Of a stretch of DNA of 64,000 nucleotides, positions 1 to 64,000 are shown piece after piece (the first letter of the stretch is position 1; each line of letters opens with the position of its first letter). The notes below the pieces were generated by a model. The model searched no databases. It worked only from the letters and a program-made list of their open reading frames with translations, and was not told the DNA's origin. Made by a program: the position numbers and the translations under genes. The DNA comes from Synechococcus sp. CC9311 (GTDB lineage: Bacteria; Cyanobacteriota; Cyanobacteriia; PCC-6307; Cyanobiaceae): positions 1,922,001 through 1,986,000 of the forward strand of contig NC_008319.1 in the NCBI RefSeq assembly GCF_000014585.1, in the 5' to 3' direction.

Positions 1-2
1 TG

Positions 3-290
3 TCTTCTGCCATAAGTTTTGGGCCTGAAGGCAACGACGCAAGAAGGAATCAGACATCCCTGGAGACACTCAAGCGCATTGAGATCAACACAGGCAAGCC
101 TTTAACAGCCACGCTTCGCGACGGCATCGAGCAAATCAGAGCCAGAGAGCGCCGTCAGATTGCTGGGTACGCACTCCTGACTCCCCAAACGATCAGAGCA
201 GAAATACTGCCCCAAACCAAAAGAGACGCTGCAAATAAACGAAATCTGTTTTCATTCTTTGGAAGTACGAGCTGGCGATCCATTCAATAA
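3..290 (+). CDS. Hypothetical protein, C-terminal fragment cut by window edge
   Basis: The third forward frame is open from the first bases and stops at TAA 288-290, giving 95 residues with no start inside the window. The visible part is hydrophilic, rich in Arg, Gln and Thr, with a helical stretch around TLRDGIEQIRARERRQI. It has no membrane segment and no motif I recognise. It could be the tail of a larger conserved protein. The family cannot be named from this fragment. Confidence 0.5.
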   Translation, partial: SSAISFGPEGNDARRNQTSLETLKRIEINTGKPLTATLRDGIEQIRARERRQIAGYALLTPQTIRAEILPQTKRDAANKRNLFSFFGSTSWRSIQ

Positions 291-409
291 AGGCCTTCAA
301 ACCCTTTACTGACAAAGCTCGACAATGGTCGCAAGCATTTCACAGGGTTAGCTGACAATGATGTCAAGATCAAACAGCGTGCCTAAGTTGCAACAAACGC
401 TAAAACCAC

Positions 410-571
410 ATGGGCTTCGACAAGGGCGATAAATTCATCGACGACGCAAAGCAACGCGCCCACGATGCAATTGGTGAATCCAACCCAAAACTCACTTCTC
501 TTGAAAAAGGGTTTTTGCACGCCATGAAGCGACGTCAGGCTCGTGAAAAGCATGCAAGGAAAGGAAGCTAA
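410..571 (+). CDS. Small basic hypothetical protein (53 aa)
   Basis: ATG at 410 opens a 53-codon frame ending TAA. The protein is soluble and charged: an acidic N-terminal half (GFDKGDKFIDDAKQRAHDA) and a very basic tail (MKRRQAREKHARKGS). The tail could bind nucleic acid or sit on a ribosome, but that is only a guess from charge. It lies alone between a partial gene and a small minus-strand ORF. I do not recognise the family. The amphipathic composition and clean start and stop make a real gene more likely than not. Confidence 0.45.
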   Translation: MGFDKGDKFIDDAKQRAHDAIGESNPKLTSLEKGFLHAMKRRQAREKHARKGS

Positions 572-737
572 TTCTTTCCCTCACAGCCCAAAGCATTAGC
601 GTGAATATCTTTTACAAGATTCGACCAAGAATAAAGACTCTTATGCTATCAATTAGCTGCCAAAACGTCATAATTCTTCCTTGACAGTTTTTCAATAATT
701 AACAACCCAAAAACCCTTCTCGTTGATCAAGATTCAA

Positions 738-920
738 TCATTCAGCGTTTTCTGCTCTATTGATCTCTGTTTGATCGATGATTAAATCATCAATCATCTT
801 TATTCTTAAAACAGGTCGACCGGTCACATCAACTTCGCCTCGACTCTGCAGTTGCTCCAAGAGGAGATCGTCAGACCACAAAGACTGCAGCATCTTGCAC
901 TTGATGCACCTTGATTCCAT
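738..920 (-). CDS. Small hypothetical protein with CxxC (60 aa)
   Basis: This is a 60-codon frame with an N-terminal CIKC pair, a Leu-rich helix (LWSDDLLLEQLQSRGEVD) and an acidic C-terminus. The single CxxC could bind metal or be redox-active, but one pair is weak evidence. No clear Shine-Dalgarno precedes the ATG. It is convergent with the 53-codon gene upstream. Composition looks protein-like rather than antisense noise. Function unknown. Confidence 0.4.
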   Translation of the reverse strand: MESRCIKCKMLQSLWSDDLLLEQLQSRGEVDVTGRPVLRIKMIDDLIIDQTEINRAENAE

Positions 921-986
921 TGAGCAAAACTCGAAGACCTCAGATTCTTAAATTTCGATTACGATATCAAGCCATCCAGGAATTAA

Positions 987-1247
987 ATGCTCAGGCCGAT
1001 TATTTCGCTGTTTTTCGCGGCAGTGATGTGGGTTCAAGTCCCTCAATGGTCAAACGATTGGTCGAAATGCGCTGTAGACGTCCCTGACACGGCATGCCAC
1101 TGGTACGTCGTTGCACCAGACAACACCTTTGGGGAAGGTTTTAGCTGGGCAAACGCTCCTTGGTTCAGTGCCGAAGGTCTCCTCGATATTGGCGAACTCA
1201 CTGACACCGTGAGCAAAATCCACCTCGGAGCGGTTGAGAACGCTTAA
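987..1247 (+). CDS. Small exported hypothetical protein (86 aa)
   Basis: The frame begins with a hydrophobic N-terminus (MLRPIISLFFAAVMWVQVP) that reads as a signal peptide or single anchor. An aromatic-rich mature part follows, with two cysteines (Cys28 and Cys37) that could form a disulfide outside the cytoplasm. A hairpin that could end the transcript follows 17 bases after the stop. No recognised domain. A periplasmic or thylakoid-lumen location is inferred from the N-terminus only. Confidence 0.6.
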   Translation: MLRPIISLFFAAVMWVQVPQWSNDWSKCAVDVPDTACHWYVVAPDNTFGEGFSWANAPWFSAEGLLDIGELTDTVSKIHLGAVENA

Positions 1248-1263
1248 AAATAATGAACCCGAA

Positions 1264-1292
1264 GAAGCCGAACCACTACGGCTTCGCTCTTT
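1264..1292 (+). terminator. Hairpin after the exported hypothetical gene
   Basis: GAAGCCG at 1264-1270 pairs perfectly with CGGCTTC at 1279-1285 around an 8-base loop. GCTCTTT follows. The T-run is short, so this is a moderate intrinsic terminator. It also argues against the ORFs that read through it on either strand. Confidence 0.5.
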
Positions 1293-1642
1293 GGAGTTGC
1301 TTGATCAACAGTCCAACGCCATCTCGATCAAGAGACGATTGCATCCCTCTCTTGATCAAACCAGCTTGCTGGCCTGCGACACTTTTTAGCTTTACTTCTT
1401 CCTTATTGATTACCAAAACCGAAGAAAAATCGTGGATTGATGCCGTCACGGCATTGAAGCAGCATCCCCCTGGAAGTTTGCTGCCACTGACATCTTGCAT
1501 CTTAAAAGATTTAGATTACACAATAAATGCTTTACACAAAATTAACTTAGTCCTTAAAATTTTAGAGCAAATGAAGAGCTCAAGAAGTTAACGAAGGGGC
1601 CACGAAGCACTGCGACGGGACTTCACAATTGGCGATAAAGAA
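1293..1642. other. Intergenic stretch without a convincing gene
   Basis: About 350 bases between a terminator-like hairpin and a small minus-strand gene. Open frames exist on both strands, but each runs through the hairpin at 1264-1292 and lacks a ribosome site. I see no repeat, tRNA or promoter that I can support. Confidence 0.4.
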
Positions 1643-1759
1643 CTATTTACCCTTCAAGTATGGCAAATCACTTGGCTGAGAGAGAGTGTAAACAACAGCT
1701 GCTGTAATCAAGGCAGTCACAGCCAGCATTGCGTAGATCCAAACAGAATAATCGGTCAT
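1643..1759 (-). CDS. 38-aa single-helix membrane protein downstream of hli
   Basis: Minus-strand ATG at 1759 opens 38 codons ending TAG. The protein has a short N-terminus (MTDYSVWIYAML), a hydrophobic helix rich in Ala and Val, and a polar tail ending PYLKGK. This is the usual shape of small thylakoid subunits, but it matches no PSI, PSII, cytochrome b6f or NDH subunit that I can name. Its start codon overlaps the hli stop as ATGA, so the two are almost surely translated together. That coupling is the main reason to believe it is a gene. Confidence 0.65.
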   Translation of the reverse strand: MTDYSVWIYAMLAVTALITAAVVYTLSQPSDLPYLKGK

Positions 1760-1959
1760 CAATTAAGGCCTAAAACACCAAAAGTGAATTGGCTCAGAAT
1801 GCCATGACCTGTCAACGCTTCCGTGAAAAGACCGATCACAAAGCCAAGCATGGCTAAGCGACCGTTGAGAAGCTCAGCAGCAACAAAACGCCCTGACTTG
1901 CTTTGCTCTGAAGCTTCTTCCTGGAAGCAATCGCCCTGGGGCATAGAAGTGGAATCCAT
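1759..1959 (-). CDS. hli: High-light-inducible protein (Hli/Scp)
   Basis: This is a one-helix chlorophyll a/b-binding-like protein of the thylakoid. The helix carries the ELLNGRLAMLGFVIG signature; Glu, Asn and Arg are the pigment-binding residues of the family. Such proteins bind chlorophyll and carotenoid and protect photosystem assembly under high light. I chose the ATG at 1959 (66 aa); a TTG at 1980 would add seven residues. The stop overlaps the start of a 38-codon membrane protein. The helix is close to that of a second hli gene at 36602. Confidence 0.9.
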   Translation of the reverse strand: MDSTSMPQGDCFQEEASEQSKSGRFVAAELLNGRLAMLGFVIGLFTEALTGHGILSQFTFGVLGLN

Positions 1960-2017
1960 CAACTTCAGATAACTACACAAACTTTACCTTGTTTACAACG
2001 TTTTGCGAAGCACTGGT

Positions 2018-2467
2018 ATGCGCCGTATCCAGCCCGCTGACTCCCCTTTACTACGCGAGATTTACGTAGATGCCATTCAAACGCAGGCCGCTAAGGCTTA
2101 CAGCCCTGAGCAGATAAGAGCTTGGACTAACCTCGCCTGGCTACCAGGAGTTTTGGATCGCGCCTTGGAAGAAGGCCAGGGCTGGATCAGTGGGATCGAT
2201 GATGGGTTCGCGATTCGCTATCCCTCCAACCGACTGTCAATGCTGTATTGCCGAGGTCGATCGTCTCGACAGGGGCATGGATCAGCTCTTCTTCAGGCCA
2301 TTGAAGGCGATGCGCAGCGAATGGGAATCCAACGGTTGCAGACAGAGGCCAGCCTTCTCTCTCGACCCATGCTTGAACAAAGAGGCTGGACGGTGATCGC
2401 TCCTGAGCCATTCATGATTGGCGGCGTGCCTTTCGTTCGTTTCCAGATGGAAAAAACATTGGGCTGA
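2018..2467 (+). CDS. GNAT-family N-acetyltransferase
   Basis: About 150 residues with a typical GNAT layout: an N-terminal strand (MRRIQPADSPLLREIY), a middle region with the acetyl-CoA loop [19 protein letters not shown] (the R/Q-x-x-G-x-G/A type), and a C-terminal strand with EQRGWTVIAPEPF. The family moves an acetyl group from acetyl-CoA to an amine; the substrate cannot be read here. ATG at 2018 is preferred over an upstream TTG at 2003. The gene is divergent from the hli operon, with starts about 60 bases apart. Confidence 0.8.
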   Translation: MRRIQPADSPLLREIYVDAIQTQAAKAYSPEQIRAWTNLAWLPGVLDRALEEGQGWISGIDDGFAIRYPSNRLSMLYCRGRSSRQGHGSALLQAIEGDAQRMGIQRLQTEASLLSRPMLEQRGWTVIAPEPFMIGGVPFVRFQMEKTLG

Positions 2468-3089
2468 GTCACCACCGATCCTGCGACCCGCAGAAGAGAG
2501 GAACAAGCCACTCAGCGAAACCAACCTAGGTCGACGACCTCAGCCCAAAGCGTTGAAAATTGCTCCAACCCACGGCCACATCATCGAGACCTTCAGACTC
2601 CGCACAGAACCTGAAAGGTGATCATTCCTGATTCGCCAAATCCTTCTCTACTCATCTGTTTTTCCACACGAATTTCATATCAAGACAGTCTTTTGCTCGA
2701 GCGATTGCTCCTCTCCAGGTTCATCACAGCAATGAAGCAAGATCAGTCATGAAATGTCGCAACTTCAGCGATAGAACAATGTGACATCTTTTACTCGCAA
2801 TAAACCCTTTCCATGGCTGAACTGCAAACCAAATGAGCTGGATTAAATCAAAAGGGATTAACGAAATAAAGCAAGCTAAAAGCAAGAGGAGCCTTCTTGA
2901 TGCAAGACCTGAACGTTGAACTCTTACTACACAGATTCAACTATCAGCGGCTGTGGAAAAGCTGTGGAAAATCATCCAAAACGTTGTGATCAACTCTTTA
3001 CACGCCTGCTTATAAGGACGAACACGGTTCAGCCTGCAGCGTTTAGCCGTCTGTAAACGGCTTATTCAGAACGGTCGATCCATCAGAAA
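2468..3089. other. Long intergenic region holding a DnaA-box cluster
   Basis: About 620 bases with no convincing gene on either strand. It contains three exact TTTTCCACA boxes (listed separately). AT-rich patches lie between 2800 and 2900, and an AGCCGT/ACGGCT hairpin sits near 3045-3062, just past the end of the next minus-strand gene. Gene starts and stops leave this stretch clear, which fits a regulatory or structural role. Confidence 0.5.
2660..2971. promoter_or_regulatory. Three exact cyanobacterial DnaA boxes
   Basis: TTTTCCACA occurs at 2660-2668 on the plus strand. Its reverse complement TGTGGAAAA occurs at 2952-2960 and again at 2963-2971, the two starts being 11 bases apart, about one helical turn. 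TTTTCCACA is the DnaA box described for cyanobacteria. By chance about 0.5 exact copies are expected in 64 kb on both strands, so three within 312 bases is unlikely. Whether this is an origin, a DnaA-titration site or a regulatory site is not settled by sequence. Confidence 0.5.
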
Positions 3090-3338
3090 TCAGGTCTGGT
3101 TGCCACCAAGCATGTCCTCATACCCTTCATAAGGGTCATATTCAGCCCATCCAGGACTGGCTTGATCCAAAAGTCCGTATTGACCATCAATCATCTGTGT
3201 TCTTGTGTTCCCATAAGGCACCGTGTTGCAGGTCACGCCTCCCCCAGCAACAGGTTGGCAATCATTGAAGCGAACCTGGCCCTTCACTGAGACACCAACA
3301 AGTGAAACGAAGCCGAGGACAAGAGGGACCGCTGACAT
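3090..3338 (-). CDS. Exported hypothetical protein (82 aa)
   Basis: I chose the internal ATG (MSAVPLVLGFVSLVGVSVKG) because it starts a clean signal peptide. The longer frame to 3428 would put 30 unlikely residues before it. The mature part has a Cys pair (CQPVAGGGVTC) and ends in an acidic, aromatic tail (YDPYEGYEDMLGG). Probably secreted to the periplasm or lumen. No domain recognised. It lies downstream of another exported small protein on the same strand. Confidence 0.6.
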   Translation of the reverse strand: MSAVPLVLGFVSLVGVSVKGQVRFNDCQPVAGGGVTCNTVPYGNTRTQMIDGQYGLLDQASPGWAEYDPYEGYEDMLGGNQT

Positions 3339-3412
3339 GAAACGCGCATCAAGACGTTGATGGATCGGCATGAGCGAATGGACAACTGAAACCAGTTTGA
3401 CGGCATCGACCA

Positions 3413-3763
3413 TCAGAAGCCCTGGCACTGAACATTTACAGCAGTCAAAAAATTGACAGCGTCTTTCCCACGTCCGGCACGCAGCTGCACCATGAGCAAG
3501 TCAGATTGAAGGCCTAAAAGCATCGTTTGACACGGGTAACGATCACGGGCTGATGCACTGCGCTGCAGCTGTTCAGCTCGAATCAAGGCTTGCTGACAGC
3601 TGGCGATTCGCTCGAAGCGAAAACAATCCAACGCAACAGGATTCACGCTTCTAAGCGAAGCGGCAGAGGCAGAGGCAGAGCCGATGAAGGCACCACCAAC
3701 GACCAACAGAATTGCCCCAGAAATCGCAATCTCCTGAGAGGATGCGACAGCTATTTCTCGCAT
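3413..3763 (-). CDS. Exported hypothetical protein (116 aa)
   Basis: Translation from MREIAVASSQ gives a hydrophobic, Ala-rich signal region (AISGAILLVVGGAFIG...ASASAAS) and then a helical mature part with four cysteines. That part includes FRFERIASCQQALIRAEQLQ and YPCQTMLLGLQSDLLMVQL. It reads as a small exported helical protein. The 52 extra codons back to 3919 are antisense to a plus-strand small membrane ORF and look non-coding. Its ATG lies only three bases from the opposite-strand ATG at 3767, so one of the two starts may be wrong. Confidence 0.6.
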   Translation of the reverse strand: MREIAVASSQEIAISGAILLVVGGAFIGSASASAASLRSVNPVALDCFRFERIASCQQALIRAEQLQRSASARDRYPCQTMLLGLQSDLLMVQLRAGRGKDAVNFLTAVNVQCQGF

Positions 3764-3766
3764 CGG

Positions 3767-3883
3767 ATGTACACCGACTGGACTGCTGTCGCCCTTCTGC
3801 TGTTCACCACTGTGCCCTTGCTGGCTGTCGTGGTGACCGCCGCCTTCTTTATTTGGCAACAGAGGAAGAAACAACTGCGCTAA
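3767..3883 (+). CDS. Possible 38-aa single-helix membrane protein
   Basis: ATG at 3767 opens 38 codons. The product has a short N-terminus (MYTDWTAVA), one hydrophobic helix (LLLFTTVPLLAVVVTAAFF) and a basic tail (IWQQRKKQLR). This is a classic single-helix thylakoid shape with a positive stromal end. I cannot match it to a named photosynthetic subunit. It overlaps the 3' end of the minus-strand zinc-finger-like gene by 35 bases and its start abuts a divergent ATG, which lowers confidence. Confidence 0.4.
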   Translation: MYTDWTAVALLLFTTVPLLAVVVTAAFFIWQQRKKQLR

Positions 3884-4070
3884 CCGACTCAGAACGGACC
3901 TTGGTGTGCTGAAGTCCAAGTGCTGGAAGTGACATGTCCAGCTCTTTATTTTGACTTTTCATGGGATCACCTTGACCCAGACAATCAAGACATGTGCGAA
4001 AACGCTTGTCATTGATCCGCTGAATTCCGCTACCGCCGCAGCTTCTGCAAATCATCGTTTCTGTTGCCAT
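3849..4070 (-). CDS. Small DnaJ-type zinc-finger-like protein (73 aa)
   Basis: Starting at MATETMICRSCGGSG, the protein has two CxxC pairs, CRSCGGSG and CLDCLGQG, the CxxCxGxG pattern of the DnaJ cysteine-rich region. Together they can form one four-Cys zinc site. The rest is a polar tail. In photosynthetic organisms small proteins of this type take part in assembly or redox chaperoning, but no J domain is present, so the role is open. The start at 4070 puts the zinc motif at the N-terminus; 24 upstream codons in frame look non-coding. Confidence 0.65.
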   Translation of the reverse strand: MATETMICRSCGGSGIQRINDKRFRTCLDCLGQGDPMKSQNKELDMSLPALGLQHTKVRSESVSAVVSSSVAK

Positions 4071-4119
4071 TTCAAGACTTTCAGTTTGAAGCCTTTTTTC
4101 TCTTGCGATCCCGAACTTT

Positions 4120-5025
4120 TTATGAAGAATCAGCCCCAACAATCAATGACGTGAGCTTGTCCTGACGCTCTCTGAGCTCCTCTAGCAATTCTTCAGCAGA
4201 AATCGCAGTCGTAGGAGATACCAGACCCAGAGATGCGGCCAATCGGCCAATCACTTGTGCTGCACCTTCTCCACGATCACGCAGCGCGCTCAGGCCTGTC
4301 ACATGATCGCGTTTTGACAGTTTTTGACCGGATGCATCACAGAGCAAGGGCACGTACCCGTAGCGCGGAGAGGTCATCCCCAAGGACGTGATGACTGCAC
4401 TCTGGGCAGCACAGACAGACACAAGATCCTGTCCTCGCACCACCTCGTTGATACCTAAGGCCAACTCGTCGATGGACGTAGCCAAGTGATACGCAATGAC
4501 CCCATCGGCGCGACGGAGAACGACATCTCCTACCGCTGTCGCAAAAGGCTCAACAACGCGCAGTCTCCAGGAAGGTAGTCGCGCGTCCTTAAAGCCCCAA
4601 TCTTGATGAAGCCGCCTGCACGTTCCCGGATAAATCGTTGCACCGTCAAGCTGCCGGCGACTGCAGCGACAGGGATAGAGATAACCCTGCTTCCGTAACG
4701 TGGAAAGGAATGAGCCATAGAGTCCGCGTCGTCTGCTTTGCAGTACGACGGGTCCATCCCAGTTGAGTCCAAGCCAGCGAAGGTCTTGCAACACAGATTC
4801 AATGGAGCCAGTACGAATCCTTGGGGTGTCGAGATCATCCACCCGCAACAGCCATTGCCCGTTGTTGAGTCGGGCACGCAGCCAAGACAAAAGGGCCGTC
4901 CTCACATTGCCGAGATGAAGAGGACCGGATGGAGTCGGCGCAAATCGGCCCCGATAGCACCGTTGGCTTAGCCCCTGACCGTTCTGCAGGACTTGACTTA
5001 GGTGATCAGGAAGCTGGATAGCCAT
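4120..5025 (-). CDS. gluQ: Glutamyl-Q tRNA(Asp) synthetase
   Basis: A truncated glutamyl-tRNA synthetase paralogue of 301 residues that attaches glutamate to the queuosine base of tRNA-Asp. The class I catalytic motif is RFAPTPSGPLHLGN (HLGN as the HIGH box, near residue 37). A zinc site follows (YPCRCSRRQLDG with GTCRRLH), and KLSKRD takes the place of KMSKS. The protein ends soon after the catalytic core and lacks the anticodon-binding domain of GltX, the mark of this family. ATG at 5025 is preferred over TTG at 5028. It lies downstream of hup on the same strand. Confidence 0.93.
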   Translation of the reverse strand: MAIQLPDHLSQVLQNGQGLSQRCYRGRFAPTPSGPLHLGNVRTALLSWLRARLNNGQWLLRVDDLDTPRIRTGSIESVLQDLRWLGLNWDGPVVLQSRRRGLYGSFLSTLRKQGYLYPCRCSRRQLDGATIYPGTCRRLHQDWGFKDARLPSWRLRVVEPFATAVGDVVLRRADGVIAYHLATSIDELALGINEVVRGQDLVSVCAAQSAVITSLGMTSPRYGYVPLLCDASGQKLSKRDHVTGLSALRDRGEGAAQVIGRLAASLGLVSPTTAISAEELLEELRERQDKLTSLIVGADSS

Positions 5026-5051
5026 CAACAGTGCTGATCGTTCAGATCAAC

Positions 5052-5077
5052 AAAAAAGGGTGGTCCAAAGACCACCC
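5052..5077 (-). terminator. Intrinsic terminator of hup
   Basis: Read on the minus strand: GGGTGGTC (complement of 5070-5077), a four-base loop, GACCACCC, then six T (complement of 5052-5057). It lies 24 bases past the hup stop. It should end the hup transcript before gluQ. Confidence 0.88.
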
Positions 5078-5101
5078 CATCATCATCAAAGGCTTAGTGA
5101 C

Positions 5102-5377
5102 CTAGCCCTGGACGCGGTCTTTGAACATTTTGCCTGCGGTAAATGCTGGAACACGCTTGGCAGGAATTTTGATCTTTTCACCGGTTTTAGGGTTCAGGCC
5201 CTGACGAGCAGAACGCTCGCGTGGTTCAAACGAACCGAAACCAAGGATTGAAACTTTTTTCCCTTCGACAACCGAATCAATGATGGTGTCGATAGCGGCG
5301 TCAACCACGAGGGAGACGTCCGTTTTGGTGAGTTCAGTGCGAGCGGCAACGAGGTTGACGAGGTCAGCTTTGTTCAT
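5102..5377 (-). CDS. hup: HU-family DNA-binding protein
   Basis: A 91-residue nucleoid protein from MNKADLVNLVAARTELTK. It has the two N-terminal helices, the HU signature GFGSFEPRERSARQG, and the DNA-bending arm GLNPKTGEKIKIPAKRVPAF followed by the C-terminal helix. HU bends and wraps DNA as a dimer. The open frame extends upstream to 5566, but the extra 63 codons are non-homologous, so the internal ATG is the start. A strong terminator follows. Confidence 0.96.
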   Translation of the reverse strand: MNKADLVNLVAARTELTKTDVSLVVDAAIDTIIDSVVEGKKVSILGFGSFEPRERSARQGLNPKTGEKIKIPAKRVPAFTAGKMFKDRVQG

Positions 5378-5519
5378 GGAAGGAGTGGTGTGGAGCGAGA
5401 GCGCGCTGGTTGACGTTGCGGAGGTCAACATCCGCACGGCTTCCCTGAGCGTGCCAATCGTATGGAGGCCAGCGCCTTGAAGCAACCGAAAAACGCTGTG
5501 CCGCAATGCATTCACCGAA

Positions 5520-6191
5520 TCAGTCTTGAGGAAGACGGTCTGATTGCGCAGGACTCCAACTCGCAAAAGGAGCTAAACGCCCACCTCGGAGCGCCCCAAG
5601 CCCTGCTCCAGAAGCTAGTGCTGGACTGGATTCTGGGGGAATCCAATCGCGCAGGCGCCGAAGACTGAGCTGCTGTCTCGGCCAATGAAAAGTGCGTCGA
5701 TGACGAAGAGGAGCCAGCTGGCCTTCTTGAACCGGAATTAACAATCGTCCGCAAAACAGCACATCCAGAGGGGCTGGAGAGTGCACAACGCAGCTTCCAG
5801 GTGTGGGTCCTGGCGTCCAAAGCAGCCTTAAACCAGAGGCAGTGATGTGGGAATCAACAAAAGTCTCAAGGGGTTGAACCCCTGGCAACAAGTAAGCCTC
5901 TTGCTCCTGAACCAACACAGGCCATCCCAATCGTTCCTGCAAACGCCGAAGGCGGCCATGTCCCTCTCGACTCGTGAGAAGAATCCGAGGCGAACGATCA
6001 GAAGCCAGGTCATACAGAGCTTGAAGGCTGGCCTCAGTCAGCGGCGGGCAATCAATCAGTACGGGTTCAGGCTCTACATCGAGCCACCAAGACGACCCAC
6101 CGCGACAGTCTCGATTGGGTGGAAACAACCAAAGGTTGTCCATAATTTGCTGAGGCGGTCGGCCTGACTCCAAAGCCGAGGTCATCGTCAT
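5520..6191 (-). CDS. MBL-fold metallo-hydrolase-like protein
   Basis: About 223 residues. The N-terminal half has the usual MBL opening, with a strand pair and an Asp turn (PEPVLIDCPPL), then LLTSREGHGRL, where the HxHxDH motif would be. This motif is degenerate, keeping only one His. Later TPGPTPGSCVVHS matches the G/H-x-x-G-S loop and DVLFCGRLLIP the family strand with a Cys or Asp ligand. Loss of zinc ligands suggests altered or no hydrolase activity. It is divergent from glgX, 66 bases away. Confidence 0.7.
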   Translation of the reverse strand: MTMTSALESGRPPQQIMDNLWLFPPNRDCRGGSSWWLDVEPEPVLIDCPPLTEASLQALYDLASDRSPRILLTSREGHGRLRRLQERLGWPVLVQEQEAYLLPGVQPLETFVDSHITASGLRLLWTPGPTPGSCVVHSPAPLDVLFCGRLLIPVQEGQLAPLRHRRTFHWPRQQLSLRRLRDWIPPESSPALASGAGLGALRGGRLAPFASWSPAQSDRLPQD

Positions 6192-6257
6192 TTCGGTGGA
6201 GTTCCATCACACCCTCTACTTTGAGGGAAGTACGTCCTGCGATCTGCGGGCGGATCT

Positions 6258-8333
6258 TTGAGCACGATCCATCGCGGCAGTCCCTGGCCACTAGGCAGCA
6301 CGATCACACCTCGAGGTGTGAATTTTTCTGTTGCAGCGCCAACGGCCAATCGGCTCGAATTACTGATCTTTTCCCATCCAGAGGCAAAAACACCTGAGCA
6401 GGTGATTGAGCTGTCGGAGGAACATCGCTCGGCAGATTATTGGCATGTCGAGGTCGAAGGAGTTGGTGCTGGCTGTTGCTACTGCTATCGGGTGTTTGGC
6501 CCCATTGAGCCAGGTGGCCATGGCTTTAGACCCGCCAAGGTGCTAGTTGACCCCTGCGCACGGGCCATTGATGGCTGGAACATCTACCAGCGAGCAGCGG
6601 CGACCGGTGCATCACCTAACACCGATAGGTGCTTGAAATCGGTGGTTTGCGAACGAGATCCGTTCGATTTCCAAGCCCATCCCCGTCCTCGCCACAGCTG
6701 GCAAGAGACCGTGATCTACGAGCTCCACATCGGCGGGTTCACCAAACGCCCCGACAGCGGTGTAAGCCCAGATCAACGCGGAACCTATTTGGGAGTGATC
6801 GAAAAGATCCCCTACCTGAAGGAGCTCGGGGTCACCACGATCGAGCTCCTTCCGATCCAAGCCTTCGATCCCAACGATGCCCCCGCTGGTCGTGACAATG
6901 TTTGGGGCTACAGCCCTCTCAGTTGGTTCGCACCACATCACGAATATGCGACGGGCTCGGATCCCCATTCGGCTCGAGACCAGGTCCGAGACCTCGTAGC
7001 GGCCTGCCATGACGAAGGCATTGAAGTCCTTTTAGATGTGGTTTACAACCACACCACCGAAGGGAACCGCAACGGTCCCACCTTGAGCTGGAGGGGATTT
7101 GCTGATCGCAATTACTACCACCAGAGCGATGCAGGTGAGTACATGGACGTGAGCGGATGTGGCAACAGCATTGCTGCCAACGATCCACTCTCCAGACAAC
7201 TCATCCTTGAATCACTCCGTTGCTGGTCCAATGAACTGGGTATCGACGGATTCCGTTTCGATTTAGGGATTGCTCTCAGCCGCGGGGAGAAGCTGAAACC
7301 CCTTGAACACCCTCCCCTGTTTGAAGCGATGGAGGCTGATCCTCAGCTGAGTGAACTCAAACTCGTGAGCGAACCCTGGGATTGTGGTGGGCTCTATCGG
7401 CTGAGTGATTTTCCAGCCAAACGGATTGGCACCTGGAATGGACACTTCCGTGATGCATTGCGCAGTTTCTGGAAAGGAGATGAGGGCAGCACCTGGCCTC
7501 TAGGACAACGCTTCCGTGGCAGTCCCGATTTGTACAACGGAAAAGCGGCAAGCCTTGGTAGCTCAGTGAACCTAATTACGGCCCATGACGGCTTCAGCCT
7601 CTTGGACCTCGTGAGCTTCAACAACAAACACAACTTGGCCAATGGTGAAAACAACAGAGATGGGGAGAACCACAACAACAGCTGGAATCACGGAGTCGAG
7701 GGGCCGAGCAGCGATCGCGCTATCCAGACACTGCGACGGCGCCAACAACGCAATCTGCTCAGCACCTTGCTGCTGAGTCGTGGTGTCCCGATGCTCCTTA
7801 TGGGCGATGAAGTGGGGCGCAGTCAGGGAGGGAATAACAACACTTGGTGCCAGGACAGCCCGCTCAGCTGGATGATCTGGGGAGACGATCACTGCGATCA
7901 CGAGTTGCAGGCCTACGTGCAACGCCTGCTGAATGTGCGCCAACAACTTGCGGTTTTATTCAATCCGATCCGGCCTCACATTGAAAAGAAACCGCTTCGA
8001 TCAAACGATTCAGACGAGTTGTGGAGGCAGTGGCATGGCGTAGAGCTCAGCAAACCTGACTGGGCTAACTGGTCCCACTGCTTAGCGATGAGCCTGCAGC
8101 AAGGACATCAAGGGGCTGTGTTGTGGATGGGATTCAACGCGTACTTCAAATCCATGCACTTCGACTTACCAGAAGCGGCCTCGCCATGGTGTCGATTGAT
8201 TGACACAGCATTACCTGCTGGAGAAGATCTCCCAACGCGGATCGAGCGTTGGAGTCCATCTGGAGTGCCATTAGAGGCGAGAAGCCTAGTAGTGATGGTG
8301 GCTCAGGAGTACGCAGACCGACTGAGTTTGTGA
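6258..8333 (+). CDS. glgX: Glycogen debranching enzyme / isoamylase type
   Basis: A 691-residue GH13 enzyme that cuts alpha-1,6 branches during glycogen breakdown. An N-terminal CBM48-like domain (PWPLGSTITPRGVNFSVAA) precedes the TIM barrel. The barrel shows DVVYNHTTEG, DGFRFDLG with the nucleophile Asp, LVSEPWDCGG with the acid/base Glu, and NLITAHDGFS with the third acidic residue. GNNNTWCQDSPLSW near residue 520 is typical of the GlgX/TreX group. Start is TTG at 6258, supported by homology running to the first residues. tRNA-Gly follows on the opposite strand. Confidence 0.93.
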   Translation: MSTIHRGSPWPLGSTITPRGVNFSVAAPTANRLELLIFSHPEAKTPEQVIELSEEHRSADYWHVEVEGVGAGCCYCYRVFGPIEPGGHGFRPAKVLVDPCARAIDGWNIYQRAAATGASPNTDRCLKSVVCERDPFDFQAHPRPRHSWQETVIYELHIGGFTKRPDSGVSPDQRGTYLGVIEKIPYLKELGVTTIELLPIQAFDPNDAPAGRDNVWGYSPLSWFAPHHEYATGSDPHSARDQVRDLVAACHDEGIEVLLDVVYNHTTEGNRNGPTLSWRGFADRNYYHQSDAGEYMDVSGCGNSIAANDPLSRQLILESLRCWSNELGIDGFRFDLGIALSRGEKLKPLEHPPLFEAMEADPQLSELKLVSEPWDCGGLYRLSDFPAKRIGTWNGHFRDALRSFWKGDEGSTWPLGQRFRGSPDLYNGKAASLGSSVNLITAHDGFSLLDLVSFNNKHNLANGENNRDGENHNNSWNHGVEGPSSDRAIQTLRRRQQRNLLSTLLLSRGVPMLLMGDEVGRSQGGNNNTWCQDSPLSWMIWGDDHCDHELQAYVQRLLNVRQQLAVLFNPIRPHIEKKPLRSNDSDELWRQWHGVELSKPDWANWSHCLAMSLQQGHQGAVLWMGFNAYFKSMHFDLPEAASPWCRLIDTALPAGEDLPTRIERWSPSGVPLEARSLVVMVAQEYADRLSL

Positions 8334-8337
8334 ATCA

Positions 8338-8408
<71 letters not shown>

Positions 8409-8446
8409 ACTAGTACGCCAGAACTGCTTGCCGAAAATGGTAGCCG

Positions 8447-9856
8447 TTGAGTCGCGTGCCCAAGCATTATGACGTTTCGAGTGCCCACTGTTCCGGATTG
8501 ACCTCTTCAACAGCTCGCCCCGAGGGCTCCCGTCGCCGTCTGATGCTCGCTTATGGGCTTGGAGATGCAGGTACCGGACTAGCCGCCACGACGTTGGGGT
8601 TTTACCTGTTTCCCTTTTTCACCTCTGCAGCAGGGTTGCCAGCTCTCATTGCCGGCTCCCTACTCACCGTGATCAAACTTTGGGATGCCATCAATGATCC
8701 GTTGATCGGCTGGATGAGCGATCACACAAGGACTCGATGGGGCCCAAGACTTCCCTGGATGTTTGCGGCCGCACTGCCATTGGGCATCAGCCTGGCAGCG
8801 ATGTGGTGGGTACCTGAGGGCAGCATTTTGCAACGCACGGCGTATTACGTGCTGATGGCCATCCTGCTGATGACGGCCTACACCAGCGTGAATCTGCCCT
8901 ATGCGGCGCTTTCCACCGAGCTCACACCGAATACGGCGATTCGCACGCGGCTGAATGCAGCTCGTTTTACCGGATCCATTTTGGCGGGAACCATCGGGTT
9001 ACTCATCGCTGTTTTCGTCTTGCGAGAGGGGAGTGGGGGCTACTTATTAATGGGACAAATCACAGGAACGATCGCAGCAGCAGCCACGCTGCTTTGCTGC
9101 TGGGGTCTTGCCCCATATGCCAAAAAAGCTCAACGCCCCAGTGGCAACAAAGAGCCCCTACGGCAACAACTGCGGCGCATTCGCTCCAACTCACGATTTT
9201 TGATGGTGCTAGGGCTGTATTTACTGCTGTGGTTTGGCCTACAGCTGATGCAAGTGGTTGCCCTGATTTGGCTCGTCCAAGTCATCCACGTTCCAGCTGG
9301 AATTGCCACATTGCTCTTGCTTGCCTTCAATATCGCCGCATTGGTGGGTCTCCAGGTTTGGAGCGTGCTGTCCAACCGGTTCGGCCGAATCAAGGCACTT
9401 GGCTGGGGATCGAGCATTTGGATTGCCGCCTGTCTCCTTTCGATGACCCTTGCGCCACTGACGGATAACAGCCTGGTTGCCCTGATCCCGGTGATCGGCC
9501 TGATCATGCTGGTTGGATTGGGGGCCTCAACGGCTTATCTCATCCCCTGGTCCCTGCTGCCTGATGCGATCGACGCTGATCCCACCCGCCCAGCGGGCCT
9601 CTACACGGCATGGATGGTGTTTGGACAAAAACTCATCATTGGCCTCAGCATGAGCGTTTTTGGAACATTGCTCCAGCTCACTGGCTACATCTCCACCAAG
9701 ACAGCCGATGGCGCATTGAGTTCTGTCCAACAGCCTGAAACAGCACTGATTGCCATTCGTCTTTGCATGGGTTTTATTCCGGCTGTGTTGGTGGTGATCG
9801 GGCTTCTGTTGATGCGACGCTGGCCTGATCGCGGCGCTCATCTGCACAGCGCTTAA
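8447..9856 (+). CDS. GPH-family (MelB-like) sugar:cation symporter
   Basis: About 469 residues with 12 hydrophobic segments. The N-terminal sequence has the GPH pattern: YGLGDAGTGLAATTLGFYL, then KLWDAINDPLIGWMSDHTRT and RWGPRLPWMF. The Asp residues in the second and fourth motifs bind the coupling cation in MelB. It probably imports a glycoside or other sugar-like solute across the plasma membrane; the substrate cannot be told. The start is uncertain: TTG 8447 and GTG 8456 are both possible, and the first 30 residues are poorly conserved in type. Confidence 0.85.
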   Translation: MSRVPKHYDVSSAHCSGLTSSTARPEGSRRRLMLAYGLGDAGTGLAATTLGFYLFPFFTSAAGLPALIAGSLLTVIKLWDAINDPLIGWMSDHTRTRWGPRLPWMFAAALPLGISLAAMWWVPEGSILQRTAYYVLMAILLMTAYTSVNLPYAALSTELTPNTAIRTRLNAARFTGSILAGTIGLLIAVFVLREGSGGYLLMGQITGTIAAAATLLCCWGLAPYAKKAQRPSGNKEPLRQQLRRIRSNSRFLMVLGLYLLLWFGLQLMQVVALIWLVQVIHVPAGIATLLLLAFNIAALVGLQVWSVLSNRFGRIKALGWGSSIWIAACLLSMTLAPLTDNSLVALIPVIGLIMLVGLGASTAYLIPWSLLPDAIDADPTRPAGLYTAWMVFGQKLIIGLSMSVFGTLLQLTGYISTKTADGALSSVQQPETALIAIRLCMGFIPAVLVVIGLLLMRRWPDRGAHLHSA

Positions 9857-9880
9857 GTCTTTTCTCTGAATCTCCTCTTA

Positions 9881-10627
9881 ATGAAGTCCCCTCGCTGGCT
9901 GAACCGACTTGGCAGCAGCCTGCTGATCGGCGGACAAGCTGTCTCAGCCACAACCAAAGGTCGAATCAACACCATTGATTTGTTTGATCAGCTCCAGGAA
10001 GCAGGGCCTGGAAGCTTTTTAATCGTGATTATCACGGCCTTAGCTGCAGGCACCGTATTCAATATTCAAATCACAGCGGAGCTCAACAGCATGGGCGCTG
10101 GATCCACCGTGGGAGGTGTTCTCGCCATTGGTCTAGCCAGGGAGATTGCTCCCCTGCTCACGGCCACGCTGCTGACTGGAAAGGTTGCCACTGCCTATGC
10201 CGCCCAATTGGGAACGATGAAGGTCACCGAGCAGATCGACGCGATCACCATGCTGCGCACCGATCCCGTGGAGTACTTGGTGGTCCCGCGCCTGATCGCC
10301 ATGGTGGTGATGGCACCGGTGCAATGCCTGTTGTTTTTTGGGGTTGCGATCTGGAGCGCTCAAATCAGCAGCACCAACCTCTACAGCATCCCTCCAGCCG
10401 TGTTTTGGACAGCCGTTAGGACCTGGCTAACACCTGATGACCTGCCCTTCATGTTGATCAAAGCACTGGTCTTTGGTCTTCAAATCGGTGTCATTGCCTG
10501 CGGATGGGGAATGACCACCAAAGGCGGAGCGAAAGAGGTTGGCACCAGCACCACAGGGGCTGTGGTCATGATCCTTGTCAGCGTGGCGCTGATGGATGTA
10601 TTGCTCACCCAGATTTTATTCGGCTGA
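9881..10627 (+). CDS. MlaE-family lipid ABC transporter permease
   Basis: A 248-residue membrane protein of the MlaE/YrbE/TGD1 family. These form the permease dimer of lipid transporters between the outer and inner membranes. Hallmarks are AAGTVFNIQITAELNSMGAG, GLAREIAPLLTATLLTGKV and MKVTEQIDAITMLRTDPVEYLVVPR, with five hydrophobic segments. The ATPase and the MCE substrate-binding partner are not in this window, so the complex is encoded at several loci. Only 12 bases separate it from the next gene, a DUF3119 protein. Confidence 0.9.
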   Translation: MKSPRWLNRLGSSLLIGGQAVSATTKGRINTIDLFDQLQEAGPGSFLIVIITALAAGTVFNIQITAELNSMGAGSTVGGVLAIGLAREIAPLLTATLLTGKVATAYAAQLGTMKVTEQIDAITMLRTDPVEYLVVPRLIAMVVMAPVQCLLFFGVAIWSAQISSTNLYSIPPAVFWTAVRTWLTPDDLPFMLIKALVFGLQIGVIACGWGMTTKGGAKEVGTSTTGAVVMILVSVALMDVLLTQILFG

Positions 10628-10639
10628 TTGCCCAATCCC

Positions 10640-11038
10640 ATGACACCCTCCCCAGAGACCAACAGCGTGACCATCAGCCCGAACCCCAGGCTCCCGCTTG
10701 TGATTCTGCTGCTAAGTGCAAGCCTTTGGCCCTTACCCCTCAGTCCCTGGCCGCCCCTCGTCGTGGGGTTATTTGGCGTGTTTCTTCTGGTGCAGACCTA
10801 CATCCTGAAACTTGAATTCAGCGAACACGATCTGGTGGTGTGGCGCGGACAAGAAGAGCTACGCCGTTTCCCCTTCAGTGAATGGATGTCATGGCGTCTG
10901 TTCGCGCCTTGGCTGCCGGGACTTTTTTACTTCCGTGAAATCAAAAGTATTCATTTCCTGCCGATCCTGTTCAATCCAGAAGAACTTCAAGAACAACTGG
11001 AAAAACGGGTGGGACACCTACAACAAGCCAAATCCTGA
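10640..11038 (+). CDS. DUF3119 membrane protein
   Basis: 132 residues from ATG 10640; an in-frame TTG at 10628 abuts the stop of the preceding permease gene. Two hydrophobic segments (residues about 20-35 and 40-55) are followed by a PH-like stretch, LEFSEHDLVVWRGQEELRRF, and FYFREIKSIHFLPILF. DUF3119 is found in cyanobacteria and plastids. Its close coupling to the MlaE-type permease suggests a role in the same lipid transport, which is inference from position. Confidence 0.8.
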   Translation: MTPSPETNSVTISPNPRLPLVILLLSASLWPLPLSPWPPLVVGLFGVFLLVQTYILKLEFSEHDLVVWRGQEELRRFPFSEWMSWRLFAPWLPGLFYFREIKSIHFLPILFNPEELQEQLEKRVGHLQQAKS

Positions 11039-11164
11039 GCAAAATTGGATGAGCTCCTTCTTCATGCCCTGGCGTAACGAAAACGAAACGCTTCCCACAC
11101 GTTTGAACAGAAGGTTCGACTTGCGTCGCGCAATCAGCTGAAATAACCCAAGGACGAGCGGACC

Positions 11165-12145
11165 ATGCCTGACGACACCGATCAGACGCCCCACGAGCAT
11201 TCCGACGAGACGGCCGAAGCGTCGTCGCCTGAACCGGAGGCACCACAAAGCGATGACTCTGCTGCAGATTCAGGTAGCGATGCCTTGATCAGCCTTGCCC
11301 TGACCGAGCTGCAACAACGCAGGGATGCTTTGCATCAAGACATCGAGAGCCTCAACCAACGAAAACGGCAGCTTGAACAGGAGATTGCAGGAAGCTTCGT
11401 CGGCCAATCCGATGCCATTGCACGGCGCGTGAAGGGATTCCAGGAGTACTTGAGCGGTGCGCTTCAGGGCATGGCTCAGTCGGTCGAGCAGTTGGAGCTG
11501 GTATCCCAGCCGGTTGTGGTGCAGCCTTCTCCTCTGGATCAAGAGGCTGCCAGCACTCAGGAAGGGGACAACATTGCAGATCTAACACCAGCGGTTGCCG
11601 ACACCTTCAGGCCCGATGAAGCACTAATTCGCTCCAGCCTCGAGCGTTTTGCTGAGCAACCAGACTTCTATGCCGATCCTTGGAAGCTGCGCCGCAGCCT
11701 CGACCACAGCGACATCGCCCTCCTTGAAGACTGGTTCTTCAATCAAGGTGGACGAGGAGCGCAGTCCAGTCGCGGCAATCGCCCGCGAAACGTATTGGTA
11801 GGAAGTGCCCTGATTGCCATTCTCAGCGATCTCTACGGCGATCAGTTCCAAACCCTTGTTCTGGCTGGACAACCAGAGCGACTCGGAGAATGGCGGCGCG
11901 GATTGCAAGATGCCCTTGGATTAGGCCGCGAAGACTTCGGTCCAAACAGTGGCATCGTCCTGTTTGAACGCGGTGATGCCTTAGTCGAGCGCGCTGACCG
12001 CCTGGAAGAACGCGGTGAGGTTCCTTTGATCCTGATCGATGCCGCAGAGCGGGTCGTCGACATCCCCGTGCTTCAGTTCCCACTGTGGATGGCCTTTGCG
12101 GCTGGACCCGGTGAGATCTACGACGACGACAACGAACTTCTCTGA
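11165..12145 (+). CDS. DUF3086 protein
   Basis: 326 residues. An acidic, disordered N-terminus (about 40 aa) is followed by a coiled coil (LQQRRDALHQDIESLNQRKRQ) and a conserved C-terminal domain starting near residue 150. That domain includes SLERFAEQPDFYADPWKLRR and GREDFGPNSGIVLFERGDAL. The family is cyanobacterial and uncharacterised. Its stop overlaps the plsY start (ATGA), so the two share a message. Confidence 0.85.
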   Translation: MPDDTDQTPHEHSDETAEASSPEPEAPQSDDSAADSGSDALISLALTELQQRRDALHQDIESLNQRKRQLEQEIAGSFVGQSDAIARRVKGFQEYLSGALQGMAQSVEQLELVSQPVVVQPSPLDQEAASTQEGDNIADLTPAVADTFRPDEALIRSSLERFAEQPDFYADPWKLRRSLDHSDIALLEDWFFNQGGRGAQSSRGNRPRNVLVGSALIAILSDLYGDQFQTLVLAGQPERLGEWRRGLQDALGLGREDFGPNSGIVLFERGDALVERADRLEERGEVPLILIDAAERVVDIPVLQFPLWMAFAAGPGEIYDDDNELL

Positions 12146-12732
12146 TGGGTTTCTTTTCTCTCATCCTCGGCTACCTACTCGGATCCATCCCCAGTGGCTG
12201 GATTGCAGGGCGCTGGCTCAAAGGCATTGACTTGCGCGAGCTCGGTTCGGGCTCCACAGGAGCCACCAATGTGCTCCGGCAAGTGGGAAAAGTTCCAGCA
12301 TTGGTCGTTTTTTTGATCGATGTAGGCAAAGGCGCCGCCGCTGTCTTAGTCGCCCGAGCGCTTGGACTAGGTGATTGGATTCAGGTGCTAGCAGGACTGA
12401 CCGCTCTCGCTGGTCACATCTGGCCTGTTTGGCTGAATTTCAAAGGCGGAAAAGCAGTAGCAACAGGATTCGGCATGTTTCTAGGTCTGGCCTGGCCCGT
12501 GGGACTGGCCAGTTTTGGTGTGTTTTTGTTGACTCTTTGGATCTTCCGGATCGTGTCGCTCTCCAGTGTGTTGGCCGCCGTCAGCCTGCCCCTGTTGATG
12601 ATCCGCTTCTCAGGCATTGGTTCCTACGTCCTGATCGCGCTGGTGGCCATGGGTTTGGTGCTCTGGCGACACCGCAGCAACCTTTCAAGGATCCTCGACG
12701 GCAGCGAGCCCAAAATTGGCCAAAAGGATTGA
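12145..12732 (+). CDS. plsY: Acyl-phosphate:glycerol-3-phosphate acyltransferase
   Basis: A 195-residue integral membrane enzyme that moves the acyl group from acyl-phosphate to glycerol-3-phosphate, the first step in phospholipid and glycolipid synthesis. The three PlsY motifs are visible: GYLLGSIPSGWIAG, GSGSTGATNVLR and HIWPVWLNFKGGKAVATGFG. The start overlaps the DUF3086 stop. Location: plasma membrane. Confidence 0.95.
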   Translation: MGFFSLILGYLLGSIPSGWIAGRWLKGIDLRELGSGSTGATNVLRQVGKVPALVVFLIDVGKGAAAVLVARALGLGDWIQVLAGLTALAGHIWPVWLNFKGGKAVATGFGMFLGLAWPVGLASFGVFLLTLWIFRIVSLSSVLAAVSLPLLMIRFSGIGSYVLIALVAMGLVLWRHRSNLSRILDGSEPKIGQKD

Positions 12733-12769
12733 AAAGAAGCTGAGCGCACTGGGAGAACGGATGACTGGC

Positions 12770-13525
12770 TCACGTCGATAGGGCAGTACAGCACTGTGCG
12801 AACGCACCACTTGGATTCTCAGATTGAGTGATCGGTCGGCCGATCACGAGCTGAGAGGCTCCAGCCTCAATCGCGGCTGGAGGAGTCATCACTCGCACCT
12901 GATCGCCCACCGAAGTGCCTTGAGGACGAATGCCTGGGGTGACCAATGCGAATGGCTCTCGATGCTGAGCCCTGAGGGAGGCAACTTCCAGCGGCGAACA
13001 CACGCAGCCACCAACACCGGCTTTTGCCGCCAGAAGGGCGAGCTGTGATACTCGCTCGGCAATGCCTTGCTCGACCGCCAGTTCCCGCTGCAGCCGATGC
13101 TCTTCCCAACTGGTCAGCACAGTGACCGCCAATAACGTTGGCACCGGCTGCCCGGTGCTTTGCGCCCCCTCCACTACCGCGGCCTGAGCTGCCTGCAGGG
13201 CTTCACTGCCGGCACAGGCATGCACAGTGATCAGCTCGGCTCCCAGCGCTGCCGCCCGGAGACAGGCACCGGCCATGGTGGTCGGAATATCGTGAAATTT
13301 AAGATCGAGGAATACGCGCAGACCCTGATTCCGCAACTGAATCACGACCTCTGGCCCCGCTTGAACGAATAGCTCCAGCCCCACCTTCACCCAGCGCAAT
13401 CCCTGCACCTGCGCACTGAAAGCAAGCGCTTGATCAGGGGCCATCCCATCGAGGGCCACGATGATCCGTTCAGCTGATTCAGCCGAGAAAGAGGAAGCCA
13501 CACACCGTCTCCGCACAAACCTCAT
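12770..13525 (-). CDS. pyrF: Orotidine 5'-phosphate decarboxylase
   Basis: This enzyme makes UMP from OMP in pyrimidine synthesis. The barrel starts with RIIVALDGM. The catalytic Asp-x-Lys-x-x-Asp motif is [16 protein letters not shown], and the phosphate loop is [16 protein letters not shown] with [14 protein letters not shown] near the end. Residues 1-18 ([13 protein letters not shown]...) are probably upstream of the true start. 251 residues, a little above the bacterial norm. Confidence 0.95.
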
Positions 13526-13553
13526 CGTGATGCGTCATGAGCACCCCCTTCAC

Positions 13554-14438
13554 TCACCCCAGAACTTGAAAACAATCCGCAGGCAAACCTTTCACACCCA
13601 CATCGGCTTGAAACAGGCCACCTGCCAATGGCTCGGCCTGCAATGCATCAGCATCCATCCCCCTCGTCGCGGTCGTCACAAACAACTGATCCAAGTTGGG
13701 GCCGCCAAAGCAACATGAAGTGACTTGACGACAAGGCACCACCAATCGATCGAGCAAGCAGCCACGCAACGGATCCCAGCGCGTTACACAACCACCGCCA
13801 AAAAGGGCGATCCAAAGGTGACCATCTGAATCGATACACATGCCATCCGGAAGGGCATCCCAATCCTCTGGAATGTGGACACAGATGCTTGGTTCTCCGG
13901 CGATCTCACCAGCACCGTTGAGAGGGAAAGCCATCACACTCAGCGTTGGCGAATCAATGAAATAGAGCGTCCGACGATCCTGGCTCCAAGCCAGTCCGTT
14001 GGAGATCGTGAGCTGGCTGCGTTGGCGCGTGATGCCTGCATCACCATCGAGCCGCCATAGAGCGCCAGCTAGCGGCTCGAAGTCGTAGGCCATTGTGCCT
14101 GCCCAAAAACGCCCCCAAGGATCACATTTACCGTCGTTGAATCGATTACCAGGGCGATCGGCCTCCGGATCCGACAACAAGCTCACAGAGCCGTTGCTCG
14201 GATCCATCCTCATAAATCCCGCCGCTGTTGCGACCAGCAAATCTCCAACCGATGTGGGAACGACCGCACCCACATGGGCAGGAAGATACAAAAAATCATT
14301 GTTGCCAGTTGCAGGATCAAAGACGCCAATTCTTGAAGCCTCAATATCCACCCAAAGAAGAACTTGCCTCTCAGCCCACCAACAGGGACCCTCTGCTAAT
14401 CCCGCAGCAACCGGCAACACACAACGAGATGTCATCAA
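13554..14438 (-). CDS. SMP-30/gluconolactonase-like protein
   Basis: 294 residues forming a six-bladed propeller of the SMP-30/LRE family. Seen are LAEGPCWWAERQVLLWVDI, GNRFNDGKCDPWGRFWAGTM with the metal-binding Asn and Asp, ISNGLAWSQDRRTLYFIDS, and DGMCIDSDGHLWIALFGGG. Members hydrolyse sugar lactones using a bound divalent metal; the substrate here is unknown. It ends 28 bases before pyrF on the same strand. Confidence 0.9.
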   Translation of the reverse strand: MMTSRCVLPVAAGLAEGPCWWAERQVLLWVDIEASRIGVFDPATGNNDFLYLPAHVGAVVPTSVGDLLVATAAGFMRMDPSNGSVSLLSDPEADRPGNRFNDGKCDPWGRFWAGTMAYDFEPLAGALWRLDGDAGITRQRSQLTISNGLAWSQDRRTLYFIDSPTLSVMAFPLNGAGEIAGEPSICVHIPEDWDALPDGMCIDSDGHLWIALFGGGCVTRWDPLRGCLLDRLVVPCRQVTSCCFGGPNLDQLFVTTATRGMDADALQAEPLAGGLFQADVGVKGLPADCFQVLG

Positions 14439-14468
14439 GTTAATTCACAAATAAGCAGATGGCTTTCA

Positions 14469-14864
14469 TCAATACAAAACAGGCCTTTCTGTGCGTTTTC
14501 TACCTAAAATCACGCGCTCCACAACACCTTTCTTCTTGGAATAATGAACCAACTTATCGCCCTCAACTGTATTCAGGCTCGTCACTCCCGCCTGGCGATA
14601 GTCTCGATCAAATGGCAAAGCCCATGATTTGCCGCTTCGCATCACGTAAACAAGGAAGCGACGATCATTACTGATACAAAAACGCACTTTAACCTCATCA
14701 AATACTCCAACATCGCTTCCATATTCAGCCTTGCTGTAGTCACATTCCTGAGCCCGCTCATATTCCTCTTTAATCCCTGAATAAGCTGGTGCTGCCATTC
14801 CCACACCCACCACAAAAGTGAGGGCTGCTCCCAAAATTGAGCGCGAAGATTTCATATCAAACAT
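14469..14864 (-). CDS. Exported hypothetical protein (131 aa)
   Basis: Starts MFDMKSSRSILGAALTFVVG, a clear signal peptide with cleavage likely after AYS. GGGAG precedes the ATG at 14864 by five bases. The mature part has two cysteines and a mixed alpha/beta look, including FCISNDRRFLVYVMRSGKS and a basic C-terminus. No family recognised. Probably periplasmic. Confidence 0.65.
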   Translation of the reverse strand: MFDMKSSRSILGAALTFVVGVGMAAPAYSGIKEEYERAQECDYSKAEYGSDVGVFDEVKVRFCISNDRRFLVYVMRSGKSWALPFDRDYRQAGVTSLNTVEGDKLVHYSKKKGVVERVILGRKRTERPVLY

Positions 14865-14936
14865 GTGTCTCCCGATTTTGAGCTGTGGCAGTCATAGCAG
14901 CTCATCAAGGGTCAGAACAGCAACTGCGTTGCAGCA

Positions 14937-16184
14937 TCAAGGAACCAATCGCCTAAATGTCTTTTTACCGAGCTGAAGTACCTTCCCTTCCAATTCCGAC
15001 GCCGACACAAATTCCTGGTTGGGATCAGTAATTTTCTCTCCCTCAAGGCGTGCTGCTCCGCCTTTGATCTGTCGACGCGCTTCACTACTACTGGCACAGA
15101 TACCCACCGCGCTGAGCAGATAGAACGCCTTGGCAGGGAAATTCACTGCAGAAAGGGAGGCCTCGGGCACATCCGCTGATGCTGCTCCCGATCCACCCAC
15201 CAACGTGGCAGCGTCCGCCTGAGCTTTTTGGGCCACTTCCATTCCATAGCGACTTGCCGTCACCACCAGCGCCATTGCTTTTTGCTTGTCACGGGGATTG
15301 TCTGGGAACGACTCATCAGGCAAATCAGTAAGCAACATGAGGTAGTCGTTGATAGCCGCATCACCCACTTTTTCGAGCTTGGAGTACATCGACAACGGAT
15401 CGTCTTCCAGACCCACCGTGTTGCCAAGGCTCTTACTCATCTTCTGCACGCCATCAAGACCGACCAGAATGGGCAAGAGCAAACCGAACTGAGTTCGTTG
15501 TCCAAAATGACGCTGTAAGTCACGTCCCATCGCCACATTGAATTTCTGATCAGTGCCCCCTAGCTCCACATCAGCATCCACAGCAACAGAGTCGTACCCC
15601 TGAAGCAAGGGATAAAGGAACTCATGCAGCGCAATGGGAGTACCGCTCCCGTAACGCTTGGAAAAGTCATCTTTGGCCAACATTTGGCCCACCGTGGCCG
15701 TTCCCAGCAAGCCAATCACCTGTGGCAGATCGAGGCCTCCAAGCCATTCACTGTTGCGTCGCACCTCCAGCCTTCCCGGGGTTTCAAAATCAAGCAGAGC
15801 CCGCTCCTTCGGCTGTCCTTGCCCTAACTGGCGCAAATACGTCGTTGCATTGGCTTCCACCTGTTCCGTTGTGAGCTGCACGCGCGTGGCACTCTTGCCT
15901 GTTGGATCACCGATCCGAGCCGTGAAATCACCAATGATCAGGACGGCTGTATGACCCGCGTCCTGAAAAGCGCGCAACTTGCGAAACAAAATGCTGTGGC
16001 CAAGGTGAATATCACTTCCCGTTGGGTCAATGCCCAATTTCACCCGCAGAGGTCTGCCTTCCAACTCAGCCGCGGCCATACGAGCAGCCAGGGCCTGATC
16101 CACATCATCTGGATTTCCGTCCGGAAACAAATCGGCCATTCCCCGCTCCAACCAGTTCGGCAGTGAATGGGGGGTGATTGTCAT
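14937..16184 (-). CDS. tyrS: Tyrosyl-tRNA synthetase
   Basis: 415 residues. Class I motifs: [17 protein letters not shown] (HLGH) and [10 protein letters not shown]-terminal S4 RNA-binding domain follows (about residues 345-405, [20 protein letters not shown]). The HLGH variant and the insertion pattern resemble the TyrZ-like branch. It charges tRNA-Tyr in the cytoplasm. ATG at 16184 is close to the DUF1825 gene upstream, which ends 36 bases before it. Confidence 0.96.
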
Positions 16185-16220
16185 TACGGAAGGCCTGTGT
16201 TGTGCGACGGATCGTACGGC

Positions 16221-16550
16221 TCACTGACCTTCCGATTGCTCGAGCTGACTCTTCATCCGCTCCAAGGTTTGATTCATCTGCTCGAACATTTGCTCAGGGG
16301 TGATCCCAAACTGCCCCAGCTGCGTCCGCAACTGCTCGACGGTGAGCTTGGCCTGGAAGTCTTCCGAGAGCTCAAAGCGTTTCATAAAAACGCGATAACG
16401 CTCCATCAGATCTTCCATCGTGTCGATGAACTTCTTCTTCCCTTCTCGGTCGAACTTTCCATAGTCCGATCCCAACTGCATCAACTGTTGATAGTCGCCA
16501 AATAGATGCTTGGCCTCCTCCTGCACGATTTCGGAATCGAAGAAGGCCAT
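16221..16550 (-). CDS. DUF1825 protein
   Basis: 109 residues from MAFFDSEIVQEEAKHLF. The open frame upstream to 16667 is not family-like, so the internal ATG is used. The protein is almost all helical, with FGDYQQLMQLGSDYGKFDR and MEDLMERYRVFMKRFELSED. DUF1825 is a cyanobacterial family of unknown function. Lies directly upstream of tyrS and is likely co-transcribed. Confidence 0.88.
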   Translation of the reverse strand: MAFFDSEIVQEEAKHLFGDYQQLMQLGSDYGKFDREGKKKFIDTMEDLMERYRVFMKRFELSEDFQAKLTVEQLRTQLGQFGITPEQMFEQMNQTLERMKSQLEQSEGQ

Positions 16551-16656
16551 GGTCCTGAAGAAGAGACTTCCATATTTTGAACAATTCACGCAATCCCTCA
16601 CAGTGCGGATCCACGCCCCGTCACCAAAGCCAACATGAGGAGAGTTTCGTAATGGC

Positions 16657-17388
16657 GTGGATCTCACCTCCCAGATCCCCAGACTTCAAACGCGCAGCAG
16701 GCAGGGGCACAGTCTTCTGCGCGGTAGTCGCACAGCGATTGCCAGTGGCGATCGTGTGTTGTTAGCCAGCTGGATCGGCTGGTTTCAGGAACTTGGGCAC
16801 CTCGTCGCTGCCGCTACGACGGAAGAAGACTGTCTTCAGAGGTTGCAAAAGGATGAGGTCAATCTCTTGATCTGCACCGACCAACTCGAGGGTGGCAATG
16901 GCCCAAGCCTCGTTCGACGTGCCAAGCAAGACCATCCCACCTTGAAGGCGTTGCTGCTCGTTCAGCGTCCAATTCTGCGCACCATCCTTCAGGCGATCGA
17001 TGCGCCCTGTGATGGACTGTGCTCCCATCAAAATGTCGGGATGGGAGGCGTCAGTGCAGCGCTCACCGCGATGGAATCCGATGGCATGTATCACGATTCC
17101 GTGATCGCCGATGTTCTCCGGCACGGTCGACTGGGACGAGCCTTGGGATCCATTCCTCCCGAACTAACCCTGAAGGAAGAAGACGTGCTGCGTGGACTTT
17201 GCAGAGGGATGAGCAATCAGGAGATCGCAGACAGCCTTGTCGTCTCGATCGACACCGTGAAATCCCACATCGCCAGTCTTCTGCGCAAGCTGCAAGCCAA
17301 CAACCGAACCCACGCTGTGGTGGTTGCCTTTCAACAGGGACTGATCGACATCCCAACCCTGCCTCCGCGCTGGACCCCTAACAACTGA
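16657..17388 (+). CDS. LuxR/NarL-type regulator with degenerate receiver
   Basis: 243 residues. The C-terminal third is a complete LuxR helix-turn-helix: LTLKEEDVLRGLCRGMSNQ, EIADSLVVSIDTVKSHIASL and LRKLQANNRTHAVVVA. The N-terminal part (about 30-150) is receiver-like in length, but lacks the DD pair. At the phospho-site it reads NLLICTDQLEGGNG, with Thr at the expected position and Asp one residue on. It may act without a kinase. GTG at 16657 is the listed start. Divergent from DUF1825. Confidence 0.85.
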   Translation: MDLTSQIPRLQTRSRQGHSLLRGSRTAIASGDRVLLASWIGWFQELGHLVAAATTEEDCLQRLQKDEVNLLICTDQLEGGNGPSLVRRAKQDHPTLKALLLVQRPILRTILQAIDAPCDGLCSHQNVGMGGVSAALTAMESDGMYHDSVIADVLRHGRLGRALGSIPPELTLKEEDVLRGLCRGMSNQEIADSLVVSIDTVKSHIASLLRKLQANNRTHAVVVAFQQGLIDIPTLPPRWTPNN

Positions 17389-17435
17389 GGCTTGGGCTCG
17401 GTAAGGTCCTGGCCAAGAAGCAAGTCCCTTAAGCG

Positions 17436-18011
17436 ATGGCGCGCCGGCATTGGCTTGACCCCCTGGCTCGCAAGCTTTTGCAGGCCACCGGCGATCTGCC
17501 TCCAGACCCTGTCCAAGCACAACAACAACCGATGGCGTCCCCTAGCCCAGCCGATACCTGGAGCCTTGATGTCAACAGGGCAACCGCTGAGCAATGGCAA
17601 CAACTGCCTGGTTGCAGTGAAGACATGGTCGATGTGCTGATGCGACTGCAACGGGGTGGGGTGCAATTCAGCCAGCTGGATGATCTCGCGCTCTTGCTGA
17701 ACCTTCCAGCTGATCTGATCCAACTCTGGGCACCCCACCTGGTATTTCGCTGGCATGGGGATACTCCAGTGCTGCCTGAGCAGCCTCCACTGGATCTCAA
17801 TGCCGCCGCACCCACCTTGTTAGAGCAGACTCTCAACTGGCCAAAACCCCGCCTCCAACGTTTGATCCAGGAGCGGCGGATGAAGCCGTTTGAGCATCTC
17901 GCTGATCTACAGGAACGCGTGTGTTTACCCCCTGATGCTGTTGAGCAACTCATTGGCCGCGTGAGCTTTGGGGCACGACCATCCGGCCCCAGCCTTCCTC
18001 CGAGGAACTAA
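17436..18011 (+). CDS. Helix-hairpin-helix (ComEA-like) protein
   Basis: 191 residues with two HhH-type units. The first is LDVNRATAEQWQQLPGCSED, like the ComEA repeat (N-x-A-x-x-x-L-x-x-L-P-G). The second is LDLNAAAPTLLEQTLNWPKP with LIQERRMKPFEHLADLQERV. Such units bind DNA backbone without sequence preference. No signal peptide is visible, so it is probably cytoplasmic. Only four bases separate it from a GIY-YIG-like gene, which suggests a shared DNA-related job. Confidence 0.75.
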   Translation: MARRHWLDPLARKLLQATGDLPPDPVQAQQQPMASPSPADTWSLDVNRATAEQWQQLPGCSEDMVDVLMRLQRGGVQFSQLDDLALLLNLPADLIQLWAPHLVFRWHGDTPVLPEQPPLDLNAAAPTLLEQTLNWPKPRLQRLIQERRMKPFEHLADLQERVCLPPDAVEQLIGRVSFGARPSGPSLPPRN

Positions 18012-18015
18012 ATCC

Positions 18016-18618
18016 ATGACCACTCCTGCTGGGCAGGGCAATCTTTTCGACCAGCCATTGGCAGAGTCAAGTGGTCTGATCGAGCGTTCCTTGCCCCTGA
18101 GCGCAGAGCTGTTGCGACGCTGGCAAGAACGAATCCATCAGTTCCAAGCACCTCTGTTTTCTGCTCAATTCGGGCCTCGGAATGAACTCGCACAACAACA
18201 GCACCTGTTTGCCAGCGACAACACCAATCCATTGAGCAGCTTCCAGCCCCTTCAGCTAAGACCCTTACCGCTGAGCTTCTGGCGCTGGCCCAAGAGTCCT
18301 CACCAAGGGTCGGCCATCTATCTCGTCATGGATCGCCCGAAGGAACTCGACCATCCCATCCTTCTCTACATCGGAGAAACCAAGGAGGCTGATCGGCGCT
18401 GGAAAGGCGAGCACGACTGCAAGGCCTACTTGGCGAGTTACCAAGAGGCCTGCATGAGTACAGGCTTGAATTGCAGGACAAGCATCCGTTTCTGGGCCGA
18501 TGTCCCGCAGGGAACCCGTCCTCGACGACGACTGGAACAAACCTTGATTCGGCTCTGGCAACCGCCCTTTAACAAGGAGACCCGTGAGCGTTGGTCCACG
18601 CCCTTTCATGCCAATTAA
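18016..18618 (+). CDS. GIY-YIG-type nuclease domain protein
   Basis: 200 residues from MTTPAGQGNLFDQPL. The C-terminal half has GIY-YIG landmarks: SAIYLVMD and ILLYIGET as the two strands, DRRWKGEHD with the catalytic Arg, and RRLEQTLIRLWQPPFNKE with the metal-binding Glu and PPFN end. The N-terminal 90 residues are of unknown fold. All active-site positions look present. It follows the HhH gene immediately; together they recall the two parts of UvrC, though this is not UvrC. Confidence 0.75.
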   Translation: MTTPAGQGNLFDQPLAESSGLIERSLPLSAELLRRWQERIHQFQAPLFSAQFGPRNELAQQQHLFASDNTNPLSSFQPLQLRPLPLSFWRWPKSPHQGSAIYLVMDRPKELDHPILLYIGETKEADRRWKGEHDCKAYLASYQEACMSTGLNCRTSIRFWADVPQGTRPRRRLEQTLIRLWQPPFNKETRERWSTPFHAN

Positions 18619-18655
18619 GGGTGCCCCGTAGCATCGGATTACGCGCCCAATCTCC

Positions 18656-20146
18656 ATGCAGATCTCCCTTTCTTCGGCCCAGCCACAGGCCTGGTCGGGA
18701 ACCGTGTTGGCCCTAGGCATTGCAGAGGGTGATCCCAATGGCTGGATACCAGCGATGGAGGAACGCTTTTCCATCTCCCTTGGCGACTGGTTGGAACAGC
18801 GCAAGTTCCAAGGAAAAAACGGAGAGAGCGCGAGCCTTCAACTCCTCAACCCCAACTGCGAATCCCTCGTACTCATAGGCCTGGGGCCTCTTGAAGCACT
18901 TGATGTCAATAGCTTTCGACAGGCGGGCGCTGCGGCGGCCCGGGCGAGCAAGAACCAGACGGGCAGCATTGGGTTGTTACTGCCGTGGAACGCTGTTGAT
19001 CCTGCAGAAGCGGTGACCGTTGCAGCGCAAGCGGTCAGGCTTGCGCTCTACAGCGATCAACGTTTTCGCAGTAAACCCGAGCCCAGCATCCACCCCGAGC
19101 GACTTGAACTGCTAGGCCCCCTCCCCAACACCCTCAGCAGCGCCCTCGAAGCGGTGCATCCCATTTGCGCAGGGGTAGAACTCGCAAGAGAGCTCGTTGC
19201 GGCACCTCCAAACAGTGTGACTCCATCCGCCCTTGCCGAGAGCGCTGCTCAGATGGCGCACGAGCATGGCTTGGACTTGAAGGTGCTTGAGCGGAGCGAC
19301 TGTGAAGCGAGGGGAATGGGGTCGTTCCTTTCAGTCTGCCAAGGCTCAGATATGGATCCCAAGTTCATCCATCTCACCTACCGCCCTTCCGGTCCTGCCA
19401 CGAAACGGGTGGTCTTGGTCGGCAAGGGGCTCACCTTTGATTCCGGTGGTTACAACCTGAAAGTGGGTGCTGCTCAGATCGACATGATGAAATTCGATAT
19501 GGGAGGCAGTGCAGCAGTGCTTGGCGCGATGCGCTCGATCGCTGAGCTCCGCCCCCAGGGGGTTGAAGTGCACATGCTGGTGGCGTCATGCGAAAACATG
19601 ATCAACGGCTCTGCAGTGCATCCAGGTGACATCGTCACCGCATCTAACGGCACCACAATTGAAATCAACAACACGGATGCAGAAGGTCGACTCACCCTCG
19701 CTGATGCCTTGGTGTACGCATCCGAGCTTGAACCCGATGCCATCGTTGACCTGGCCACATTGACCGGTGCCTGCGTGATTGCACTTGGCGACGAGATTGC
19801 TGGACTTTGGACTGGAGACGACTCACTTGCCAACTCCTTAGAGGGAGCAGCAAAAGATGCAGGTGAGGGGCTCTGGCGGATGCCAATGCACCAGGCTTAT
19901 CGCAAGGGCCTCAAATCACTCCTTGCGGACCTAAAAAACACAGGTCCCCGTCCAGGAGGCTCCATTACAGCCGCTTTATTCCTCAAGGAGTTCGTTAGAA
20001 GCTCCATTCCATGGGCGCATATCGACATCGCGGGCACGGTGTGGAGCGACAAGGGGAGAGGAATGGATCCTGCTGGAGCCACCGGCTACGGAGTACGCAC
20101 CTTGGTGAGTTGGGTGTGCGCTCAAACACAGCAGGCCGAGAACTAG
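18656..20146 (+). CDS. pepA: Leucyl aminopeptidase (M17)
   Basis: 496 residues. The C-terminal catalytic domain has the M17 signature NTDAEGRLTLADALVYA and upstream metal ligands in GKGLTFDSGGYNLK and MKFDMGGSAAVLGAM. The N-terminal 170 residues are the variable domain. It removes N-terminal residues from peptides in the cytoplasm using two metal ions, and PepA can also bind DNA in other bacteria. ATG 18656 follows the previous gene by 37 bases. Confidence 0.95.
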   Translation: MQISLSSAQPQAWSGTVLALGIAEGDPNGWIPAMEERFSISLGDWLEQRKFQGKNGESASLQLLNPNCESLVLIGLGPLEALDVNSFRQAGAAAARASKNQTGSIGLLLPWNAVDPAEAVTVAAQAVRLALYSDQRFRSKPEPSIHPERLELLGPLPNTLSSALEAVHPICAGVELARELVAAPPNSVTPSALAESAAQMAHEHGLDLKVLERSDCEARGMGSFLSVCQGSDMDPKFIHLTYRPSGPATKRVVLVGKGLTFDSGGYNLKVGAAQIDMMKFDMGGSAAVLGAMRSIAELRPQGVEVHMLVASCENMINGSAVHPGDIVTASNGTTIEINNTDAEGRLTLADALVYASELEPDAIVDLATLTGACVIALGDEIAGLWTGDDSLANSLEGAAKDAGEGLWRMPMHQAYRKGLKSLLADLKNTGPRPGGSITAALFLKEFVRSSIPWAHIDIAGTVWSDKGRGMDPAGATGYGVRTLVSWVCAQTQQAEN

Positions 20147-20160
20147 GTTTTTCCAAGACT

Positions 20161-20415
20161 GTGAAACAACCAAAACGAATGGCTTCCAGACCCATACGCT
20201 GGTACGTGCGAGCTCAACTTGGAGTTCTGCTTTTACCTGCAGGACTCTGCCTCTTTGGGGAAGCCATCAGTCGAAGGATTATTCAGATGCTTGGACAGGA
20301 CCGTGGTCCTTGGTTCTGGTATGGAACCCTCAGCCTGATCTGCATTAATGCAGGCATCGGTTTAATGATCGAAAGCGGTCTTCTCAGCGGTTATCCAGGC
20401 CGACGGGCCGATTAG
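20161..20415 (+). CDS. Small two-helix membrane protein
   Basis: 84 residues from GTG 20161, or 78 from ATG 20179. Two hydrophobic helices: AQLGVLLLPAGLCLFGEAI and WYGTLSLICINAGIGLMIE, joined by a basic loop (SRRIIQMLGQDRG). The N-terminus is basic. No named family. It starts 14 bases after pepA, so likely in the same transcript. The 3' end overlaps the opposite-strand gene by four bases. Confidence 0.7.
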   Translation: MKQPKRMASRPIRWYVRAQLGVLLLPAGLCLFGEAISRRIIQMLGQDRGPWFWYGTLSLICINAGIGLMIESGLLSGYPGRRAD

Positions 20416-20585
20416 GACGCAACCGCAGTCATGGCACGTGGGCACTCAAGTGCATGAATCTGCCAGCGTGCCCTCTCAGAACAAGTGGCAAGCACGCGAT
20501 CCAAATCATCGGAAGCAAGCTTCGGCGACGGATAAGGACCCACGTGACGCGTCACCAGACCATCCTTGATCGTCAGCAGATACAT
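20412..20585 (-). CDS. Small hypothetical protein (57 aa)
   Basis: From MYLLTIKDGLVTRHVGPYPS, 57 residues. The N-terminal part reads as two beta strands and a turn. A helix (SDDLDRVLATCSERARWQI) and HALECPRAMT follow, with two cysteines. The 34 upstream codons in frame are unlike protein. Unknown function; convergent with the two-helix membrane gene. Confidence 0.6.
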   Translation of the reverse strand: MYLLTIKDGLVTRHVGPYPSPKLASDDLDRVLATCSERARWQIHALECPRAMTAVAS

Positions 20586-20730
20586 ACAGCCCCTCCACAA
20601 ATCTTGGCCTAATGGTAAGGACAAAGTCTGGGAGCGTCGAGAGGGGAAAACCCGCATCTTTACTGAGAAACGCCTGAATGAAACCAATGATCAAATCACA
20701 GATTTTCTTAGGATTCTGGAGAGGGGGGAT

Positions 20731-21363
20731 TCATGGCGCCACTGGCTTCACCCACGCTGTACCTGATCTTGCACGCTCCCCCCACACGGCATCAAGGCGG
20801 CGATCGCGCCCACAACTGAAGCGGTAATAGCGATAGCGAAGCTCATTATTATTAGCGTAATTTTGATGATAATCCTCCGCAGGCCAGAAACGAACTGCAT
20901 CAAGAATCTGCACTTTTATCTTAGATTTTGGCACCCCTAATTCATTTGCAGCAGAGGCAACACTTGCCTGAGCAGCTGCGGCCTGCTTCTCCCCAGAAGT
21001 GAAAATAACTGGCCGATACGAATCACCTCTATCACAAAACTGGCCTTCCCCATCGAGAGGGTCAATGTTGCGCCAATAGTGCTGTAAAAGGTTGGCATAA
21101 CTGATTTTATCGGAATCAAAGCGAACACGTACCACCTCTTGATGCCCACTTTTTTCACCACTCACTTGTTGATAAGTAGGGTTCTCCACATGACCACCGC
21201 TGTACCCACTTTCAGCTGAGATCACACCTGCAACATCCTCTAAATCATGTTCAAGGCACCAAAAGCAGCCGCCAGCAAGGACAGCATCCTGGACAGCTGC
21301 CAGGGCTGACATCGGACTCAACAACACAATGCTGGTCAAAACCAGTGGGATCAATGCACGCAT
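20731..21363 (-). CDS. msrA: Exported peptide-methionine sulfoxide reductase A
   Basis: 210 residues from MRALIPLVLTSIVLLSPMSA, a signal peptide ending AALA. The active site is GGCFWCLEHDLEDVAG with the catalytic Cys, followed by ESGYSGGHVENPTYQQVS. It reduces oxidised methionine in proteins. With its signal peptide it should work in the periplasm or lumen, unlike the common cytoplasmic MsrA. Starts five bases after the lpxB stop, so it is the last gene of the lipid A operon. Confidence 0.93.
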   Translation of the reverse strand: MRALIPLVLTSIVLLSPMSALAAVQDAVLAGGCFWCLEHDLEDVAGVISAESGYSGGHVENPTYQQVSGEKSGHQEVVRVRFDSDKISYANLLQHYWRNIDPLDGEGQFCDRGDSYRPVIFTSGEKQAAAAQASVASAANELGVPKSKIKVQILDAVRFWPAEDYHQNYANNNELRYRYYRFSCGRDRRLDAVWGERARSGTAWVKPVAP

Positions 21364-21367
21364 GAGC

Positions 21368-22552
21368 TCAAGAGGGCTGTTTGATCTGGTCAAGGATGGC
21401 TTCCGCAGCACGGTCGGTCACACCCGGTTCACCAAGGGTGTCACGCAAGCGCTGATACCCATCCAAAACCCTTTGCCGAACCGATTGGTTCTCCAACAGC
21501 GGAATGGCCAATGCCACCAGCTGTTCGGCGTTGAAATCCTCCTGCAACAGCTCCGGCACCAGTCGCTCTTTCAGCAGAAGATTGACCGGCGAAATGTGAT
21601 CCACGTGAAAGCGGAGAATTCTTCGTGCCACCCAAGCGGTGACACGGCTGACGCGATAGCCAACCACTTGCGGTACACCCTGCAAAGCCAATTCCAAATT
21701 CACGGTGCCCGATTTACCAAGTGCCAAATCGGCCGCTGCAAACAGGTTGGGCTTCATGGCATCCGCCTGGTCGGCGGGGATGACGGTCCCGCGAACCCCC
21801 GCTTGATCCAGAGCATGTTGCAATGGCTCCTCAAAGCGCTCCAATCCGGCAGGCACGATCACATTCAGAGATGGGTCACGCGCTTGAAGGGTGGCGGCAG
21901 CCTGCACCAATTCGGGCATGAGATATCGCAGTTCCTGAGGCCGCGATGCAGGCATCAAGAGCAAGAGAGCTCCTTCCGAGGGCAAACCCAACGCACGCCG
22001 AGCAGCCTGGCGATCGGATGAAACCGGAACCATATCGAGAAGGGGATGCCCCACCCAGGTGACCTCAGCGCCTCGACCGGAATAAAACTCAGCTTCTTCA
22101 GGGAAAATCGCCAGGATGCGATCTGTGAACTGCAGCAAACTTTTGGTGCCTCCTTCCCCAATGCGCCAAGCCCATTCCTGGGGGGCGATGTAATAAGTGA
22201 TTGGCACATCCGGGAGACGGCCTCTGAGACTGTGGCCCAAGCGCACGTTGGCGCCCATGTAATCGATTAACACCACCCCATCGGGTGGGCGCTCTTTCAA
22301 CACCCGATCCACCCTGGCTTGCAATCGAATCGTGGGAACCACCAAAGGAAGGGCTTCCCACAAACCAATCGCTCCCATCGGAGATGTATCGGCCAGCAAC
22401 TCAGCTCCGGCTGACTGCATCCGCTCACCCCCCAGAGCGAGAACTTCTAAATCGAGTCCACGACGCTTCGCTACACGCCAAAGAGCCTGAATTAGCAGGC
22501 TTCCCTGCAAATCTCCTGACACCTCGCCGGTGCTGATGAGCAGACGCACCAT
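21368..22552 (-). CDS. lpxB: Lipid-A-disaccharide synthase
   Basis: 394 residues of the GT19 family. N-terminal [19 protein letters not shown] and [19 protein letters not shown] are typical, as is [19 protein letters not shown]. It joins lipid X and UDP-diacylglucosamine to make the lipid A disaccharide at the inner membrane. Its ATG overlaps the lpxA stop (TGATG), indicating coupled translation. msrA follows. Confidence 0.95.
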
Positions 22553-23403
22553 CAGCGACTAGATGGGGGAGGCATGGGGCCCCGTCGACCTTTCGACAAG
22601 GAACCCTCCAAAAACGTGCAGAGATGATTCGCGGCAGGCAGCAAAGCCTGCTGCCTCGCAAGGTTTAAGCCGTCAGCAATGACGTAATCGGAGCGATAAA
22701 GCAACGACCAAATGTCCTGAAGCTGTTTGAATTCCTGGCCCCCCTCGAGGCGGTGCAGGCCCTGGCGCCTCAAGCCCACACGATTGAGGCCCCGGACCCT
22801 GCCTGGATGACCTTCCACGAGACAGTAAGGAGGAACATCACGATCCACACGGGTCATGCCGCCAACCATGGCCATGCCACCGATGTGGACGAATTGGTGA
22901 ATTCCTAAACAACCACCAATCACAGCCCGATCTTCAATCAGCACGTGGCCTGCTACTTGGATGCCATTCGACATCACAATGTTGTTTCCAAGCAAACAGT
23001 TATGCCCAAGGTGGCAATAAGCCATGAGCAAGTTGTTGTCACCGATCCGAGTTTGCTCTCCTTCATCAGTGGCACGATTGATCGTGACGCATTCACGAAT
23101 GGTGTTGTGATCACCAATCACAACCTCAGTCGGAGCACCTTTGTATTTCAAATCCTGAGGTTCTTGCCCCAAACAAGCACCGGGGTAAATGCGATTGTGC
23201 GCACCAATTCGCAGCAGACCATCGAGCACCACGTGAGGACCGATCCAGGTGTTAGCCCCAATGCTCACCTCAGGGCCTATCACGGCTCCAGGACCGATCA
23301 CAACGCCATGGGCGAGTTCTGCTCTGGGATCAACCACCGCCATCGGATGGACCTGGGCAGGGCGATCGTCCGTGATCACTGATGTGGAGAGCTCCTCACT
23401 CAT
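22552..23403 (-). CDS. lpxA: UDP-N-acetylglucosamine acyltransferase
   Basis: 283 residues. The N-terminal two-thirds is a left-handed beta helix of hexapeptide repeats ([20 protein letters not shown] and so on); the C-terminus is helical. [20 protein letters not shown] holds the family's catalytic His region. It adds 3-hydroxyacyl from ACP to UDP-GlcNAc, the first step of lipid A synthesis. ATG 23403 used; a TTG at 23412 would overlap the fabZ stop. Confidence 0.95.
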
Positions 23404-23408
23404 CACGA

Positions 23409-23873
23409 TCAATCCACCAGAGAAAACATCAGCTCACCGGAACAGACAAGCTGTCCATCCACCGTGGCCTCCGCTTTCACTTTGCCAAAACGCTTGCGTT
23501 TCAGGCTGAGCAACTCGCACGTAATCCTTAACTGATCCCCTGGAACCACCGGCCGACGAAAACGAACTCCATCAATTCCGGCGAACACGAACAGGCCCTT
23601 TGGGAGATCTGGCATCTGAGTCACAATCAACCCACCCACCTGAGCCATCGCTTCCACAATCAAAACCCCTGGCATCAGAGGTCGACCAGGGAAATGTCCC
23701 TGGAACTGTGGCTCATTAAAGGTGACGTTCTTGAGCGCAACAGCGCGTTCGCCTGGAACGTGCTCCAGCACACGATCCACCAAGGCAAATGGATAACGAT
23801 GCGGCAGCAAACCCATGATCTGCTCGGCATTCAGCACCGCTGTTGGAGGGTCGTTAGAGGCAAGAACGGTCAA
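23409..23873 (-). CDS. fabZ: 3-hydroxyacyl-ACP dehydratase
   Basis: 154 residues of the hot-dog fold. The active-site His is in [20 protein letters not shown], and the helix [20 protein letters not shown] carries the catalytic Glu. It makes the trans-2-enoyl-ACP in fatty acid elongation and shares its 3-hydroxyacyl-ACP substrate with LpxA, which explains its place between lpxC and lpxA. Confidence 0.95.
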
Positions 23874-23878
23874 GTGGC

Positions 23879-24733
23879 TCAGCGTTGAGGAACGAGTTGA
23901 TCGGCAAGTGCCGCGGCCAATTCAGTATGAAGGCCGTGAGATCCGCGATAGACCAGCACTTGGGCTTGAGGGAAACCCACGAGAGCCAGATCTCCGATTA
24001 AGTCCAAGATCTTATGGCGCACTGGTTCATCTTGGAAACGCAGCGGGGGATTCACCCAGGAATCTCCATCACAAACGAGCGCGTTATCTAAGGCGCCGCC
24101 ACGAATGAGACCAGAGGAGCGGAGTTGTTCCACTTGCTCGCGAAACCCAAAGGTCCGAGCAGGGGCAATCTCATCAATAAACGTCTGAGGAGAGAGCTCT
24201 AGGGCTAATTGCTGACGACCAATCGCTTCCTGAGGAAAGTCAATCACGCCTACCAGCGTGAAACGATCAGCAGGCGTCGCAACGATGGCGCTACTTCCGC
24301 GATAAAAAGCCAGCGGTTCAGAGAGCACCAAGGGGGGACGACGTGGTGTCGACGCTGTCGTCAACCCAGCTTCAGCGATCGCCTCCACCCAACCCAAAGC
24401 GGAACCGTCGAGAAGCGGTATTTCCGTACCCGATACCTGAAGTTCAACATGGGAAACCCCGCAGCCAGCAACAGCAGCGAGCAAATGTTCCACCGTAGAA
24501 AGCTGTCTCTCGCCGAAATCGAGGGTGGTACACAACTGGCTGTCGCGCACCTGTGAAGGATCGAGACGTACGGGGGCTGAGGTTTGATCAAGCCAACGCA
24601 CATAGAAACCTTCCTGCTCGGAGGGGACAAGGGTGACTTGACATTGCTGTCCGCTATGTAAACCAATCCCTGAGCGCGACACACTGGATGCCAACGTCCA
24701 AGGCCTGTTGTAATCAGCAGGCCAAGACATCAT
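23879..24733 (-). CDS. lpxC: UDP-3-O-acyl-GlcNAc deacetylase
   Basis: About 285 residues. Zinc ligands appear in [13 protein letters not shown] (His) and [14 protein letters not shown] (His and Asp), with [16 protein letters not shown] containing the family's acidic residue. It carries out the committed step of lipid A synthesis. The ATG at 24733 overlaps the bamA stop. The open frame to 24769 lies inside bamA and is not family-like. Confidence 0.95.
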
Positions 24734-27003
24734 TAGAACTTCCAGCCAACACCCAAATTGAATCGCCACTCACCAGTGAAATCCTGACTGGCAACCTCTA
24801 GACGCAGAGGGCCGACTGGCGTTGTCACAATCACACCGGTACCGATGGAGAAGCCTGATCCTGGCTTTTTGAGCAATTTGCCAGGCTTCCCCGGAACATT
24901 GTTCTGGGACCCAAAATCAGTACCGGCGTCAACAAATAATTCTCCTGCAAATATACTAATAAGCGGGAATCTGTATTCCAAAGTTGCTTCGCCATAGCTT
25001 CGCCCAACCGCCAAGTCACAATCAAACCAACCACGAACCGAATTAGAACCTCCCAGACAAAAGGCTTCATAGGGAGGAAGATCACCAACAATCGAACCTG
25101 CCTTAATTTGGAGTCCGATCGACTGCGGGCAATTCAGTTTCTCGCCGGGCTTAGGCCGACAACCCTTAGCAATCTTCAACCAGTTAACTGGAAAAAATTG
25201 AGTGTAACTAGCCTTGACTCTATTAAAAGTTGGAGAATCCTCTCCAACAGACAAAAATTGCTCGGTTCCGAAACTAAAGAAATTTCCGGACGTAGGGTTC
25301 CGCGGATCGTTTAACGAGTTATACGTTGCAGCAAGACGCAATCCAGCAAGATTGTTCTCAGTTGCGCAATTATAAGCAATGCAAATTATATTCTCGTTAG
25401 GGATATCATTTTTGTCGCGCTTATTAGGCGTAGCAAAAATACGGGAACTACCCTCAAAATTAATCGGCCTAACATTTTGAACATTCATCCCGACAAGGAT
25501 CTGCCAGGGAGCATTTTTGTAGGGATCTCCACCATTTAGTGGACGAGCGAAGATAACATTACCTCCAACCCTCTGCAGGACTACAGTATCTCCCTCGTAG
25601 TCAAACCAACTGTCCTCAGGGAAAAGCTTTGTAGCATCATCAACATTATCAAATTTACGGCCGGCAGGATTCCTTGTGTTATTAATTTCGTAAGCCTGAG
25701 AAGAATTATTATCCTCATAATCAGTGACTGTAACGATGTCACCCTTATCCTGACTTTGAAAAACCTGAGGAACTTCTCGGCTCAGAAAAATAGAAGTGCG
25801 GAAGGAAGTGCGGTGTGAATCTCCCTTGATCCACGGGTCAGTGAACGTAAAATTAGCAAGACCTCCAAATTGACCGTATGTCAGGTTGAGCGCAATATTC
25901 CATGCTCTACCGAAAAGATTACTATCTTGAAGTTGAATTTGACCAAAGACTCCCTGGCTCTGGCTATAGCCCAAGCCGCCAGAAAGAGAACCGGTGGATT
26001 GTTCAACGATTCCCAGAACAATATTGACTTCGCCTGGATTTCCCGCAACAGGTTTTAATGTGACTTTGACGTCACTGAATAGCGACGTTCCATAAAGACG
26101 TTTGATATCACCCTCAAGTTGGTTGCGATTGAAGGCCTCTCCTGGCTTGATCGAGATTTCTCTCGTAACAACCCATGGTTTAGTTTTTCCTCGAATCGGC
26201 TCACCTTTTTCGTCAGTGGTTTCGCCTTCCTTATTGAGGAACTGCACTTCAACGCCAGCGACCGTGCCAATAACAACTTTGAGCTGTACAACTCCATCTG
26301 GACTAACTCGCGTTGGACCTGTGACCCTTGCAAGGGCGTACCCCTCGTTTGAATACCACGTCTGAAGTTCTTTCATCCGAAGCTGAAGCTCGGAGAGATT
26401 CAGCGTGCGTCCGTAATCGGAACTGAAGGCATCCTCAATGACCTGCGGAGGAATCTCATTGTCTTCAGGCAGCAGCTCAACTTTTGTGAGTACTGGATTG
26501 GGAACAACTTGAACCACCAGTTGCACGCCAAGAGGGCCATTAACCGGTTCGATCCGTACATCGGAGAACCAGCCAGTGGCGTAGATCGCCTCCAAATCAA
26601 CTTTCAGTTCATCCCTAGTAACGCGACTACCAGGGCGAACGGTCATGGCGTCATAAGCAGCCAGTTCCACCCGCTCTTGCTCTGGGTGACCATCGATCCC
26701 TTCGATCATCACCTCTGTAATCAGCACTCTGGGCTGCTCAGGGACTTCGTTTTCTGCAGCAACTGGCGCTTCCTGCGCACCTTCAAACTCCTCCACCTCC
26801 ACAGCTTGAGGTGCAGATTGGGGCTCGTTGGTCTCCCCAGTTAACGCATCTTCGAGCTGGATCTGTTCTTCCGAACTCTGATCAGAGTCAGCCTCAGCTT
26901 GTGCTCGAACAGGAAGGGTGGTCAGAAGCGGCAGGGCCAGAGCAAGCCCCACAGCTCCTCGCCGAACGGCGTTCCTGGTTCGGCATGAGGAGGGATTGAC
27001 CAT
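24733..27003 (-). CDS. bamA: Omp85/BamA outer-membrane assembly protein
   Basis: 756 residues. A signal peptide (RRGAVGLALALPLLTTLPVR) is followed by a disordered Gln/Glu-rich linker to residue 90, then POTRA domains (about 90-330), and a 16-strand barrel ending in the aromatic GVGWKF. Barrel motif SVRGWFDCDLAVGRSYG corresponds to the Omp85 loop L6 VRGY/F motif. It inserts beta-barrel proteins in the outer membrane. The middle of the barrel (24950-26100) is visibly more AT-rich and Asn-rich than the flanks, as if recombined. First gene of the lpx block. Confidence 0.95.
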   Translation of the reverse strand: MVNPSSCRTRNAVRRGAVGLALALPLLTTLPVRAQAEADSDQSSEEQIQLEDALTGETNEPQSAPQAVEVEEFEGAQEAPVAAENEVPEQPRVLITEVMIEGIDGHPEQERVELAAYDAMTVRPGSRVTRDELKVDLEAIYATGWFSDVRIEPVNGPLGVQLVVQVVPNPVLTKVELLPEDNEIPPQVIEDAFSSDYGRTLNLSELQLRMKELQTWYSNEGYALARVTGPTRVSPDGVVQLKVVIGTVAGVEVQFLNKEGETTDEKGEPIRGKTKPWVVTREISIKPGEAFNRNQLEGDIKRLYGTSLFSDVKVTLKPVAGNPGEVNIVLGIVEQSTGSLSGGLGYSQSQGVFGQIQLQDSNLFGRAWNIALNLTYGQFGGLANFTFTDPWIKGDSHRTSFRTSIFLSREVPQVFQSQDKGDIVTVTDYEDNNSSQAYEINNTRNPAGRKFDNVDDATKLFPEDSWFDYEGDTVVLQRVGGNVIFARPLNGGDPYKNAPWQILVGMNVQNVRPINFEGSSRIFATPNKRDKNDIPNENIICIAYNCATENNLAGLRLAATYNSLNDPRNPTSGNFFSFGTEQFLSVGEDSPTFNRVKASYTQFFPVNWLKIAKGCRPKPGEKLNCPQSIGLQIKAGSIVGDLPPYEAFCLGGSNSVRGWFDCDLAVGRSYGEATLEYRFPLISIFAGELFVDAGTDFGSQNNVPGKPGKLLKKPGSGFSIGTGVIVTTPVGPLRLEVASQDFTGEWRFNLGVGWKF

Positions 27004-27050
27004 GAGGTGGTGCGGATATCGGCCGAATTGGCCGGAAATGTCCGGTGACC

Positions 27051-27803
27051 TTACCTGTAGTTGCGGGGTTTGGGGGTGGCCCCTTGGACCCGTTTGCAGA
27101 CCTCCCCGTAGGCCTCAATCACTCCGCCAAGGTCTTGACGGAATCGATCCTTGTCCAAAATTCGTTCCTTTTCATCCCGAAGGTTCATGTCCCAAAGGCG
27201 GCAGGTGTCTGGGCTGATCTCGTCAGCCACAAGTAATTCACCCGCTTCGTTCCATCCAAGTTCGAGCTTGAAATCCACCAATTGAAGATTGAGAGCAGAG
27301 AAGAAAGGAGTCAAAACAGCGTTGACCTGTCTTGCCAACGTCTCGATTTCCTGACGACTTTCCGGACTGACCAAGTCAAGTAAGAACAAGCGCGACTCTG
27401 TCAAAAGAGGATCACCAAGATCATCATCCTTGTAATAAAGATCCAGCAGTGCAGGATCCAAGAGAGTGCCTTGAGCAATTGGGGTTTGACGGCAGAGTGA
27501 TCCTGTGGCCACATTGCGCAGCACTACTTCAATCGGAATCACCTTGACCCGTTGGACCACCATCCAATGATCCGACTCCAACCCGCAGTAATGAGTTGGT
27601 ATTCCTTCCCGTTCCAGCAATTCGAACAGACACGCCGATATCTGACAATTAAGTCGTCCTTTGTCTTCAAGTTGTGCACGCTTTTGGGCATTAAAAGCAG
27701 TGGCATCGTTCTTGAATTCAACCAAAACCTCAGCCTCTTTGTTTGAGGCATAGATGCGTTTGGCCTTGCCCTCATAGAGAAGAGACCCACGGGTGCTGGT
27801 CAT
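27051..27803 (-). CDS. purC: SAICAR synthase
   Basis: 250 residues. Shows [14 protein letters not shown] at the N-terminus, the loop [15 protein letters not shown], and [20 protein letters not shown] with [12 protein letters not shown]. It catalyses the eighth step of purine synthesis in the cytoplasm. The start overlaps the stop of the upstream exported protein (ATGA). bamA begins 48 bases downstream, so purC may share its transcript. Confidence 0.96.
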
Positions 27804-28786
27804 GGAGTGGCCAATGGATTGGAAGCAGGAGCTTCGGATGAATCCGATTCTCCCAGGGAGGCATGTCCACCGGCAGCTCGAGGGGAGCGGAGCTGGTCCT
27901 CAAGGTCTTGCACACGCTGAGGATCCAAATCCGGGGACATCTGTTCCAACTCGAGAAGCGTAAAACGGTCATCAACCCGGCTCGCCAAACGACGCAACCG
28001 TTCGCGAGGTCGGTCGGCATCGCCACCCTGCTGCTGCGCCAAACGCAACTGCAGGCGGAGCAAATCTTCAGCCAGCCCCCAGGCTTGCTCAGCTGCAGCT
28101 TGATCCAAAGCCGCTTCCAGCAATAGATCACCGCGCTCTGGATCAAGCGGCGCCAGCAACTCAGCAACTTGGCCAAGCCTGCGCGATGCCACAACACCTG
28201 GAGTACGACCCGCCAGGAGAACCGTGACGGCCTCCTCGGGCCGGCCGGCTGCTAACTCATGGTTCGCCAGCAGATCAAGAGCTGAACGAGTAAGCGGCAA
28301 GCCATCATCCGATTGGCCCACGATCAATTGCTCAGTATCGAGACGCGTGAGATTCCCATTAGCCAAACGACGAAGCGCAAGCACAGCTCGGTCGTGATCG
28401 AGGGCAGCACTGGCGGCTTGCCATGACAGCAGCAACCATTCCTTTCGTTGCCTTCCTGGCCCAGGTCCAAATCGACTCAGCACGATCTGGGTGCTATCGG
28501 GGGCCTTACAGGCCATCAGCGCCCGGGCATTCGCCATCACAACAGCAAACGGTTGCGGTGAAGGTGCCACCAACATCAAACGGTTGCGCAGCAGACGAAG
28601 GCGCTCTTGCAATCCAAAACGATCCGAATCGGCACACGCCGCTGATAACTCGTTAATACCACCTGCTTCAAGGACCGTTTCGAAGGCCTCTGGGGTCATC
28701 GGCAAGGCAACAGGTGGCACTGGCACCACCTCCATCGGCGGTGCTGCCGCCAATAAAAACAACAGTGGCAGGGAAGAAAGCCCCAT
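27800..28786 (-). CDS. Exported alpha-helical repeat protein of unknown function
   Basis: About 328 residues from [17 protein letters not shown], a signal peptide that follows an upstream frame unlikely to be coding. The mature part is nearly all helical with Ala/Leu repeats such as [21 protein letters not shown] and [19 protein letters not shown], suggesting TPR-like pairs, and ends in a low-complexity tail. Probably a periplasmic scaffold. Its stop overlaps purC. No name can be given. Confidence 0.7.
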
Positions 28787-28888
28787 GGGCTGACAGTCGT
28801 TCAACAAAGATGGACAGGTCAGGACAACGCTCCGAGCATTGCGCCTGCATTCCAAACCTAGGGGTCACCCCCCGTTACGCACCCGCCC

Positions 28889-30226
28889 ATGTCCATCTCC
28901 ACCACCCGTCCCCTCTCGCTGCCGCCGTTGCGCAATGTGCTCGTGGTCGGAGGTGGCGGCCGAGAGCAGGCGTTGGCCTGGGCGTTCAGACGTTGTCCAG
29001 AGATCGAAGGCATCTGGATCAGCCCAGGAAACGCTGGCACAGGCGATTTGGGAGGCTGTACGCCACTGGCGATCGCAGAATCGGATCACGAAGGCATGGT
29101 TGCGGCGTGCAGCGACCACGCCATCGATTTGGTGGTGATCGGTCCAGAAGCCCCCTTAGCCGATGGTCTTGCAGACACGCTTCGAGGACAGGGCTTTGCG
29201 GTCTTTGGCCCGAGCGCGGAGGGTGCACAGCTTGAAGCGAGCAAAGCCTGGTCGAAGCAATTAATGCAAGAAGCTGGGATTCCCACTGCTGGGTACTGGA
29301 CCGTGGCCAATGAGCAGGAGGGGATTGCTCTTCTGCAACAACTGCAACGCCCCTTGGTTGTGAAGGCAGATGGGCTCGCGGCGGGGAAAGGGGTGACCGT
29401 GGCGGACACCGTGGAGGAGACTGCAGCCGCCATTCAAGAAGCTTTTCAAGGTCGGTTCGGACAGGCCGGTGAGCGGCTTGTCCTGGAAGAACGCCTAACA
29501 GGGCCAGAAGTGTCGGTGTTTGCCCTCTGTGATGGCGAGGACATGGTTCTGCTTCCGCCTGCTCAGGATCACAAACGACTCATGGAGGGGGATCAAGGAC
29601 CCAATACCGGAGGGATGGGGGCTTATGCACCAGCCCCCCTTCTCGATCACGCGGGTCTCAAACAGGCGCGTGAACTGATCCTGGAACCAACCCTTGCAGC
29701 CTTACGTAAGCGAGGAATCATCTACCGAGGGGTCATCTATGCAGGGCTAATGCTCACTGCCGAGGGGCCACAGGTGATCGAATTCAATTGCCGCTTTGGC
29801 GATCCGGAGTGCCAAACCCTGATGCCTCTGATGGGGCCTGAACTCGCTCGAGTGCTCCAGGCCTGTGCACTCGGACGTCTTGCAGATGCACCACCGCTCA
29901 CGCAAGTGAAACTGTGCAGTGCCTGCGTGGTGGCGGCGGCAGCTGGCTATCCCGACAGCCCTCGCAAAGGCGATCCGATTGCGCTTGAGCTCAACCCCGC
30001 CCCAACCACCACTGACGCAATTCAGTTATTTCACGCGGGAACGCGACATAGCGCCGAGGGGGTACTGGAGACCTCAGGCGGCCGCGTTTTGGCGATGGTG
30101 GCTCAGTCGACGGATTTTGATCAGGCCTTCGCAAAGGCCTACGAAGGACTTTCGCAGATCCGTTACGACGGCATGCAATTCAGGACAGACATTGGCCATC
30201 AAGTGCGCGCACCTAAGCTTTATTAA
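28889..30226 (+). CDS. purD: Phosphoribosylamine-glycine ligase
   Basis: 445 residues of the ATP-grasp fold. The N-terminal loop is VLVVGGGGREQALAWAF; the ATP site includes LVVKADGLAAGKGVTVADT. Later motifs are GGMGAYAPAPLLD and EFNCRFGDPECQTLMPLM. It makes GAR, the second step of purine synthesis. Divergent from the purC-side operon, with about 100 bases between them. Confidence 0.96.
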   Translation: MSISTTRPLSLPPLRNVLVVGGGGREQALAWAFRRCPEIEGIWISPGNAGTGDLGGCTPLAIAESDHEGMVAACSDHAIDLVVIGPEAPLADGLADTLRGQGFAVFGPSAEGAQLEASKAWSKQLMQEAGIPTAGYWTVANEQEGIALLQQLQRPLVVKADGLAAGKGVTVADTVEETAAAIQEAFQGRFGQAGERLVLEERLTGPEVSVFALCDGEDMVLLPPAQDHKRLMEGDQGPNTGGMGAYAPAPLLDHAGLKQARELILEPTLAALRKRGIIYRGVIYAGLMLTAEGPQVIEFNCRFGDPECQTLMPLMGPELARVLQACALGRLADAPPLTQVKLCSACVVAAAAGYPDSPRKGDPIALELNPAPTTTDAIQLFHAGTRHSAEGVLETSGGRVLAMVAQSTDFDQAFAKAYEGLSQIRYDGMQFRTDIGHQVRAPKLY

Positions 30227-30239
30227 GCATTGATGCACC

Positions 30240-32321
30240 ATGAGTAGCGGTTCGGCACCAGCTTCTGCGAACTCCACTGCATCCTCATGGGCAGGGTCAG
30301 TCTCTTCGGATACGGCCCCAGAGCAAGAGGGTCTTTGGAGTGGCATCCGCCTCTGGTGGGCCGAATTCAGCCTTCAGACCAAACTTCTGGCCATCGCCAC
30401 GCTCGTGGTGAGCCTGATGATGACCAGCATTACCTTTTTCGCGCTCAATGGGATCCAACGCGATGCGGTGATGAATGACACCCGCTACGCCCGCGACTTG
30501 GGGCTGCTGCTAGCGGGAAATGTTACCGAGCTAGTGGCAGACGGACATGACCGAGAACTGGCCAATGTGGCCGAACAGTTTTGGCGTTCAAGCCGCAGCC
30601 TTCGCTACATCTTTTTTGCTGATCCCGAAGGCGTCGTTTACCTCGGCATTCCCATCAGTGGGAATGACGCCGATACCAGAGGTGACCTACGTCTTAATCG
30701 ACGTCTTGAACTCCCCAGTGAACTGAGATCGAGGCCTAAAAATCCCCTTGTCCGTCAACATTTGACGCCTGATGGGCAAGTGACCGATGTTTTTGTGCCC
30801 TTGATTCAGGAGGGTCGCTACCTCGGTGTTCTCGCCCTCGGGGTGAATCCCAATGACTCGGCTCTTGCGAGTGCCTCGCTCACCCGCGAGGTCACCGTGG
30901 CCGTTTTCATCTCGATCTGGGTTCTGGTGATTCTTGGCGCTGTGTTCAATGCATTGACCATTACCCGACCCGTGAAGGAACTGCTACGCGGCGTTCGATC
31001 CATTGCTGCTGGTGATTTCCAAGCCCGTATCGGCCTCCCCATAGGGGGAGAACTTGGGGAGTTGTTGGATGGCTTTAATGCGATGGCCTTGCAGCTCCAG
31101 GACTACGACGCCGCCAACATTGAAGAGTTGCAGGCTGCCCAGGTAAAGCAGGCCTCTCTGATTGCAACGATGGCGGATGGCGCGGTCTTGCTGGATGAGA
31201 AAGGACAAATTGTGTTGGCCAATCCAACGGCTCGACGCTTGTTTCGCTGGGAGGGTCGCAATCTTGAAGGACAGGATTTTCTCAATTCGATTCCAGACTT
31301 ATTAGCCAACGAGCTCCATGAGCCTCTCGATGGAGTCCTGAATCAAGGCCGTGACAGCAATGAATTACGAAGCAGCATCGGGGAGCCGCCGCGCACCCTG
31401 CGTTTCGTGCTCCAAGCCGTACGAGAACCCAGCGGAGAAAACCTGAAAGGGATCGCGGTCACCATGCAAGATCTCACAAGAGAAGTGGAGCTCAACGCGG
31501 CCCAAAGCCGCTTCATCAGCAACGTGTCCCATGAACTGCGCACTCCGCTGTTCAACATCAAGAGCTACGTCGAAACCCTGTACGAAATGGGGGATCAACT
31601 CAGCGACACAGACAAACAAGAGTTTCTCGGCATTGCCAATGCAGAAACGGATCGACTCACACGACTCGTGAACGATGTCCTCGATCTTTCAAGACTCGAG
31701 TCCCATCCCAGCGTTCAGTTTACTGAACTCGATCTCAGGCCTGGCCTAGAGCAAACCCTCCGCAGTTATCAACTGAACGCTTCCGACAAACAAGTGGAGC
31801 TAGACCTTGAAGCCTCGATCGATCTACCAGACATTCTTGGCAATTGGGACCTGATCCTCCAGGTGCTGGACAATCTCGTTGGGAATGCTCTCAAGTTCAG
31901 CCGAAGCGGGAGCCGCATCGTGATACGCGCTTACGCCTGGCCCGACAGTTGCTGGATGGGGCCTCTTCCAGAGGATTCACTGCAGGCACCGCAATGCGAA
32001 ATGGTTTCACCTCTTCCAAAACTGCGGGTGGAAGTGAGTGACACAGGTTATGGAATCAGCGAAGACAAACAACAACGCATTTTTGAAAGGTTTTATCGCG
32101 TAGAAAATGCGGTCCATACAGAAGTAGGAACTGGTCTTGGTCTCTCCATCGTGAGAGGAATTTTAGAGAAACACAGCAGCGTGATTCGCATGGCAAGCGA
32201 ACCAGATGTTGGGACAACCTTCTGGTTTGACCTACCTCTTGCTCAATCCGACCAAGACGAAATAAGACTGCAAGCTGAGCGACAAAGTCGATTTGACCAA
32301 GAAGAGATCGAACTACTTTGA
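30240..32321 (+). CDS. nblS: Membrane sensor histidine kinase NblS/Hik33 type
   Basis: 693 residues. Two transmembrane helices (about 49-72 and 221-242) flank an extracytoplasmic domain. Then come HAMP (TITRPVKELLRGVRSIAAG), PAS (about 310-420), HisKA with NVSHELRTPLFNIKSYVET, and HATPase with VEVSDTGYGISEDKQQR and GTGLGLSIVRG. NblS controls high-light and nutrient stress responses, including hli and phycobilisome genes. It starts 14 bases after purD, the usual neighbour order for this kinase in marine cyanobacteria. Confidence 0.92.
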   Translation: MSSGSAPASANSTASSWAGSVSSDTAPEQEGLWSGIRLWWAEFSLQTKLLAIATLVVSLMMTSITFFALNGIQRDAVMNDTRYARDLGLLLAGNVTELVADGHDRELANVAEQFWRSSRSLRYIFFADPEGVVYLGIPISGNDADTRGDLRLNRRLELPSELRSRPKNPLVRQHLTPDGQVTDVFVPLIQEGRYLGVLALGVNPNDSALASASLTREVTVAVFISIWVLVILGAVFNALTITRPVKELLRGVRSIAAGDFQARIGLPIGGELGELLDGFNAMALQLQDYDAANIEELQAAQVKQASLIATMADGAVLLDEKGQIVLANPTARRLFRWEGRNLEGQDFLNSIPDLLANELHEPLDGVLNQGRDSNELRSSIGEPPRTLRFVLQAVREPSGENLKGIAVTMQDLTREVELNAAQSRFISNVSHELRTPLFNIKSYVETLYEMGDQLSDTDKQEFLGIANAETDRLTRLVNDVLDLSRLESHPSVQFTELDLRPGLEQTLRSYQLNASDKQVELDLEASIDLPDILGNWDLILQVLDNLVGNALKFSRSGSRIVIRAYAWPDSCWMGPLPEDSLQAPQCEMVSPLPKLRVEVSDTGYGISEDKQQRIFERFYRVENAVHTEVGTGLGLSIVRGILEKHSSVIRMASEPDVGTTFWFDLPLAQSDQDEIRLQAERQSRFDQEEIELL

Positions 32322-32368
32322 CGCAATTTAGCTCAATTCAACATCATTATCCCAAAGGCTGTTAATCC

Positions 32369-33904
32369 CTATTCCGGAGATACTCCACGAGCGATACGCG
32401 ACAATTCGCTACGTTCATCCATCGTCACACGGTGAGGAACACCGCTAATAATCCTCTCAAAATTCGAGAATGAATCTTGAATCTGCGGCCCATTACCCGT
32501 GATCAAGAATTCACGAATACCTCGATCATGCCAAGACCCACGCATCTTGAACACATTGATCGCCCTAGCCATCTCACCACGTATCTCAACGTACTGGAGC
32601 AATAAAATGGTGTCAGTAATGGTTGAGATATGAGAGTCAGTGATCGAATGACTTCCCATGAATTCTTCGGAAGTATTTGTAAAAAAGCCGGCAATTTCTT
32701 CTTGCTTAGCGTATCCAGTCAATGCGATCACAAACTGCCTAAAGGCATTACGGCTTACACCACGCGCTAACGCAGACAACGAGTCAATCGCCATTCGAGT
32801 GGGCTTGAATTGACTGATCTCGGTTTTAATAATCTGCAAGTGGTCTTCTAAACCAGTGGACTCCGGATAGGCGCAAATAATCTTAAGAAGGCCATCTTGC
32901 TCCATCTGCTCAAAATCAATTCCCCAACTTGTGCCATTACGCATTAATTGAGCACGTGATTCCTCGTAGGCAAACAAGATTGCCCGCTCTTTATTATTGC
33001 AAGCATCCTCAATAAATTTCGAAATCAACAACGTCTTGCCTGTACCAGTTGCTCCCGTCGCAAGGATGATTGAATCCTTGAAGTAGCCGCCACCACACAT
33101 CTCATCGAGCCGCGGCACGCCAGAACTAACGCGCACATTTGATGAGCGCTGAGTAAGCCTCATCGCACCAAGAGGGAAGATGCTGATCCCGTGAGCGCCC
33201 ATTGTGAAAGGGAACTCACCCTTCATGTGGGTAGTGCCTCTCAACTTGAGAATCTCAACAGTTCGGCGTCGGCGCTCTCCCTCCAGCACATTGCGGAGGA
33301 TCACAACATTGTCAGAGACAAATTCTTCAACGCCGTAACGTGCGATAGGCCCATATTCATCAATTCTCTCGGTGGTCATCACAGTGGTGACGCCGATCTC
33401 CTTCAGACGTGCGATTAGACGGAAGATCTCCCGACGCACAACAAATACCGCGTCGTACTGTTGAAAGACAGCCGTAATGGAATCGATTGCCACCCTTTTG
33501 GCTTTGTACTTTCGTATGGCGTAATTAATTCTTTCAATCAGGCCAGACAGATCGAAACTGCCCGCCACGTCCTGACCGTCTGGATCCGGTGAAGCATCAA
33601 GAATAAAGAGCTTGTCTTGCTCCACCATCTCCTGCAAGCTCCAACCAAAACTTGCAGCATTACGCAAAATATCGAGAGGCGACTCCTCAAACGTGACAAA
33701 AATCCCGGGCTCATCGTAATGAGCAATTCCATTGTGGAGAAAATGCAAGGAAAAAACAGTTTTACCCGTTCCGGACGTTCCGCTAATCAGGGTGCTGCGT
33801 CCAATCGGCAAGCCGCCATGGCACACATCATCAAACCCCTCGATTCCTGTCGGAAGCTTCTGGACCTGCATCTGAGGGGAACCGCTTGAGCTAGAAATCT
33901 GCAT
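32369..33904 (-). CDS. kaiC: Circadian clock protein KaiC
   Basis: 511 residues, a doubled RecA-like ATPase. CI Walker A is GTSGTGKT; CII Walker A is GATGTGKT. The clock phosphorylation pair Ser-Thr lies in DSHISTITDTILLLQ. The C-terminal tail ends RGVSPE, where KaiA binds. It forms the hexamer that keeps circadian time by cycles of phosphorylation. ATG 33904 gives the family N-terminus (MQISSSSGSPQMQVQ); a TTG at 33925 adds seven residues. Order kaiA-kaiB-kaiC on the minus strand. Confidence 0.97.
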   Translation of the reverse strand: MQISSSSGSPQMQVQKLPTGIEGFDDVCHGGLPIGRSTLISGTSGTGKTVFSLHFLHNGIAHYDEPGIFVTFEESPLDILRNAASFGWSLQEMVEQDKLFILDASPDPDGQDVAGSFDLSGLIERINYAIRKYKAKRVAIDSITAVFQQYDAVFVVRREIFRLIARLKEIGVTTVMTTERIDEYGPIARYGVEEFVSDNVVILRNVLEGERRRRTVEILKLRGTTHMKGEFPFTMGAHGISIFPLGAMRLTQRSSNVRVSSGVPRLDEMCGGGYFKDSIILATGATGTGKTLLISKFIEDACNNKERAILFAYEESRAQLMRNGTSWGIDFEQMEQDGLLKIICAYPESTGLEDHLQIIKTEISQFKPTRMAIDSLSALARGVSRNAFRQFVIALTGYAKQEEIAGFFTNTSEEFMGSHSITDSHISTITDTILLLQYVEIRGEMARAINVFKMRGSWHDRGIREFLITGNGPQIQDSFSNFERIISGVPHRVTMDERSELSRIARGVSPE

Positions 33905-33969
33905 AACTGCAACCTTGCTCCCCAACGTTAATAAGGAAAATCCACTGCACCCCTAGATCACCCCGTGAC

Positions 33970-34329
33970 TTAAGAATCTGCCTCTTCGATATCCGGGACT
34001 CCCAACGCGTCCATCAGGGAAGAGTTGAGGTCGTTGTCAACAAGCTCGTCGTAAAGAAGATCAAGTCCGATCAGCACTCGTTCGCGATCAGAAAGATCAC
34101 CAATAATCCGACGCACAGGAGGCGGAAGAATTTTGGACAACGTGGGGGTTGCCAGAATTTTGTCCTCTTCTGCAAGCTGAGGATTTTTCAAGACATCAAT
34201 GACCTTGAGAGCGTAGACACCCTTAAATTCCGTTTCAAGAATATTGCGAAGCGTTTTGAGTGCACGCATCGAATTGGGCGTGTTCCCTGCCACATAAAGC
34301 TTCAGGATATAAGTCTTCCTAGGGCTCAT
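33970..34329 (-). CDS. kaiB: Circadian clock protein KaiB
   Basis: 119 residues with the thioredoxin-like N-terminus [19 protein letters not shown] and a conserved core [20 protein letters not shown]. It binds phosphorylated KaiC and removes KaiA from it. The C-terminal 25 residues are acidic, as in other KaiB. Its ATG overlaps the kaiA stop (ATGA); kaiC lies 65 bases on. Confidence 0.97.
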
Positions 34330-35222
34330 AAGGACACCTCCGAATTCTGTAGCTGACGTCGTTGAGACCCGGCAGGAACTAAGGGAATATCTCCAGGGAC
34401 TGACCGTCGGTACATTTCACAGAGGTGAGCCATGACATCCAGCAGTGCAAGGCGGTAATCCTGAAGGAAGTCGTCTTTATGCCCTTCAAGTCTGAGTTGT
34501 TTCCAAAAGTCGTCAATCAGATTCATATGGATCTCAACGGTTTGGGTAATGGGCAAGTCGCCAAAAAAAGCGGTGTTCACAAAACTCTCTAGAGCCTGGT
34601 TGGCAGCAGCAGGGTCACGGAAATAACCAATCAATAGATCTCGATAGGTGCGCTGCAAGGACTGAAGCAACTCGCGCTGTTCATTCGGCGGAAGATTGGC
34701 CAAAAATCGCGAAGGATCTCGCTTGTAAAAGACTCCTAGATAGCCAAGCCTCTCCTGCAAGCGGCTCGACAACTTCCAAGCACTTCCCTCAGGCTGCCCG
34801 CCAACCTGATCTGATTCAGAGGATCCGTCTTCAGGGCGAATATCTTTCTGCCCGTGACGAAGAAAGCGTGAAATCGCTGCGTCAACGTTGTAACCAAGCT
34901 GCTCAAGCTGATCGCCGGGAAGGTGAACTTCTTCGGGGTGGTAATCGACACGCCCCATCAATTCGCCCACGACAACAGCTGGAAACAGCAAACCGCGAGC
35001 CAACAAGTCTTCCCGTATCTGCTCTTGCAGGAGTGATTGCTCAATCACAACTGCATCAACAGCCTCACGTTGTCGTTCCAAAGCAGAGACAACATCGACC
35101 GCTGAGTCCTCCAGTCCAAGATCTACAGGGGTATAGCGATTGCCTGGCAACCACTGACAGCAAGCCGATTCGAGCTCAGGCGACCTCAACAAGAACGCGA
35201 TCGTGAGTGCCGGCCTGGTCAT
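34326..35222 (-). CDS. kaiA: Circadian clock protein KaiA
   Basis: 298 residues from [20 protein letters not shown]. It has an N-terminal pseudo-receiver domain (to about 130), a linker, and the helical C-terminal domain, about 190 to the end, with [19 protein letters not shown] and [15 protein letters not shown] earlier. Full-length KaiA promotes KaiC phosphorylation. Prochlorococcus lacks it, so this narrows the host to Synechococcus-type cells. The frame continues upstream to 35327, but those residues are unlike KaiA. Confidence 0.95.
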
Positions 35223-35357
35223 CCAAAACGAAAAGTGTGCAATTGAATCTTGACGAAAGAGAGCACGAAGGTCGAAGATCTTTGTTTGTCTTTCGATTGC
35301 GGCACAGGCCAAATCGGCGGCTTTCAAGTCACCGAGCCTGTTCGCGTCCAGTAGCCC

Positions 35358-35735
35358 ATGGCAGAAACCAGCAGCAGCAGCTCACAAACCACTCCAGAGA
35401 CAGGCACGTACGCCATCGTCGAAGCCTCTGGGCAGCAGTTTTGGGTACAGCCCAATAGGTATTACGACCTCGACCGTCTCCATGCAGACGTGGACGCCAA
35501 GATCACCCTCGACAAGGTGCTTCTGGTCAAGAATGGTGATGCAGCAACCATTGGCAAGCCCTACGTCCAAGGCGCCAGCGTGGAGCTCAAAGTGATGGCT
35601 CACCGCCGCGGTCAAAAAGTGATCGTCTACAAAATGCGCCCCAAAAAGAAAACACGACGTAAGAATGGTCATAGACAAGAGCTCACACGAGTGATGGTCG
35701 AATCCATTTCCGTTGGCGGTAAAGCCATCAGCTGA
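35358..35735 (+). CDS. rplU: Ribosomal protein L21
   Basis: 125 residues. Includes [20 protein letters not shown], the standard L21 N-terminus, preceded by a Ser/Thr-rich extension of about 15 residues, and the end [15 protein letters not shown]. Structural protein of the 50S subunit. Divergent from kaiA with 135 bases between the start codons; rpmA follows. Confidence 0.96.
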
Positions 35736-35777
35736 TTGCTTCAACCAGTTTCCTTCGTTCCATTTCTTTGATTTCTA

Positions 35778-36044
35778 ATGGCCCACAAGAAAGGCACAGG
35801 CTCAACCCGTAACGGACGGGACTCCAATTCAAAGCGCCTTGGCGTGAAAGCCTACGGCGGAGAAAGCGTGACGGCTGGCTCCATTCTCATCCGCCAACGT
35901 GGCACCTCCGTGATGCCAGGCGTCAATGTTGGTCGTGGCAAGGATGACACCTTGTTTGCGTTGACCGACGGGATTGTCAAGTTTGAGTCGATCCGCCGCG
36001 GACTCCGTAATCGCAAGCGCATCACTGTTGCTGCTGCTGAGTAA
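35778..36044 (+). CDS. rpmA: Ribosomal protein L27
   Basis: 88 residues with [20 protein letters not shown] and [20 protein letters not shown], the canonical L27. Its N-terminal tail reaches the peptidyl-transferase centre. Follows rplU by 42 bases and ends in a strong terminator. In relatives I expect truB soon after; here an island intervenes. Confidence 0.97.
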
Positions 36045-36090
36045 TCCGAGCCAATCAGAAGCGAAAAGGAATCACAACTTCATCCATCAA

Positions 36091-36128
36091 AGAGCAATGA
36101 TCCCTTCTGAGATCATTGCTCTTTTTTT
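36091..36128 (+). terminator. Strong intrinsic terminator after rpmA
   Basis: AGAGCAATGATC pairs perfectly with GATCATTGCTCT over 12 bases around an 8-base loop, followed by six more T. It lies 47 bases past the rpmA stop and seals off the ribosomal operon from the island that follows. Confidence 0.95.
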
Positions 36129-36138
36129 GCTTGAACAC

Positions 36139-36327
36139 TCATCGAAACAGTTGAGGAACCAACGCCGCGAGGCCTGAATGGACCTCAATAAAAGAGGGAC
36201 TCGCGAAGTGCAGGGATTTCAATCCAAAAACAACAAAGCAGACACCTGACCAAACCCAAACAAACAAACTGGTATCAATCCATTCATTTTTTGGCTTCAG
36301 AAGCAGATTGACGACCGCCGCAGCCAC
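36139..36327 (-). CDS. Possible small membrane protein (62 aa)
   Basis: GTG at 36327 is preceded by GAGG six bases upstream on the minus strand. The product has a weakly hydrophobic N-terminus (AAAVVNLLLKPKNEW) and one strong helix (SLFVWVWSGVCFVVFGL). No family recognised. It lies between the rpmA terminator and the hli region. The ribosome site supports it, but there is no homology evidence. Confidence 0.45.
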   Translation of the reverse strand: MAAAVVNLLLKPKNEWIDTSLFVWVWSGVCFVVFGLKSLHFASPSFIEVHSGLAALVPQLFR

Positions 36328-36382
36328 GGACAGCCTCGAAAAGCTTTAAGTTTTGTGAACAATCTGTTTTGGGTTTTCCAAG

Positions 36383-36553
36383 ATGTCAACCGAAATCCGC
36401 AACTGGGACCTTGTTGCCAAAGCGATGGAAGCGGCTGGGTCAACCTCAAGTCAAATGTACGTGCGTGCCAAAGCGCTGGCAGAAGGCAAACCTGATCCAA
36501 TGCCAACGAGCTTCCCTCAAGCCCCCCACAGCATCTCTGCAGTTCCTGGCTGA
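36383..36553 (+). CDS. Small soluble hypothetical protein (56 aa)
   Basis: ATG 36383 opens 56 codons: STEIRNWDLVAKAMEAAGST then SSQMYVRAKALAEGKPDP and a Pro-rich tail. The N-terminal part reads as two short helices; no cysteines. It ends 48 bases before an hli gene on the same strand and may be co-transcribed with it. Function unknown. Confidence 0.5.
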   Translation: MSTEIRNWDLVAKAMEAAGSTSSQMYVRAKALAEGKPDPMPTSFPQAPHSISAVPG

Positions 36554-36601
36554 TCAAACGCCCTTCACACACACAAATTAAGTTCTCATTTTCATAAAAC
36601 T

Positions 36602-36745
36602 ATGTCTGATCAAACAGCTTCACGTTTCGGCTTTGTGGAATTTGCTGAGACCTGGAATGGCCGCCTTGCGATGATTGGATTTGTGATAGGTCTTGGAACA
36701 GAGTTACTCACAGGTCAGGGAATCCTGAGCCAAATAGGCCTCTGA
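36602..36745 (+). CDS. hli: High-light-inducible protein (short form)
   Basis: 47 residues, below common ORF size limits. The helix is WNGRLAMIGFVIGLGTELL with the chlorophyll-binding Glu-x-x-Asn-x-Arg pattern (ETWNGR), ending TGQGILSQIGL. This short form lacks the N-terminal extension of the copy at 1759. The C-terminal ends of the two are alike (TG-GILSQ). It sits at the edge of the chromatic acclimation island. Confidence 0.88.
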   Translation: MSDQTASRFGFVEFAETWNGRLAMIGFVIGLGTELLTGQGILSQIGL

Positions 36746-37002
36746 TTATCAACCAACAAAGGGGCAATCCTGCACGAATATCAATTTGCGCCAAAAACCG
36801 CCGCGGTGGTTCGGATTGTCCCGAGCTACTAACAAAGCAATCCAAAAAAACATTCTTTTTAGACAGTTAATGCGAATAAGACTTTGAATTTGAATTCGCG
36901 TTAATCCAGCCGAAAGCATTTATAAAATAGTTTACACATTATTCCTGACCAGTGACACGCAAAACAATCAGTCAATAGCCACTAATTTATTTTTTGAGAA
37001 AT

Positions 37003-38232
37003 TTAGTGCTGATAATCTAATTGCTGCTTTTCAACTAATCTAGCCATAACTTGTTGGCAAGTCCAACGAAGCGGCCTCCAATAAGCAGACTTGGAAAGCT
37101 CATAGATCAAGTCCAGTTGATCGTAAAGCCCAAGCTCAAGACATGCCCAAGCGGCCGCAATCCTCGACTTCGTGTATTGAGGGGTGGTTTCTGAGAGAGC
37201 AGCTCGCACCAAATCACTTTTTTGGTAAAATTTACGCAAGCCAATAATACATGTAAGGTAATAATGAGTCACATAATCAGACCACAACCTTTCTTGCATA
37301 CTATCAATAATATCAAGACAAGTATTTGACTCAATAGTCATGAGGCTTAAAGCGGCTCCATATTGACGTGCTTCATCACGGTGACTAAGGTTCCTTTCAA
37401 TTTCAGAAGGATCCACATCGCACTTCCATTCACCTTTAATGTTAAGATGTTGTGGATTATCAGTTAAAAGCTGTTCTAGAAGCGAATGATTTTTTGCAGT
37501 ATACATAGTGTTATTGGCATCAACAATCTCCAAGAAACTTTTTGCCCTAAGTGACATGGAGACAGGTGCTCGCACCAAATCAGAGAGCCTACTTTCATCA
37601 CCAGCATCACCTAAGTCAATCACGGCCGAGCGTCGTTTCCCAGCCACCAAATCAGTAAGTTGTGGAACCAAAGGATCCAAAAGATCAACCCTTCCGTAGA
37701 TCTTTGCTTGATATGCTCGAGCGGCACCAAATACCAAGGCACTCTCATGAGAACAAAGCTCATCGATAACAGACTGAGATTTTGAATTTCTAATTTTTAA
37801 TCTGATGTGAGCTTGAATCACTGCCCGCATCATCGTCACTTCACCATTCAAGAGTGACAAAAGAAGATCTATATCCTTGGGGAGGGGTTCCCAACCAATA
37901 CGCACCAAGGACGAGATTGCATTAATAACAGCCTCGGTATCAGTACAGTTCAAAACACCAACTAAAGTTGGTATTGCTCGCATATCTTTCCTTCTTCCTA
38001 ATGCTTCAATAGATTTTCGACGCGTTATTCTGTCATACAATTCATCGATTTTGAGCCTATTAACCGCATGAAGGAGTAATTCAAACGATTCCTCAGTAGT
38101 ACTCAAGCCAAGCCTAGTAGCTGCGAAATAACGATCTGCAGGCCTCTGAACATTCAGAGTTTTTTCCAACAAGATCTTAGAAGCATCATTTTCACTCATC
38201 CCCTGAACCAGGACATCAAATCTTTCAGCCAT
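37003..38232 (-). CDS. mpeW: HEAT-repeat phycobilin lyase, MpeW/MpeZ/CpeY family
   Basis: 409 residues of repeated helix pairs of the E/F-type lyase class. Examples are RRKSIEALGRRKDMRAIPTL, TDTEAVINAISSLVRIGWEP and AYWRPLRWTCQQVMARLVE near the end. Such lyases attach phycobilins to phycoerythrin. In the CA4-B island, MpeW attaches phycoerythrobilin to the MpeA alpha subunit in green light; MpeZ of CA4-A isomerises it to phycourobilin. I favour MpeW because the island sits outside the phycobilisome rod region and carries an RHH gene. MpeZ, MpeQ and MpeY remain possible. Low GC compared with neighbours. Confidence 0.68.
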   Translation of the reverse strand: MAERFDVLVQGMSENDASKILLEKTLNVQRPADRYFAATRLGLSTTEESFELLLHAVNRLKIDELYDRITRRKSIEALGRRKDMRAIPTLVGVLNCTDTEAVINAISSLVRIGWEPLPKDIDLLLSLLNGEVTMMRAVIQAHIRLKIRNSKSQSVIDELCSHESALVFGAARAYQAKIYGRVDLLDPLVPQLTDLVAGKRRSAVIDLGDAGDESRLSDLVRAPVSMSLRAKSFLEIVDANNTMYTAKNHSLLEQLLTDNPQHLNIKGEWKCDVDPSEIERNLSHRDEARQYGAALSLMTIESNTCLDIIDSMQERLWSDYVTHYYLTCIIGLRKFYQKSDLVRAALSETTPQYTKSRIAAAWACLELGLYDQLDLIYELSKSAYWRPLRWTCQQVMARLVEKQQLDYQH

Positions 38233-38571
38233 AAGACAAAGATGAGTTCAATAAAGTCTACTCAAACAATCAAATATCTACATAGAAAACACAATTCATA
38301 TGCCACATAATCAAGGTTTTCATTACCACAATATCGCCCTTCATAGCGACTATAAATTATTTATGCCAATGCACAATAAGCAATACATACATGCAGTCTT
38401 TCAGGTTTCATAGATCCATGCAACATGCAGGACAAGCTCCACAAGAGATCTCCAATCGCAAACCATAAAGCTTTACCGGACTAGCATTAAAGCGACATCC
38501 AACTAATTCAATAAAGTAACACCTAGATTAACAAGGAGTGAAGTTGTTTTCTAGGCTCAAAAATCAACAAC
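38233..38571. other. AT-rich upstream region of the lyase gene
   Basis: About 340 AT-rich bases between the lyase start and the ribbon-helix-helix gene, both transcribed leftward. It should carry the lyase promoter and the light-colour control sites. Several TATAAT-like hexamers occur, and I could not choose one. No ORF of note. Confidence 0.4.
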
Positions 38572-38739
38572 TTATCTCGATCGCTTATCAATTAGTTCAA
38601 TCAAATGAGCATCATGCTTGTCGCAGAACTCAGAAACACACTGCCTAAGAATATGGCCAATAGACAAAGACTCTGTATAACAAAGGAGCTTGAGCTTTTT
38701 ATGAAGCTCATCATTCAACTCAAAGGTGATTCGTTTCAT
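38572..38739 (-). CDS. fciC: Ribbon-helix-helix regulator (55 aa), candidate FciC
   Basis: Minus-strand ATG 38739 opens 55 codons. The beginning MKRITFELNDELHKKLKLLC is the RHH pattern: a basic strand, then helix one. ESLSIGHILRQCVSEFCDKH supplies the turn and helix two. RHH dimers bind DNA with the N-terminal strands. I recall that CA4-B islands carry a small gene, fciC, with this kind of domain, and the position fits; this is from memory. The tail (DAHLIELIDKRSR) is helical. An overlapping plus-strand ORF at 38605 is its antisense. Confidence 0.65.
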   Translation of the reverse strand: MKRITFELNDELHKKLKLLCYTESLSIGHILRQCVSEFCDKHDAHLIELIDKRSR

Positions 38740-38939
38740 TCTCAAGCAGGACTAATTCGCCAAAATCTCGACAAGAATAGTGGTGCAGATTCCCTACATC
38801 CTACTCTTTTTGGTAAGAATCGGATAGCCGCAAAAGGATCTTAATTATTGTCTTAGCTTTGGCCCAACACCAACGCTGGGGCACCTAAAGGATTCAATCA
38901 ATCTTCTGCCTTTAACGAGGTCAATATCTATGTACAACC

Positions 38940-39896
38940 TTAGACAAGCTTTGAGCGCCTAAGCGTCTGGCTTGGCAACTCTCCAAAGCTAGTAAAGTAT
39001 CTTCTCGAAAATCTACCTTGATGTTTAAAACCATAGCGAATGGCTATTTCACGAATAGTATTATTGTCACAACTTGAAGTCGTAGACTGAAAAATCATCG
39101 CTCTTCTGGCTTCCTCCAGTCTTACCTGGGTCATCATTTCTATAATTCCCATTCCAAAGTAATCTTGGCATACTCGATAGAGAGAAGCTTGACCAGAGTT
39201 TAAGAGCTTACAAACATCTGATAATGACAATGGTGAGCTCATCTTATCAAGATCATGAGAAAGATTAACGATCTCACCAAGTAATCGCTGATTCTTTACC
39301 TGTTTCTTTTTATAGCCCCTCTTACTTCCTTCTTCAAGGCATATAGTCATTAAATCATAGTATTTAGATGGATCCGAAATCCCCTTAACAAGTTCCCTTC
39401 TGGTGAGTCTTCGCAATTGAGCAAAAGCTTCATGATCTATATCTAATCCACTAGATTGACTTAGATTATCAATGGCGTGACTTGCATTGCAATCTCGAAG
39501 ATTGTTCAGAAGAATTGTCTTATCTAACATACAAGCAGTTGAAGAGCATGATTCTGAATATTTTCCCCATGAGTCACCTGAATTCGAATGAAAAGTCTTC
39601 AGACCTCCTAGACTATTCAAATTCATATCATAACCTTCACAATATCCAAAAGGATAATTTGATTTCCGCATTGGAGTAATCCAATTAAAATCTACTGACC
39701 AACCTGTACCCCATCCCTCGTATAAGAGTGGTTTTGATGCACAAATCTCTGCTATAGCCATGCTAGAGCATTTTTTATGTGACATAGAATAACTACCTTC
39801 ACCGCTTTCAAGTTGAGTAATTCTCGTAACTTGACCATAGGCCTGAAGAGTCTCAGACAATTGCAATGGATCTGTATAAGCAAGTTGTAGTTTCAT
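38940..39896 (-). CDS. AraC-type regulator, FciA/FciB-type (downstream of pair)
   Basis: 318 residues. The C-terminal 100 residues are an AraC double helix-turn-helix: LSLSDVCKLLNSGQASLYRV, MTQVRLEEARRAMI, then IREIAIRYGFKHQGRFSRRY and FTSFGELPSQTLRR. The N-terminal part is unlike sugar-binding AraC domains. In CA4 islands two such tandem regulators, FciA and FciB, act in opposite ways on the light-colour response. Its start overlaps the stop of the other regulator (ATGA). I cannot tell from sequence alone which is FciA. Confidence 0.82.
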   Translation of the reverse strand: MKLQLAYTDPLQLSETLQAYGQVTRITQLESGEGSYSMSHKKCSSMAIAEICASKPLLYEGWGTGWSVDFNWITPMRKSNYPFGYCEGYDMNLNSLGGLKTFHSNSGDSWGKYSESCSSTACMLDKTILLNNLRDCNASHAIDNLSQSSGLDIDHEAFAQLRRLTRRELVKGISDPSKYYDLMTICLEEGSKRGYKKKQVKNQRLLGEIVNLSHDLDKMSSPLSLSDVCKLLNSGQASLYRVCQDYFGMGIIEMMTQVRLEEARRAMIFQSTTSSCDNNTIREIAIRYGFKHQGRFSRRYFTSFGELPSQTLRRSKLV

Positions 39897-40927
39897 GCTC
39901 GACTCCCTCTACGCAAGTCAGAGACGAGAACACTCATCTTGCTTGCCTTATCAATTGTTTCTTCAGGGCTCTCTTGAAACGTCTTAAAATAAAGAAGTTG
40001 AAAAGAATTCCAATTTTTGAAGCCATAATATAAAGCATTATGCTTCTTAGTAAATTGCTTCAATCCAGAAGGAACATGTGGATTTAAATATGACTTCTTC
40101 ACCTGTTCAAGGCGGATACTTTTAATGAGATCAAGAATATTCATATTAAAGGTAGATCTACATACTTGACCCACAGATTCTTTCTCAGAGTTTAAATATT
40201 TTGTGATTTCCCCTATCGTCAAGGGTGGCAAGCCTTCTCTATCTTCATGTAATAACTTGACAAGATCCTCTATTAGCTCCGTTGATTCAGATCTCTCTGT
40301 TATGGCATTCTGCTGTTCGCAAGGATCCTCTAGGGTTGCTATAGCTAAATCATAAAATTCATCCGCAGATGTCATTCCCTTCGAAAAATGCTTATCAAAT
40401 AGCCTTTTAAGCTGAATACTAGCAGCACTTTTGGAGTCAATACCAATGCATTCTTCAATCCTCGCGTATGCATTATAGGCATTCATCTGATTTATTTTTT
40501 CTTTCATTATTTTCCACTTCAGGCTCATGCAACACAGGAGAGTGTTTGCCCCAACAATATCCCAAGTGTTTCCACCAGTTTTATTTAACCGATTAAATCC
40601 TGCTATGCTTAAATCCCTCATCTTATGACCACTGATAATAGTATTACTGCCAGGCTTTTTGCCTTGATTGTTTATCCAACAGAATGCTATCGAATTCTGA
40701 TTTGCCTCTTCTTCGTACAGCAATGTTTGATTTGACTTAAATATTTCAAGGTGTACGTTATTAATTGGTGCGCAGATTGAGCTCGTTTGCAATTCACCTT
40801 TACTTAACTGAGTAATATTGCAAGAAAAATTCGAAGTGGAATAATAATCATTATAATGATTCTTGCAATATGTTTCCATTCCGAGCAAGTTGCTGAAAAC
40901 ATATTCTTTTGCTTTCCTTGCCTTCAT
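39893..40927 (-). CDS. AraC-type regulator, FciA/FciB-type (upstream of pair)
   Basis: 344 residues with the same plan: a variable N-terminal region and an AraC end with LTIGEITKYLNSEKESVGQV, LDLIKSIRLEQVKKSYLNPH, and YYGFKNWNSFQLLYFKTFQE followed by SPEETIDKA. The second helix-turn-helix is less standard than in its partner. Very low GC. A candidate sigma-70 promoter lies 52 bases upstream. It overlaps the second regulator by four bases, so the two are one transcription unit. Confidence 0.82.
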   Translation of the reverse strand: MKARKAKEYVFSNLLGMETYCKNHYNDYYSTSNFSCNITQLSKGELQTSSICAPINNVHLEIFKSNQTLLYEEEANQNSIAFCWINNQGKKPGSNTIISGHKMRDLSIAGFNRLNKTGGNTWDIVGANTLLCCMSLKWKIMKEKINQMNAYNAYARIEECIGIDSKSAASIQLKRLFDKHFSKGMTSADEFYDLAIATLEDPCEQQNAITERSESTELIEDLVKLLHEDREGLPPLTIGEITKYLNSEKESVGQVCRSTFNMNILDLIKSIRLEQVKKSYLNPHVPSGLKQFTKKHNALYYGFKNWNSFQLLYFKTFQESPEETIDKASKMSVLVSDLRRGSRA

Positions 40928-40978
40928 CTGATTACGGTCTTAGTGTGGTGCACTTGTTCTAAACTTTATTGAATGAAT

Positions 40979-41007
40979 ATTATAATCTCACCTGGCTTAT
41001 ACTTGAA
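40979..41007 (-). promoter_or_regulatory. Candidate promoter of the fci regulator pair
   Basis: On the minus strand TATAAT (complement of 40979-40984) is preceded after 17 bases by TTCAAG (complement of 41002-41007). The -10 is perfect, the -35 weak (three of six). The start codon at 40927 lies about 50 bases on. A weak -35 is usual for activator-dependent promoters. Confidence 0.5.
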
Positions 41008-41259
41008 AAATCGTGATGTTCTATGACATTTTAAGATGGCAGAGCTTTTGCCTTGCCAGGCAGACTCGTAGCCTGAGCGAACAACCGAAACGTGATAAAT
41101 ATTTACAGTAAATCGAAGAAAGCTGTCTTGCAAAAATCATAAAACTGCAAAAACACATTTACCATTCCTTCATTGTACTCAATATTATCCGCAGTAAGTA
41201 TGCTTTTGCCTCAATTTTGAGTTGATGCAGTGTATAAATCCGAAAGAGATCATTGTGCT

Positions 41260-41583
41260 ATGTCTAAGTCTCAATTACATGCATTTATTGATCGAGCACG
41301 TAGTGACGAGCAATTTCGTGCTCGGCTCGCATCCTTAAATCCACAACAGATCATAGAATTTGCCGCAGAAAGTGGCTTTCAATTCTCAGACGAAATCAAA
41401 GGGAGATTCATTAATCGCTGGAAAGGCGTTTATTTTTGCCCTCAGGCCATTGAAGTTGGAAATCTATGTCCAGGATTAGTACCACCTGGCTATAAAAATC
41501 TGATTCACTATTCTCAATCTACATGTAGTTCTTCAACTCTTAAGGAAGAAGAATATGATTTCAGGGCAGGCGGCGTCTATTAG
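41260..41583 (+). CDS. Nif11-domain-like protein in the CA4-type island
   Basis: 107 residues from MSKSQLHAFIDRARSDEQFR. The first 50 residues match the Nif11 pattern: L-x-x-F-x-x-x-x-x-x-D-x-x-F/L-R-x-x-L, then PQQIIEFAAESGFQFSDEI. Nif11 leaders precede modified peptides, but the tail here (NRWKGVYFCPQAIEVGN, then several Cys and Ser) has no Gly-Gly cleavage site that I can see. A conserved unknown gene accompanies CA4 islands, and this may be it. ATG 41260 preferred to GTG 41230. Confidence 0.7.
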   Translation: MSKSQLHAFIDRARSDEQFRARLASLNPQQIIEFAAESGFQFSDEIKGRFINRWKGVYFCPQAIEVGNLCPGLVPPGYKNLIHYSQSTCSSSTLKEEEYDFRAGGVY

Positions 41584-42029
41584 TCTTCAATGGGCGGTGA
41601 ATACATCGCCCCATCAAATAAAATCTTAGATGGCACAATTTTTTCAATGATGCTGGCTTTTCTAGGAAGGGAAAGGGAACCCTTCAAAGCAACCTATTAA
41701 AGCAAATGGGTTTAAATCAAACTATTCATTGAGATATATTCGATGCCTATCTTTCTCTAGACCTCAGTTCAAATCACCAACAATATGTGGCAAGTGGAAC
41801 TGATAATTGGCCTCTAAATTAATCACCTATGATCATCCACATCACGGCCCATAGCATAGAAAGTTAATCTATAAACCGAGGGAATCAGATCTTTGCCTAG
41901 CTCCCAAGACTACCAAAAACTCGGACAATATATTTCACAAAGTCTCGCTTCGGAAACATTCAACGCAATCATCAACCTCATCAGTTCTAAATATTCAGAA
42001 GATGTCATGATTTAACATCACGCTCTAGC
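41584..42029. other. AT-rich edge of the island
   Basis: About 446 bases between the Nif11-like gene and the end of the methyltransferase gene. It has an imperfect hairpin at 41591-41615 (GGGCG/CGCCC), possibly the terminator of the Nif11-like gene. A 40-codon TTG frame near 41892 (PSSQDYQKLGQYISQSLA...) may be a gene remnant. I see no integrase, direct repeat or tRNA at this edge. Confidence 0.4.
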
Positions 42030-42812
42030 TTAAGAGCTAGAAGCGATAGGCCTGTAGACCCTTGTCGTAATCAAAAGTGGATGAAAGACTTCGAGAAAGT
42101 GAGATTGCAATGTTCGAAAAAAGCAGTCAACAAGGTCAGGATCATCAAAGTGAAAAGGATATTCGCCGCTATGTCCTTTAAAGAAATACCAGTTGAATAA
42201 GGCCCTTCCGTCCGCATTCATGAATGAGTGGAATTTCATGAGCTGATCGGACGGATCAGGGAGGTGTTCCAAGACATCAAGACAAACGACCGTATCGAAC
42301 CGTTGGCCGCTGAGATCGGCAAGATCACGATGAACCGACATTTTCTGATCCAAACCAAGCGCGACAGCCCTGGACCAGACAAAAGCCCTGTTCTGTGGAT
42401 TCAGATCAACAAAATGAACACGATCAACAGCATCCAATGCCGCTGCAGCTAAGGCATGAGTACCTATCCCTCCTCCAAAATCAAGGACTGTGCCTCGAGC
42501 AAAATTTTCCTGCAAACGAAGCGTGTCCGCGATGTAGTCAGAGCTGCTGAGATGCCAAGCCGCTAATTCAAAGAGATGGCCCGTCCCCACGGTGCTCTCG
42601 TAAAACTCCGTGGCTTGATCCGCTTGAAAAGCCCCCGGATGCAGTGCGGCTAAATCATCCTTCCCATCCGGTAGGCGCTGATCCACCTGCTCCAACGTGA
42701 GCTGAAGGTGTTGAGCCAAATGATCACGAACAGAAAAGCCGCTATCCAAGAAGGTATCGATGTCCACGCGGGGAGAATTGCTCAGACTTTGCATCTTCTG
42801 CCGGTCGGACAT
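42030..42812 (-). CDS. Class I SAM-dependent methyltransferase
   Basis: 260 residues from MSDRQKMQSLSNSPRVD; the frame upstream to 42881 overlaps truB. Motif I is TVLDFGGGIGTHALAAAA; motif II RVHFVDLNPQNRAFV; motif IV FDTVVCLDVLEHLPDPSDQL. The substrate is unknown. A hairpin CTAGCT/AGCTAG lies at its 3' end. Divergent from truB with overlapping upstream regions. Confidence 0.88.
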   Translation of the reverse strand: MSDRQKMQSLSNSPRVDIDTFLDSGFSVRDHLAQHLQLTLEQVDQRLPDGKDDLAALHPGAFQADQATEFYESTVGTGHLFELAAWHLSSSDYIADTLRLQENFARGTVLDFGGGIGTHALAAAALDAVDRVHFVDLNPQNRAFVWSRAVALGLDQKMSVHRDLADLSGQRFDTVVCLDVLEHLPDPSDQLMKFHSFMNADGRALFNWYFFKGHSGEYPFHFDDPDLVDCFFRTLQSHFLEVFHPLLITTRVYRPIASSS

Positions 42813-42868
42813 CGTCAATGTACGTGCAGGCCGGATGCCACATTCAGAACAACTGCCACTGAAACCCC

Positions 42869-43762
42869 TTGGATGCACCACTCGGCTTCGTGGTGATCGA
42901 CAAGCCCTCAGGTCTCACCTCCCACGCTTGCGTGAGCCGGATGCGTCGCGTGCTCCAAACCAAAAGAGTTGGTCATGGAGGCACCCTGGACCCAGCCGTG
43001 ACCGGCGTTCTACCAATTGCCGTGGGCCAGGCCACCCGACTGCTTCCCTATCTTCCAGGAGAGAAAACGTATCGCGGTGTGATCCAGCTGGGCACCAGCA
43101 CCAGCACCGACGACCTTCAGGGAGAGATTGTTGCGGTTCAAAACTGGCCGGATTTGAGCGTGGAAGAGATGGATCAAGCCCTTAATCCGTTCCGCGGCAC
43201 CATCGAGCAGTGCCCTCCACAGGTTTCGGCGGTTCATGTCAACGGCGAACGCGCTTATGCCAGGGCCCGCCGCGGTGAGGTGATCGACCTGCCTGCCCGC
43301 CCTGTGACCATCCACTCTCTCTCTCTTGAGCACTGGGATTTTGAGCAAGGAAAACTCACCCTTGAGGTGCACTGCTCCGCTGGCACCTACATCCGGTCGT
43401 TAGCTCGCGATCTTGGTCAGGCCCTCGGATGCGGCGGCTGCCTTGACTCGCTGCGGCGCACTCAAGCGCTGGGATTCGTGGAGGCCCATGCGATCGCGCT
43501 GCCAGTGCATCCCAATGAACAGAGCGGTCCAAGCTTGGAGCCGCTCACCCTCATCCCTCCCCAACTTGCCCTAAAGCATCTACCAATCCGCACGCTCTCC
43601 GAGCTCGAACGGGACGATTGGAGCTGCGGACGCACGATTCCCCATCAAAATGGAGACGGGCCCACCGTTGTTCTCAGTGAAGACAACATCATGCTGGGAA
43701 TCGGCCTCGCCAACAGCGAAGCCCAGCTCAGACCCAAGGTCGTGTTTGAAGCGCGCGGCTGA
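42869..43762 (+). CDS. truB: tRNA pseudouridine-55 synthase
   Basis: 297 residues. Opens [18 protein letters not shown]; the catalytic Asp is in [15 protein letters not shown]; also [11 protein letters not shown]-like and [19 protein letters not shown]. It makes pseudouridine 55 in the T-loop of tRNAs. The start is TTG at 42869. In relatives it sits near rpmA, so the 5 kb between them here looks like an insertion. Confidence 0.95.
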
Positions 43763-43779
43763 TCCCTCTCCTGCTCCCT

Positions 43780-44514
43780 ATGGCCGGCCACAGCAAATGG
43801 TCTCAGATCAAACGCACCAAGGCGGTGGTGGATGGAAAGCGAGGTGCGCTTTTTACCAGGCTTGGGCGGGAAATCACCGTGGCAGCACGAAACGGAGCTG
43901 ACCCAAACGGCAATTTTCAATTGCGTACGGCCATCACAAAAGCGCGATCGGCAGGCCTACCAGCAGGCAACATTGAGCGGGCCATCGCCAAAGGATCAGG
44001 GCAGGGAGAAACAGCGTCCAGCCTGGAATTGATTCGCTACGAGGGATATGGCCCTGAAGGCATGGCTGTCTTAGTGGAAGCACTCAGCGACAACCGAAAC
44101 CGCACGGCGGCCGAAGTGCGTCTGGCATTCAGCAAACACGGAGGCAAGCTCGGAGAAACCGGTTGCGTGAGTTATCTGTTTCAACATCGCAGCGAGGTGC
44201 GACTCGAGGGACATTGCGAAGAAGAACCTCTCTTAGAGAATCTTCTTGAACTCGAGGCAGAGGAATATGTGTTGCAAAGCGATGGCAGCACCATGGTTCA
44301 TGGGGGCTTCGAAGCCCTCGAACAGCTTCAACAGGGGCTGCATGATCGCGGGTGGAGAGTATTGAATTGGGGGCATTGCTGGCACCCCGTGGCACTTATG
44401 GAGATCCAAGACCCACATCTTGCAGAAACCTGCCAACGCTTACAAGAAGCCTTGGAGTCGCTCGATGACGTCTGCAGCGTGAGCACTAACCTTGCACCAA
44501 TAGAACAGGCATAA
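43780..44514 (+). CDS. yebC: YebC/PmpR-family protein
   Basis: 244 residues. [19 protein letters not shown] is the family start. The rest includes [12 protein letters not shown]-like [20 protein letters not shown] and [20 protein letters not shown]. The family is described as transcription regulators or ribosome-associated factors; the role here is not resolved. Follows truB by 17 bases. Confidence 0.95.
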
Positions 44515-44636
44515 AATCAGAATAAACCTGATTGCAAATAACTTTCCTGAAGGTGAAAGTTCAGCGAAGGTGCAGGAAATACCTGAGATTTCAGAGAACG
44601 CCAAAAAACGAATCAATCAGAAGCCAAGGTCTAATC

Positions 44637-44974
44637 ATGCACAGTGGTGGAATCAGCAAAACAGAAAGGCTGGTCTTTTTAGATCAAATCAAAGCCATGC
44701 TGCAATATTATCTTTTAACCAAGGCCATGAACAGCAAGAAAGCCATTTGATAGCCAAAGCAGGAAAGGGCAGTTTTGGCGCTTATTTGATTCACATACCG
44801 GTTCTTTCTGGAGCCATGATTAGCTTTAATGCATTAGGAGCAAAAACAATCTGGACACTTGGATTGGGATCAACAGCGATAGCTATCTTCTCATCATTTT
44901 TCGCAAGCCACAAGCTGCGAAATTCCTATCGTCAGGAAAATCATTTACCGCTCATCATGAATGAGCAGAACTAG
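44637..44974 (+). pseudogene. Relic of an acyltransferase-3 family gene
   Basis: Two pieces of an acyltransferase-3 (OatA/ExoZ-like) membrane protein lie in different frames. The N-terminal piece, ISKTERLVFLDQIKAML, is the opening D-x-x-K motif of the family, in the frame of ATG 44637. The C-terminal piece, GSFGAYLIHIPVLSGAM, is the family's last helix region, in another frame, ending at TAG 44974. The several hundred residues expected between them are gone. This reads as an internal deletion with a frameshift. Confidence 0.6.
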
Positions 44975-45074
44975 TAACCACAAGCCCCAATAACAACGCC
45001 AATGGCTGTATTATATGCTACATGAGCTCTCAGCAAGCCATGCAAAATATAAAAGCCTTTATTAATCAGAATTC

Positions 45075-45347
45075 ATGACCTTTTTGATGCATTGGACCTT
45101 CAAAACTGGCTACCACGCAATTGCGGCTAAAAAGTTTTTATCAACAGGTGCACCATTCCCAGCATGCAAATCATGGAAGCGGTTTCACGGTCCTGGCTCG
45201 GTAGAAGGTTGGATTTTGGTTGAATCAGATAATGCCGATGCCTGCTACGAACACGCGGCTGAATGGGCTGAGTGCCTGGATTGGGAGGTAACACCTGTTC
45301 ATACTGACGACCAAGCAGGCCCCTTCATGGCCAAGGTTTACAGCTAA
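45075..45347 (+). CDS. DUF3303 protein
   Basis: 90 residues, or 86 from the second ATG at 45087. Reads MHWTFKTGYHAIAAKKFL then FHGPGSVEGWILVESDNADA and WECLDWEVTP-like residues. This matches the DUF3303 ferredoxin-like alpha/beta fold, found often in Synechococcus. Small, soluble, function unknown. An imperfect GC-rich hairpin at 45369-45401 may end the transcript. Confidence 0.8.
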   Translation: MTFLMHWTFKTGYHAIAAKKFLSTGAPFPACKSWKRFHGPGSVEGWILVESDNADACYEHAAEWAECLDWEVTPVHTDDQAGPFMAKVYS

Positions 45348-45476
45348 TCTCAACGTTGAGGAAGAACACCCGCCAAACAGCTGATTCTTTGCTGTGCGGG
45401 CTCTATTCCTCAAGAAGCATCATCTCCGCATATCATTTGATCTGAAAAAGATTTTGCATTAGCATGCTTAACCACA

Positions 45477-45992
45477 ATGAAAGACCAAGAAATGAACTTT
45501 GCATCGGCAAGAAAATACTTAAAAGATAGCCGAGTCACGCAAATATTTATCCCTTTACTTTCAGTCCTTACATTATCACTATTATCGCCATTACTTGCAA
45601 AAAGCCACGACGAGCATTCCACAAGCCACGGAGTCAAGGTTGAGGAATTAGCAAACTCCAGCAAAATGTGGAATGGCAGTGTGTTGCCGAATTATCCCGA
45701 CGGGCAGCCCAAGATCAAAGTCCTTCGGATCAAGGTGCCGAGCGGAATAACCTTACCTTGGCACTACCATCCTGTCATTAATGCAGCAGTAATTTTAGAA
45801 GGAACCTTAGAGCTTAAATTAAAAGATGGTAGTCAAAAGATTTACCGAAAAGGCGATGCTTTGATTGAAGTCGTGAACACGATTCATGCCGGGACAGCAC
45901 TAGGAGCTGTAGACGTAGATCTGGTTGTGTTCTATGCAGGAGAGAAAGCAATGCCCACGACAATCCTCGCTGATCCCCAGACCAATCCATAA
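45477..45992 (+). CDS. Exported cupin-domain protein
   Basis: 171 residues. The N-terminus holds a hydrophobic segment (FIPLLSVLTLSLLSPLLA) suggesting export or anchoring. The cupin core follows: VPSGITLPWHYHPVINAA has the His residues of motif 1 (H-x-H), and KGDALIEVVNTIHAGT is the motif 2 His region. It likely binds a metal; the substrate is unknown. ATG 45477 used, 45492 possible. Confidence 0.8.
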   Translation: MKDQEMNFASARKYLKDSRVTQIFIPLLSVLTLSLLSPLLAKSHDEHSTSHGVKVEELANSSKMWNGSVLPNYPDGQPKIKVLRIKVPSGITLPWHYHPVINAAVILEGTLELKLKDGSQKIYRKGDALIEVVNTIHAGTALGAVDVDLVVFYAGEKAMPTTILADPQTNP

Positions 45993-46126
45993 CAAGCAGC
46001 ACTGGGTACTGGGCAGCAACCCTTTATAGAAACCTGCCTATGCACAGATAGAAAACCAGCTGTTAAAAGCAAACAAAAATCCATGGAATGAACATAAGCA
46101 ATGGCATCACCCGACAGGAATGCCCC

Positions 46127-46282
46127 TTATTCATCACACTCCTGCTCATCAGCTTTCAAGTGTTCGAGTAAATATGAATACCAATTACCATAGGCAACGG
46201 CATCCTCCTTTGTGATTTCATTGGCTTCTATTGCTGCAAGTAATCGATATGCAGCTGCCCGTTGCTTTTGATCCAATGTCAC
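46127..46282 (-). CDS. Small hypothetical protein (51 aa), second of a pair
   Basis: GTG at 46282 starts directly after the stop of the next upstream gene. A strong AGGGGG ribosome site lies in the last codons of that gene. The protein is helical: DQKQRAAAYRLLAAIEANEI then TKEDAVAYGNWYSYLLEHLK, acidic at the end. No family recognised. The strong ribosome site and adjacency support it. Confidence 0.6.
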   Translation of the reverse strand: MTLDQKQRAAAYRLLAAIEANEITKEDAVAYGNWYSYLLEHLKADEQECDE

Positions 46283-46435
46283 TTACCCCCTAATCATGGA
46301 GAGGGAATGAAGCAAAGCAGGCGCTGTCATCTCAGACACAAACTTCGCAAAAGAAATCTTCGTCTGGCAATAGTTGGGTTCACATTTAAAGGGATTAGAC
46401 ATTAACTCAATGAGCTCTCTCCTTTCTCTCTTCAT
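46283..46435 (-). CDS. Small hypothetical protein (50 aa), first of a pair
   Basis: From MKRERRELIELMSNPFKCEP, 50 residues with two cysteines near the middle (FKCEPNYCQTK). A helix follows (ISFAKFVSEMTAPALLHSLS). The TAA stop is immediately followed by the GTG of the next small gene, making a two-gene micro-operon. No ribosome site upstream that I can see. Unknown function. Confidence 0.5.
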   Translation of the reverse strand: MKRERRELIELMSNPFKCEPNYCQTKISFAKFVSEMTAPALLHSLSMIRG

Positions 46436-46509
46436 AGCAAACACCGGCAATTTAGGCATCAAGAATAAAATCAATCAACGAAATCAATATCGCCCATGAA
46501 CATCAAAAA

Positions 46510-46563
46510 AAACTCCCCCAAACGGGTGATAGCAAACACCATTTGACTCACCCATTCAGGGGA
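46510..46563. repeat. Imperfect inverted repeat
   Basis: CTCCCCC...GGGTGA on the left pairs with TCACCC...GGGGAG on the right around a loop of about 17 bases. It lies between two micro-genes. It could be a bidirectional terminator for the divergent or convergent small genes, or a mobile-repeat relic. No long T-run. Confidence 0.35.
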
Positions 46564-46734
46564 GAAAGAACCATTGCCGCATCAAAGCAACCCTGGGCGA
46601 GAGCTTCACGATGACATCTAGAATCCAATCCAACGTTTAGATTAAATTCCACAAACAACATCAAAGACAGGCAATTAAGAGCGCTAACCTTGAAACAAAC
46701 TCAAGGCGCCATCAGCTGAAACTGGAGGACAACA

Positions 46735-46887
46735 TTGAAAATAATACAATTAATGCGAGCCAAGCTCAATAATCTGCTCGACAAAGTTAGACGAAGGATT
46801 GCCTACGTACCAGCCGTGAGCGATACGATTTCAGCCATGAAAGATCTTGGCATCGACCTAAAAGAGGAGAAAAAGAATAACAAGTAA
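46735..46887 (+). CDS. Small basic hypothetical protein (50 aa)
   Basis: TTG at 46735 lies six bases after GGAGG, a good ribosome site; an ATG at 46753 is the alternative. The protein is basic and helical: MRAKLNNLLDKVRRRIAYVP then AVSDTISAMKDLGIDLKEEK. Possibly binds nucleic acid, but that is only from charge. Alone between short genes in the AT-rich stretch. Confidence 0.5.
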   Translation: MKIIQLMRAKLNNLLDKVRRRIAYVPAVSDTISAMKDLGIDLKEEKKNNK

Positions 46888-46971
46888 AGTTGTTTAGGGG
46901 AAAAGGATCTGGATGAAGGGCCCTCCTTGTTCTTGCCATCCTCATTCCTGATGTTCAGCAGTAAATCTCAG

Positions 46972-47484
46972 CTATCCAGAAACCCCAGGTCCATGCAGTT
47001 CCTTGAGGAACCAACAGTCACAACCACCGTGCCCTGTTTGACCAAGGGGCTGTTCAATCTTTAGGAATCCCCAAGCCCAATAAAGCCGTTGAGCCGCCGC
47101 CATTCCCGAAAGAGTTTCGAGATAAACACAGCGATAGCCCAGCACACGAGCCTGTTCCAACAGGCTCCCCATAAGCCGCCAACCAACACCCTTCCCCCGT
47201 GCTGAAGGAGCTAAGTACATCTTCTGCAATTCGCAAGTGGCTTCCACACCAATTAGAGGACCAATTCCAGCTCCCCCGACAACATTCCCACCCTCTACTG
47301 CCACGTAATAAATCCATCCAGGCGCGGCGTAGGTCTTGCTCATGGCATCAAGCTCCGGATCTTGCCAAGCAAAACCGGGTCGATCAGCACCAAATTCAAC
47401 AAGTGCTGCCCGAATCACTCCGGACAAGGCCGTTTCATCCAATGGGTGCAGAGGCCGCAGCTCTATGTCTTGCCATTCACTCAA
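46972..47484 (-). CDS. GNAT-family N-acetyltransferase
   Basis: 170 residues. The acetyl-CoA motif is LAPSARGKGVGWRLMGSLLEQ (R/Q-x-x-G-x-G/A), preceded by ELQKMY. The C-terminal strand is YLETLSGMAAAQRLYWAWGF. N-terminal DIELRPLHPLDETALSGVIR is also typical. The substrate is unknown. A second GNAT besides the one at 2018; the two are not close in sequence. Confidence 0.85.
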   Translation of the reverse strand: MSEWQDIELRPLHPLDETALSGVIRAALVEFGADRPGFAWQDPELDAMSKTYAAPGWIYYVAVEGGNVVGGAGIGPLIGVEATCELQKMYLAPSARGKGVGWRLMGSLLEQARVLGYRCVYLETLSGMAAAQRLYWAWGFLKIEQPLGQTGHGGCDCWFLKELHGPGVSG

Positions 47485-47916
47485 AAGGATGACCTACAGA
47501 ACGAGTGACCTCCACGAGGTTCATCAAGACAAGACAACCTCAGCAAGCAAGTTCTGATGGCAACCATCGTCGCTAAAACAAGCACTCAAATAAATCAATA
47601 TCACTACCTTAATCACATCAACCAAAGGCCGAGGAAATCAATCATGAATCTCATGCCTTGAGTAGTGATGGCCCCTTCTCTCTTGAAGACAGTTCACGCA
47701 GTTCATTCGAAAGGCAAAAGATCCACCCCACTACACAAAGAAAGCCAAAACCAGCTGTGGGCAATTCGCATCAATGGCTACAAAGCTCCTAAAAGTCAAA
47801 ATACTCATTCCAGGAAACTAGCATCAGATTTAACCAAACAAGACAGCCTAAGTAACAACCAATACGCCCCCTATGGCTGTCACGGTGCATGGTTAGCAGA
47901 CAACTAGCTTAGCTCC
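47485..47916. other. Accessory stretch with one doubtful ORF
   Basis: About 430 bases. The only longer frame is plus strand 47665-47907 (80 codons, GTG start, ending APYGCHGAWLADN). Composition is mixed and no ribosome site is visible, so I do not list it as a firm gene. Nothing else supported. Confidence 0.35.
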
Positions 47917-48015
47917 ATGGAATTATTCGTTGGCATCTGCATCATCCCATTCCTGAGCGCTCTATTTATTCAAGCCGGTCAAGATGAAAACTCTGAAGAC
48001 CATGATTTCCTCTAA
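47917..48015 (+). CDS. Possible 32-aa membrane peptide
   Basis: ATG 47917 opens 32 codons: ELFVGICIIPFLSALFIQAG then an acidic tail (QDENSEDHDFL). One hydrophobic helix with a negative end. Too short for firm assignment; no ribosome site seen. May be a small thylakoid peptide. Confidence 0.3.
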   Translation: MELFVGICIIPFLSALFIQAGQDENSEDHDFL

Positions 48016-48117
48016 CAATTACAATTAAAATTTCGTTCAAGCTGGTCAGCATAATGAATTCCAATCCCACTTGAAACTTCAAAAAAGGGAGATGAGCTTT
48101 TAGCAACTCGAAGAAAA

Positions 48118-51100
48118 TTATCCTTTGATTGATCGCGTTGGTTCTGCCATCCCCCAACCACCACCACCAGGTGTTGCAATCCAAAGTCGATCACCCGTTT
48201 GAACCCTCTGCTCGAAGCAGCCTGGTTGTTCTTGCCAGGGGCCTCCACCTTCACTTAACCAAGTCATCCCCAGAGCACCTGCCTGCCCACCTTCCAAACC
48301 AAATGGCGCCACCCGGCGAGATCCAGACAGCAAAGCCACCGTCATCGGAGCAAGAAAACGAATCTCACGCTCAAGTCCATCACCACCTGACCAGCGTCCT
48401 TTCCCCCCACTACCCCGGCGCAGCTCAAAGCGTTCCAAACGCACAGGGAATCGTTGCTCGAGGATTTCAGGATCCGTGAGTCTGGAGTTGGTCATGTGGG
48501 TTTGTACGCCGGATGAACCCTGAAATCCCGGACCTGCCCCACCACCCCCAGAAATCGTTTCGTAGTACTGAGATCGTTCATCTCCAAACGTGAGGTTGTT
48601 CATCGTTCCCTGCGCCGCGGCCATCACACCCATCGCTGCGAATAACAGGTTGCAAAGCGCCTGAGAGGTTTCCACATTGCCTGCCACCACTGCAGCTGGG
48701 GGGAGGGGATTTAACAGTGATCCCTGCGGGACCACCAAAGTGAGTGGTTCAAAGCAACCCGCATTGAGGGGTATCGATTCATCCACCAAGCAGCGCAGCA
48801 CATACAAAACAGCGGCTTTGGTGACCGCTAGCGGAGCATGAAAGTTGTGCTCTCCCTGAGGGCTGGTCCCAGTGAAATCCAGGCAAACCGTTCGGGCTTT
48901 GTGGTCAACATGCAAAGCGAGCTCCAAACGGCCGCCATGGTCTAACTCCACGCTGAACTCCTGATCCGTCAAACGACTGATCACACTTCGCACCGTTTCC
49001 GCCGCATGGGTTTGAACAAAGCGCATATAACGACTGACGCGCTTAGGTCCCTCACGCAGCATCAACTGTTCGAGATGATCCACGCCGAGGCGGTTGGCCG
49101 CCACCTGAGCCTGCAAATCCGCCCAAAGCACATCCGGAGAGCGCGGTGGCTGCCGCTCTGCCTTCAAGATCGCGTTCCAGCCATCCACATCCAAGCGCCC
49201 CCCCCGCAAAAGTGACCAGTTGCGAAGCCGTAGACCTTCCTCTCCAATCTCTCGACTAAACGGGGGCATGGACCCAGGCGTAAGTCCTCCCACATCGGCG
49301 TGATGTCCGCGACAAGCGACGTAGTAGCTCGGCTGTTTGCCCTGTCCAAAAACAGGGGTCATCGCCGTGATGTCTGGGAGATGGGTTCCTCCGTGATACG
49401 GGTCGTTGCTGAGCACTGTTTCGCCCGGTTCGAGCGGCGAGCGTTCACCGCGTTGGATTTGGTTGAGCAGGTCCACCACCGCCTCACCCATGGAGCCCAA
49501 ATGAACTGGGATATGGGGCGCATTGGCAACCAAGGCCCCCTTGTGATCGAACAACGCGCAAGAAAAGTCCAGCCGCTCGCGGATGTTCACAGAGCGGCTC
49601 GTCTGCCGAAGCCGCTCCCCCATCTGCTCAGCAATCACCATGAAGCGGTGATGAAACAGGCTCAGCTCCACCGGATCTGGAACATCCACAACCTGATCCA
49701 GCGCTAACCGTTGACCCGAAAGCTCAGCAGAGTTGAGCAACAAGCTTCCAGCGGAGTTACAGCGGGCCGACCAACCGGGCTCGAGCACGGTGCAGCCCGT
49801 GGCATCAAGAATCAAAGCTGGACCCTGCAAAGGCTGATGCAGCGCCGGATCACAGCGCTGCACCACCGGAACCTCCTGCCAACCCAGCCCAGGCCAGTGA
49901 ACGGTGGCTGTTGTGCTGAGAGCTCCAGATCCCGACAGCGGCGCTGATGCCATCTGACTGTCGTTCTCAATGCGTGCTGATGCGGTGAAAACTTCAACCT
50001 CCAACCGCTCCAACATCAAGGCTGCGGTGCGAGGAGGCTTGTATCCAAAGCGCTGACGGTGGGCTTGGTCAAACTCACCTTCCAACTCTGAAAGTTGCAA
50101 AGTTGAGTTGAGTTCAGCGATCGGAATTAGCAATCCCTGTTCAGACCCAATATCCCGAAGTTCAAGGCGGATGCGCTGCTCAAATTGAGACGCATGGCCT
50201 GCTCCAGCTGCCTGCAGCTTCTCCTCGGCAAAGCCCACCTCCTGACGAATCATTCCAGGGAGGGTCGCCAACAAGTCCGCGTCAAGAGGACGCCGCACAA
50301 CAACCTGACGCCATTCCCTCAGGCGGGCCTGACCCAGGCCAAAAGCCGACAACACTCCAGCGAGTGGATGGATCAACACCTGGCGGAGCCCCAGCACTCC
50401 CGCCACTCGGCATGCCAATTGCCCGGCAGCTCCGCCATAGGCCACAAGCACCCCAGCACGGATGTCATGACCACGAAGCAACGACACCTGCTGAATGGCA
50501 CCAGCCATCGTTTCCACCGCGAGGTCAAGCGCTCCCTCCGCAAGCGACTCCGGATCGCGTCCCAAGCGACAAGAAAGCTCCCCAAAGCGTTGCTGCACCA
50601 CCTCCAGATCCGGACGCAAGTCAGCCGCCGGACCGAACACGGGTGGGAAGGCCTCCACCTGTAAACGACCCAAAAAGAGGTGGGCGTCGGTGATGGTTAA
50701 GGGGCCGCCACAGCGATAGCAAGCTGGTCCAGGGCTAGCACCCGCAGAGCGAGGACCCACCTGCAAACGATCGCCATCACTGCGAATGATCGACCCACCA
50801 CCTGCGGCAACAGTATGGATCGGTAGTCGTGCAGCAGTCAGCTCGAGGCCGGCAATTTTGGTCTCAGCGCTGCGCTCCCAGTCCTTGTCAGAGGCTCCTG
50901 CTGGCAAACAAAACACGTCGGTGCTGGTGCCACCCATGTCGACGCCGACAAGCGCCTGACTTTCCAGACCCGCAGCCTGAGCAGCAGCAACCGCCCCGAC
51001 CATTCCTCCAGCGGGGCCGGACAGGATTGTGTCTTTCGCCAACAGTTGCTCAAGCCCCTGCAAAGCACCACTCGACGTCATCACCCGCAGCCGTGTCTGC

Positions 51101-51801
51101 CCTCCAAGTGACTGCATCACTTGCTGGAGATAGCGAAAGAGCACCTGTTCCACCGCCGCTTCAACGACGGTGGTCTGAGACCGAGGGATCAAACGCGGCA
51201 ATGGGCTCACCTGGTGGGAGCAAACAACAGTGGTGAAACCCAGCGTTTGCGCCAATTCAGCCAGTCGCCTCTCATGACTGGGCTCACGCCAGGCATGCAT
51301 TAGGGCAATGGCGCAAGCCTTGATACCGGCACTCCGATGAGCGCGGAGCGTCTTCTCCAGCTCTGCATCGAGGCAGAGCGGCTCTACCTCCTGCCCGTCG
51401 GCATTCAATCGTCCCCCGGATTCAACAACTGCCGCAGCCAGCGACTTCGGAGCTGGAATCTCCAGAGCGAACAGATCAGGGCGATGCTGATCACCAATCA
51501 ACAACACATCCGCCAGACCCTGGTTGGTGATCAACAGAACAGGCTCTCCTGACCCCTCAAGCAGGGCATTGGTCGCCACTGTTGTCCCCAACCGCACCTC
51601 CTGGATCAAACCCGGCGGAATCTGCACTGCCGCAGGCAAACCCATCACCTCTCGGATGGCACGAACAGCGGGGTCACCACGGTCGATCGCTTGCTCTGAG
51701 AGCACTTTGCGAACCACAAGCTCACCACTGGGGGCGCGACCCACGAGATCCGTGAATGTTCCACCACGGTCAATCCAAAATCGCCATTGGGGCGTCGTCA
51801 T
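48118..51801 (-). CDS. oplAH: Fused 5-oxoprolinase / hydantoinase A+B
   Basis: About 1227 residues. N-terminal half (hydantoinase A): DRGGTFTDLVGRAPSG, then VDMGGTSTDVFCLPAG near residue 290, an ASKHA ATPase. C-terminal half (hydantoinase B): VLSNDPYHGGTHLPDITAM near residue 820 and a Gly-rich end (TPGGGGWGM). It hydrolyses 5-oxoproline to glutamate using ATP, in the gamma-glutamyl cycle, though other cyclic amide substrates are possible. ATG 51801 lies five bases after the nagB stop. Eukaryote-like fusion form, known in marine Synechococcus. Confidence 0.9.
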   Translation of the reverse strand: MTTPQWRFWIDRGGTFTDLVGRAPSGELVVRKVLSEQAIDRGDPAVRAIREVMGLPAAVQIPPGLIQEVRLGTTVATNALLEGSGEPVLLITNQGLADVLLIGDQHRPDLFALEIPAPKSLAAAVVESGGRLNADGQEVEPLCLDAELEKTLRAHRSAGIKACAIALMHAWREPSHERRLAELAQTLGFTTVVCSHQVSPLPRLIPRSQTTVVEAAVEQVLFRYLQQVMQSLGGQTRLRVMTSSGALQGLEQLLAKDTILSGPAGGMVGAVAAAQAAGLESQALVGVDMGGTSTDVFCLPAGASDKDWERSAETKIAGLELTAARLPIHTVAAGGGSIIRSDGDRLQVGPRSAGASPGPACYRCGGPLTITDAHLFLGRLQVEAFPPVFGPAADLRPDLEVVQQRFGELSCRLGRDPESLAEGALDLAVETMAGAIQQVSLLRGHDIRAGVLVAYGGAAGQLACRVAGVLGLRQVLIHPLAGVLSAFGLGQARLREWRQVVVRRPLDADLLATLPGMIRQEVGFAEEKLQAAGAGHASQFEQRIRLELRDIGSEQGLLIPIAELNSTLQLSELEGEFDQAHRQRFGYKPPRTAALMLERLEVEVFTASARIENDSQMASAPLSGSGALSTTATVHWPGLGWQEVPVVQRCDPALHQPLQGPALILDATGCTVLEPGWSARCNSAGSLLLNSAELSGQRLALDQVVDVPDPVELSLFHHRFMVIAEQMGERLRQTSRSVNIRERLDFSCALFDHKGALVANAPHIPVHLGSMGEAVVDLLNQIQRGERSPLEPGETVLSNDPYHGGTHLPDITAMTPVFGQGKQPSYYVACRGHHADVGGLTPGSMPPFSREIGEEGLRLRNWSLLRGGRLDVDGWNAILKAERQPPRSPDVLWADLQAQVAANRLGVDHLEQLMLREGPKRVSRYMRFVQTHAAETVRSVISRLTDQEFSVELDHGGRLELALHVDHKARTVCLDFTGTSPQGEHNFHAPLAVTKAAVLYVLRCLVDESIPLNAGCFEPLTLVVPQGSLLNPLPPAAVVAGNVETSQALCNLLFAAMGVMAAAQGTMNNLTFGDERSQYYETISGGGGAGPGFQGSSGVQTHMTNSRLTDPEILEQRFPVRLERFELRRGSGGKGRWSGGDGLEREIRFLAPMTVALLSGSRRVAPFGLEGGQAGALGMTWLSEGGGPWQEQPGCFEQRVQTGDRLWIATPGGGGWGMAEPTRSIKG

Positions 51802-51805
51802 CGGT

Positions 51806-52588
51806 TCACGACGCTTCCGCACCCCATGCCGCATCGTCCACCCATAAGCAAAGTTTTGGGTGACGCTGTAGCCAGCTGGCAGGCACTTCTGGATCACCAT
51901 CAAGATCCAAAGCCTTGCGCAGGATCCCCGCTTTAGGCGCGCCCGTCACGATCAGGTGAAGTTCATTGGCCGCCAGAATCTCTTGTAGGCCCAGGGTGAT
52001 CGCTTCCTCTGGCACCAACGCTGGACTGCCTTCGAAAGCAGGGGCATTTTGCGATCGCGTGGTTGGGCTGAGTCTGACCACACGACAGCGCACATCTGGA
52101 CCACATGGGGGCTCGTTAAATCCCACATGTCCATTGCTGCCCAATCCCAAAAGCTGCGAGCCAATCCCCCCAGCGCTGCGGATCTCGGCCGCAAAGCGAT
52201 CAGCAGCCGCTTCCGGATCGGCAGCAGCTCCATCTGGTAAAGACACTTGAGCCGGATTAAGCCCTAGTGGACGCACCAGGTGATGCCCCATAAAGGCAGA
52301 GAAAGAACTGGGATGCTCCGGTGCCAAACCCACATATTCATCAAGGTTGAAACTGAGCCAACGCTGACGCAACAGCTTTAGACGATCCCTAGGCCAATCC
52401 CTTAAACGCGAGACCAATGCGGCATAAAGCGGCTCCATGGTGCGTCCAGTCGCCAAGCCCAGGGGCCGAAATGCCTGGTGCTCAAGAGAGTCCAGCAATC
52501 CTTGCTCAAGCTGATCAACCACAGCCTCCATGAGCTGCAGAGGATTGCGCCTGCGCACGATGGTGATCGTGTCTGAAATCTTGAGCAC
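51806..52588 (-). CDS. nagB: Glucosamine-6-phosphate deaminase / 6PGL-like
   Basis: 260 residues of the NagB/6-phosphogluconolactonase fold. PLGLATGRTMEPLYAALVSR is the phosphate loop. SFNLDEYVGLAPEHPSSFSA has the catalytic Asp region, and LLGLGSNGHVGFNEPPCG carries the base His. These favour NagB: glucosamine-6-phosphate to fructose-6-phosphate and ammonia. Directly precedes the 5-oxoprolinase gene. The start of the gene may be a few codons downstream of 52588. Confidence 0.9.
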   Translation of the reverse strand: MLKISDTITIVRRRNPLQLMEAVVDQLEQGLLDSLEHQAFRPLGLATGRTMEPLYAALVSRLRDWPRDRLKLLRQRWLSFNLDEYVGLAPEHPSSFSAFMGHHLVRPLGLNPAQVSLPDGAAADPEAAADRFAAEIRSAGGIGSQLLGLGSNGHVGFNEPPCGPDVRCRVVRLSPTTRSQNAPAFEGSPALVPEEAITLGLQEILAANELHLIVTGAPKAGILRKALDLDGDPEVPASWLQRHPKLCLWVDDAAWGAEAS

Positions 52589-52606
52589 GATGAACTGCCA
52601 ATGACA

Positions 52607-54043
52607 TCAACTCCACCAGGCTGACTCTGAACGGAGCCGGAGCGCCACAGCTGGATCATCACTAGAGCGATAGGGGCGAATCTCAGCCCCGCGGTAGTAG
52701 TGCAAAAGAATCTGACGAAAATCAGCACCCTGAAGCGCCAAACCATGGGCTCCCCACTGACTCATCCCAACACCATGTCCAAAGCCTTGACCACGCGCTT
52801 CGAGAACCATCTCACCCACCCTGAAGTCAGGACGTGGCTGATTAAAAGCTGACTGGTTGAGAGGGGGAAGAGGCGGTGGTGGCAATAGAGACGCCAGTCG
52901 GCCTGAGCTTCTTGATGTGGTGTCAGGACCACTTGCGGAGTCTTGCCATAGACCGATCAAAGGAGGGGCTGCGTGAGTTGATGCTTGAGGCGCTGCTTGG
53001 CGGGCTCTCCGAGCAGATGCGGTTGAAGACGCGGTGGTGCCATTGATGAGCTCAAATTGAACCATCGTGCTTTTGAGACCGAGTCGCTTGCGCAGCTCCC
53101 TCCCCGTTAGGACCAAAGAGCCACGGGGGCCTTGCACACGCGCCGTACGCACCCGACCGGTTGAGCTTGTCTTAAGCACCTGCAAGCGTTTGACACCTCC
53201 GGTTTCACGGAAGAGATCCCGCAGCTGATCATCGTTAAAACGTTTGTTCCAACGATGCACAGGACTGTGCTGATCGTGATCCGCAACGCTGACCAGGTAG
53301 GGAAGTTGATTGCGCCAAACCTCACCACTCGGTTCCGTTGCACCACCAGAGCTGCTGTGAAACACAGCATTGATCAACCGACCAGCATGTACTAAGACCA
53401 AAGAGCGCGTGCTTTCCACGGCCTCGATCGTGCTGGGGGTTTCGGATTCAACCCCGCGGTACACCTGGCTGGACACGGTTGCCTTCACATCGAAGTCTCC
53501 TGCCTTCCCGCGCTGCCTGAGGGCATAGGTGCGCGCCGCGACAGCCTGAGCTTGCAAAGCCGGCAACGGCCAACGATGAGGCATTTCACTCCCCACAACA
53601 CTGGCCAGATAAGTCTCAATCCCAAGGTGGTTCACCACCTGCACCTGGCCGCCACGCACTAAAAACTGCAACCGCCCGCGATAACGCCGGGAGCCGAGCC
53701 AAATCCCACGGGGATCGTCGCTTTGCACCTCGATCGCAGAGCGAGCTGACAGTGAGCGAGACGACCCGTCGCTCATTTGACCACTGATCTTGAAGCGCCC
53801 CGCTCGCAGACTCACCTCCAGCGAGCGCATGTGTTGATTGCCGCCACTCAGACCCCGCACCAGAAAGGGCTGATCTCCATCTGCACGAAGCCTCACCACC
53901 GGAGCTTGAGACAGCAGCACCCGCATCGACGGCTCCTGTTCCGCCTGCGCAACTCGCTGATCAAAGCTGAGCGCCATCAAAGCGATCGGCATGGCCAAGG
54001 AAGCAGTCAGCAGAGGAAAGAACGCTGACGTACGAGTGATCAC
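52607..54043 (-). CDS. SpoIID/LytB-domain protein, exported
   Basis: 478 residues. Signal peptide: TSAFFPLLTASLAMPIALMA. The SpoIID core spans about 150-340, with YLASVVGSEMPHRWPLPALQ and QAVAARTYALRQRGKAG, plus VFHSSSGGATEPSGEVW. Ser/Ala-rich linker, then QGFGHGVGMSQWGAHGLAL and the end. SpoIID proteins are peptidoglycan glycan-strand lytic transglycosylases. Probably acts in the periplasm on the cell wall. Divergent from rnz. Confidence 0.9.
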   Translation of the reverse strand: MITRTSAFFPLLTASLAMPIALMALSFDQRVAQAEQEPSMRVLLSQAPVVRLRADGDQPFLVRGLSGGNQHMRSLEVSLRAGRFKISGQMSDGSSRSLSARSAIEVQSDDPRGIWLGSRRYRGRLQFLVRGGQVQVVNHLGIETYLASVVGSEMPHRWPLPALQAQAVAARTYALRQRGKAGDFDVKATVSSQVYRGVESETPSTIEAVESTRSLVLVHAGRLINAVFHSSSGGATEPSGEVWRNQLPYLVSVADHDQHSPVHRWNKRFNDDQLRDLFRETGGVKRLQVLKTSSTGRVRTARVQGPRGSLVLTGRELRKRLGLKSTMVQFELINGTTASSTASARRARQAAPQASTHAAPPLIGLWQDSASGPDTTSRSSGRLASLLPPPPLPPLNQSAFNQPRPDFRVGEMVLEARGQGFGHGVGMSQWGAHGLALQGADFRQILLHYYRGAEIRPYRSSDDPAVALRLRSESAWWS

Positions 54044-54133
54044 TGCAAGCAGAACCAGGCAGCTCAGTGTGACCTGATGATTCGGAAGCGGCTAGGTCCC
54101 CATGGCAGATTTGACGGTTAAGCGCGTTGAGAC

Positions 54134-55081
54134 GTGCAGGTCACCTTTCTTGGAACCAGTTCAGGCGTACCCACTCGTGGTCGCAATGTTTCGTCTGTGG
54201 CGCTGCGTTTGCCACAGCGATCAGAACTGTGGTTGTTCGACTGCGGAGAAGGAACCCAACATCAATTTTTGCGCTGTGACTTGCGCCTTTCCCAACTGAG
54301 GAGGGTGTTTATCACCCATATGCATGGTGACCATGTCTTTGGCCTCCCAGGGCTGTTGGCAAGTTTGGGGCTTGGCAGCACAAGCAACGGGGTGGACCTC
54401 TACGGCCCTGACCCCTTGGATGCCTATCTCCAAGGGGTTCTGCGCACGAGTTCGACCCGCATCGGCTATCCGCTTGCAATCCATCGCGTGCGCGAAGCAG
54501 CGGAACAGAACACCGTTGTGTTTGAAGACGACGATCTGATCGTGACCGCGGCCCCTCTCAACCATCGCGTTCCTGCCTACGCCTATCGAGCCGAACAAAA
54601 ACCAAGGGCAGGTCGCTTTGATATCGACAAGGCGCGAGAGCTACAGATCCCGCCGGGGCCTGTCTATGCAGCTCTGAAGCGCGGCGAATCGGTCACGCTG
54701 GACGACGGTCGAACCATCGATGGCAGGACCTTATGCGGGCCAGAACAACCTGGTGTAAGCGTTGTGTATTGCACCGACACCGTCTTCTGCGAAGCAGCTG
54801 TGCAGTTGGCTCAGGGCGCCGACCTCCTGATCCATGAGTCGACCTTTTCCCATGCCGAAGCCGACATGGCTTTCAAGAGGCAACACTCCACAAGCACCAT
54901 GGCGGCCCAGACCGCTGCGGAAGCCGGTGTTAAGCAGTTGGCACTGACCCACCTCAGCCCTCGCTATGCCCCTGGAAACGCAGTCACAGCAGACGATTTA
55001 GTCGCCGAGGCTAGTGCCATTTTCCCGAACACAATTTTGGCCAGGGATTTCCTCAATGTGGACGTGAATCCCTCGAAATGA
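54134..55081 (+). CDS. rnz: Ribonuclease Z
   Basis: 315 residues from GTG 54134 ([20 protein letters not shown]). The metal site is [17 protein letters not shown] (H-x-H-x-D-H). Later [17 protein letters not shown] and [13 protein letters not shown] supply further ligands. It trims the 3' end of tRNA precursors before CCA addition, which matches the tRNA genes here that lack encoded CCA. Confidence 0.95.
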
Positions 55082-55195
55082 GCGGTCGCGCGCTGCAACA
55101 GTTCGTGATCACTAGACCCTCTAGTGCCTCATCCGCATCCCACCCCGTGATACAAGGACTTGGTGCGCTGTCTACGTCAGTCTCTGACATCTTTC

Positions 55196-55708
55196 ATGGC
55201 CTCTTTTTTCTCCACATTGCGTCGATCATTGAATCGACTGCTGATCGCCCTGCCAGTGCTGCTTGGACTGATGATCAGTACCCCCGCCCAGGCCGCCCAG
55301 TGGGATGCCGAGACCCTCACGGTGCCAGCTGACGGCGATGGCGCCCTGGTCACTTTCAGTGAGCAGGAAATCAAGACAGGGCGGAAGGTGTTCAACGTCA
55401 GCTGCGGCACCTGCCATGCCGGCGGCATCACCAAAACCAACCAGAATGTGGGCCTGGATACTGAAACGCTTGCGCTGGCCACTCCAGCCCGTGACAACGT
55501 TGCGTCTCTCGTGGATTACCTCCAAGACCCCACGTCCTATGACGGGGAATACAGCATTGCCGATTTACATCCCAGCATGCGCAGCCGCGACCTCTATCCC
55601 GCAATGCGTGATCTCACCGATGAAGATCTTCGCCTGATGTCTGGATACATCCTGGTGGCTCCCAAAGTCTTGGGTGTCGATTGGGGCGGCGGAAAAATTT
55701 ACTTCTAA
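55196..55708 (+). CDS. psbV: Cytochrome c550 of photosystem II
   Basis: 170 residues from MASFFSTLRRSLNRLL. A signal peptide of about 33 residues ends STPAQAA. The haem site is FNVSCGTCHAGGITKTNQN (C-x-x-C-H). The end is VLGVDWGGGKIYF. It is an extrinsic subunit on the lumen side that stabilises the oxygen-evolving cluster. A strong terminator follows. The open frame upstream to 55160 is not family-like. Confidence 0.97.
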   Translation: MASFFSTLRRSLNRLLIALPVLLGLMISTPAQAAQWDAETLTVPADGDGALVTFSEQEIKTGRKVFNVSCGTCHAGGITKTNQNVGLDTETLALATPARDNVASLVDYLQDPTSYDGEYSIADLHPSMRSRDLYPAMRDLTDEDLRLMSGYILVAPKVLGVDWGGGKIYF

Positions 55709-55746
55709 TCTTTTGATTAGATAATTACTCCACAAAAAGAATCAGC

Positions 55747-55777
55747 AAAGAGCCTCAGGGCTTCCCTGAGGCTCTTT
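55747..55777 (+). terminator. Strong intrinsic terminator after psbV
   Basis: AGAGCCTCAGGG at 55749-55760 pairs perfectly with CCCTGAGGCTCT at 55764-55775 around three bases, extended by AA and TT. T-rich sequence (TTTATTTAT) follows. It ends the psbV message before the linker-like gene. Confidence 0.95.
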
Positions 55778-56014
55778 ATTTATGCATAGATAACGCATGC
55801 AAGCCAGCGACAAAAGAATCCCAAACCTTGAAGAGAGCGACCGCAAAAAAAGAGATCCCATCAAAGGCAAAAACGGAAAGGCAATAAACATCTATTAACT
55901 TGTCTTAAATAAAATGTTACTACCTTGCGAAACAAAAAATTTTAATCAGATTGCCTAATATTACAACCCATTCAAGATAAATTCTACCGAAAGGAATTTG
56001 GAGTCTCTTCAACA

Positions 56015-56920
56015 ATGCTGTCCTCCACGTCAGTCATCACAAGCTTTGGCGGTGAACGCGAAACGAAGCCTTCTATCTCATTTAAGAGTGGACAGACTAA
56101 ATCATCCCAGTCCGCAGCACTATGCAATAGCGAATTCCAGCGAAGACAGTGCGAAGGAATGAAACTAGCTATCGGCCCTCGCCTTCACGATCAATGCGGG
56201 ACTAAAGTCACTTTCGAGGAATTTCCAGACATCTCTCCGGAGGCACTGGAGAAAGCGATAAGCGCTGCCTATCAACACGTCTATGGAAATGCACATGTCA
56301 TGGACAACGAGAGATCCTCTTCTCTTGAAGCACAATTAAAAGATGGTCGCATTTCGATTCAAGATTTCGTGCGCGGGCTCGCAAAATCTGATTTCTACAA
56401 GAAAAATTTCTACGACAAATGCTCACCAGAAAGAACGATTGAGCTTGATTTCAAACATATTTTAGGCAGAACACCTCATGATCAACGTGAGATCACAAAA
56501 AACATTGAGATCCAAGCGGCGAACGGGCATCATGCTGTGATTGATTCAATGCTGGACTCAGCAGAATATGCAGAAACATTCGGACGGCATACAGTTCCTT
56601 ACATGAGGTCTTGGCTTTCGCAAGCAGGATCAGCTCAATCAGCATTCAACAGAACGGCTGCGATCTGTCTTGGATATGCCTACAGCGATAAAGCCATAGG
56701 CATCAGCTCAAAGCTGAGCCAAGGCTTAAAAACAGGGAAAGCAGAGAGCATTGCCTTCCCGCATGCATCAAAACTGAATTTCTCAGGAGCAAACCTGATC
56801 CTGAAGAGAGGAAAGCCTGCAGCATGGATCAGAAAATCAGCAACTGTTCTTACAATTGCCGGCATCATCGAAGTAACCCGAATCATTGTCACGATTGCCT
56901 ATAGCGCGTTTTCTTCTTAA
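56015..56920 (+). CDS. Phycobilisome linker-domain protein with hydrophobic C-terminus
   Basis: 301 residues. N-terminal TSVITSFGGERETKPSISF resembles rod linkers. The linker domain, about 70-205, has ISPEALEKAISAAYQHVYGN, SLEAQLKDGRISIQDFVRGL and RTIELDFKHILGRTPHDQRE. There is no CpcD-type end. Instead the last 25 residues (SATVLTIAGIIEVTRIIVTI) are hydrophobic, with one Glu and one Arg. CpcL linkers that hold phycobilisome rods on photosystem I or NDH have a similar hydrophobic end, but this gene is not in a phycobilisome operon. AT-rich gene. Confidence 0.75.
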   Translation: MLSSTSVITSFGGERETKPSISFKSGQTKSSQSAALCNSEFQRRQCEGMKLAIGPRLHDQCGTKVTFEEFPDISPEALEKAISAAYQHVYGNAHVMDNERSSSLEAQLKDGRISIQDFVRGLAKSDFYKKNFYDKCSPERTIELDFKHILGRTPHDQREITKNIEIQAANGHHAVIDSMLDSAEYAETFGRHTVPYMRSWLSQAGSAQSAFNRTAAICLGYAYSDKAIGISSKLSQGLKTGKAESIAFPHASKLNFSGANLILKRGKPAAWIRKSATVLTIAGIIEVTRIIVTIAYSAFSS

Positions 56921-57134
56921 GGAAGCGAATCAGAGGAACATATCCTTTGTTTTGCACGCAGGATATGTTCCTCTCCAGACAAGAAAATCTCTCAGCCAAA
57001 GGAAAGGAAGATTCACAGAATTCTTAGACCTGTTAAAATACTTTTCGTTCATAGCACTGCATAATTCCTCTCAGTCCCTTTCGGGCACGCCTACTGGACC
57101 TGAGAGAAATTATGTTTTTCCAAACTTTAATTCC

Positions 57135-57440
57135 ATGGCAAAAGGATATTGGGTTGTGACTGGCACTATTCACACCCCCTTGGGAATGGTTCCCTTCATT
57201 AACAAGTTCAATGCTTGGCTACCAACAGTGGGCGCACGCTTACTCATTCGCGATCTTCAAACTGATGTACGGGAAGGGACTCCCGGCTCAGTGAATATTG
57301 TTGTTGAGTTTGATTCAAAAGAGAAAGCAGTCACTGCATACGAATCAAAAGAATACCAGGAGTTAATTAATCTCAGGCTTCAGCATTCAGACATCAACCT
57401 TACCATCACAGAAGAGCTAACAAACCAAGACAGCAATTAA
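57135..57440 (+). CDS. DUF1330-like protein
   Basis: 101 residues from MAKGYWVVTGTIHTPLGMVP. The DUF1330 pattern continues with FINKFNAWLPTVGARLLIRD and VNIVVEFDSKEKAVTAYESK, EYQELINLRL. A dimeric ferredoxin-like fold of unknown role, perhaps binding a small ligand. The frame upstream to 56886 is not protein-like. Follows the linker gene by about 210 bases. Confidence 0.85.
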   Translation: MAKGYWVVTGTIHTPLGMVPFINKFNAWLPTVGARLLIRDLQTDVREGTPGSVNIVVEFDSKEKAVTAYESKEYQELINLRLQHSDINLTITEELTNQDSN

Positions 57441-57721
57441 CAACAATCTGAGGACAAGCCATGCCTCTTTACTTTATCCTCAAAGAGAAAAATTAGTTTT
57501 TTTGCAAAGGCCAGAGTTACGGCATCAGAGCCGCCTCCAATGGGCTTATCAAAATAAAAAACATCGACAACAATCAACCCTATACATCACAGAATGTATG
57601 ACATCGGCTGATGGCAGAAACAATTCAATAGCAAATAAGTTTCAAAAGCATAACAATGATCAAACTCATCTCTCTTCACAACATCTAATCCGAATAATAA
57701 AGCCTGGCTAGAAGAGTCGTT

Positions 57722-58141
57722 TCACCGCCTTTCTTCAACAAAAGGCTCCGGGGGTGTGTCATTCAAATCGACCATTGATTTTGGTAAACGGCTATACCAC
57801 CACTCCTGCAACTCAGGTGTCAAACGCATCGAGAAAAGAGTTAGAAGCGTAGCTGTAGGACGAGAGCCGGGCTGGAGCAACTCAACGGAATACGAGGGGC
57901 AGCGCCTCGAGGCCAAATCCGGTACGAACCGGCGCCCCACCCTGCGCCAACTCGGCTCCTTGCTTCGCCAAGCCAAGCGACAACAGGGCCAGGGCAGCTC
58001 CTCACGATCAAACAAACGACAACAGGGACCAATCACCCGAAAGCTGTACTGTCCGCCTGGACTGGCATGCACCGATCCATGCTCCATCAGTGCCTGAACA
58101 TCAGAACGAAGGGCAGAAACAGGTGTCACGGAAATGACCAA
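57722..58141 (-). CDS. Hypothetical protein (139 aa)
   Basis: Starts MVISVTPVSALRSDVQALME. Several Cys and Trp (GPCCRLFDREELPWPCC, then WRSKEPSWRR) in the middle, and a helical end (LTPELQEWWYSRLPKSMVD). The protein is basic and may bind nucleic acid or metal, though neither is shown. It lies downstream of petF beyond a terminator. No family recognised. Confidence 0.65.
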   Translation of the reverse strand: MVISVTPVSALRSDVQALMEHGSVHASPGGQYSFRVIGPCCRLFDREELPWPCCRLAWRSKEPSWRRVGRRFVPDLASRRCPSYSVELLQPGSRPTATLLTLFSMRLTPELQEWWYSRLPKSMVDLNDTPPEPFVEERR

Positions 58142-58165
58142 AGCCTAAGAGCCGTACTCACATTA

Positions 58166-58188
58166 AAAAGCCACCCGCAAGGGTGGCA
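58166..58188 (-). terminator. Intrinsic terminator of petF
   Basis: Minus strand GCCACCC, loop TTGC, GGGTGGC, then TTTTT (complement of 58166-58170). It lies 45 bases past the petF stop. Confidence 0.9.
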
Positions 58189-58232
58189 AAGCGATCGCGC
58201 CCATGGGCGTCCTCAACTCAAAGCTAAAGGGC

Positions 58233-58532
58233 TCAATAGAGCTCTTCTTCAGCGTGAGTCTTGATGGTGCAATCAGAGGTGGGGTAAGCCACGCAGGTCA
58301 GAACGAAACCAGCTTCAATCTGGTCGTCGTCCAGGAAGCTCTGGTCGGACTGATCAACAGTGCCTGCAGTGATTTTGCCTGCGCAAGTGGAACAAGCGCC
58401 TGCACGGCAGGAATAGGGAAGATCGATACCTTGCTCTTCAGCAGCATCGAGGATGTACTGATCGTCAGGAACTTCGATGGTCTTGTTGAGGCCTTCGCTC
58501 TCGCTGACCAGGGTGACCTTATAAGAAGCCAT
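58233..58532 (-). CDS. petF: Plant-type [2Fe-2S] ferredoxin
   Basis: 99 residues from [20 protein letters not shown]. Cluster cysteines: [14 protein letters not shown] plus the last one in [12 protein letters not shown]. Acidic end as usual. It carries electrons from photosystem I to FNR and many other enzymes. The frame upstream to 58649 is not family-like. Terminator follows. Confidence 0.97.
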
Positions 58533-58676
58533 GGATGGATGTAATGCGCAGAGATCGGATCGATCTGAATCTGCTGGACCGGTCCTTTCTATATCGGACA
58601 GACGCCTTGATACGGGATTCATCAGGGTTTTCCATTCAAGCCCAATCAAAGACGGAGCATCAATAAGAAGGACTTA

Positions 58677-59570
58677 TCAAAAAATGCGCTTGATTTCGAG
58701 CAATCCCCAGCGTCCTTGTTCCCCGATCAGCTCTGCCTGCCAGCCACATTCAGCCAAAACCTCGATCAGCCGAGGTGCTTGATCCAACAAAAGGCCACTT
58801 AAAAGTCCTCGACCATTGGACTTGAGCACAGAAGTGAACTGAGGAGCCAAAGCCTCGATCACCGGAGCCAGGATGTTGCAAAGGAGCAAATCCGCCGCGT
58901 CTCCATTCAACAAAGTCGCAAGCTTGTCGATCGATCCATGGCTAACGCGGAGTTGCGCAGCCTTCAAACCATTGAGAGCAGCGTTATCTGTCGTTGCTCG
59001 AACCGCGAGTGAATCGGTATCGGCAGCTAAAACCTCATCCGCGCCAAGCGCCAAGGACGCCAAGCCCAAAACTCCACTCCCACAGCCCAAATCGGCCACC
59101 CGCTGGTGGTGTGGCGGCATCGCCTCAAGAGCTTCAAGACAGAGGCGGGTGGTGGGATGACTTCCTGTCCCAAAAGCACTTCCTGGGTCCATTTTCAAAA
59201 CCAAGCGGTGGGCGTGCTCCTCGGGAACCTCTAGCCATGCAGGAAGGATCAACAAGCGCTGACCCACAGGATCCGGTTGCCAGTGCTTTTTCCAACTGAG
59301 ACTCCAGTCTTCGTCGGCCAGCTCCTCCCAAAGCGGGTCTGCCAAGGCAAGTCCGAACGTGTCCGCCATCGGGCGAAGACTGTTCAGCAACTGCTTACGT
59401 TGATCCTGCGGCCACTCAGATGCCGGTAGCCATGCGAGCAACGTGCGCTGATCTGGCGACTCTGGGGCATGTTGAACAGCCAAACGATGCAGCCCAAGGG
59501 ACTCCAACTTCCAAAGGAGAGACTCCTCAAGGACGGGAGGCAGAGGAAGGGAGAGGCGCCACCACATCAC
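58677..59570 (-). CDS. prmA: Ribosomal protein L11 methyltransferase
   Basis: 297 residues. Motif I: VADLGCGSGVLGLASLALGA. Others: LVLKMDPGSAFGTGSHPTTR and LLLCNILAPVIEALAPQF (the NILA motif of the family). It trimethylates L11 with SAM. The start overlaps the serA stop by four bases. Confidence 0.94.
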   Translation of the reverse strand: MMWWRLSLPLPPVLEESLLWKLESLGLHRLAVQHAPESPDQRTLLAWLPASEWPQDQRKQLLNSLRPMADTFGLALADPLWEELADEDWSLSWKKHWQPDPVGQRLLILPAWLEVPEEHAHRLVLKMDPGSAFGTGSHPTTRLCLEALEAMPPHHQRVADLGCGSGVLGLASLALGADEVLAADTDSLAVRATTDNAALNGLKAAQLRVSHGSIDKLATLLNGDAADLLLCNILAPVIEALAPQFTSVLKSNGRGLLSGLLLDQAPRLIEVLAECGWQAELIGEQGRWGLLEIKRIF

Positions 59571-61153
59571 AACGTGACGGGGTGAGCTTCCTGAATGCCG
59601 TTAATGCCGTGGATGGTAGTTAAGAGAGCAGGCGGAATCGGGTCATCAATACTGAGAACCATCACGGCATCACCACGGACGATTCGACGCCCAACCTGCA
59701 TGGAGGCAATGTTGACGTTGTGCTCTCCAAGAAGAGAGCCAAGGTGGCCAATGATGCCTGGCATGTCGCGGTGCCTAGTGAACAGCATGTGACGACTAGG
59801 CGGAACATTCACGGGGAATTCATCAATACTGGTCACACGCAAATCACCGTCTGCGAACACCGCACCGGTCACGCTGTGACCTCCCTGACCACCGCGCGTG
59901 GTGAGCTGCAGCGACCCACCTGCAAAATCGCGACTGGCATCGTCCTTAATTTCAAGCACGTGAATGCCGCGGCCTTTGGCCTCCAGCGATGCATTCACAT
60001 AGTTGATCCGATCTCCCAACGCCGTGCTCAGCAAGCCCTTAAGAGCAGCAACCACAAGAGGTTGTGAGGGGTGGCTGGCGAATTCACCTTGCAAGCGCAC
60101 CTCCAACTCCTGAATCTGACCACCACTGAGTTGGCTCACCAGCAAACCGAGGGTCTCCGCTAGTTGGAGATGGGGCTTGAGGCGCTCCATGATCTCGGCA
60201 CTGAGCCCAGGGATATTCACGGCGCTACGGGCAGGCAGCCCCAGCAAGACATCACGAATTTGTTCGGCGACATCCACCGCCACATTTTCTTGAGCCTCTT
60301 CGGTGGATGCTCCGAGATGAGGAGTCAAGACAAGTCCTCGCTCCACGGCGCGCAGGGGTGAGTCCTGAGCTAGCGGTTCAGACGCAAACACATCCAAACC
60401 TGCCCCGGCGATCACCCCGGATTCAATGGCTTCCGCGATCGCAGGCTCATCAACAATTCCACCACGTGCACAATTCACAATCCGTGCCGTACTTTTCATC
60501 GTGCGCAGCAGCTCGGCATTCACCAGATTTTCGGTATCGGGTGTTCGAGGAATGTGCAGAGTGATGTAATCGGCCTGCTGGAACAGCGCTTCCAGAGTGG
60601 TGAGCCGCACTTGCATCTGCTGCGCACGCTCTGCAGAGATGAATGGATCAAATGCGATCACCTCCATGCCCATCGCTTTTGCGACGCGAGCAACGTGTGA
60701 CCCAATCTTGCCTAACCCCACCACGCCGAGAAGTTTTTTATAGAGCTCATTCCCGACATATTTTTTGCGATCCCAAGCCCCTGAACGCATCGAGCCATGG
60801 GCTTGAGGCACGTGACGAGACACCGATAGCAACATCGCAAGCGCATGCTCTGCCGCTGCGATCGTGTTGCCCTCGGGTGAATTCACCACCAACACCCCGC
60901 GTTGCGTAGCCGCTGGCACATCCACGTTGTCGACCCCCACGCCGGCACGACCGATGATCCGCAACCGATCAGCAGCCTCAATCACATCCGCTGTGACCTG
61001 GGTCCCTGAACGGATCATTAGGGCGTCGTAATCACCAATGATCGATTTGAGCTCTTCCGATGACAATCCAATGCGCTCATCCACTTGAGCCACTTGGCCA
61101 AGGATGTCGAGCCCCGCCTGATCAATGGGGTCTGAAACGAGAACTTTTGTCAT
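59567..61153 (-). CDS. serA: D-3-phosphoglycerate dehydrogenase
   Basis: 528 residues from [19 protein letters not shown]. Cofactor loop: [19 protein letters not shown]. Catalytic His: [20 protein letters not shown]. The C-terminal part has an ASB domain and an ACT domain ([20 protein letters not shown]). It starts serine synthesis and is likely fed back by serine through ACT. Overlaps prmA. Confidence 0.96.
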
Positions 61154-61299
61154 CCAGCGGCGGAAGAAAGCCACCATTAACTGTAGAGATCAACCCGAAG
61201 GTTCTTCCCCAACTGTCTTCCAGCCCGAACAGTTCTAAAAGAATCGGCTCCAAGAGCAACTGTTCCGAGAGAGAATGATGATTCGGCTGCTGTTGTTTC

Positions 61300-61857
61300 A
61301 TGCCCGTTTGCGTTCTGGTACTCAATGAGCGCACTGCTGCCGACCGTCTTCGTCTGTCGCTCCAAGACCAAGGCACGCCATTGCTTCGCGTCGCCCTCGT
61401 GGCACCCGCCCCCAGGGAAGGATCCGAACCACAGGAACAACAATCCATCTCTGATTCTGATTTGCCTGCAGAGGTGATGGACGATGTCGACCTGCTCAAC
61501 CCCAGCCTGGCGCGCCGTCGACGTCAGAAGTCGATGGCGCGCTGGTTGATGCCCTTCGGGTTTTTCGCCGGTTGCACCTTTACCCAGATCACCACGCTCG
61601 ACACCTTTGCAAGCTTTGGACCATGGGGAGCAACCTTTATTGGAGGACTGCTCGGAATGGGGGCAGGCCTCATGGGTAGCTATGCAGCAGCAGCCAGTGT
61701 CCCGTCTGAAAACGAGGACGGCGTCAGGATCCTGCGCAATCGAAACCTCGAAGGCTGCTGGCTACTGCTCTTAGAAACGAGGCCTGGGATGGAATTGCCT
61801 TGGCAAACCGTCCAAAAAGCACGTCCACAACAAGTGGTTCGTCTCAGCGAACTGTGA
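61300..61857 (+). CDS. Conserved membrane protein of unknown function
   Basis: 185 residues. N-terminal soluble part (PVCVLVLNERTAADRLRLSL), a hydrophilic linker with RRRRQK, two hydrophobic segments (about 80-130: FGFFAGCTFTQITTLDTFAS, GATFIGGLLGMGAGLMGSYA), and a soluble end. Reads as a cyanobacterial small membrane protein, possibly in the thylakoid. Ends in the same region where the PSII S4 gene begins. Confidence 0.75.
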   Translation: MPVCVLVLNERTAADRLRLSLQDQGTPLLRVALVAPAPREGSEPQEQQSISDSDLPAEVMDDVDLLNPSLARRRRQKSMARWLMPFGFFAGCTFTQITTLDTFASFGPWGATFIGGLLGMGAGLMGSYAAAASVPSENEDGVRILRNRNLEGCWLLLLETRPGMELPWQTVQKARPQQVVRLSEL

Positions 61858-61904
61858 GCCTTCCGCGCGAAAATCTACTTCGGTCCTGCAGGCATCCCAC
61901 AACG

Positions 61905-62633
61905 ATGGCTGCGTTGATCGACCTAGCTGAAGATGTTCTGCGGACCTGGCAACCACGATGGAGTCCCTTTCTCTCAGCTTTAATGCTGGAAGATGCCAAT
62001 CAGCTGGAGTCACTTGCAGAGCTGAAGATCAGCCGTGATGGCGGCTACCCAGGAGCAGAGCGCAAACGGTTGCTCATTCAACATGCAGCCTCCCCAGATC
62101 CTGAGCCCCATTGCCCTCTAGCTGGTCTCAATGTGGAGGGGAATTTCCTGTTCGATCCAACATCGCCCGATGAGATGCGTCTTGCTCTGCATCGCATCGG
62201 GGTGGCTGACGAGTCCCTCGGTGATCTATGGATTCGTGGAGATAGAGGTGCCCAGGCCATTTGCACACCAGAAGCCGCGGCCGTGCTTCAAGGGCAACAA
62301 GGCAGCCTTCGCGAGGTGATCATCACCTGCGAATCCCTGCCACTTGAAGGATTGCAATGGCCTGTTCAGAGAGTCGCTCGCCGGTTGAGCAGCGTTGAAG
62401 CCTCATGCCGTCTTGATGCCATTGCCTCTGCAGGGTTTGGCATCTCCAGATCGAAAGTCGTCAAACAAATCAAAGAGGGGCGCTTGCGGCTCAACTGGGA
62501 ACCGGTACGGCTGGCAAGTCGCGATTTAAAAGTGGGAGACCGCCTGCAACTTCAAGACAGAGGCAGCATCGAGGTCATGAACATCGAACGCACAAAACGC
62601 GAGCGATGGCGCGTTGACATCCTCCGCCAGTGA
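61905..62633 (+). CDS. Photosystem II S4-domain protein
   Basis: 242 residues. The N-terminal half is YlmH-like (LIDLAEDVLRTWQPRWSPFL), and the C-terminal third is an S4 RNA-binding domain with SRSKVVKQIKEGRLRLNWEP and LKVGDRLQLQDRGSIEVM. Known in cyanobacteria as the PSII S4 protein. ATG 61905 lies after the stop of the preceding gene; the long frame upstream is not family-like. Confidence 0.9.
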   Translation: MAALIDLAEDVLRTWQPRWSPFLSALMLEDANQLESLAELKISRDGGYPGAERKRLLIQHAASPDPEPHCPLAGLNVEGNFLFDPTSPDEMRLALHRIGVADESLGDLWIRGDRGAQAICTPEAAAVLQGQQGSLREVIITCESLPLEGLQWPVQRVARRLSSVEASCRLDAIASAGFGISRSKVVKQIKEGRLRLNWEPVRLASRDLKVGDRLQLQDRGSIEVMNIERTKRERWRVDILRQ

Positions 62634-62729
62634 GTGAAGTGGATTAAAACGGCACTCCAACTGCTAACTTCAGTGCCTGGTTGAGCCATTCATCAACCAC
62701 CCATCTCAAAGGACAAATTTGAGAGCTGG

Positions 62730-62801
<72 letters not shown>

Positions 62802-62828
62802 CTTCCCTTTAGGGACAGGAGTTGGACA

Positions 62829-64000
62829 ATGGCATGCAGCTTGATCGTGGGGCTTGGCCGCTCCGGGGTCGGCGCAGCGCGCCTCCTTCATGCTCAAGGC
62901 CATCACGTCGTTGTGCTCGAAAGGGACGACGGTCCCGCACAACAATTCAAGGCGCAACAACTGAGAGATCAAGGCATTCAAACCGAGTTGGGATGCCCTC
63001 TGGAGTTCTCCAGCTTTCAGCGCTGGTTGGATCAAATTGAGCAAGTCGTGATCAGCCCAGGGATCCCCTGGGACCATCCCACCTTGATGCAGCTTCGAGA
63101 TCACGGTGTCACCGTGAGAGGTGAAATGGCCGTGGCATGGCAAGCCCTCTGCAAGTGCCCTTGGATTGGAATCACAGGCACAAACGGCAAAACCACCGTG
63201 ACGCATTTGCTGCATCACGTTCTGAACCAAGCTGGACTGTATGCGCCAATGGCCGGAAATGTGGGCGATTCCGCCGCCGAATTAGGGCTGCAGTGTATGG
63301 ATCCAGCCCAGACCAAACCGGACTGGATCGTGATGGAGATGAGTAGTTATCAAATTGAATCAGCGATTGAAGTAAGACCAACCATCGGTATTTGGACCAC
63401 TCTGACTCCTGACCATTTGGAACGCCACGGCTCCATGGATGCCTACAGAGACATCAAAAAAGGGCTGCTTCAGCGCTCCGAGCATGCCGTTCTCAATGCC
63501 GACGACGCTGATCTTCAAAGCAGGCATGCTGACTGGCCAGACGCCCAGTGGATTAGCTCTGCACAAAACAAATGTGAGCCTTCAAATCTTGAGCTTTGGA
63601 TTAATCCAGAAGGTTTTGTTTGCAGCAAAAAAGGTGCACTCTTTCCAGCCAATGCGCTCGCCATGCTTGGCGAACACAATCGCCAAAATATGCTGCTCGT
63701 TACGGCAGCTGCCCTGCAAACTGGATTAGAAGCACAAGCGATCGAGCGTGGGTTGCGCAGCTTCCCGGGAGTACCACATCGCCTAGAGAGTCTGGGATCG
63801 CTCCACGGCATGAACGTGTTCAACGACAGCAAAGCCACGAATTACGACGCGGCAGCCGTTGCCCTTCAAGCCGTGCCTAGCCCGATCGCGTTACTTGCTG
63901 GTGGATTATCCAAGCAAGGTGATGCCAGTGGATGGCTGCAATTACTACACGACAAGGTATGTTCGATCGCCCTCTTTGGAAGCGACCGAGATATTTTATT
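62829..64000 (+). CDS. murD: UDP-MurNAc-L-Ala:D-Glu ligase, 5' part (cut by window)
   Basis: ATG 62829, open to the window end (390 codons shown, no stop). N-terminal GLGRSGVGAARLLHAQGHHV is the UDP-binding Rossmann part. ATP loop: WIGITGTNGKTTVTHLLHHV. DWIVMEMSSYQIE and LTPDHLERHGSMDAYRDIK follow, and NDSKATNYDAAAVALQA is typical. It adds D-glutamate in peptidoglycan synthesis. Follows tRNA-Val by 27 bases. Confidence 0.95.
   Translation, partial: MACSLIVGLGRSGVGAARLLHAQGHHVVVLERDDGPAQQFKAQQLRDQGIQTELGCPLEFSSFQRWLDQIEQVVISPGIPWDHPTLMQLRDHGVTVRGEMAVAWQALCKCPWIGITGTNGKTTVTHLLHHVLNQAGLYAPMAGNVGDSAAELGLQCMDPAQTKPDWIVMEMSSYQIESAIEVRPTIGIWTTLTPDHLERHGSMDAYRDIKKGLLQRSEHAVLNADDADLQSRHADWPDAQWISSAQNKCEPSNLELWINPEGFVCSKKGALFPANALAMLGEHNRQNMLLVTAAALQTGLEAQAIERGLRSFPGVPHRLESLGSLHGMNVFNDSKATNYDAAAVALQAVPSPIALLAGGLSKQGDASGWLQLLHDKVCSIALFGSDRDIL

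Follow-up and report, generated by a model that had tools for sequence, protein, structure and literature searches.

How two genomic islands with the same regulators come to respond to opposite light colours is a question of type IV chromatic acclimation (CA4) in marine cyanobacteria, and a small gene of one island type has been suggested as a cause. Each CA4 island encodes one activator and one repressor (PMC9705338). Expression of mpeZ is higher in blue light, 333-fold in strain CC9311, and expression of mpeW is higher in green light, by up to 1,150-fold (PMC3877281). The window, meaning the whole stretch of 64,000 nucleotides analysed here from Synechococcus sp. CC9311, contains an island of the CA4-A type, as it carries mpeZ and not mpeW. 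What is the short open reading frame (ORF) within this island, what controls it, and what does its product do?

A small gene flanked by the lyase and AraC-type genes

The island has the order fciA-fciB-fciC-mpeZ on the minus strand, with unk10 divergent. Two AraC-type regulators are encoded by fciA (39893..40927) and fciB (38940..39896; HTH_18, E=7.6e-16). The small gene fciC occupies 38572..38739. The gene mpeZ (37003..38232), named by synteny with published islands (PMC3877281), lies 339 bp downstream of fciC and encodes a phycoerythrobilin lyase-isomerase with HEAT repeats. At its 5' end this CA4-A island carries unk10 (41230..41583, plus strand), which encodes a Nif11-domain protein (Nif11, E=3.4e-11). 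A preliminary description of the window had reported a small minus-strand gene with the lyase on one side and the two AraC-type genes on the other, and both the position of the ORF and its translation confirm this.

The assignment of fciC draws on translation, orthologues, dN/dS, codon positions and fold. The ORF comprises 55 codons from an ATG start, and its translation, MKRITFELNDELHKKLKLLCYTESLSIGHILRQCVSEFCDKHDAHLIELIDKRSR, agrees with the 20 residues given earlier. Across 17 aligned orthologues, conservation begins exactly at the ATG, pooled ps is approximately 0.72 versus a pn of approximately 0.086, and the variable columns (69 in total) are distributed 18/5/46 over codon positions 1/2/3. 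A longer ORF of 79 amino acids on the plus strand (38605..38844) overlaps the gene and masks it, as had been noticed. Each of the antisense frames over fciC contains stops in nearly every one of the 17 orthologues; the 79-residue ORF is not conserved, is thus rejected as a true gene and lies outside the system. The ps/pn values, conservation from the ATG, third-position variation and antisense stops together mark the minus-strand ORF as coding far beyond chance: by its pattern of substitution it is a genuine gene, with strong purifying selection acting on it.

This 55-codon gene is fciC, third of the regulator genes in the CA4-A island. Order, strand, size and ribbon-helix-helix (RHH) prediction match the account of Humily et al. 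2013, in which fciC encodes 55-67 amino acids with a predicted RHH in CA4-A islands and CA4-B islands lack it (PMC3877281). Restriction to CA4-A islands is also reported in PMC10904595. The preliminary description had named the gene correctly but attributed it to CA4-B islands. That label is wrong, since both papers place fciC in CA4-A, and no fciC match was found in any of the nine genomes with a CA4-B-type fciA (54-58% identity in fciA). The gene had also been called unlisted; it was missing from the ORF list used at the time, but it is published as Cyanorak cluster CK_00009137. Finding it again is confirmation of a gene known since 2013, and the new part of this analysis lies outside the ORF, in the sequence termed element B below.

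A lack of conservation in other CA4 genomes would have spoken against the gene, which withstood this check in a survey of 400 genomes of the family, a set that samples its species incompletely. Of these, 24 including the window's own have a gene like fciC that is at least 78% identical, so that orthologues are present in 23 other genomes, and all stand in CA4-A-type surroundings. The full island, with the three fci genes and mpeZ in the same order and unk10 divergent, is found in 17 of the 24, window included; five lack fciAB (G007, G013, G016, G017 and G028) and two carry fciABC without mpeZ (G005 and G172). In the window, fciC has the expected position upstream of mpeZ on the same strand and downstream of fciAB. 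The fciC tail of G005 is frameshifted, giving 67 amino acids, and its fciA contains a TGA, which resembles the published WH8016. Only remnants persist in G021. Viral carriage was considered and set aside, as the viral contigs yielded no relative. The gene mpeZ, at 61% identity or more, is present in 24 genomes, 22 of them with fciC. FciC is therefore not strictly required for keeping mpeZ, which occurs without it in G279 (mpeZ alone) and G015 (unk10-mpeZ only).

The lone mpeZ of G279 (L072, 5576-6805), with neither unk10 nor fci genes, lies near glyQ and tRNA-Ser(cga). A strain-specific stretch of the window's own genome holds an fciC paralogue of 49% identity (G000:C1:674258-674416; L042:5250-5426, minus strand) that adjoins tRNA-Ser(cga), a ComEC-like gene and glyQ. 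The likeness of the two neighbourhoods possibly marks an old CA4-A insertion site.

An element common to both island types

The spacer between fciB and fciC cannot be aligned between clades, save for one block: TATCCNNTTCTTATCA, followed within about 10 bases by a TAAAAT-like hexamer. The first part is the consensus of element B, which consists of two TATC half-sites 11 bp apart. Element B of the window, TATCCGATTCTTACCA (38811..38826, minus strand), is situated 71 bp before the start codon of fciC and is a proposed FciA/FciB operator. Downstream of it the hexamer TAGGAT (38798..38803, minus strand), TAAAAT in many relatives, resembles a -10 sequence and may have a promoter role. Element B is present at no more than one mismatch in 17/17 full, mpeZ-bearing CA4-A islands and in none of 40 rounds of shuffles; these were first-order Markov shuffles, an approximate control, and the consensus derives from those same islands. 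With the two fciABC islands that lack mpeZ, which carry the element too, the count becomes 19 of 19 fciAB-bearing CA4-A islands. The 3' end of the element lies 63-77 bp before the fciC ATG. In most islands a further sequence, element A (TTNAGCTTTGTAA in other clades), precedes B by 18 or 29 bp, spacings that differ by 11 bp, one helical turn. Clade I, the window included, matches it weakly, and there the corresponding position (38832..38844, minus strand) reads TTAAGATCCTTTT. No earlier report of element B or its erosion was found in a search that stopped short of the key 2016 (FciA/FciB) and 2021 papers.

A pattern search of 31 genomes returned few copies of element B at one mismatch or less outside the islands, and none of the five copies inspected lay beside a shared gene. 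One exact off-island copy in CC9311 (G000:C1:2183298-2183313; L083:1999) separates two divergent regulator-like genes, some 1.4 kb from a small gene with a Nif11-like translation; it may be due to chance. The fciC paralogue has a one-mismatch copy, TATCCAGATCTTATCA (674665-674680), on its own strand approximately 240 bp upstream; the chance of such a copy within 500 bp of the paralogue is roughly 3e-4.

The CA4-B islands played no part in defining element B and thus provide an independent test. All nine carry it, with 24 sites in total when up to two mismatches are allowed, against a shuffle mean of 0.07. Two copies 21 bp apart are located beside the start of unk10, between unk10 and mpeW. A variant about 110 bp before mpeW is accompanied by GGTCACTTCTTATCAAA at about 65 bp, and a reversed copy precedes fciA by about 100 bp. 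The copies vary, not all being present in every island. CA4-A and CA4-B islands differ, then, in both the number and the arrangement of element B sites.

The five islands that lack fciAB share one common unk10/fciC junction, and their loss of the two genes was probably a single deletion event. The changes that followed consequently count as one natural experiment, not five. In a tree of mpeZ these genomes are placed beside two with full islands (G025 and G008), in an order without resolution. Element B is altered in all five, at 2-5 of 16 positions, and every change falls in the TATC half-sites, which vary little or not at all across the 19 islands with fciAB. The -10 hexamer is altered as well. 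Element A is kept, and fciC is intact and under purifying selection (dN 0.00-0.03 versus dS 0.03-0.83). One of the five, G007, has no mpeY match in addition to its lack of fciAB and appears to resemble BIOS-E4-1, a strain without fciAB in which mpeZ expression is the same in both colours (PMC3877281). The fciC-mpeZ spacer of the five islands (L034, L035, L037, L038 and L040) is a distinct sequence, alike among them (74-93% to L035) and unalignable with that of relatives keeping fciAB; it has possibly been replaced and may contain a constitutive mpeZ promoter. The idea that mpeZ acquired the mpeY promoter was rejected, as no similarity was found.

Which protein would bind element B? Its presence follows fciAB rather than fciC: intact in 19/19 CA4-A islands with fciAB and in 9/9 CA4-B islands, it is eroded in the five without fciAB. 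Most simply, element B would be a common operator of FciA and/or FciB, a binding that we infer from co-occurrence and one loss event. RHH proteins often autoregulate, and the location of element B directly upstream of fciC would suit an autoregulatory operator of FciC. This reading is highly improbable. FciC is ruled out as the binder by a double dissociation, in which element B exists without fciC in CA4-B islands (n=9) and fciC exists without an intact element B in the five fciAB-less islands; the element accordingly tracks FciA/FciB, not FciC. Element A might be an FciC site: the fciAB-less islands, which retain fciC, have preserved it, but an A-like TTAAGCTTCTTAC also stands before fciA in CA4-B islands, where there is no fciC. 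Alternatively, element B might serve as a core promoter, or bind a sigma factor or some other regulator of the host, and its loss with fciAB would then reflect only that the promoter was no longer needed. The -10-like TAAAAT that follows it in CA4-A islands, and the joint erosion of the two sequences, would fit such a role, which is nevertheless rather unlikely: the CA4-B copies, tandem at 21 bp, pointing either way and variably spaced from gene starts, fit an activator or repressor site better, and few copies exist off-island across the 31 genomes.

FciC as a proposed output of the switch

The RHH character that had been claimed for FciC is probable from its predicted fold and falls short as regards single-protein Pfam scores. 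An AlphaFold2 monomer model contains helices at residues 10-23 and 27-41 (mean pLDDT 85) and no assigned strand; in RHH proteins the strand forms in the dimer. Structural neighbours are the RHH proteins PutA, CopASO, Arc, NikR, omega and CopG (VIA Z 4.7-5.8). RHH domains fill the lists of structural matches, with no single strong match and a best Foldseek E of 0.08, modest as expected for 45 residues. Pfam scores are below the curated cut-offs (RHH_1, 14.8 versus 20.5 bits; ParG, 17.7 versus 21.4), as they are for most single proteins of the family, a result that bears on Pfam families and not on the fold of FciC. A profile of 29 FciC relatives finds ParG at E=2.3e-5, and the closest profiles are those of ParG, ParD and CopG. 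A tail, KHDAHLIELIDxR, is conserved beyond the RHH core and partly present in distant picocyanobacterial relatives. The match to the NCBIfam slr0373 blue-light family was discarded as meaningless, at 13.9 bits where 100 is the cut-off. FciC, a predicted 55-residue RHH protein, most likely acts as a DNA-binding dimer. An antitoxin or plasmid-type remnant of the ParD, CopG or ParG kind, which these nearest profiles might suggest, is extremely improbable: no toxin-sized partner gene adjoins fciC in the islands, and its synteny with CA4 genes is fixed in 24 genomes.

The overall reading, to which we assign a probability of about 0.7, joins the fciC gene of the CA4-A island, an FciA/FciB operator at element B that would drive it, and FciC as an output of the switch. 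(i) FciA and/or FciB would bind element B. (ii) In CA4-A islands the element would drive fciC in blue light, probably with mpeZ in one unit, because no terminator-like site was found in the intervening spacer (261-369 bp across islands). Within this spacer mpeZ could also have a promoter of its own, and co-transcription is put forward as a proposal; in the subset examined, no inverted repeats between the two genes are common across clades. (iii) In CA4-B islands the element would drive mpeW, unk10 and fciA. (iv) FciC, made alongside MpeZ as output of the colour switch, would most likely repress or tune a target tied to mpeZ or the phycoerythrin genes, and would not alone set the colour response. 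The target is the weakest step of this explanation, and its own fciC-mpeZ unit is a doubtful candidate.

Strains without fciAB keep fciC, which suggests that FciC does not suffice for a response to colour and probably has a function connected with mpeZ or unk10. In G032, a metagenome-assembled genome labelled Prochlorococcus, a fciC relative (67-70%) points the same way. It lies beside unk10 and a HEAT-repeat lyase, with neither fciAB nor mpeZ (L064, 4998-7408), near CpeT and phycobilisome-protein genes in a phycoerythrin-type region. The literature suggests that FciC makes CA4-A islands respond to blue and CA4-B islands to green, in keeping with its occurrence only in CA4-A (PMC10904595). We regard this as unlikely. 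That strains which have lost colour switching still retain fciC, under purifying selection, speaks against FciC being only the colour switch, and limits the idea that it alone causes the difference between island types; in BIOS-E4-1, mpeZ is colour-unresponsive (PMC3877281). The differing number and arrangement of element B sites could also account for the opposite responses. Tentatively, and at slightly worse than even odds, TATCCNNTTCTTATCA would be the FciA/FciB operator of both island types, with copy number and arrangement setting the opposite colour responses: a single site ahead of fciC in CA4-A; tandem (unk10/mpeW), promoter-proximal at mpeW and reversed before fciA in CA4-B. FciC would then be an output kept even in blue-locked strains. 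The shared element is a concrete operator candidate for the switch of these globally abundant cyanobacteria, and bears on how the two island types, which share their regulators, come to opposite colour responses.

Relation to known systems

The gene itself shows no difference from the fciC of published CA4-A islands (CK_00009137), with which it shares size, RHH prediction, strand, placement between fciB and mpeZ, and restriction to CA4-A. FciC probably shares the strand-helix-helix fold of the RHH repressors ParG, CopG, Arc and omega, and its profile matches ParG; it differs from them in its conserved C-terminal tail and in that no partition or toxin partner was seen. The operators of AraC-type proteins such as AraC and RhaS/RhaR are, like element B, direct repeats one helical turn apart. 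The tandem copies in CA4-B islands are two turns apart, and the island has two AraC-type genes. Element B differs from these operators in its island-specific sequence, and its operator role is putative.
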